Shown here one piece after another: positions 1-25,658 of a stretch of DNA of 25,658 nt. The notes beneath the pieces were generated by a model that had not been told where the DNA came from, made no database searches, and saw nothing but the letters and a program-made list of their open reading frames with translations. A program made the translations under genes and the position numbers. Numbering within the stretch: the first letter of the stretch is position 1; every line of letters begins with the position of its first letter. Origin of the DNA: a virus; the IMG/VR virus record IMGVR_UViG_3300007345_000243, positions 1 to 25,658 of that record; one strand, 5' to 3'.

Positions 1-2407
1 CAAACTCAGGTAGTGCCATAGCGCTAGGCGCTTGCGTCTGCTCTTCGAGTTCTCGCATTCTTTGGCGCAAATCAAGGTTCTCTTCACCCATCTGCGTCGG
101 CATCCCTTTTTCGTCAAACTCTGTGGGCTTTTTTTCTGGCTCCATGCGTTCCGGTACATCAATGCCACGGGCTGTAGCTTGAGTTGCGAGGTAGATATAT
201 GGCTTGACTTTATCTAGCCCAGCGCGCATTTCCAATGCGTACTCTGGGTCAGTGATTGCCCGAATCAAAGAATCTTCGTATGCCTCTCTCTGAAAGTTGA
301 TCGCGGACTGAGACATATCATCGAAGCCTCGCACCACTAATCTTTGGGGTATCTCAATCAGCGATCTCAGCGCCGTAAATACCGGCCTCGATAAACCAGA
401 GGCTTCCTTCTCTATCGCGCGCATGGTTGCCATGAGCGGTTGGGTTGGCGAGCCGCCTTGAGTGGCTATATAGCTAATAGCCTGCGCCATTTCTAATGCT
501 TCCTTAAACGCAATAAATTCCTCTGGGCCAAGAATTTCTTCAAATGCGGCAATCTTTCTCGCTTTTTGTTGCTCTCCTTTGCGACCAACTTGGAAAGCCC
601 TTTTCGGGTTGCTTACTCCGATACGGCTAAGGAATTTATTGGGCACGCCAAAGGGATCTGTGGTGCTCATTATTACGTCATTTAGCTGAGTTCTCAGCCA
701 ATTAGCTTTGAGGTTTTGCCAGACCGTTGGGTCTTCTCCCTGTATAAGCTCGCGCAACTGACGCAGTTCAGCCGGTTTTGCGTTGCCAGTGAACATTCTC
801 TGAATCAGCGGCAACGAGCCAGCCCCCCCCTTCTCTGCGGCTTTTGCAAGACTGTTGATGAGAGAGCGCTCTAAAATTTGTAGGTGACCAGTGTCTTGAC
901 TATAAACCTTTGTGGCTCGGTTATAGATTGGATTAGCAACTTTCATTGCGTCCGTTATTTCGCCTTTAAACCCAGCCAATGGGCCAGCCAAACTTTTCTG
1001 CCCCTTACGCATTGCCCCCTCATAAAGGGGGCTTAAGTCCTGCGTAACGGCATTGTGCAAAGCCCTGAGATCCGACTTGTAAGCGCCCGTTGTTGGGTCA
1101 GTAATTGTTTCTAGCGCCTGTGACATCAATTTACGCATTCTTTTGCCCGTGGTGGGGTCATCCACCATAGCTTTAATTTTGTCGCCGATTGCAGAAATGT
1201 CGACAACCAATCCCTCTTCTTCTGAGAGCTTGAATGCTTCGTCATATATTTTTGTGGCGCGTCTTTTTCTTTCCTCTAACAATTTTTTTAACACGTTTTG
1301 TGAGGCTTGTGCCAAGTCTTCACCAAACGCGGTGCCCCCTCGCGGCCCCATTTCTTGAAGCGTCTCACCGATCTTGCCGGTCATTAGCTTTCCTTCAGCA
1401 ATTTCGTCAAAGAAAGCGTTTAGGTGATCTTCCATTTGCAGGGCGCGATCATTGTAGAAATCAAACAGCTTCTGAGATGAAGGTTGCATTTGCAGATAAC
1501 GCTGTATTTGGCCCGCATTGCTTCGGAGCCCCTGCGCTTCTCCCCGAGTCAAGGGGAAGCCAAAGCGATCCCGCGCCATAGCAACCATGTCGTCTACGCT
1601 ACTACCTCCCTCAGTGAGAAGAATGCGGAGCATATTCGCTCCATCGTCGCCGGGAAACTCCGTACTTACTTTGTTTAGCAAGGGACGGGCACGACTGAGA
1701 AATCCAGCGCCGATAGGTATCGCTCCAAACGCGCTACTCAACATCAAATCATTGCTCAACTGGCCCACGTTTAAAGGAGGCCCATCAAAGGCCGCGCTAA
1801 TGCCTGCGCGTGCCGCCGCACCCACTGATCCGCCTGTGCCAGTTCCCGCCGCTCCCCCAATAACAGCGCCGGGCAATCCACCGCCCGGTAACGTAGTTAC
1901 TGCCCCAGCCGTCATGCCGACTGCCCCGCCTATAAGTTCTGGGACGAATTGAAGCGCAGGCCCTGCAAGACCGTACAAATCCATTGCGTCACCAAAAATT
2001 GAGTCTTTAAACTCTTTCTGTATTTCGCCCGTGTAAGGATCGAGATATGCAATCTCATCGTCCTCATCCAAAAAATACAGATCGGACAAATTCATATCGT
2101 CGGCAAGCTCGGGAAATCTTTTTTCTGCAAGCCAGTGCATTTGATACGCCTGATCGTTTGACATACCCGCAAGCAACGCGCGAGAAGCGCCTGACTTCTT
2201 GGACTCTGCTTTCGCTCGTCTGGTCTCTTCTTCTTCGGCCATGCTTTCAACACTAGCTAAAGCGCGTTGCTGGCTTGCCGCAACACTGCTCTGATGCTTG
2301 CTTGCAAGGGGCCCCTCGCCAGCGGCCAAGTCTGCTTTTAGCCGCTCACCTGCCTCTTCATCCGTAACAGTGTACGTAATGCCGTCAATATATACTTTCG
2401 TTGCCAT
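1..2407 (-). CDS. Large internal virion / DNA-ejection protein, 3' end outside window (partial)
   Basis: Reading the minus strand from the ATG at 2407 gives one open frame of about 802 codons that runs off the left edge, so the C-terminus is missing. The start is fixed by a TGATG junction with the previous gene. Residues 1-130 are charged. Residues about 159-206 form a Gly/Ala-rich segment with repeated GxxxG spacing (GGAVGMTAGAV, GAVIGGAAGTGTGG), which looks like a glycine zipper able to enter a membrane. The rest is long, charged and mostly helical, with segments such as DPTVWQNLKANWLRTQ and FGVPNKFLSRIG that I recall from marine phage internal proteins. Size, position after three other large virion proteins and the membrane-type segment suggest a protein injected with the DNA, comparable in role to P22 gp16/gp20 or T7 gp16. 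No lytic transglycosylase motif is visible in the part present. The ejection role is inferred, not shown. Confidence 0.72.
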   Translation of the reverse strand, partial: MATKVYIDGITYTVTDEEAGERLKADLAAGEGPLASKHQSSVAASQQRALASVESMAEEEETRRAKAESKKSGASRALLAGMSNDQAYQMHWLAEKRFPELADDMNLSDLYFLDEDDEIAYLDPYTGEIQKEFKDSIFGDAMDLYGLAGPALQFVPELIGGAVGMTAGAVTTLPGGGLPGAVIGGAAGTGTGGSVGAAARAGISAAFDGPPLNVGQLSNDLMLSSAFGAIPIGAGFLSRARPLLNKVSTEFPGDDGANMLRILLTEGGSSVDDMVAMARDRFGFPLTRGEAQGLRSNAGQIQRYLQMQPSSQKLFDFYNDRALQMEDHLNAFFDEIAEGKLMTGKIGETLQEMGPRGGTAFGEDLAQASQNVLKKLLEERKRRATKIYDEAFKLSEEEGLVVDISAIGDKIKAMVDDPTTGKRMRKLMSQALETITDPTTGAYKSDLRALHNAVTQDLSPLYEGAMRKGQKSLAGPLAGFKGEITDAMKVANPIYNRATKVYSQDTGHLQILERSLINSLAKAAEKGGAGSLPLIQRMFTGNAKPAELRQLRELIQGEDPTVWQNLKANWLRTQLNDVIMSTTDPFGVPNKFLSRIGVSNPKRAFQVGRKGEQQKARKIAAFEEILGPEEFIAFKEALEMAQAISYIATQGGSPTQPLMATMRAIEKEASGLSRPVFTALRSLIEIPQRLVVRGFDDMSQSAINFQREAYEDSLIRAITDPEYALEMRAGLDKVKPYIYLATQATARGIDVPERMEPEKKPTEFDEKGMPTQMGEENLDLRQRMRELEEQTQAPSAMALPEF

Positions 2408-3855
2408 CAGTAACCTTGCCCTGTGGCGTCTTGATCTTCAAAGTTGCCCTCGCCACCAAACTTAATCCTGTAAGCAGAGGCCGCCTTCGGTTCAGCCGCC
2501 GCAAAACCGCGAAGCTGGCTTAGTTCGTCTGGAGACAAAAATTGATTTTCTGGCTGTCTCTGCCAGTTGGCGCTCCATTGATTATATATTCGATTGCGCT
2601 CCGCATCGTCTCGCGCGGAATACATTCTCTCCGCAAGATCATCATCATTGTTGTAATCTTCAAACAGCTTTTGATTTAGCCTTGCAATCCTGTTGAGGTA
2701 ATCTGCCTGCGCGATTAAGCCTTCTTTTGACGAAGCGAGGCCCGGCGACGCCGAAATAAATAATCGCATTTCCATCTCAGTGATTGCGCCTTTCGTATCG
2801 CCAATCAACTGCATGGCGATACGAGTCCCTAGCGTATTTAGCAATTCTTGATCCGATATTTCGGGGTCTGCGCGAATGCCAAGTTCATCCAATATTTTTC
2901 GAGGCCCTAAAGTTTTTTGCTCTAACAAGCCAACATTGTCATCTAATCGATTGACTATGACATTCATCATGTCAATAAGCCTGCTTTGCTCCACGCCCGC
3001 GTCGTAGCTAGTTCGCATTTCAGTCAGGCTTTTAGACAGCGCCTTGCCCTCCTCATCTCCAAACTTGGATTGACTTCCCATCGAAAGAGCAACACCGGGA
3101 GTTTTTACCTGCACGGCATTTAACAACTCGGGGGCGATTGGTCTGCCCTGTGAATCAGTTCCACCCAAAACCAACGCCATGTCGGCAGGGCTGTTTTCAT
3201 TGATGGTTGTAGTGCGACGCTCTACTTTGCCTGTGGCAGGGTCGGTGTAATCGTACTCATACGTCTCATATTTTGGAGTCCGGTTAGCCATCTCCAGACG
3301 CTTGAGCGAGAATTGATTCAAGTAATCTTGGGCCTCTTTTTCGTCAGTTTTCGCAAGCTCAAAGGCTTTCAAGGCAACCTGCTGGTCAACTTGGCGCTTT
3401 TCTTGCCTATGTGTCCGCAATCTTTCGTTAAACGCCGCAAATCCAGTTCCCGCAGAACGGAAAGCGCCAGCGTCGGCAGGTGCGGCAAGCATGGCCGCAC
3501 CCAAGTCGGACGCCAAATCAAAAAGAGTCGGGCGCGAAGAACTCGATAGCAGTGGAGCAAGTTGTTTTTTGTAGCGCTCCATCCCATAACTAAATGCTTC
3601 GTCTCGTTTTTCGCGTTGAGTGTCAAGAGCCTCTTGCTGTCTTTTTGAAATTATTTCTTCTGCTTGTTTACGAAGTCGATCAATCCGCTCTTGCTCTGTC
3701 TCGGTTTCTGGCTCTAAATAACCCCGAAACGGGCTCGGATTAGGCAAGCCTGCGGCAGGCGGTGCGGGCGTCAAATATCCTTGAAAGGGATCAGGTGTGC
3801 CGCCATTGGCAAATCCGCGAATCTGTTCTTCTAGTTGCGCTCTTGTCATGCTCAT
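2407..3855 (-). CDS. Probable internal virion / ejection protein, 482 aa
   Basis: This is a mostly helical, charged protein with no signal peptide. The ATG at 3855 (MSMTRAQ) lies one base after the TAA of the preceding gene, the same TAA-N-ATG arrangement as at 7162, so I prefer it to an in-frame start at 3885. The N-terminus has a short duplicated motif, PDPFQGYLTP (residues 21-30) and PSPFRGYLEP (40-49). Residues 53-100 and 143-192 are predicted helical and probably coiled coil. The segment around 352-392 (GDTKGAITEMEMRLF, then SASPGLASSKEG) resembles a motif I recall from other phage internal proteins. It lies between two other large ejection-type proteins, and its stop overlaps the next start by one base. 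It could instead be a peripheral tail protein. No enzymatic motif was found. Confidence 0.6.
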   Translation of the reverse strand: MSMTRAQLEEQIRGFANGGTPDPFQGYLTPAPPAAGLPNPSPFRGYLEPETETEQERIDRLRKQAEEIISKRQQEALDTQREKRDEAFSYGMERYKKQLAPLLSSSSRPTLFDLASDLGAAMLAAPADAGAFRSAGTGFAAFNERLRTHRQEKRQVDQQVALKAFELAKTDEKEAQDYLNQFSLKRLEMANRTPKYETYEYDYTDPATGKVERRTTTINENSPADMALVLGGTDSQGRPIAPELLNAVQVKTPGVALSMGSQSKFGDEEGKALSKSLTEMRTSYDAGVEQSRLIDMMNVIVNRLDDNVGLLEQKTLGPRKILDELGIRADPEISDQELLNTLGTRIAMQLIGDTKGAITEMEMRLFISASPGLASSKEGLIAQADYLNRIARLNQKLFEDYNNDDDLAERMYSARDDAERNRIYNQWSANWQRQPENQFLSPDELSQLRGFAAAEPKAASAYRIKFGGEGNFEDQDATGQGY

Positions 3856-3856
3856 A

Positions 3857-6800
3857 TTAAGTGCTCGGCGGTTGTTGTTGCCCATATGCTAATTGAGTCG
3901 GCGGCGGGTAGCCATAACCGCCATATTGCGGCTGTCCGTAGCCCCCAAAGTAGTTACCAAGTGCGCCAAACATGGACAATCCAGTACCAACGGCCGCCTG
4001 CAATGGGCTTGGTGCCGGTCCAAATTGCGTGTTGATCTGGCTCGGGCCCGTTTGTTGACCGGCAAACTGCATGAATGGCAGGAGCGCCTGATACTGCATC
4101 AGAGGTGCCTGCTGTGCCTGCAACTGAGCCTGATACTGAGCGTCAAGCTGTTGCTGTTGATTTTGTTGTTGCAACGAGCCAAGTCCAGAAAGCATTTGCA
4201 CATCTTGCGCGCCCGCCGATTGAGCCTGACCGCCAAGACCTGCTAAGCCTGCCGCTTGATTCGCCAGCGCGTTACTTGCATTCGATCCGTAATTTCCGTA
4301 AATATTTGCCAAATTCTGCGCCTGAGTGCCCTGCATCCCACCTACAAGCTGACCGTATTGAGATTGAGCGCTTGCAAGATTTTGAGCGCCTTGAGCCTGT
4401 AGCCCGCTTGTAAGCTGGCCTGTTTGAGATTGATAATTTGCAAGATTTTGGCCCTGTTGTGCCTGTGCCGCCCCCAAGTTTCCAAAGCCAGTAGCAACCT
4501 GACCCGCCGCACTCAAAGCGCCTGCTCCAGCTTGATTCAAGCCCTGCGAGGCGGCTTGACCCAATCCAAGTGCGGTTTGCGCTTGATTGGTGCCAGCACC
4601 GTAAAGCTGATTAGCTTGCTGTCCCAAGAGACTTCCAAACTGTTGCTGTGCGCCAAGCTGTTGACCTGCGGACTGTTGTTGCGCGTTCGCAAGGTTTGTG
4701 CCAGCGCCCAGCATCTGCTGGCCTGCGGTCAACTGCTGTTGAGCCAATTGATTTTGTGACGCCAAACGCTGTGCGGCAGTTTGACCAAGAGTTGAAATGC
4801 GCTGTTGTGAGGCGGCGTTTTGCGCCTGCGCGGCACTCATCTGTTGGGCAGTCATAGCCTGCCCCGCGCCGAATCTTTGCCCTCCCACTGCGGCGGTCTG
4901 TCGACCAAGACCTTGTTCTGCTCCAAATCGTTGCCCTGCAAGCGCTCCTCGCTGACGAGCAAGAGACTGAGTGGCACCCAGTCTTTGGGCGGCCGCATCG
5001 CTCAGAGCCCCAGCCATGCGCTCGCCTGCGGCACTTTCTAGCTGAGCCTGCTGACCAAGCTGGCTGGACAGCGCCTGTCCCGCGCCGAAACGGGTGGTTG
5101 ACCCAGTTCCAAGTCGAGACGCCAAAGCCTCTTCTGCCCCAAACCGCTGTCCAGCTAAGGAGGCTAATCCAGTCGCCGCCGCTCGTTGAGCATCCTGTTG
5201 ACGAGCAAACTCACCGAGAGCGGTTTGTTGAGCCCGCCCAAAGCCCTGTGAGCGGATTCCCGCCAAACTCTCCCCTAAGCCTCTGCCTAACGCCTCACGG
5301 CGTTCTGCGGCCGTCAGGCGAGCCCTTGATCCAAAAGCGGACTCCCCGCCTGTCTGGATGTCTCGCGCCCGTTGCGCGACATCAGCCTGATCTCCCGCTT
5401 TGAGCACATCATCAATAGTCTGTTGAACCACGGATTGCTCAAAAGGGTCATAAAACGCTTGGGTCGTGTCAGGGTCAAAAGCTCCCGTAGTCTGGCGCAA
5501 GCGCGCCTCAGACTCTCCGAGTCTACCCCCAAGCCCTGCGGTGGCTCCCGCTGTCGTAAGCTCTGACCCCATTAGTCCTCGGTCAAGCGCTCCGATTGCA
5601 CTCCGTAGCTGGCCTGTCGCTAAGTCAAGGCCGGGCGCTAGACCAGAAAGGGCTTGACGGCGCTCTGCCAAAGATCCGCCTAGCTCTTGACCAAAGCGCC
5701 CAACACCTACGCGCTCTTCCGTCAGGGCGCGCTCAAGGTCCGCCCCAAGATCACCAACTGCCCGACCTTCGATCCCAAGAGAGCGATCCAGTTCATTCCC
5801 AAAAACATCTCTGGCTCGGCCCAACGTGTCAGTCGCCGCGCCAACTCTGCGGCCAAGCGCTTGCTCGGCCTGTTGCGCGAGACCTTCGATGGCCCCAAGA
5901 TCCTCTCCGTAACGTCCAGCGGCTCTGCGACCAATGTCTTGATATGCCGTGATGTCGCGACCAAACTCATCAAAAAGGCGACCCCGAAGATCACCTATTT
6001 GCCCCAATTCGCCTTGAAATTGATCAAGTCCAGACCTTAAAAAATCTTGCTGGCCCCCCAAATTAGAACGCAACTCATCGGTTGACCGCTGGGTTAGCGC
6101 GCCTGACCGATCAATGCCAGAAAGCAATCTATCTAGTCCAAGCTGTCTGTTAATTGCGGCTTCGCCTGCGGCTCCTTGAATAGATCCTAAGCCAGCCTGC
6201 TGAGAAGCCACTTGTTGCCCTAATCCAGCTTGCAGGGAGCCAAGGCCACGTCCCAACCCGCCAGACAGGGATCTCAAGGCATCTGCATAACCAGAACCAA
6301 GCGTTCCTAGCCCCTGTTGTAATCCACCAGAAAGCGTATTAATCGCGGTGTCATAACCGCCCAGCGCGCCCACTTGCTGTTGTAAAGCGTTTTCAAGAGC
6401 GGCAGTGCTTTGACCATAAGCGGATTGTGCGGCGTTTAGGTAAGGCTGTATTGCACCGACGTTTTGTTGCGCCAAATTCATTGCGGCAAGTTGTTGCTCG
6501 CTCAGTCCAGCAACAGGCTGTTGATATACAATGGGAGTGCCGTCTGGATTGAAGAAAGTATTTTCAGCGGCTTGCATTGCCCCTTGGATGTAGCCCGGCT
6601 GATCTCCCAAACCAAACAACAACTGTTGCATGATTGGGTCCATAGATCGGCTTTGCTGGGTGACGCTAGGCACATAAACGCCGGGGTCAAGGGTGCCTAT
6701 GCCGACATTTCCGGTTTGGCCAGCACCAGTACCACCAGTACCACCAGTAGAAACTTCGTCTCGGTCATCAATGCCATTGCCGTTTCCGTCTTGAAAGTCG

Positions 6801-7162
6801 CCCGTTCTTACCGAAGACCCAGCACCAGCTACGGGTTGCTGTGTTGCCCCCATCTGGGCAAATATCTCTGCGTCCGAAAGACCTTGAATGCGAGGGTCGT
6901 TTGCCAACACCTCCATGGTTTCGCCAGTGGCAGGGTTAGTAATCGTGCGGTTGCCCCCAGATTGCGACTGCATGGTTTGCTGATAGTTTTGAACAGCATT
7001 TGGGGTTTGCTGAATGAAAGAATCAACATCCGCCTGATTACCTGTAAACCCATAGGCTTTTTGAGTAGCCATCGGATACGAGTTTGCCCCATGGACGGCC
7101 GCTACATACGCTTCTTGTTCTGGGGTCAATTTGTTGCCTTCTGGCAGGGGCATCAGGCTCAT
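3857..7162 (-). CDS. Giant Ala/Gln/Gly-rich repeat protein, probable DNA-ejection conduit protein, 1101 aa
   Basis: I chose the ATG at 7162 because a GGGGG-containing Shine-Dalgarno stretch lies just upstream and the previous TAA ends two bases before it. The upstream in-frame start at 7195 lies inside the previous gene. Residues 1-65 form a small N-terminal region. Residues 125-136 (DGNGNGIDDRDE) form a calcium-loop-like motif inside a Gly/Thr linker. Residues 255-342 hold four 22-residue units. Residues about 568-655 are a conserved-looking stretch (YDPFEQSVVQQTIDDV, SGFG-type turns) seen in marine phage virion proteins. Residues 673-906 are 13 units of exactly 18 residues, followed by three 22-residue units (907-972). 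The tail is Gln-rich and ends in a Gly/Tyr/Pro sequence. Such periodicity fits very long continuous helices. A role as an ejected channel or internal core protein is inferred from size, composition and neighbours. Confidence 0.65.
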   Translation of the reverse strand: MSLMPLPEGNKLTPEQEAYVAAVHGANSYPMATQKAYGFTGNQADVDSFIQQTPNAVQNYQQTMQSQSGGNRTITNPATGETMEVLANDPRIQGLSDAEIFAQMGATQQPVAGAGSSVRTGDFQDGNGNGIDDRDEVSTGGTGGTGAGQTGNVGIGTLDPGVYVPSVTQQSRSMDPIMQQLLFGLGDQPGYIQGAMQAAENTFFNPDGTPIVYQQPVAGLSEQQLAAMNLAQQNVGAIQPYLNAAQSAYGQSTAALENALQQQVGALGGYDTAINTLSGGLQQGLGTLGSGYADALRSLSGGLGRGLGSLQAGLGQQVASQQAGLGSIQGAAGEAAINRQLGLDRLLSGIDRSGALTQRSTDELRSNLGGQQDFLRSGLDQFQGELGQIGDLRGRLFDEFGRDITAYQDIGRRAAGRYGEDLGAIEGLAQQAEQALGRRVGAATDTLGRARDVFGNELDRSLGIEGRAVGDLGADLERALTEERVGVGRFGQELGGSLAERRQALSGLAPGLDLATGQLRSAIGALDRGLMGSELTTAGATAGLGGRLGESEARLRQTTGAFDPDTTQAFYDPFEQSVVQQTIDDVLKAGDQADVAQRARDIQTGGESAFGSRARLTAAERREALGRGLGESLAGIRSQGFGRAQQTALGEFARQQDAQRAAATGLASLAGQRFGAEEALASRLGTGSTTRFGAGQALSSQLGQQAQLESAAGERMAGALSDAAAQRLGATQSLARQRGALAGQRFGAEQGLGRQTAAVGGQRFGAGQAMTAQQMSAAQAQNAASQQRISTLGQTAAQRLASQNQLAQQQLTAGQQMLGAGTNLANAQQQSAGQQLGAQQQFGSLLGQQANQLYGAGTNQAQTALGLGQAASQGLNQAGAGALSAAGQVATGFGNLGAAQAQQGQNLANYQSQTGQLTSGLQAQGAQNLASAQSQYGQLVGGMQGTQAQNLANIYGNYGSNASNALANQAAGLAGLGGQAQSAGAQDVQMLSGLGSLQQQNQQQQLDAQYQAQLQAQQAPLMQYQALLPFMQFAGQQTGPSQINTQFGPAPSPLQAAVGTGLSMFGALGNYFGGYGQPQYGGYGYPPPTQLAYGQQQPPST
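4247..4444 (-). repeat. Three 22-codon repeats following the 18-codon array
   Basis: Residues 907-972 form three 22-residue units that begin LANYQSQ, LASAQSQ and LANIYGN. The first two end in QN. Twenty-two residues equals two hendecads, so the helical periodicity changes at this point from 18 to 22. Confidence 0.7.
4445..5146 (-). repeat. Thirteen consecutive 18-codon repeats in the giant virion protein
   Basis: Residues 673-906 divide without gaps into 13 units of 18 residues. Examples are RFGAEEALASRLGTGSTT, RLGATQSLARQRGALAGQ, RFGAEQGLGRQTAAVGGQ, MLGAGTNLANAQQQSAGQ and QLGAQQQFGSLLGQQANQ. The shared pattern is roughly [R/L/M/Q][F/L]GAxQx[L] at the start and AxGQ at the end. Units differ at the DNA level, so the array is old and kept by protein-level constraint. 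Confidence 0.8.
6137..6400 (-). repeat. Four 22-codon (double hendecad) repeats near the N-terminus of the giant protein
   Basis: Residues 255-342 divide into four 22-residue units. Two consecutive ones begin LSGGLQQGLGTLG and LSGGLGRGLGSLQ. The flanking units keep similar spacing of Leu and Gly with less identity. Confidence 0.65.
6722..6748 (-). repeat. Three-unit 9-bp tandem repeat coding TGG
   Basis: The plus strand reads agcaccagt, accaccagt, accaccagt. In the gene this codes a Thr-Gly-Gly linker just after the calcium-loop-like motif. Changes in copy number would stay in frame. Confidence 0.8.
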
Positions 7163-7163
7163 G

Positions 7164-9158
7164 TTAAGCCCCCTTTGCTTGTGGCGCTTGAGCAAACTCA
7201 GAGAAGAGGTCCATCATCTTGTACATCAGATCGATGCCAGCTTCTTTGTTTTCGCCATTCATCGGCGTTAAGGTGACAATGCCGTCTTTGTTCTTCATGT
7301 CGAAGGCACCAGCGCCCCGCACTGATCGGCCAGTCATCACAAACTCGCCGTCAGAAAGCATCGCAGGAATATCATCGCTGATCTCCGTGCCTTCGCCGTT
7401 GATGTCTCCCGTCATGCGAATGAAAAGCTCGCCGTCCATGTCTCCACCTTCAGACCTATAAACCGCACCGCCTTGATTAAACATCGGGACTTGCTGTGAC
7501 TGCGGCAACATCCCCGACTGCGGCCCCGTCATCGGTTGCGGCAACATCCCCGTAGGCGGCGTGTAATTAGGAAGAGACATGGCTTGGTTGATGTCATTCG
7601 GATTGGGCGCTAACAAAGTCTCGCGGGGGGTAAACTGTTGCCCTGCTGGAATAGGCTGGCCACCGCTTAGGGTTGGGAGATTGTTAGGCAATAGGCCAAA
7701 CTCCACTGGATTCGGTGCCTGCTGTCCCATTCTTTTAGCAAGCTCCGCCTCAATATTATACCGGCCAGCCGCATTCATCTGCGTCAGAGGAGTAAGTGGC
7801 ACACCCTTGCGATCCTTCGCCTCGTCATATGCCAGCTTAGCAAGCAAGCCAGATAATCCCGCGATGCCAAGCGTGCCTCCGAGTCCCATGCCGCCTGCTC
7901 CTCCGCCGCCTCCGAGCAGGCTACTCAAGAGGTTGCCCTGCTGACCGCCTTGCTGACCTCCGCCTAAGCCGAGGATGCCGCCAAGATTTTGTAAGGCGTT
8001 TTGATTATCATCGCCAGCAAAAACAAACTCTCCAAGAGACCCCAAAAGCCCCTTGCCAGTGTAGGGGCTGATCGCGCCAGATTGTTGCGCTTGAGCTAAA
8101 ATTTGCTCTGGAGTCAGGCCAGCCGCTCCGCCCTGCCTAATAATCTCTTGAATCTGTGTGTTGTTTTGAGCGGCCTCGGTCAAAATATCTGCCGCGCTTT
8201 TTCCTCCTCCTCCAATGCCAAAGGTCTCTCCGAGGTTGCCCAACAACCCTTGGTTGTCGGCACCCGGCATAATGTACTCGTAAATGTCCCCAAAAATATT
8301 AGAGCCGCCACCTGCTGAATTAGTCAAGTTTGCAATTCCTCCGCTTCCGCTCCCAAATGTGCCGCCGCCAAAACCGGGGACTGAAATACCGCCTTTTCCG
8401 CCAAAACCGGGTATTTGGAAACCGCCTCCTCCGCTTCCGCCGGGCATAGGTGCGGCGAGAGCGGCTATCCCTGCTAAGGGATTGCCAGATTTAATGGCGT
8501 CATAAGCCGCATACCCTTTGGTAATCATGGCCGCAGGCACTTGCCAAGGGCCGGGTATAAATTGCGCGACTTGGGCGATAGGCTTGACTACCTTCTTAGC
8601 AACTTTTTTTACAGACTTCCAAGTCTTGCTAAACCAACCAAATTCTTCCAATCCAGTAATGGGGTTAAGAGAAGCGATACCAGAGCCAACTACATATTGT
8701 TCTGGATCTAAATCAAGCTCCTCGAATCTTTCGCCGACAATTCGCTCAAAGTCTGCATCAGCCATCATCTGCGGAGGCAAGACAACCTCGCCGGGCGCTA
8801 AGTGAGCCAAAGTAACGTCAGGGCCTCGGCCCGCCTGAGAAAGTTGCACGGCCATGTCTGCCATGGGCGCTTGAGTCCCAACTTCTGCCGCTTGAGCGAA
8901 GCCCAAGGCAACCTTGGCGTCGAGCGGATCGTCCGCTGTGGCGGCATCCTGCATCAGCGTAGCAATGGTTTCTCTCAGCCCAGTGTTGGGGTCTGTTGGC
9001 ATTTCCGCCGACATTGCGATGTCAGATTGAACTTGAGGGTCTTGAAGATCAATTGCGTTGGTGTCTACTTCTCCGCCCCGCGCCATCATCATCGGCGCTT
9101 GTGGTTGTGCAGGCATTCCAGCCATGGCAGAAATTCTTTGTTGAAGAAATTGATTCAT
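7164..9158 (-). CDS. Probable ejection / internal virion protein with cationic amphipathic helix, 664 aa
   Basis: The ATG overlaps the previous stop as ATGA. In order: residues 27-31 ARGGE; residues 118-129 AHLAPGEVVLPP; residues 178-200, a strongly cationic amphipathic helix (KTWKSVKKVAKKVVKPIA); 204-240, hydrophobic; 238-290, Gly-rich; 295-319 and 378-402, a duplicated element with DNQ, NLG and GxGGG in register; 410-442, a hydrophobic Gly/Leu segment; and a C-terminal region with NQGGAV (561-566) and MLSDGEFVMTGRSVRGAG (600-617). The paired GGxV and LxxGExV motifs at both ends are familiar from phage internal and tail proteins. The cationic helix and hydrophobic Gly-rich segments suggest contact with the host membrane, so I infer a DNA-ejection role. 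It could also be a structural plug of the tail. No catalytic motif is visible. Confidence 0.62.
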   Translation of the reverse strand: MNQFLQQRISAMAGMPAQPQAPMMMARGGEVDTNAIDLQDPQVQSDIAMSAEMPTDPNTGLRETIATLMQDAATADDPLDAKVALGFAQAAEVGTQAPMADMAVQLSQAGRGPDVTLAHLAPGEVVLPPQMMADADFERIVGERFEELDLDPEQYVVGSGIASLNPITGLEEFGWFSKTWKSVKKVAKKVVKPIAQVAQFIPGPWQVPAAMITKGYAAYDAIKSGNPLAGIAALAAPMPGGSGGGGFQIPGFGGKGGISVPGFGGGTFGSGSGGIANLTNSAGGGSNIFGDIYEYIMPGADNQGLLGNLGETFGIGGGGKSAADILTEAAQNNTQIQEIIRQGGAAGLTPEQILAQAQQSGAISPYTGKGLLGSLGEFVFAGDDNQNALQNLGGILGLGGGQQGGQQGNLLSSLLGGGGGAGGMGLGGTLGIAGLSGLLAKLAYDEAKDRKGVPLTPLTQMNAAGRYNIEAELAKRMGQQAPNPVEFGLLPNNLPTLSGGQPIPAGQQFTPRETLLAPNPNDINQAMSLPNYTPPTGMLPQPMTGPQSGMLPQSQQVPMFNQGGAVYRSEGGDMDGELFIRMTGDINGEGTEISDDIPAMLSDGEFVMTGRSVRGAGAFDMKNKDGIVTLTPMNGENKEAGIDLMYKMMDLFSEFAQAPQAKGA

Positions 9159-9472
9159 GGCGTACTCACCGTTACGGTCCCAACATTGGCCGTTATTCCG
9201 AGCCCAGTCGGATAAGACTGATGCTCATATAAGTTACGGAACACCGTGCCGTCAAAGGCTTGGTGTATCTCAAGCGTAGTATTGTAGATTATGGCTCCCG
9301 TGGCAAATTGCAGTTGGGAGATTTCTGTCGCGTTAAAGTGCGGCGAAATGCTGAAATCCACGCCACCAAGGTTAAGTTCCAGTATTCTAACAAGCCGGTT
9401 GAAAATGTCTGCATCAACTTTATTGCCCGGTCTTGCGCTGAGCGGAAGCTGAGTGGGCAATAAAGCGCTCAT
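9155..9472 (-). CDS. Conserved tail-associated protein of unknown role, 105 aa
   Basis: The start chosen is the ATG at 9472 (MSALLPTQ), which forms a TAATG junction with the nozzle gene. The longer frame from 9523 lies entirely inside that gene and is not needed. The protein has an N-terminal helical part (residues 15-33, DADIFNRLVRILELN) followed by beta-rich sequence with many Thr, Val and Ile. No known motif is recognised. Its position between the nozzle protein and the first ejection protein, with translational coupling on both sides, suggests a small virion component of the tail tip or a partner of the nozzle. That role is inferred only from context. Confidence 0.7.
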   Translation of the reverse strand: MSALLPTQLPLSARPGNKVDADIFNRLVRILELNLGGVDFSISPHFNATEISQLQFATGAIIYNTTLEIHQAFDGTVFRNLYEHQSYPTGLGITANVGTVTVSTP

Positions 9473-11367
9473 TATCGCCTGCCACTTGGTTGTATATCGA
9501 CACGGGTCGCCCCTATCCTCCATTTATATCCAAGCGCGTCGCTTCCCGTTAGATCATCGTCACTCTCAAATCGCAAAACAATTTGACGAGCGCGGCTCCG
9601 AAGGTTTTTGAACTGAGTGGTCGCCTCAATCTGAGAGGTGCTGTCCGTAATAAGCGAGTCGCCGGGGTAGTTCCTGCGCTTCAAGACAAAGTTGACCGCC
9701 GCATTGTTTGAAACGGACGGCTCGAATATAAAATTGACGTCTGGAATTACTTTTTTGACAAAACTGAAGTCTTCACCAGAGCCGACATCGATGTCTGCGC
9801 TTTCAATAAATACATCAGACATTCCTGCGTTCAAATCGTCGTAGCCCGTTTCATGCTCAAAAATAAATTGTTCAGATGAGCTTGTGGCGGCCGCAACTGG
9901 GGCGTCCTCAATGCCTGCATCGAGCCATGCGTATCGCACCAAGCTCCCAATAGACCAGTGGTTTTCTTCATAGTTATAAATGATGTAGCGAGATATTTCT
10001 TGCGTGCCATCCTCAATGCTTGGATAGAAAAACCACATTTCTCCATATTCCGAGTTCAAGCCCATGTGACACTTAAACGCTTGACTCAAGTCCAGATCGT
10101 TAAAAACATATTCTTGCACCGTGCAAGGTAGTTTTTGGACTGCGCCGTTGTATACATAAAACCCAGTTTTAGAGGCAAAAAACACGCCGCTAGGCGCTGT
10201 TACCGCCGCTTTTGGACCAATAAGCCCCGCGCCCTCGTTCACCAAGTTGACAGCAAAAGTCAAAGGCGGTCCGATAAAAGCCATGGAGTACAGGCTGGTA
10301 TCTGTCCAGATCAATATTTCCTGACGGCTTTTGGTCGCACCCACGATAAATGAGCCCGAAGAAATCCTAAGTGAACCGGCAGAATTAGTGGCTAATGGCT
10401 CAAAATCCAACTCATTTTCGGCGTCAGAAAAGGCTACAAGCATGGGGTCAAGCACGCCCGTGCGAGACCCCCCGCTAATAGGATCCGCGCCAAGCACAAT
10501 AAGGTGTCTGTCGACTTCCGAGGTAATGACTTGCAGGCCCACCGTGGGAACTAAGTTTGCCCCGCTAGTTGTCGATAATTTTGCCGCTCTTGTGCCAAAG
10601 CCTCCACTGTCCAGCCAACGGAAAATGCCACCGCCGCGAGGATTGATAATTAGATTTTCGCCAAAATTGTCGTGGGTCCAGAGTCTAAGTTGATTAATGT
10701 CAGAAGTCGGGGAGGTAGACCCCCACCCGCCATCTCCCCACGTTCCAACGGACCAGCCCGTGGATGCCAAATAAACATTTAGCCCTACATTTATTTGATA
10801 GGTTCCGACAACCGAAGAGCCGCCATTGCCGGTGTCAGAAGAATTTGCAGTTACGGTGACACCAGAAGTATCTTTTGCTGTAATTTCGTAAGCGTTTGCA
10901 GAGGTTACCAAACTAATTTGATATTCTTGATTCATTACTGCCGCAGTAATGTTGCCGCCGAGCGTGGCGGCCCCACTAAAAGTTACAAAATCATTATTGA
11001 CTGCGCCATGCCCAGTGTCGGTCACAGTAATTGTAGAAGAGCCGTCTGAGGCGGAAAAAGTAACATCTCCTGCGCTCGTTGTAGAGCGAATCGGCGTCAC
11101 ATCATTGTAGGCATTACCTTCTTCGATGTAATACTTAAACGTCGTGCCGAGTCCCAGATACCGAGTGCCGCCCAACTCAATCCAGCTATGCAAAGCGCGG
11201 CAAATGCCAAGAAAAGCATTAGCGCCCAGCTTAGTCCAGCCACCAATTTTTTCGACTCTGCCTTTGCGGAACCTAACAAGGTTGCCATCAACCCAGCCTC
11301 CCTTTGCCGAGTAATCTGTAGCCTCTTTGTCAATCCCCGGATTAAAATTAAGCGTTTGCAGTGGCAT
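9472..11367 (-). CDS. Tail nozzle / packaged-DNA stabilisation protein, P22 gp10-like, 631 aa
   Basis: The N-terminus (NPGIDKEATDYSAKGGWVDG, then NLVRFRKGRVEKIGGW, residues 9-44) is the signature start of P22 gp10-like nozzle proteins that close the tail after packaging. The rest is beta-rich with repeated aromatic motifs such as GVFFASKTGFYVYNG and HWSIG, as expected for a beta-propeller-like fold. Residues about 97-192 look like an inserted Ig-like beta domain (GHGAVNNDFVTFSGA, NQEYQI), found in many marine phage homologues. P22 gp10 is 472 aa, so the insertion explains part of the extra length. Gene order (adaptors upstream, ejection proteins downstream) supports the assignment. Translation probably depends on coupling, because the start lies six bases after the preceding stop with no strong Shine-Dalgarno sequence. 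Confidence 0.75.
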   Translation of the reverse strand: MPLQTLNFNPGIDKEATDYSAKGGWVDGNLVRFRKGRVEKIGGWTKLGANAFLGICRALHSWIELGGTRYLGLGTTFKYYIEEGNAYNDVTPIRSTTSAGDVTFSASDGSSTITVTDTGHGAVNNDFVTFSGAATLGGNITAAVMNQEYQISLVTSANAYEITAKDTSGVTVTANSSDTGNGGSSVVGTYQINVGLNVYLASTGWSVGTWGDGGWGSTSPTSDINQLRLWTHDNFGENLIINPRGGGIFRWLDSGGFGTRAAKLSTTSGANLVPTVGLQVITSEVDRHLIVLGADPISGGSRTGVLDPMLVAFSDAENELDFEPLATNSAGSLRISSGSFIVGATKSRQEILIWTDTSLYSMAFIGPPLTFAVNLVNEGAGLIGPKAAVTAPSGVFFASKTGFYVYNGAVQKLPCTVQEYVFNDLDLSQAFKCHMGLNSEYGEMWFFYPSIEDGTQEISRYIIYNYEENHWSIGSLVRYAWLDAGIEDAPVAAATSSSEQFIFEHETGYDDLNAGMSDVFIESADIDVGSGEDFSFVKKVIPDVNFIFEPSVSNNAAVNFVLKRRNYPGDSLITDSTSQIEATTQFKNLRSRARQIVLRFESDDDLTGSDALGYKWRIGATRVDIQPSGRR

Positions 11368-11373
11368 TTGGCA

Positions 11374-11802
11374 TTACGCCAGCCTAATGATCGCGCCCGT
11401 CGCGGTGGGTGACGGAAATACAACAGTAAAATTTCCTGCGGTAGAGGTTTTGTCGCCCCCGAAATCCAAAGCGCAAACGGCTTTGCTTGAAGCCGAAGAA
11501 TTGTATATCAGGGCTCCTCTAGCCGTAACGGTTGCAGTGCCAAAAGTGAGGTCTGCAAAATCGCAAACTGCTGTTGTTCCAGCGGCGACTGGCGTTACAC
11601 TCGTTAACGTACCGCCGCCCGAGGAGTAATTGGTTCCAGAGGACTGCCCCGTGGTGGTAAAGGCTGTGGTGCTCGCGCCCAAAGTAGCTGAGCTTGTGTA
11701 TAAAGCCAGCTTAAAAGTATTGCCAGAACTAGCTGTGAAATTATGAGTGCCAACAAGACACTCTTGCTTAAAGCTCGTGCAAATTGCAGAAGTGATGGCC
11801 AT
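11374..11802 (-). CDS. Beta-rich virion structural protein, 142 aa
   Basis: The protein begins MAITSAICTSFKQE and continues with Thr/Ser/Gly-rich beta strands; residues 93-117 include ARGALIYNSS and CALDFGGD. I recall the same pattern in many marine phage genomes next to the nozzle gene, where it is called a structural or tail-fibre-like protein. It has a good Shine-Dalgarno sequence (AAAGGAG, about 8 bases upstream). No transmembrane segment or enzyme motif is visible. Four cysteines are present (C8, C15, C80 and C110). A decoration or tail appendage role is inferred from composition and position only. Confidence 0.68.
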   Translation of the reverse strand: MAITSAICTSFKQECLVGTHNFTASSGNTFKLALYTSSATLGASTTAFTTTGQSSGTNYSSGGGTLTSVTPVAAGTTAVCDFADLTFGTATVTARGALIYNSSASSKAVCALDFGGDKTSTAGNFTVVFPSPTATGAIIRLA

Positions 11803-11803
11803 A

Positions 11804-12094
11804 TCAAAGCTCCTTTAAAATATCCGCAAACTGTGTGTGCCCCTGACCTCGCAATGTCTGAGCGATTGTAGTTCTATCTGAAAAAATAGCATTTTTCATT
11901 CCGCGAAGAATAACACTATACACCTCATTCCGAAAAGCCTCGGCTTGTTGTCTAATGTGGGGTGGAGCGTCCTCAGATATCTGCAAAATTTTGTTGGTTG
12001 CGACCTCTGCCCAAAACTCTGGCTCATGACCCCGATTGTCAGACGTAGCAACCATGACCTGCCCGAGAGAAGCGCCTATATTTGCGCCCATCAT
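11804..12094 (-). CDS. Small helical conserved phage protein, 96 aa
   Basis: The start at 12094 overlaps the previous stop as ATGA; a second ATG follows immediately at 12091 and may be the real start. Residues 11-31 (GQVMVATSDNRGHEPEFWAE) and the following helices ending RTTIAQTLRGQGHTQFADIL look like a family I recall from marine phages in the same place, between adaptor and nozzle genes. It is soluble and predicted all-helical, without recognised catalytic residues. Function unknown. It may be an assembly factor or a minor virion protein, judged only by context. Confidence 0.65.
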   Translation of the reverse strand: MMGANIGASLGQVMVATSDNRGHEPEFWAEVATNKILQISEDAPPHIRQQAEAFRNEVYSVILRGMKNAIFSDRTTIAQTLRGQGHTQFADILKEL

Positions 12095-12813
12095 CCTTTG
12101 TATGGCTCCGGCGCGCTAGGCATTTCGATTCGCTGGAAATCGTACTTTTCTTGCGCTTCAGCAAATCGAGATTGGTGACAGACAATCCACTGTCCAGACT
12201 GGTCGGTCAATGCCATCAACGGGTCTTCAAGACGATGATATCCATAAAGGCGCTCATGGGGGTCAACATTGCTGTCTAACAGAGCGGATCGAGGGCTCGC
12301 GCCGATGCTCACGCCGTCGCTTATGCAACGGGATATCCAAAACTCCACGCACCCACGGCCTGCTTCGGCAAAATGTAGGTTGTGCTTATAACTAAAATCC
12401 ATGCCGAAAAGATCCATATGGCCAACTTTGTTATACAGTCCAAATGCAATCGCATACGCTACAGTGTTGTTCAAATATGCACATTTTTGATCTTCAATGA
12501 CGTCAACGATAGGATACTCAACAAGCGCAGGCACCCTGTCATCAAGCTCACATGAGTAAATTGGTTTATCAAACGTGGGCAATAACTTACGCATCACGTC
12601 GGTTTGATTGCCCGCATCATCAGTATCTAAATACCGTGATGCTGGGTCCATCATAAAAACGCGATCACACTCAAAAACAGACAAAGATGAGTTGATGCAC
12701 CATACCTCGTCCCATTCTTTGCTATTTTCTACCGATATAACGTAATCGATTTGAGAGGCACCTAGCCCCAAGAGGGCAATTTTTTTTCCCTCTAGCTCCC
12801 TGATTTTAGACAT
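12091..12813 (-). CDS. Rossmann-like predicted transferase (MptE/DUF115 or sialyltransferase-like), 240 aa
   Basis: Residues 10-20 (KKIALLGLGAS) form a first beta strand and Gly-rich loop. Residues 35-57 contain DEVWCIN and DRVFMMDP, and residues 114-142 contain LNNTVAYAIAFGLY followed by MDLFGMDFSY. This order (G-x-G-x-S loop, second strand ending in N, Asp-Pro after a third strand, then a helix and LxGxDF) is the pattern of the MptE-like/DUF115 fold and of related CMP-sialic-acid-using transferases. The match is by eye and distant, so the substrate is unknown. It is unusual inside an adaptor-to-nozzle gene run and is probably not structural. It starts three bases after the second adaptor gene and overlaps the next gene by four bases, so it is expressed with the virion genes. 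Alternatives are a nucleotide-binding protein without transferase activity or a modifier of virion or host glycans. Confidence 0.55.
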   Translation of the reverse strand: MSKIRELEGKKIALLGLGASQIDYVISVENSKEWDEVWCINSSLSVFECDRVFMMDPASRYLDTDDAGNQTDVMRKLLPTFDKPIYSCELDDRVPALVEYPIVDVIEDQKCAYLNNTVAYAIAFGLYNKVGHMDLFGMDFSYKHNLHFAEAGRGCVEFWISRCISDGVSIGASPRSALLDSNVDPHERLYGYHRLEDPLMALTDQSGQWIVCHQSRFAEAQEKYDFQRIEMPSAPEPYKG

Positions 12814-12815
12814 TT

Positions 12816-13463
12816 TTAAGTCACACCTATTCTCAATAAATCATAACGATATTCATCACGAGTCGCACGCCCTTCGCTGACGTTTTTCATTCTCGCGATT
12901 CCTTCCTTAAACCGAGCCTCAAAGGTCTGCACAACATCCATGGGCTCTTTTAAGAATACTGCGGCCTCAACCAAGGCCCCATATAACAAAGGATCTGGGT
13001 GTTCGGTAGACAACAAAGTAGTACCTGAGTCACTTTCTGCCGTTAAACTTCCCGGTTTGTATAAATAGTGCAATTCAACTGAATAATTAGAATTAGGCAC
13101 AGGCGAAAGCTCGAAAGCCGTGTCGTCAAACAAAGAATAATATTTTGGCCTGCCCTCAGTGGTTGAGTTTGGGGAGTATTGTTTTATAAAGCTGGGATGC
13201 TTGAACTCTAAATAGTGATAGACGTTGCTGTCAATCACCGCCAAAGAAAATGGCGCGTAAAAATCCGAGGGCGTAGCCAAAAAGCGCTTGGAAGCCGTCA
13301 TGCTTCCGGTCACGTTTTGACGCTGTTCGGGCAATTCTACGTTTTTGAAAATACGGTCCTCGCTTTCGCGAATGAAGGTATCCAAGTTTGCGTTGAATGT
13401 GGTCTCATCTACTTGTAGGTAGTCTTTGATAGTTGATTTCAGACTCGCAAGCGTAAAGCTCAT
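12816..13463 (-). CDS. Probable head-tail adaptor / connector protein, 215 aa
   Basis: The N-terminus is helical (LASLKSTIKDYLQ, then LDTFIRESEDRIFKNVELPEQ), followed by a beta-rich middle (residues 60-120, including FYAPFSLAVIDSN) and a C-terminal helical bundle (PDPLLYGALVEAAVFLKEP, then ARFKEGIARMKN). This helix-beta-helix layout with the conserved PDPLLYGALVEAA helix is typical of podovirus adaptor proteins (T7 gp11, P22 gp4 and SU10-type adaptor families), which form a ring under the portal. It overlaps the upstream gene by ATGA. A second adaptor candidate two genes upstream has the same layout, so the two may form successive rings. Assignment to the adaptor class is moderate; which ring it forms is not determined. 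Confidence 0.6.
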   Translation of the reverse strand: MSFTLASLKSTIKDYLQVDETTFNANLDTFIRESEDRIFKNVELPEQRQNVTGSMTASKRFLATPSDFYAPFSLAVIDSNVYHYLEFKHPSFIKQYSPNSTTEGRPKYYSLFDDTAFELSPVPNSNYSVELHYLYKPGSLTAESDSGTTLLSTEHPDPLLYGALVEAAVFLKEPMDVVQTFEARFKEGIARMKNVSEGRATRDEYRYDLLRIGVT

Positions 13464-13783
13464 GTTATCGTGACCTCCACAGCGCCAACAGCACTGTTAA
13501 TCTCAAAAGTATCGAGTTGCGCTCCAAGTATACCGTTGCCCACATTTGTGTACACAATAAAAAAATTGCCATCGTTGCCATCGCTTGATGGATCTATTCG
13601 CGCATTTCTTACCGCCTCTGGATCGTAAGTGGAGGGCTTTCTTTGTAGCTGGGGATGCTTGGTAGACCATTGATCAGGACCAACAAGCAGGCCATCCCAC
13701 GTTTTTTTCATGTCCCTCAGCTTGTATCGGAATCCAGTAATGTCGCAAATCCCGTAAGCATTTTTGCCCCCGCTGAACGACAC
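13460..13783 (-). CDS. Conserved small virion-module protein, 107 aa (GTG start)
   Basis: Translation begins at a GTG that overlaps the previous TAG (TAGTG), with AGGA seven bases upstream. The N-terminal half (SFSGGKNAYGICDITGFRYK, then LRDMKKTWDGLLV, DQWSTKHPQ) resembles a small protein I recall between the adaptor genes of many marine phages. In members I remember, the first motif is CDICGF, a possible metal-binding pair. Here the second Cys is Thr (CDITGF), and only one Cys remains in the whole protein. The C-terminus is beta-like and hydrophobic (NGILGAQLDTFEINSAVGAV). Function unknown. Position suggests a head-tail joining or completion protein. Confidence 0.65.
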   Translation of the reverse strand: MSFSGGKNAYGICDITGFRYKLRDMKKTWDGLLVGPDQWSTKHPQLQRKPSTYDPEAVRNARIDPSSDGNDGNFFIVYTNVGNGILGAQLDTFEINSAVGAVEVTIT

Positions 13784-14478
13784 TAGGCAATCCTGTAAAT
13801 AGTCAAGTCAGGGGCTACACGGAAGCTCGCACGAGACTGATCTTGTGACAAGGCCCGCTCAAACTCCTCTTCATAAAGTTGTTTCAGCAAAGGCACCTTA
13901 TCAGGGGTGCGTTTCAAAGCTATGTAGTAGGCAAGCCCAGCCGCAAGGCATGGATAAAATCGAAACGGAACTTCCATGGTATTTGTTCCCACGTCAGCGT
14001 CATCCATGCGACTCAGTACATTTAAGTAAATGGTGTAAGCGGAGCTTTTGTCTGGCGCAGGCCACACCGTAATCGTCGGAGTTATCTGTTTGTCGACAAA
14101 ATACTGATTTGGCTTTCCGGTGCTTGTTTTCGTTGCAATGTGCGCGTATTCCGCTCGCGACAGCTTTGTTAAAGGCAAGTCTGAGGTCGTACCTGACACG
14201 GTTTCTCTGACAAACACATCAAGCACGTCAATCACCGAAGTGGGATTTGTAGTATCAATTGTGTATACAGTTGTATCCTGCACTGCACTTATTGTTTTTT
14301 GATTGATAGTCCACTGATTTAGCCCGCGATTAGCCCACTCCGCAAGCATCAGGTTAAGGGATCGCTGTGCCGTCTTGAGATCGTAGCCAGTGCGAAGCTC
14401 AAGCCCGCATCGCTCAAACGCTTCTTCTACATAATCAGCTACATCTAATTCAAAATCTTTACTGCCGCTCGTCGCCAT
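13783..14478 (-). CDS. Head-to-tail adaptor, P22 gp4-like, 231 aa
   Basis: I start at ATG 14478 (MATSGSKDFELDVADYVEEA), because the in-frame start at 14493 lacks a Shine-Dalgarno sequence and this family usually begins with this sequence. The N-terminal helices (EEAFERCGLELRTGYDLKTA, then RSLNLMLAEWANRGLNQWTI) are the signature of tail accessory factor / adaptor proteins. A beta-rich middle (residues about 57-155, including DLPLTKLSRAEYAHI and ITVWPAPD) follows, then C-terminal helices (FRFYPCLAAGLAYYIALK, LLKQLYEEEFERAL). P22 gp4 is 166 aa, so this is longer but has the same order. It would bind the portal and connect it to the nozzle. It overlaps the upstream gene by 20 bases. Confidence 0.65.
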   Translation of the reverse strand: MATSGSKDFELDVADYVEEAFERCGLELRTGYDLKTAQRSLNLMLAEWANRGLNQWTINQKTISAVQDTTVYTIDTTNPTSVIDVLDVFVRETVSGTTSDLPLTKLSRAEYAHIATKTSTGKPNQYFVDKQITPTITVWPAPDKSSAYTIYLNVLSRMDDADVGTNTMEVPFRFYPCLAAGLAYYIALKRTPDKVPLLKQLYEEEFERALSQDQSRASFRVAPDLTIYRIA

Positions 14479-15154
14479 CTTTAGCACCCGCATATAGGTT
14501 ATTGAAAACCTGATTTACGTCCAAGGTGTAGTCTAAATCAGATTTTGAGTAATGGATATGTTGCGAGGGTCTGAAGTCAGGGGCCCCTTCGCCGGTTTCA
14601 AACCATGCGGGGTGCGTTACTCGCACTCGATTGTTTGGCAACGCTACTATGTTGCCTGTCCATGGTCCCGCATCTAGCAACTCAAGAACGTGACTCTGCT
14701 TATGCTGAGCGGGATCGTCGGCGATCTCATTCTCTGCATAATCGACAGTGAAATAATATTTGGCGGGATACATCTCCCCGTCGATCATGGCAAGCCAAGG
14801 ACACGGTTTCGCTCTGTCGAGCGTATAAACAGCATGATGATGAGAGCTACAATCCCATGGCTGAGCCGCCCAGACAGGCATAGGCTCTGGCCACTCCTCA
14901 AATGGCGTGTCGCCCACCAGCGCCGTAATGGGCATCCGTGCCCACATCGCGCCCCCATGTATATTAGGGTCATCCGTATCGTCAGCCTCGCAACCAGTAA
15001 AAATTAATTGAAAGCTAAGGCATCTCGTAGGCATGGTGGTGACAGCAATAGCCATGGCGTGAAGAAACTCGCCGTGGTATTTTTGATGGTTATGCGTGTA
15101 CTCCCTGCGTACCCAGCATTTAAAATGCGGGATATTACTTTGCAAATAAGCCAT
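14459..15154 (-). CDS. Conserved marine-phage protein of unknown function, 231 aa
   Basis: The sequence begins MAYLQSNIPHFKCWVRREYT and is rich in His, Trp and acidic residues (HNHQKYHGEFLHAM, DCSSHHHAVYTLDR). I recall near-identical N-termini in many uncultured marine phages, always in the virion module, so the family appears well conserved, but I know of no assigned function. It has six Cys (C13, C45, C55, C101, C118 and none in the C-terminal half except by recount), many His and several DxD-like acidic patches, so metal binding or an enzymatic role is possible. It starts directly after the previous TAG and overlaps the adaptor gene by 20 bases. No signal peptide or membrane segment is visible. 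Confidence 0.65.
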   Translation of the reverse strand: MAYLQSNIPHFKCWVRREYTHNHQKYHGEFLHAMAIAVTTMPTRCLSFQLIFTGCEADDTDDPNIHGGAMWARMPITALVGDTPFEEWPEPMPVWAAQPWDCSSHHHAVYTLDRAKPCPWLAMIDGEMYPAKYYFTVDYAENEIADDPAQHKQSHVLELLDAGPWTGNIVALPNNRVRVTHPAWFETGEGAPDFRPSQHIHYSKSDLDYTLDVNQVFNNLYAGAKDGDERQ

Positions 15155-15520
15155 CTATCTCCCGTATAAGCCGCTCTTTTTGCCTGACGGTGGCCGCACT
15201 CGCATTTTGCCGCCCTTTGATCCGCCTTTGGTCTTCATTGCGCCGCCTTTGGCCATTCCTTTGGGCTTCATAGGGCCGCCCATGGAGCCGCCTTTTGACA
15301 TCATCTTGCCGCCTTTTTTCATTGGTTTAGCCTTATCAAATAGTTCAAGTTCTTTGTCAGAGGTTGCTCCTTTCGCAAAGTTTATCCGATTTTTGATAAA
15401 ATCCGAAACGTCTTCGGGAACGGTTTTTTTGTTTTTGGAATCGCTTAGCTTTCTTAACAACTCCGACTTTTCTTCTGTCGAAAGTTTCTTGCTTTTTTTC
15501 TTAGGCCCTTCAGTCTTCAT
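15155..15520 (-). CDS. Basic KGG-repeat protein, 121 aa
   Basis: Residues 1-65 are helical and charged (KLSTEEKSELLRKLSDSKNK, then FIKNRINFAKG). Residues 66-121 are almost entirely Lys, Gly, Met and Pro, with repeated KGG (KKGGKMMSKGGSMGGPMKPK and more) and end GLYGR. The C-terminal half must be disordered and strongly positive, so it may bind DNA or RNA or an acidic capsid interior. A Shine-Dalgarno sequence (AGAGGA) precedes the ATG. It is the last gene of the small basic protein island and abuts the next gene. Function unknown. Confidence 0.65.
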   Translation of the reverse strand: MKTEGPKKKSKKLSTEEKSELLRKLSDSKNKKTVPEDVSDFIKNRINFAKGATSDKELELFDKAKPMKKGGKMMSKGGSMGGPMKPKGMAKGGAMKTKGGSKGGKMRVRPPSGKKSGLYGR

Positions 15521-15532
15521 TTTAAAATTCCT

Positions 15533-15715
15533 CTAGGATTGGGGGATTCGGGTTTTTTTGCGCCTGCCTTCCATCATCGCGCCACAGCCGCGCCCTTGAA
15601 CTTCGACATAACCGCCTTTGTTTAGGTTGCGAGCAACCGCTTCGCCACGCTTTCTTTCATAACCTGACAGCTTGCCATCTTTGTTGAGATCCGCCTTTTT
15701 TTCGTCAATTTTCAT
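15533..15715 (-). CDS. Small EF-hand-like protein, 60 aa
   Basis: Residues 9-20 (DLNKDGKLSGYE) match a canonical EF-hand loop: D9, N11, D13, G14, hydrophobic L16 and E20 in positions 1, 3, 5, 6, 8 and 12. The C-terminal part (GGYVEVQGRGCGAMMEGRRK, then KTRIPQS) resembles a short conserved tail I recall from other marine phage small proteins. The start overlaps the upstream stop as ATGA. With a single loop in 60 residues it would bind calcium as a dimer or as part of a larger assembly. Function unknown. Confidence 0.65.
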   Translation of the reverse strand: MKIDEKKADLNKDGKLSGYERKRGEAVARNLNKGGYVEVQGRGCGAMMEGRRKKTRIPQS

Positions 15716-15966
15716 TTGCGATGCCTCACTGTCTTTTTGGCAACCTTCTTCGGTTGCTTTGAGAACTGCTTGCCTTTTTTGGTGTCCGCGCGCTTCTTCC
15801 TAGTGGTGGCCGCATATTCCTTGTCGGACATAGCCTTGATGGCCTTTTCTGGCAAATATCGTTCGCCTGTGGCCTTCTTGCCTTGCGTACTGGGCTTGCC
15901 AGACTTGGTGCGCCACTTTTGCTTTGTCCACTTCTTTAAGGACTTTTGTGACTTCTTGAGAGCCAT
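15712..15966 (-). CDS. DUF5872-like very basic protein, 84 aa
   Basis: The protein has 31 Lys/Arg and 5 Asp/Glu in 84 residues. The motifs LKKWTKQKWRTKSGKPS and ATGERYLPEKAIKAMSDKEY, then AATTRKKRADTKKGKQ, match what I remember of DUF5872, a small family in phages and large algal viruses without known function. The Trp-rich start and the RYLPxxA motif are the recognisable parts. It forms a TAATG junction with the upstream gene and ATGA with the next. Nucleic acid binding is likely from charge alone. The family name is from memory and was not checked by search. Confidence 0.65.
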   Translation of the reverse strand: MALKKSQKSLKKWTKQKWRTKSGKPSTQGKKATGERYLPEKAIKAMSDKEYAATTRKKRADTKKGKQFSKQPKKVAKKTVRHRK

Positions 15967-16178
15967 TAGTCCTTATATCCTCCCCCAGATTTTTTGTATT
16001 CAGAAGCCAGCATTTGAGCTTTTCTGGCGCTCCACTGGCCACTTTTTCCGCCTTTGGAGCCCGCCTTTATGCGATTAAAAATTCTTTTGCGAAGACTTGG
16101 CTTAGTGTAATTGCCTGCCTCGTTAACCCGAGATTTAGCCTTTTTCTTTGGCTTTGCCTTGGGTTTTGCCCTTGGCAT
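15966..16178 (-). CDS. Conserved very basic protein, 70 aa
   Basis: There are 22 Lys/Arg and 3 Asp/Glu in 70 residues. An N-terminal Lys/Ala/Pro tail (residues 1-16) is histone-H1-like. Then follows a conserved core, NYTKPSLRKRIFNRIKAGSK (23-42) and GQWSARKAQMLASEYKKSGG (47-66), which I recall as nearly invariant in many marine phages. It may be a DNA- or RNA-binding protein. Its start and stop both overlap neighbours by one base, so it is translated as part of a coupled set of small proteins. No function is known to me. Confidence 0.68.
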   Translation of the reverse strand: MPRAKPKAKPKKKAKSRVNEAGNYTKPSLRKRIFNRIKAGSKGGKSGQWSARKAQMLASEYKKSGGGYKD

Positions 16179-17377
16179 TACATCCTGCCTCCGCCTAATG
16201 CGTTCATCAATTGGCTGATGCGGCCTTCTATCATGGGCGTGCCAGACGCAGGATTTATAGCAGATTCGCCAGTCGGCAATGCGCTCATCAATTGGCTAAT
16301 CCTGCCTCCGCCCGCAGGCGTGGTTGACTGCCTGTATTCTGCATCAGTCACAATCCCGTCGTTATCGAGATCGTGACCTTGTGCTATGGCCGCACGTTGA
16401 TTGCCCGTAGCCTCTTGAAAACTCATCCCGCGACCCATGAGTGCTGATAGACGCGCCATTCTATCTCTTAGGTTGGCTACATCAAGGTTTCCACCGAGGG
16501 GTAAAGAGATAGGGCCACTGTCTGGGTTATTGGCCAAAAACTCATCGAGCCTTGCTTGGATCGCGGCAGGGTCTATCTGTGGTTGCTGTGGAGTAGACTG
16601 CCCCATCTCTTGTTGCCGTTGGCGGATTATTTCTCTTACCCTGTCAATCATGCTTTGATCTATGCTGAAGCCAAACGGAGAGCCGCCTCTGAAGGGGTTT
16701 GACATCGGCTCAGAGCCGCCCGTAAGACCTTGGACGGATTGCGTCAGATTATTGAACTGAGCCTGCGGATTGGGCGCGGATTGGCCAGAATAATTTGCCG
16801 CCAACGCTTTAATGCGCTCAATAATGCTTGGGTCTGCGCCCATTCCGCCAAGCGCCCCGCCAAGATTCGCAGGAGCGCCAACATTGACACCCCCCGAAAA
16901 CGGGCCGGGGCCACTCGAAGGCGGTATCTGCCCAAGACGGCCAGTCGTATCAATGGGGGGCGACATCTGCGAGGGAATGTATGGATTCATTGGGCGGGGC
17001 GGTATTGGCGGAGACGTCTGTGCTACTCCGCCTTGATTGAAAAAACTGAACGTCGGATTTACCGTTGACGTGTTTTTCGGGGGAGGCGTTACAATCTCTT
17101 TCATGCCTACGGGCCTCGAAAATCTATGTAAAACCTCTGAGTCCTCGGGCAAGATGTCATCTTGGCGCACATTTGGCTGTGGATTTCTTGGCAATCCACT
17201 GCCTGAGTTTCTAAAAAAATCAACGATATGCTGTGGAATTGTTTGGCCTGTGAAATAATTGCTTGCCAAGTTTGCCGCTCCGTACAGCGCGCCGGGCCCA
17301 CTACGTTGTAGCAATGAGCTTGCAAGCCCAGCGTATGGATTGTTCATTAGATTTGTTAGATTTGCTAGATTTGACAC
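16178..17377 (-). CDS. Pro/Gly-rich virion-module protein with EF-hand loop, 399 aa (GTG start)
   Basis: I place the start at GTG 17377, because GGGAGG lies seven bases upstream. The longer frame begins at a TTG before that Shine-Dalgarno sequence and overlaps the previous gene. The protein is low in complexity: a Pro/Gly/Asn-rich body with FFNQGGVAQ (residues about 112-120), helices near 182-197 and 239-258, and a canonical EF-hand loop DLDNDGIVTDAE at 336-347 (D1, D3, D5, G6, V8, E12). Two copies of GRISQLMxAL lie near the C-terminus, coded by 30-bp direct repeats. The N-terminus (SNLANLTNLMNN) is coded by 9-bp tandem repeats. Function unknown. NQGGxA is shared with the 664-aa ejection-type protein, so it may be another internal or minor virion protein. 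Confidence 0.6.
   Translation of the reverse strand: MSNLANLTNLMNNPYAGLASSLLQRSGPGALYGAANLASNYFTGQTIPQHIVDFFRNSGSGLPRNPQPNVRQDDILPEDSEVLHRFSRPVGMKEIVTPPPKNTSTVNPTFSFFNQGGVAQTSPPIPPRPMNPYIPSQMSPPIDTTGRLGQIPPSSGPGPFSGGVNVGAPANLGGALGGMGADPSIIERIKALAANYSGQSAPNPQAQFNNLTQSVQGLTGGSEPMSNPFRGGSPFGFSIDQSMIDRVREIIRQRQQEMGQSTPQQPQIDPAAIQARLDEFLANNPDSGPISLPLGGNLDVANLRDRMARLSALMGRGMSFQEATGNQRAAIAQGHDLDNDGIVTDAEYRQSTTPAGGGRISQLMSALPTGESAINPASGTPMIEGRISQLMNALGGGRM
16197..16307 (-). repeat. Pair of 30-bp direct repeats coding GRISQLMxAL
   Basis: Copies at 16197-16226 and 16278-16307 differ at 4 of 30 positions and are 81 bases (27 codons) apart. They encode GRISQLMNAL and GRISQLMSAL, which could be amphipathic helix hooks or a duplicated binding peptide. 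Confidence 0.8.
17347..17373 (-). repeat. Three-unit 9-bp tandem repeat coding NL-rich start
   Basis: The plus strand reads ttagatttg, ttagatttg, ctagatttg. It encodes Asn-Leu repeats (SNLANLTNL) at the N-terminus of the EF-hand protein. Changes in copy number stay in frame. Confidence 0.8.
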
Positions 17378-17384
17378 GCCTAAT

Positions 17385-17390
17385 CCTCCC
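17385..17390 (-). promoter_or_regulatory. Ribosome binding site deciding the GTG start at 17377
   Basis: The minus strand reads GGGAGG, then seven bases, then GTG. This is the only strong Shine-Dalgarno sequence near this gene start and places initiation downstream of the TTG at 17398. Confidence 0.65.
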
Positions 17391-17391
17391 G

Positions 17392-17676
17392 TTACCAAGC
17401 CTTACATGACCAATATCTGGCCGAAAATTTGTCTTTTGCGGTATCGCATTTATGCCGCGCTCGAAAAGACTTACGCCTTGCGGGCTGGCTTTTTTTAATC
17501 GTCATCTTGCTGTCGCCATATCTAACGAGCTTAACTTCGCTACCTTTCTTGGCAAGAACCGCGCTTTTCTTGGGCTTGCCGGGCGTTCTCTTTGGCTTGT
17601 TGTAACCAGCAAAAGTCTCCCCCCTGTAGCTCAATCGCCCAGAGGGGAGTCGCTTAACGTCTTTGGTCGTAGCCAT
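17392..17676 (-). CDS. Conserved basic protein with C-terminal Cys pair, 94 aa
   Basis: Residues 1-25 include RLPSGRLSYRGETFAGYNKP. Residues 26-45 are Lys/Pro-rich (KPKRTPGKPKKSAVLAKKG). Residues 48-61 (VKLVRYGDSKMTIK) are beta-like, and residues 66-94 hold RRKSFRARHKCDTAKD and ARYWSCKAW. H75, C77 and C91 could bind a metal. The C-terminal half looks like a family I recall in many marine phages, where RHKCD and YWSCKAW are nearly invariant. It has no strong Shine-Dalgarno sequence and follows the previous TGA by three bases, so translation is probably coupled. Function unknown. Charge and the Cys pair suggest nucleic acid binding. Confidence 0.68.
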   Translation of the reverse strand: MATTKDVKRLPSGRLSYRGETFAGYNKPKRTPGKPKKSAVLAKKGSEVKLVRYGDSKMTIKKSQPARRKSFRARHKCDTAKDKFSARYWSCKAW

Positions 17677-17679
17677 AAA

Positions 17680-18084
17680 TCAGCCGTAACTCTTAATTAG
17701 CTCCAGAATAATCATATAGCTATCACCGCTCGAATGACCAACAGTCGTAAAGTCTAAGTCTCCAGTCTTGCCAGAGCCTGCATTATTCGGAATGCCAGAA
17801 AAATTAGAATAGTCGTGATGACCATTTGAGTTTTCTGACAGACCGATTGCCAAAACATTCGACGTGGCATCAAACTCTATCTTTACAGACATACCAGTAC
17901 ACTGCCACCAAATTTTGTTGATTGTGACAGCAGAGCACGCCTCTCCACGAGTGTTGGACGTTAGGGCAGAAACGTCGACCTTTTTAACGGCCGACTCACC
18001 AGTGCCATCACTGGCGTTAGTGAATTTCAAGACGGCTTTGCGTTCACCGTCTTGAATGGTTTGCGAAGTGACTGCATCAGCCAT
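17680..18084 (-). CDS. Conserved beta-rich virion-module protein, 134 aa
   Basis: The protein begins MADAVTSQTIQDGERKAVLK and contains beta-type sequence with TINKIWWQCTGMSVKIEFDA (residues about 54-73) and SYMIILELIKSYG at the end. Two Cys are present (C50 and C62). A GGAGG Shine-Dalgarno sequence precedes the ATG. It lies after the LamG-like structural protein and before the basic protein island, downstream of the terminator. The pattern resembles a family I recall beside capsid genes of marine phages. It may be a minor capsid or decoration protein, but no motif proves it. Confidence 0.6.
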   Translation of the reverse strand: MADAVTSQTIQDGERKAVLKFTNASDGTGESAVKKVDVSALTSNTRGEACSAVTINKIWWQCTGMSVKIEFDATSNVLAIGLSENSNGHHDYSNFSGIPNNAGSGKTGDLDFTTVGHSSGDSYMIILELIKSYG

Positions 18085-18098
18085 GTGAAACCTCCAAT

Positions 18099-18809
18099 TT
18101 AGAGTTCAGTGCTGGCTGTGCGCTCTTTCATCGCCGTAACGTAATCTACGGTCAGGACTTTTGCCGCCGCCGCGCCGTTCTGGATGCCGAAGCTGACAGT
18201 CAAATCCTCGTCATCAGGGGCATTTGTAGAAACCACAGCGCCAACTTCGGTATTGTTTTGATAGACGTGAAACTTTTGATCCTTCGGATCATACATGAAG
18301 CCAACCGTCATAAAGGTGTCATCAGCCATGACTGTAGGCAAATCCAGCGTGCTCTGGGTGCCGTCTTTCTCCACGATGAACGTCAAAGTAGTGGAGCCGT
18401 CCGTCAGCAAAAAGAAAATGCCGTCAGAGACATCTAGCGGGCTGGTGTCGGTAATTTGTAGGCCCATCACAACATCAGAGGCGTCGGCATCAGACGTTTT
18501 AAATCGCGCGTTAAAAGCCAACTGCTTTCCAGCTTCATACTTGAAGCCTTCTTTGACAAGCTGAAGGAAATCGTTGTCGTTGTCAGCATTATCGTTTGTG
18601 ATGACTAAAAGGCCGCCATCACCATCGCCCAGAGCCTCTGAAGCATTGCCAGCCCCAGCCTCGGTAGTGGTGATTGTCCAGTCGCTGGCAAGGTAGGTGT
18701 CAAAATCGTTGTGATAAACGTGATACTTGGCTGGGGCTGGCATTTTTGCCTTGCCTAGCGTGCTACCAGCGCCTACGTTAGTGACGCCAGAGGTAAAGTG
18801 AGTTGTCAT
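18099..18809 (-). CDS. Virion structural protein, probable jelly-roll / LamG-like fold, 236 aa
   Basis: A conserved start (THFTSGVTNV) is followed by YHNDFDTYLASDWTITTTEA and then alternating beta strands rich in Asp, Thr and Val (FLQLVKEGFKYEAGKQLAFN, VVMGLQITDTSP, TLTFIVEKDG, FMTVGFMYDPKDQKFHVYQN). This is the pattern of concanavalin/LamG-type beta sandwiches, known on phage capsid or tail surfaces, where they may bind sugars. The acidic, aspartate-rich composition fits an exposed protein or calcium sites. AAGGAG lies upstream of the ATG. It is the first gene after the terminator that follows the capsid gene. A capsid decoration role is inferred. Confidence 0.62.
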   Translation of the reverse strand: MTTHFTSGVTNVGAGSTLGKAKMPAPAKYHVYHNDFDTYLASDWTITTTEAGAGNASEALGDGDGGLLVITNDNADNDNDFLQLVKEGFKYEAGKQLAFNARFKTSDADASDVVMGLQITDTSPLDVSDGIFFLLTDGSTTLTFIVEKDGTQSTLDLPTVMADDTFMTVGFMYDPKDQKFHVYQNNTEVGAVVSTNAPDDEDLTVSFGIQNGAAAAKVLTVDYVTAMKERTASTEL

Positions 18810-18880
18810 AACAGTTCTCCTTATGAACCAGCCATCGCCCTATGCAACAGCCGTTAGACTACGACAGTGTACTCCGAAAC

Positions 18881-18910
18881 AAAATAAAAAAAAGGGGCCC
18901 GAAGGCCCCG
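18881..18910 (-). terminator. Intrinsic terminator with UUCG tetraloop after the major capsid gene
   Basis: On the minus strand the sequence is GGGGCC-TTCG-GGCCCC followed by TTTTTTTTATTTT. The perfect six-base-pair GC stem, very stable UUCG loop and long U-tract are a textbook rho-independent terminator. It lies 24 bases after the capsid stop codon, in the largest non-coding gap of the window (18810-18933). Read-through must feed the genes below it, because no convincing promoter is seen between it and 18809. Confidence 0.93.
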
Positions 18911-18933
18911 AGGAGTGATTCACAAAGGGTGAC

Positions 18934-19851
18934 TTAAGCCCCCTGTGACCCATAAATGCCTCTCCAATCGGAAAAGCCGAATGAGTATCGCTCACGAGCC
19001 TTATAACGGATATTATCCGTTGAGAAATCGGGCTCCATTGAAGTTTCCATCGCGGTACGCTGGAACATCTTTAGTCCTTCGCCTGCATCAGTTACCGAAG
19101 TCAACAGGAAGAAGGCGTCAGGGTCGCTCAAATAATGATTGACCGTGTAGCCTTGAGGAAGAACGCCAGTGTTGCGAATAGCATTGATGTCGTTGTCAGC
19201 AGTTCCTGATCTCAAGGTTGAGTTCAAAATCCTGTCTGCAACAAACACCAACTGCGGAGGAACAACTAGCTTGGTCGCTTGAACCGAAATAGTCAGACCA
19301 CGATCATCAGTGAAAGTGCTAATGTCGATCAGCGCGTCCTCCAATGAAGTTTCGTTAAGGTCTGCCATAGTGGTCGCGCGGTTTGCCAGCGTGCCACCAC
19401 CCGCAAGCGGGTGTGCAGTCGCAATCAACGGTTGCCCGTCTCCACCAGCAAAGTTGGTATTGAAGGCGTTGTTCAGCACATCAGCACCCTTAACTTCTTT
19501 GGTGTTTGCCATGGATCGCGCAAGCGCTTTCACATATCGCCGACCAAGAGAGTCATAGAGATTGTCCTCTACAGCTTCAGCCGTGAGCGAAAATGCTAAA
19601 CTTATCGTATCCATAACATACCGGGCTGTAAAACCTTCAGATGCAGTGTCAAAAGAAACGCCAGCGCCCTCAGTCTTCGTCGGCGCGGTGCCGAAACCCG
19701 TAATCAAAACCTCTTCCTCGAAGGCGCGCTCAGAGTCTTCAATAGCGAAGATCTCCTCGTACTCCTTGTCGTAAGAGTCATAGCTCATGCCAAACAGTGC
19801 ATTGAGGCCGGGCTCAAGTTCTTTGGCGAGTTGTGCGCGTGAAATAGCCAT
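18934..19851 (-). CDS. Major capsid protein, HK97-fold / Mu gpT-like, 305 aa
   Basis: The position after the scaffold gene and the size fit a capsid protein. The sequence starts AISRAQLAKELEPGLNALFG, with an acidic early region (DKEYEEIFAIEDSERAFEEE) comparable to the E-loop arm. It then has helix-rich P-domain sequence (SLAFSLTAEAVEDNLYDSLG, then ALARSMANTKEVKGADVLNN) and A-domain sequence (ATKLVVPPQLVFVADRILNS, then PDAFFLLTSV). It ends RYKARERYSFGFSDWRGIYG. The phrases PLIATAHPLAGGGT and SDWRGIYG are familiar from Mu-type major head subunits and marine phage capsids. An AAGGAGG Shine-Dalgarno sequence is placed well. A strong terminator follows, as usual for the most abundant virion protein. 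There is no cleavable prodomain, consistent with a separate scaffold gene. Confidence 0.88.
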   Translation of the reverse strand: MAISRAQLAKELEPGLNALFGMSYDSYDKEYEEIFAIEDSERAFEEEVLITGFGTAPTKTEGAGVSFDTASEGFTARYVMDTISLAFSLTAEAVEDNLYDSLGRRYVKALARSMANTKEVKGADVLNNAFNTNFAGGDGQPLIATAHPLAGGGTLANRATTMADLNETSLEDALIDISTFTDDRGLTISVQATKLVVPPQLVFVADRILNSTLRSGTADNDINAIRNTGVLPQGYTVNHYLSDPDAFFLLTSVTDAGEGLKMFQRTAMETSMEPDFSTDNIRYKARERYSFGFSDWRGIYGSQGA

Positions 19852-19863
19852 CCGTCAGCCTCC

Positions 19864-20451
19864 TTATGCTAAGCCAGCGCCTTTAACACCCGCGATATGG
19901 TTTTGAATTACAACCATCACGTTGGTGTTAGCGCTCGCTACGTCGTCGTTGTCGGGATCCTGACTGATGTCAATGGCCTTGAGTGGTAAGGTCGTGGTGG
20001 TAGCACCAGTCGTCACATCAAGTTCCATGTTTGAACGGCCAGATGAAGTATCACCCGTGGTGGATTGGTCAACGATATCAAAGTTGCCGAAAAGATCGGC
20101 CACAGGGAAGGCATCGTCTGCCTGCACCTCGAAAACAACATTTGGATCATCAACGATGAAAGCAATGATGTCATCAGCGGCTACACCGCCGGGGTAATGA
20201 TTTGCGAAAATTTGCTCTTTAGAGGTTGGGTCCGTGTACTGAACGCCGTTGAAAACACCAACGACAGGAACAGTAGAGGAGGCGGCCGCGCGAGATACAG
20301 TGCCGCCAGTCAATTGCTTTACCAAGTCACCTTGGAAAATTGCGCCTGACTGGTTGTTGGCGATTCTATAACGCGATTGGCCCCCACTAAACGGAGCGCC
20401 ACCCATCATTCGAGCAGGTTTTAGTCCAAAAGCGGCATCTTTATTTGCCAT
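19864..20451 (-). CDS. Capsid-associated structural protein, probable decoration protein, 195 aa
   Basis: It begins MANKDAAFGLKPARMMGGAP, a start I recall from many marine phage and cyanophage structural proteins encoded directly upstream of the capsid gene. The body is beta-rich: RIANNQSGAIFQGDLVKQ, VPVVGVFNGVQYTD, ANHYPGGVAADDIIAFIVDD and VVFEVQADD. The protein has no cysteine, no membrane segment and no signal peptide. An AGGAG Shine-Dalgarno sequence precedes the start. It could trim the capsid at its symmetry axes or cement it as phage lambda gpD does, but its fold is not evident by eye. I rate structural function likely and the exact role open. Confidence 0.68.
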   Translation of the reverse strand: MANKDAAFGLKPARMMGGAPFSGGQSRYRIANNQSGAIFQGDLVKQLTGGTVSRAAASSTVPVVGVFNGVQYTDPTSKEQIFANHYPGGVAADDIIAFIVDDPNVVFEVQADDAFPVADLFGNFDIVDQSTTGDTSSGRSNMELDVTTGATTTTLPLKAIDISQDPDNDDVASANTNVMVVIQNHIAGVKGAGLA

Positions 20452-20463
20452 GCTTTAGCTCTC

Positions 20464-20928
20464 CTATTGCTTGCCAAAAGTTACACGGCTTGAGCGGCTA
20501 GGTTCATACCTCACATAACGGGAGTCAGCGGCGGCTTCATTGAATACGGTGTTATCCAATGCGTCCTTCGCTGTTTCTGTTTTTTGATTGTAATATTCAT
20601 TACGCTCTTGAACAGTCTCCTCTGGAATCTTTGCCAACAAAAGCCCTTCGTTATACACGACTCCATTATGCCTTCCGTTATCCATGGTGGGCAACTGCCA
20701 CTCAGGAGGGAGGTCAGTGCCGCGCACTAATTCCCATCCTTCGCGAATCCGACGCGAGACATTAGCTCGGTCTTCGTTTCCCATCATGCTCTCTCTAATC
20801 CACCTATAAATGTAGCCGGGTGGTGCAGGGGGAGTTTCTAACTTCCGCACTGGACGCCATGGTTGTCGCCGAGCTTTATTAACGTGCGCTCCGCTTTCAC
20901 GACTTTTGCGGTTTTTTTCCTCTGTCAT
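20464..20928 (-). CDS. Conserved head-module protein of unknown function, 154 aa
   Basis: The N-terminus is basic (residues 1-30). The middle carries the recognisable core PPAPPGYIYRWIRESMMGNE, then NVSRRIREGWELVRG and NGVVYNEGLLLAKIPEETVQ, and the end is polar. I recall the same core between scaffold and capsid genes of many marine phages, and no function for it. The charged amphipathic helices around residues 40-70 could bind scaffold or capsid. It starts at a TAATG junction with the scaffold gene, with AGAGGAGC upstream. A role in prohead assembly is inferred from position. Confidence 0.68.
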   Translation of the reverse strand: MTEEKNRKSRESGAHVNKARRQPWRPVRKLETPPAPPGYIYRWIRESMMGNEDRANVSRRIREGWELVRGTDLPPEWQLPTMDNGRHNGVVYNEGLLLAKIPEETVQERNEYYNQKTETAKDALDNTVFNEAAADSRYVRYEPSRSSRVTFGKQ

Positions 20929-21881
20929 TACCTAGCTCCTCTCTGCTGGATTTTTTGCTTTTCACGAGCCACAGTCTTCAACCATTGGTCTTCAGACATA
21001 TTATGCGGCTTGAGTCCGCGAATCCTTTCGAGTTCGCTATTAGAGAAACGAACACCGCTTTGCTTTCCTCGTGATTGTTGCCGACCACTTGGCGTGGCTG
21101 AAGCGACTCTTTGCACGGCGGGTCGCGATTCACTTCCTGCGGCGACAGGTGCCTCTTGGCCTCTGTCTATATCAGGATACGCTTTTCCGATTCGGGAATC
21201 TAGTGCCTGATAATAGTCTTCGCTGTCGGGCTCATAGCCCTCGTTGATTAAGTTAAAGTGCGTAAAATATGCAAACTGAGTGGCCTGCATATTTTCTTCA
21301 TTCTCAGCGTCGCCATACCACTTATTTTTTTCATGCCAGCCCAGAGCTTGCTCGGTGGGCTTGATTTCTTGCTGTGGTCCTGCCTGCGGCTGTGCTTGCT
21401 GTTGGGCCTGTTGATACTGCTGATACTGCTGATACTGTTGAGATTGCTGAGCGTGTTGCTCTTGCCTTGATTTTGCCGTTTTAATTTTTTCTTTCTTAAT
21501 TGCTATTTCATTTTTTAAGGTCGTAGCCTGCGACATTAAATCAGCATCGCCGCTGTTTACGGCTTGACGATACAAATCATCGACTTGCGACTCTTGGGCT
21601 TTAACCTTGTCCTCTTCGGCCTGCAAGGTTGTAGTATGCTGTTGAGTCGATAGCTGTCGATAATGCTGAAGCTCTTGTTCTCGTTGCTGAGCAATGTTTA
21701 TTGCGGCTTCGGCACGCTGTTCTGCGTCCCTTGCCTTTTGATTCAGCTTGTTGACTCTGCGAGAAACCCTCTTTGAGTATTCGGTTAGCTCGTCTTCGGA
21801 TTGACCTTCCTGCTCTGGCGCATCGGATATTTCAATCTGAAGCTCTTCTTCGGGTTGCTGTACTTCAGCTTTTTCAATCAT
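20928..21881 (-). CDS. Head scaffolding protein, 317 aa
   Basis: It is acidic at the N-terminus (residues 1-35). A long coiled coil runs from about 33 to 146 (RRVNKLNQKARDAEQRAEAA, then INIAQQREQELQHYRQL), followed by a Gln/Tyr-rich linker (QQYQQYQQYQQAQQQAQ, residues 148-164). A globular segment with WHEKNKWYGDAENEENMQAT, HFNLINEGYEPDSEDYYQAL and DSRIGKAYPD follows, and the C-terminus is basic (SGRQQSRGKQSG to the end). The WHEKNxWYG and DSEDYYxxLDxRI motifs are typical of phage scaffold proteins that bind the capsid shell through a basic C-terminus. It lies between portal and capsid genes, as usual. It overlaps the upstream gene by ATGA. It is unlikely to contain a protease, as no catalytic motif is visible. 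Confidence 0.78.
   Translation of the reverse strand: MIEKAEVQQPEEELQIEISDAPEQEGQSEDELTEYSKRVSRRVNKLNQKARDAEQRAEAAINIAQQREQELQHYRQLSTQQHTTTLQAEEDKVKAQESQVDDLYRQAVNSGDADLMSQATTLKNEIAIKKEKIKTAKSRQEQHAQQSQQYQQYQQYQQAQQQAQPQAGPQQEIKPTEQALGWHEKNKWYGDAENEENMQATQFAYFTHFNLINEGYEPDSEDYYQALDSRIGKAYPDIDRGQEAPVAAGSESRPAVQRVASATPSGRQQSRGKQSGVRFSNSELERIRGLKPHNMSEDQWLKTVAREKQKIQQRGAR
21412..21438 (-). repeat. Three-unit 9-bp tandem repeat coding QYQ in the scaffold linker
   Basis: The plus strand reads tgatactgc, tgatactgc, tgatactgt, followed by a degenerate fourth unit. Copy number changes would lengthen or shorten the Gln/Tyr linker without a frameshift. Confidence 0.85.
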
Positions 21882-22288
21882 AGGATGCTCACTATATCGT
21901 CAGGGTTAAAAATTGTGCCAATCACCTCATCATCGTTGATGATCCGCACCTCCGCGCCGTCGTCCAGTTTAAATCTGGCACCTGAGTAACGGCCGATTAA
22001 AATCCACTGTCTCTCTTTACACCACGGCGTGTCGCCATACTTATCCGTGTCGTTATAGCAAAGCGGCCCCATTTTGACCACATATGCGACCACAGTGGCA
22101 AGCGCCTCGCGATCCATGGTGGCTTTTGTCAGATGAATGCCGCCCTTGGATTTCGCGACTCCTGACCACGGCAAGACGAGCATTCTCCAGCCTGTTGGAT
22201 CTGGCATTCGCTCGATAGCGCTTTTTTCTAAAAGACTAGGATCGAGTACAACCCGATCCGATTCGACGTAGGCTTCTTCTGCTCCCAT
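21878..22288 (-). CDS. GroES-like co-chaperonin, 136 aa
   Basis: Residues 35-56 (RMLVLPWSGVAKSKGGIHLT) match the GroES first strand and mobile loop. In E. coli GroES the loop carries G-G-I-V-L, and here it is G-G-I-H-L (residues 49-53). The rest follows the GroES barrel: ATVVAYVVKMGPLCYND (64-80), QWILIGRYSGARFKLDDGAE (94-113) and VRIINDDEVIGTIFNPDDI (114-132). GroES is 97 aa; the extra length is mainly an N-terminal extension (1-30) and a loop with two Cys (C77, C90). Heptamers of such proteins cap GroEL; T4 gp31 is the precedent for a phage version needed for capsid folding. The position between portal and scaffold agrees. It starts at a TAATG junction with GGGAG upstream. Confidence 0.8.
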   Translation of the reverse strand: MGAEEAYVESDRVVLDPSLLEKSAIERMPDPTGWRMLVLPWSGVAKSKGGIHLTKATMDREALATVVAYVVKMGPLCYNDTDKYGDTPWCKERQWILIGRYSGARFKLDDGAEVRIINDDEVIGTIFNPDDIVSIL

Positions 22289-22470
22289 TACTTCTCCCTA
22301 AAGTAGTCTGAGATTTGTTCTTCAATCAATGATAGCGCGGTTAATTCTCCTTGTACACTTTTGTAGTGTTCTATGGAATTAAGTCCACCGCCCATGAGCA
22401 TATCTTGAATTAAGCCCTTGCGCTCTTCAATAGTCCGCTTAATTCGGTGGGCCAGATCAATGTCGTCCAT
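22288..22470 (-). CDS. Small helical protein, 60 aa
   Basis: The protein is predicted to be one or two helices (residues 3-27, DIDLAHRIKRTIEERKGLIQ, and 34-58, YKSVQGELTALSLIEEQISD). It resembles small proteins I recall directly after the portal of many marine phages. It is charged, soluble and without Cys. TAATG junctions couple it to both neighbours. Function unknown; a portal- or scaffold-binding accessory is possible. Confidence 0.65.
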   Translation of the reverse strand: MDDIDLAHRIKRTIEERKGLIQDMLMGGGLNSIEHYKSVQGELTALSLIEEQISDYFREK

Positions 22471-22679
22471 TATTCAATCTCATAAAAGCCAAGGCCCTTT
22501 GTCGCCGCACCGCCGCCTTTAATTTTCTTCTTTACTCGCTTCACAAGGCCGCCTTGACCGTATTTTTTAGCATTTTGCATAGCAATAGCGACTGCTTGGT
22601 CCTGCGATTTCCCTGTTTTTTTCTCATTGCGAATATTTTCGCTTATAACTTTTTGGCTTTTTCCAGCTTTCAGAGGCAT
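22470..22679 (-). CDS. Small basic protein with PLKxGKSQK start, 69 aa
   Basis: I start at ATG 22679, with AGGAG seven bases upstream. An in-frame TTG two codons earlier is less likely. The sequence MPLKAGKSQKVISENIRNEK, then GKSQDQAVAIAMQNAKK, is a common short phage pattern (PLKxGxSxxxIxxNI followed by QAVAIA), found in many tailed phages. Residues 47-58 are basic and Gly-rich (KRVKKKIKGGGA). Function unknown; a helix-turn-helix-like or nucleic-acid-binding role is possible from charge and spacing. Confidence 0.72.
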   Translation of the reverse strand: MPLKAGKSQKVISENIRNEKKTGKSQDQAVAIAMQNAKKYGQGGLVKRVKKKIKGGGAATKGLGFYEIE

Positions 22680-22688
22680 AACCAACTC

Positions 22689-25196
22689 CTATTGTAATGG
22701 GCCATATTTTGTGGCCAGTTCTGTCAATTTTAAATTAGCTTGTTGGGCCAATCTTTGAATTGCTAAATCCATTTTCTCAGAATTATTGCGCTCAGTCGCA
22801 TCGATCCTCTGTTTTGCGATCTCAGCTTCGAGCAACTTTTCATTCGCTTTAGCCTCCTCGCGCACTTCAAATTGTTGTTGGTCTTGCTCCATTTCTGCTT
22901 GGCGCAAGGCCAGTTCTTGTTCTCTAATCGCAACTAGAGGATCGTCTGCGCTACCCTGCCCAATGCTAAGCAAAAGCTCTTGAGTTAATTGCGCCAAAAT
23001 AGGTGAGGAGACCCGCTCTACAATGCCAGTCATCTCCTGTTGCATTGCCTGCACTTGATCTGGTGGAATTTGGCCTGTCGCCGCCGCCTGCTCTAACTGA
23101 GCCATTTGCTGTTGCAATTCTGGAGGAATTTGCTCGGAAGCCATGGCGCTTGCCATGAATTGCAAGTGTTGCATCATGTGAGCAATAATTCCGCCCTGCA
23201 AGGCGGGCGTCGTTTTGACGATTTCCGTAAGAAAAAGACTTCTGTGGGCGTCAATGTGCGCCTGATGATTCTGTTGCGGGAATGCCTGCGCGGGGTTACC
23301 CATCATAAAGCCACTATTTTCTAATCCCGCATCGACAGGCTGTGGAGTAGGGGGCGGTGCAGGCGGCTGTAACAGCCCCTCCACGTTATCAACACCCAAA
23401 GCCGCGTACATTCTTCTGTAGGCTTCATATACTCCTGTGGGACCGTGTACCTGCGGGTTTGACTGCACAAGCTGTAAAAGCTCTTGAGCTAAGGTAATCC
23501 GTTGGCTCTGGCTGAAAATATTGGGGTCGCTGACAGGAATAATGTCGACTCGACTGTCAAAGTCCTCAACCTTGACCTCTGACGGCCCAGAGCCAGTCAT
23601 GTATGGATATGCAGGCGGCAAATATTCGGCAAATACTCGTGCTAAAAGTTGAAACTCAATTCGTTGGCTGTAATGTAGGCGTTTGTGTATCGCGGACATA
23701 ACCTTGGTGCCGCGCTCTAGTAGGGCCACGGTGGTTCCCACTGGCATCGCTTGATTCATATCGCCGACATTCATGTCAGCAATCGACGCAAACCGCTTAC
23801 CTGACTCCACCAGAAGGCCAAGCAAGCTCATCAGGACATTACTGGGCTCTTTTATAGGTAAGGGTATTAGGTTCTCGCGCAAACTGCCGCCAGTAGTGTC
23901 AATATCACGAAATTCGCCGGGCTGTAGAGGCTCGTCCTCGTCTCGAATACGCATCCCACGCGCTTTAAACCCAGCAGGCAGGTTGGCCAGTGTGCCCGCG
24001 TCAATAAGCTGTCTAAGAATAGATGTAGACGCTTTGGCAAGACCCCCAATCATGTGGCTGAGGCCCAGTCCGTAAAATCCAAGGCCGGGCAAAAACTTGT
24101 ACTGCACAAAATAGTTGATTTTTGCCTTGAGTTCATCGGCTTCAAGGTAATTGCGCCTGATCGACAAAACCTTTTGACTGCGCTCGTCAATAGTGACGAT
24201 GTAAGGCAATTTAAGCCCTGTGGGCTGTCCATCTGCGCCTAGATCCTCAAATCCGACGAGATCGAGCACCGTATGCACCTCATACACAACATGATCGCGC
24301 TCATTCATCCCGTTGGGTTCTAATCCTTCAATCGAATCAATTTGCTCCTCGATTTCATCGCGATTTGGGACGTAATTGCCGCTCTTAATTTCCACGTCCG
24401 CGTAAAACCCGTTTAGCTGTTGCTTGCGAATCTCATTGGGCGACATTCTAAGCACATGAGTTACCCGCTCTGCCGTTGTTAGGTCGGAAGACTCGTAGGG
24501 CACCACCAAATCCTGCGGCTCGATAAACTTTGACATGGCCCTATTCACCGCCGTGTCAAAGTAAACTTTTTTGAATGCAGTTCCCGCGAGGGGCAAGTAA
24601 AACAACATCATGTCTAGCTCTGGATCAAACTCTTGCATGACATTCAAAATGTAGAAGTTCATAAATCCTTCTACCCGAGATGCTTGAGCCTCTGTTTCGG
24701 GAGTGCGAGCGCCCATTATTTCAGTCTTAACGGGGCCCTTCGCAGGCAACATTTCTTTGTAAGCCTGCGCTTGAAACTGAGTGACAGCTTCGGCAAGAAT
24801 CGGATGGATAACCCCAGACGAGCCTTGAAATGGCGAGCTTCGCATTTCATCAAACTTCATGCCCAAGTATTTCAGCCCGTCGACATAGGTTTTTTCCCAA
24901 TCAGAGCGGCTTTCTTTGTCATTTTCGATGTTGGCAATCGTGTCTTTTGCCAAAAGCATCAAATCATTGTCTTCTACAAAGTCGACAAGATTTGCATCGA
25001 AAGGTATCGCGGGTGGCGCTTCTGGCGGGGCCTCGATTTCGTTATCAACAAGGATTTCGTCATCTGTCACCAAGACTTGTGCCGCTTCGCGTATTAAATC
25101 TTGGCGGCTAGGCTCTGGAATGACCTCCATTGCGCGGCCGAGGGGTATGACATCGGGGTTGGTATCTGTTCCTAGTTCTCTTTTTTCAATAGCCAT
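22689..25196 (-). CDS. Portal protein, P22-like, 835 aa
   Basis: The portal forms the dodecameric ring through which DNA is packaged. The N-terminal 75 residues are acidic and Pro-rich. The core begins with DLMLLAKDTIANIENDKESR, then SDWEKTYVDGLKYLGMKF, SPFQGSSGVIHPILAEAVTQ and FQAQAYKEMLP, the pattern of large portal proteins of podoviruses with P22-like architecture. Wing and stem helices follow (GLGFYGLGLSHMIGGLAKAS). Residues about 610-635 are Pro-rich, and residues about 690-830 are Gln/Glu-rich helical, comparable to the long P22 portal barrel helices. P22 gp1 is 725 aa, so this is somewhat longer. It overlaps the terminase stop by one base (TGATG). Order and motifs make the call firm. 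Confidence 0.88.
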   Translation of the reverse strand: MAIEKRELGTDTNPDVIPLGRAMEVIPEPSRQDLIREAAQVLVTDDEILVDNEIEAPPEAPPAIPFDANLVDFVEDNDLMLLAKDTIANIENDKESRSDWEKTYVDGLKYLGMKFDEMRSSPFQGSSGVIHPILAEAVTQFQAQAYKEMLPAKGPVKTEIMGARTPETEAQASRVEGFMNFYILNVMQEFDPELDMMLFYLPLAGTAFKKVYFDTAVNRAMSKFIEPQDLVVPYESSDLTTAERVTHVLRMSPNEIRKQQLNGFYADVEIKSGNYVPNRDEIEEQIDSIEGLEPNGMNERDHVVYEVHTVLDLVGFEDLGADGQPTGLKLPYIVTIDERSQKVLSIRRNYLEADELKAKINYFVQYKFLPGLGFYGLGLSHMIGGLAKASTSILRQLIDAGTLANLPAGFKARGMRIRDEDEPLQPGEFRDIDTTGGSLRENLIPLPIKEPSNVLMSLLGLLVESGKRFASIADMNVGDMNQAMPVGTTVALLERGTKVMSAIHKRLHYSQRIEFQLLARVFAEYLPPAYPYMTGSGPSEVKVEDFDSRVDIIPVSDPNIFSQSQRITLAQELLQLVQSNPQVHGPTGVYEAYRRMYAALGVDNVEGLLQPPAPPPTPQPVDAGLENSGFMMGNPAQAFPQQNHQAHIDAHRSLFLTEIVKTTPALQGGIIAHMMQHLQFMASAMASEQIPPELQQQMAQLEQAAATGQIPPDQVQAMQQEMTGIVERVSSPILAQLTQELLLSIGQGSADDPLVAIREQELALRQAEMEQDQQQFEVREEAKANEKLLEAEIAKQRIDATERNNSEKMDLAIQRLAQQANLKLTELATKYGPLQ

Positions 25197-25658
25197 CAGT
25201 AATAAGCCCTTCTATCCCGCCGCATCGGATGAATCTCCCTGTCATAGTCATCACCTAACGACAAAAAGCCGCCCTGCCGAAAACGCATAAGCGCCATTGT
25301 GGCCGAGTCACAAAAATCATCATGGTCGCCATAAGGAAAAGCGGCCATTTCTTCAATGACTTCCTCGGCAAAGCTTTCATCTGGTGCCCAAACCATGCCT
25401 GACTCGAAAATCGGGGCAACAGAGTTCATTCTGGCAATCTTATCCTGCCCCCGACTTGGTGTATAGGCAGTCACGGGAATACCGACTCGACGCAATTCTT
25501 GCGTTAATGGCGTACCGCTCGCTTTTGCCTCAATCAGCACGCAGTCTGGCTCCCAATATTTATATTCTTCCCAAGCCAATTTCTTCAGTTCTGGGAAATC
25601 TGCCCGTACACGCTTGGCATCCAGCAAAATGATCTGCTCGGGGTCGCCATCTTGAGGC
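25196..25658 (-). CDS. Terminase large subunit, C-terminal part (5' end outside window)
   Basis: The frame is open to the window edge (upstream codons read PQDGDPEQIILLDAKRV), so the ATPase part lies to the right. The visible part is the RNase H-like nuclease of the packaging motor: LLDAKRVRADFPELKKLA, VLIEAKASGTPLTQELRRVG, then YTPSRGQDKIARMNSVAPIF and the final HDDFCDSATMALMRFRQ. The acidic residue in IEAKASG and the Asp in HDDxxD are expected to bind the metals. This matches the C-terminal domain of phage large terminases, which cut concatemers and move DNA. No start inside the window should be accepted, because the family needs the missing N-terminus. Confidence 0.9.
   Translation of the reverse strand, partial: PQDGDPEQIILLDAKRVRADFPELKKLAWEEYKYWEPDCVLIEAKASGTPLTQELRRVGIPVTAYTPSRGQDKIARMNSVAPIFESGMVWAPDESFAEEVIEEMAAFPYGDHDDFCDSATMALMRFRQGGFLSLGDDYDREIHPMRRDRRAYY

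Follow-up and report, generated by a model that had tools for sequence, protein, structure and literature searches.

Length-locked repeat arms suggest an antiparallel helical hairpin in a putative ejection protein of short-tailed phages

A protein encoded in a 25,658-nucleotide stretch of viral DNA (IMG/VR record IMGVR_UViG_3300007345_000243, hereafter the window) carries two long repeat arms whose lengths are locked to each other among its relatives. We consider, with a probability of about 0.7, that this short-tailed phage protein folds into a straight rod, an antiparallel two-helix hairpin; most likely it is one of those proteins that are kept in the head and leave it before the DNA at ejection. 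The putative helices, their 3.6-residue period, the position of the turn, the antiparallel order and the pairing of repeat units were deduced from sequence patterns, and the ejection role, which is most likely, from gene order and one remote family match. The protein belongs to short-tailed marine viruses and probably enters the host along with the DNA on infection. Our main finding, the N arm together with the lock on arm length, was missed in the preliminary description of this DNA, which reported a repeat array at residues 673-906; that array is real, but it forms only part of one arm.

The gene lies in an open frame on the minus strand (window positions 3857-7195), in which an ATG at 7162 is common to the relatives and gives a protein of 1101 residues, numbered here from that codon. 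The same start context (MSIMP or MSLMP) was found in L001, L002 and L004. On the basis of two alignments (A1 and A2), the N-terminal region (residues 1-217), in which autocorrelation detected no 18-residue periodicity, begins with a weakly conserved Gly/Asn-rich head and continues with a conserved stretch, MDPIMQQLLFGL...ENTFFNPDGTPIVY. GESAFGSRAR is the best-conserved motif of the protein, the tip and both ends are well conserved, and the distance from LGESE to the turn was 58-60 residues in nearly all relatives. The layout of the gene and its neighbors is shown in Table 1.

Table 1. Positions in the window of the hairpin-protein gene, its parts and the neighboring genes
Feature	Position	Strand	Basis or remark
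P22 gp10-like tail stabilization protein (phrog_3287)	9472..11367	-	E 2.3e-65; upstream marker of ejection cluster
664-aa upstream protein	7164..9158	-	Conserved neighbor
Whole hairpin-protein gene	3857..7162	-	1101 aa; ATG start MSLMPLPEG; stop included
N-terminal region, residues 1-217	6512..7162	-	Alignments A1/A2
N arm, residues 218-605, AGLS... up to turn	5348..6511	-	Autocorrelation, leave-one-out scores, length covariation with C arm
Conserved tip, residues 548-660, LGESE... to FARQQDA	5183..5521	-	Fixed length, arms variable
Turn GESAFGSRAR, residues 606-615	5318..5347	-	Near-invariant in A1/A2; center of mirrored indels
C arm, residues 606-1016, turn to QQAPL	4115..5347	-	Length lattice among relatives
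Ten supported 18-residue units, residues 673-852	4607..5146	-	Leave-one-out scores
Distal C arm, residues 853-1016	4115..4606	-	Mainly 11/22-residue spacing; windowed autocorrelation, lags 11 and 22
C-terminal domain, residues 1017-1101, QAPLMQYQALLPF...PSPLQAAVGTGLSMFGALGNYFGG	3860..4114	-	Conserved; common to DSL-LC04 cognate
492-aa downstream protein	2407..3885	-	Conserved neighbor
Downstream protein of >800 aa, runs off window	2..2407	-	Position of DSL-LC04 'DNA transfer protein'

Autocorrelation of residues 673-906 confirmed the 18-residue period that had been proposed for this segment, with z = 5.5 at lag 18 for identity and 6.9 for BLOSUM62 scores, above composition-matched shuffles, in which the 95% limit for the best lag was 3.3. 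Lags 36 and 54 were also high (z of 4.4 and 6.2, respectively, for identity). The earlier count of thirteen exact 18-residue units should be reduced to about ten: leave-one-out scoring supported units 1-6 and 8-10 (p < 0.02) and gave a weak result for unit 7 (p = 0.08), but no support for units 11-13 (p = 0.11, 0.72 and 0.57). Likewise, the supposed switch to 22-residue units could be seen as a change to 11/22-residue spacing, but from about residue 853, earlier than claimed. The overlooked N arm carries 18-residue repeats of its own, as strong as those of the C-arm segment (z = 6.2-8.4 at lag 18); they are clear at residues ~347-564, and spacing is a mixture of 11, 18 and 29 at ~220-346. Lags of 7, 11, 18, 25, 29, 36 and 47 residues can all be composed from 7 and 11, as is typical of long helices that pack side by side. 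Comparison with homologs, which had been suggested as a check, showed a conserved unit length: in all of L001-L021 the top peak fell at lag 18 or at 54, three times that value, despite protein lengths of 582 to 1101 residues, and among the proteins compared by autocorrelation (L001-L022) an 18-residue top peak was absent in the distant L022 alone.

Scans of IMG/VR yielded more than 200 loci, of which many overlapped one another on shared contigs. In 66 distinct complete relatives, the arms were measured by three anchors, with the N arm starting at AGLSPDQ, the turn at GESAFGSR and the C arm ending at QAPL. Pairwise alignments revealed that length differences occur in matched pairs, one in each half of the protein. 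The N arm ranged from 100 to 406 residues and the C arm from 122 to 428; although the arms vary four-fold, the C arm exceeded the N arm by 20-23 residues in 63 of the 66 relatives. The C-arm length could be written as 122 + 18k in all but five of them. The C arms off this lattice were those of 342 and 360 residues (one 22-residue step, present in both arms) and that of the window protein (411 residues, one extra residue). The raw correlation between the two arm lengths was 0.996. On a tree built from conserved blocks only, which required at least 24 changes of length class, phylogenetic contrasts of the arm lengths gave r = 0.87 and a slope of 0.99, with the exceptions included.

It should be noted that the strict lock holds for the GESAFGSR clade and is not a general rule, because several proteins depart from it: in L183 only the C arm has lost 36 residues, its sisters L184-L189 being balanced; L176 and L177 have extra residues on the N side, outside the repeats; the window protein is itself offset; wider relatives with an AFGGSR turn show a looser arm difference, mostly 22-28 residues; and the repeat proteins of Roseobacter phages CRP-901 and CRP-902, possible relatives of the window protein family, are one 18-residue unit apart in the C arm only. 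L022 and L102 also lie far off the lock.

Some of these loci merit separate description. L183 (positions 56-1348) is on a contig 90-97% identical to the balanced sisters and may represent either an evolutionary intermediate or an assembly error within the repeats. Among long-arm members, only the window protein has an offset of 23 (others 20-22), which might reflect a one-residue bulge or a sequencing error in the region 5146-5318. L102 (3061-6396) has a 1111-aa open reading frame of the wider family with different and unbalanced repeats (433/569), apparently a separate expansion. Nearly perfect 18-residue repeats (RQARFGAEDVMRGQFMED) are present in CRP-902 gp34 (L025, 18329-19768) and CRP-901 gp33 (L254, 501-1883), which come from cultured phages, occupy a similar gene position and have 12-residue repeats on the N side.

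Not only the sizes but also the positions of the changes were matched between the arms. For 18 indel pairs, which we picked from the pairwise alignments and in which the repeats blur gap placement by up to one unit, the distance from the turn in the C arm minus that in the N arm averaged 6.8 residues (SD 7.0). The mean deviation from mirrored placement was 5.3 residues compared with 67 under random placement, and none of 20,000 trials reached 5.3; when positions were scaled by arm length, r was 0.986 and none of 20,000 permutations was as high, although such p-values are indicative, given our choice of pairs, the blurred gaps and the tree branches that some pairs share. Across the analyses, the correlation of indel heights was 0.986-0.997. 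For example, L066 and L069, whose gene DNA is 87-95% identical, are exactly 36 residues apart in the length of each arm, with the two indels at 92-128 and 95-131 residues from the turn. Where two places are affected, their order is reversed: between L008 and L010 the N arm loses 54 and then 36 residues, and the C arm 36 and then 54, and L048 and L016 differ in the same manner. Such a reversed order is needed by antiparallel packing and points to it.

In the window protein, the periodicity of large hydrophobic residues was strongest at 100.0 degrees for either arm (3.6 residues per turn), and in nine relatives at 100.0-100.5 degrees, which argues for straight, unsupercoiled helices. An AlphaFold model of the window protein contained helices at residues 222-603 and 618-1035. 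Short breaks aside, the helical chain was interrupted mainly at the turn motif (604-617), and the model of a short relative, L077, whose arms have 101 and 122 residues, was also broken at GGESAFG. Thus, the earlier statement that 18 residues make five turns of a straight helix without drift agrees with both the hydrophobic period and the models. Monomer prediction, which had been recommended, returned the helical arms and the break at the turn at low confidence (mean pLDDT 55.7 for the window protein and 49.9 for L077) and no confident packing between the arms. A profile search of the PDB revealed no sequence relative, its matches being chance hits to coiled coils with E values of 0.37 or more. 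The other arrangement considered earlier, a stack of short hairpins, was rejected: a single 18-residue unit is too short for a helix pair plus turns, the helices of both models are long and continuous, interrupted chiefly at the turn, and a single long hairpin is in keeping with the mirrored indels.

Equal arms, mirrored order and a constant short tip are all needed by an antiparallel two-helix hairpin, and their joint occurrence argues for this fold. In the proposed structure, the N arm would extend out from the base, the chain would reverse at GESAFGSR and the C arm would return alongside the N arm. One 18-residue unit would correspond to five helical turns, or about 2.7 nm of rod, and each unit of one arm may pack against a unit of the other, so that units would be gained or lost in evolution as pairs at equal height. 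With a rise of 0.15 nm per residue, arm lengths computed from residue counts extend from 15 to about 61-64 nm in 2.7-nm steps, which corresponds to rods of about 15 to about 61 nm, and the arms of the window protein are about 58-62 nm. We also considered that the stacked 18-residue pairs might form an extendable ejection-protein rod, whose 2.7-nm steps are tuned to something in the virion or in the envelope of the host; we regard this as somewhat less likely than not.

Antiparallel pairing could instead occur between neighboring chains of an oligomer, with each N arm against the C arm of the adjacent chain, as could be the case in a helical barrel. Such an arrangement predicts the identical length lock and mirrored indels, suits the rings and tubes that ejection proteins form (PMC8954989, PMC11440229), and would agree with monomer models in which intrachain packing is not confident. 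On the other hand, the short constant tip links the two arms directly, which makes pairing within one chain simpler, and we consider the inter-chain arrangement rather unlikely. It appears improbable that the arms are independent helices that never touch and merely bridge an identical distance outside the protein, for instance a shell or envelope: selection on total length would account for equal lengths, but it does not require indels to fall at the same height.

The gene of the putative hairpin protein sits in an ejection cluster behind the gp10-like tail protein, and the order gp10 - 122 aa - 664 aa - hairpin protein - 492 aa - 802 aa is kept in dozens of relatives. The same layout was found in phage DSL-LC04, whose 'stabilization protein' is 39% identical to the gp10-like protein. 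The window portal matched phrog_1216 and, just below the cut-off, an SU10-type portal model, and the capsid protein matched Mu gpT-like models. By portal, the nearest cultured phages were HTVC027P, 023Pt_psg01, DSL-LC04, HTVC023P and the Roseobacter phages CRP-901/902. The window hairpin protein had no match in Pfam or PHROGs, and tblastn of this protein and L018 against cultured phages gave none either; the link to these phages was made through gene order. In DSL-LC04, the counterpart stretch comprises a gene annotated as tail tape measure, a 294-aa protein, a 646-aa protein and the 'DNA transfer protein'. The 294-aa cognate (WJZ48114) matches phrog_4287, 'DNA ejection protein' (E 6.9e-9), a family that relative L010 also matched at E 0.0021, and it has a C-terminal domain in common with the hairpin family (hhalign probability 95.6, E 1.3e-8, 92 columns). 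The preliminary guess of a phage ejection protein is in agreement with both the gene order and the phrog_4287 match of this cultured cognate. With regard to the neighbors, no correlation was observed between the length of the 664-aa protein and arm length (rho -0.04). Values for the gp10, 122-aa and 492-aa proteins were 0.49-0.59, uncorrected for relatedness and not counted as tracking, and gp10 ranged merely from 620 to 633 residues among relatives.

Two further features of the 664-aa protein were observed. It has a Gly-rich middle and a C-terminal DDIPAMLSDGEFVMTGRSVRGAG motif that is common to several families annotated as tape measure, and its counterparts among relatives vary from 147 to 1082 aa (ATG-start open reading frames).

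The neighborhood also bears on whether the protein could be a tail tape measure that sets tail length by 11- and 18-residue units. Units of these sizes have been described in tape measures (PMC5099701, PMC3271669), and the 664-aa neighbor has weak tape-measure matches; however, the surrounding genes are of the short-tailed type (SU10-like portal match and gp10-like protein), none of the window proteins searched matched a tail tube or baseplate gene, the pattern of Trp/Phe markers described for tape measures is missing, and a tape measure gives no reason for mirrored paired changes of two arms, all of which makes this role very improbable. Finally, a structureless Gln/Ala/Gly-rich sequence evolving by slippage, as the biased composition and low AlphaFold confidence might suggest, is hardly credible, considering that period 18 exceeds composition-matched shuffles, that slippage cannot coordinate two different arms across a conserved tip, and that the tip and ends are under clear conservation.

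Returning to the hairpin reading, the DSL-LC04 cognate and its family phrog_4287 resemble the window protein in gene position behind the gp10-like gene, in the conserved C-terminal domain and in a turn-like AFG-(G/S)-x-R motif, and the C arm of the cognate also exceeds its N arm by about 20-22 residues. In contrast, the cognate arms are short (86 and 106-108 residues, the latter 108 if the anchor is set by hhalign columns) and lack 18-residue units, and the family model gives no direct match to the window protein. The P22 genes behind gp10 code for ejection proteins (PMC8402733), and Sf6 gp12, a homolog of gp20, forms a 150-angstrom tube (PMC8402733). P22 gp7/gp20/gp16 and Sf6 gp12 are alike in this gene cluster and in the role that would be expected here, an internal protein providing a conduit through the envelope, but the likeness is one of gene position, no sequence similarity having been seen, and register-locked repeat arms have not been described for them. 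The Sf6 tube is about as long as the shortest of the putative hairpins, and the longest rods would be about four times its length.

For the paired-unit principle, the closest precedent, by analogy, is provided by bacterial chemoreceptors (MCP), with SMC arms second. Chemoreceptor hairpin classes have 12 to 32 paired heptads and measure 126-336 angstrom (PMC6628036, citing Alexander and Zhulin 2007). They have an antiparallel hairpin, a conserved tip and length classes set by paired units in common with the window protein, which is an analogy and not membership, whereas their unit is a supercoiled one of 7 residues and not 18 (3.6 per turn), and the protein and its role are unrelated. SMC arms are likewise antiparallel, constrained in length and conserved at the far end (PMC5344682), but are heptad-based, have a functional period of about 91-99 residues and belong to a DNA-loading ATPase. 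Tape measures of TP901-1 and p2 are helical phage proteins with 11/18-residue units that vary in number (PMC5099701, PMC3271669), but they come from long-tailed phages, carry Trp/Phe markers and form a single array, mirrored arms not having been described.

Tail tape measures already provide examples of 11/18-residue repeats (PMC5099701, PMC3271669), so that a phage helix built on an 18-residue unit is no novelty by itself, and the preliminary remark that no described phage ejection protein has this pattern should be taken with that caution. What is new is a register-locked double array in a protein of short-tailed phages, with a four-fold length range and a turn located from indels alone; our literature search, which covered open-licence papers, brought up no phage ejection protein described as having a register-locked hairpin. 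If true, an extendable rod would be a ruler-like principle not described for ejection machines. Paired changes in distant arms also provide structural evidence from sequence where structure prediction fails to resolve the packing, and, for each relative, allow the fold, the turn, the pairing register and the rod length to be predicted. It now becomes testable why related short-tailed phages would need internal rods that differ four-fold in length, with head size, envelope thickness and packing around the DNA as candidate length setters. L066 and L069, two units apart in each arm, and the one-sided L183 offer natural experiments on how compensating changes arise.

Two minor observations were made elsewhere in the window. 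A gene at 14459-15154, amid structural genes, matches phrog_3704, annotated as ferredoxin (E 1e-28), a label that may be wrong. A 33-base tandem repeat of 2.6 copies (15209-15295) was found within a short open reading frame (15155-15520).
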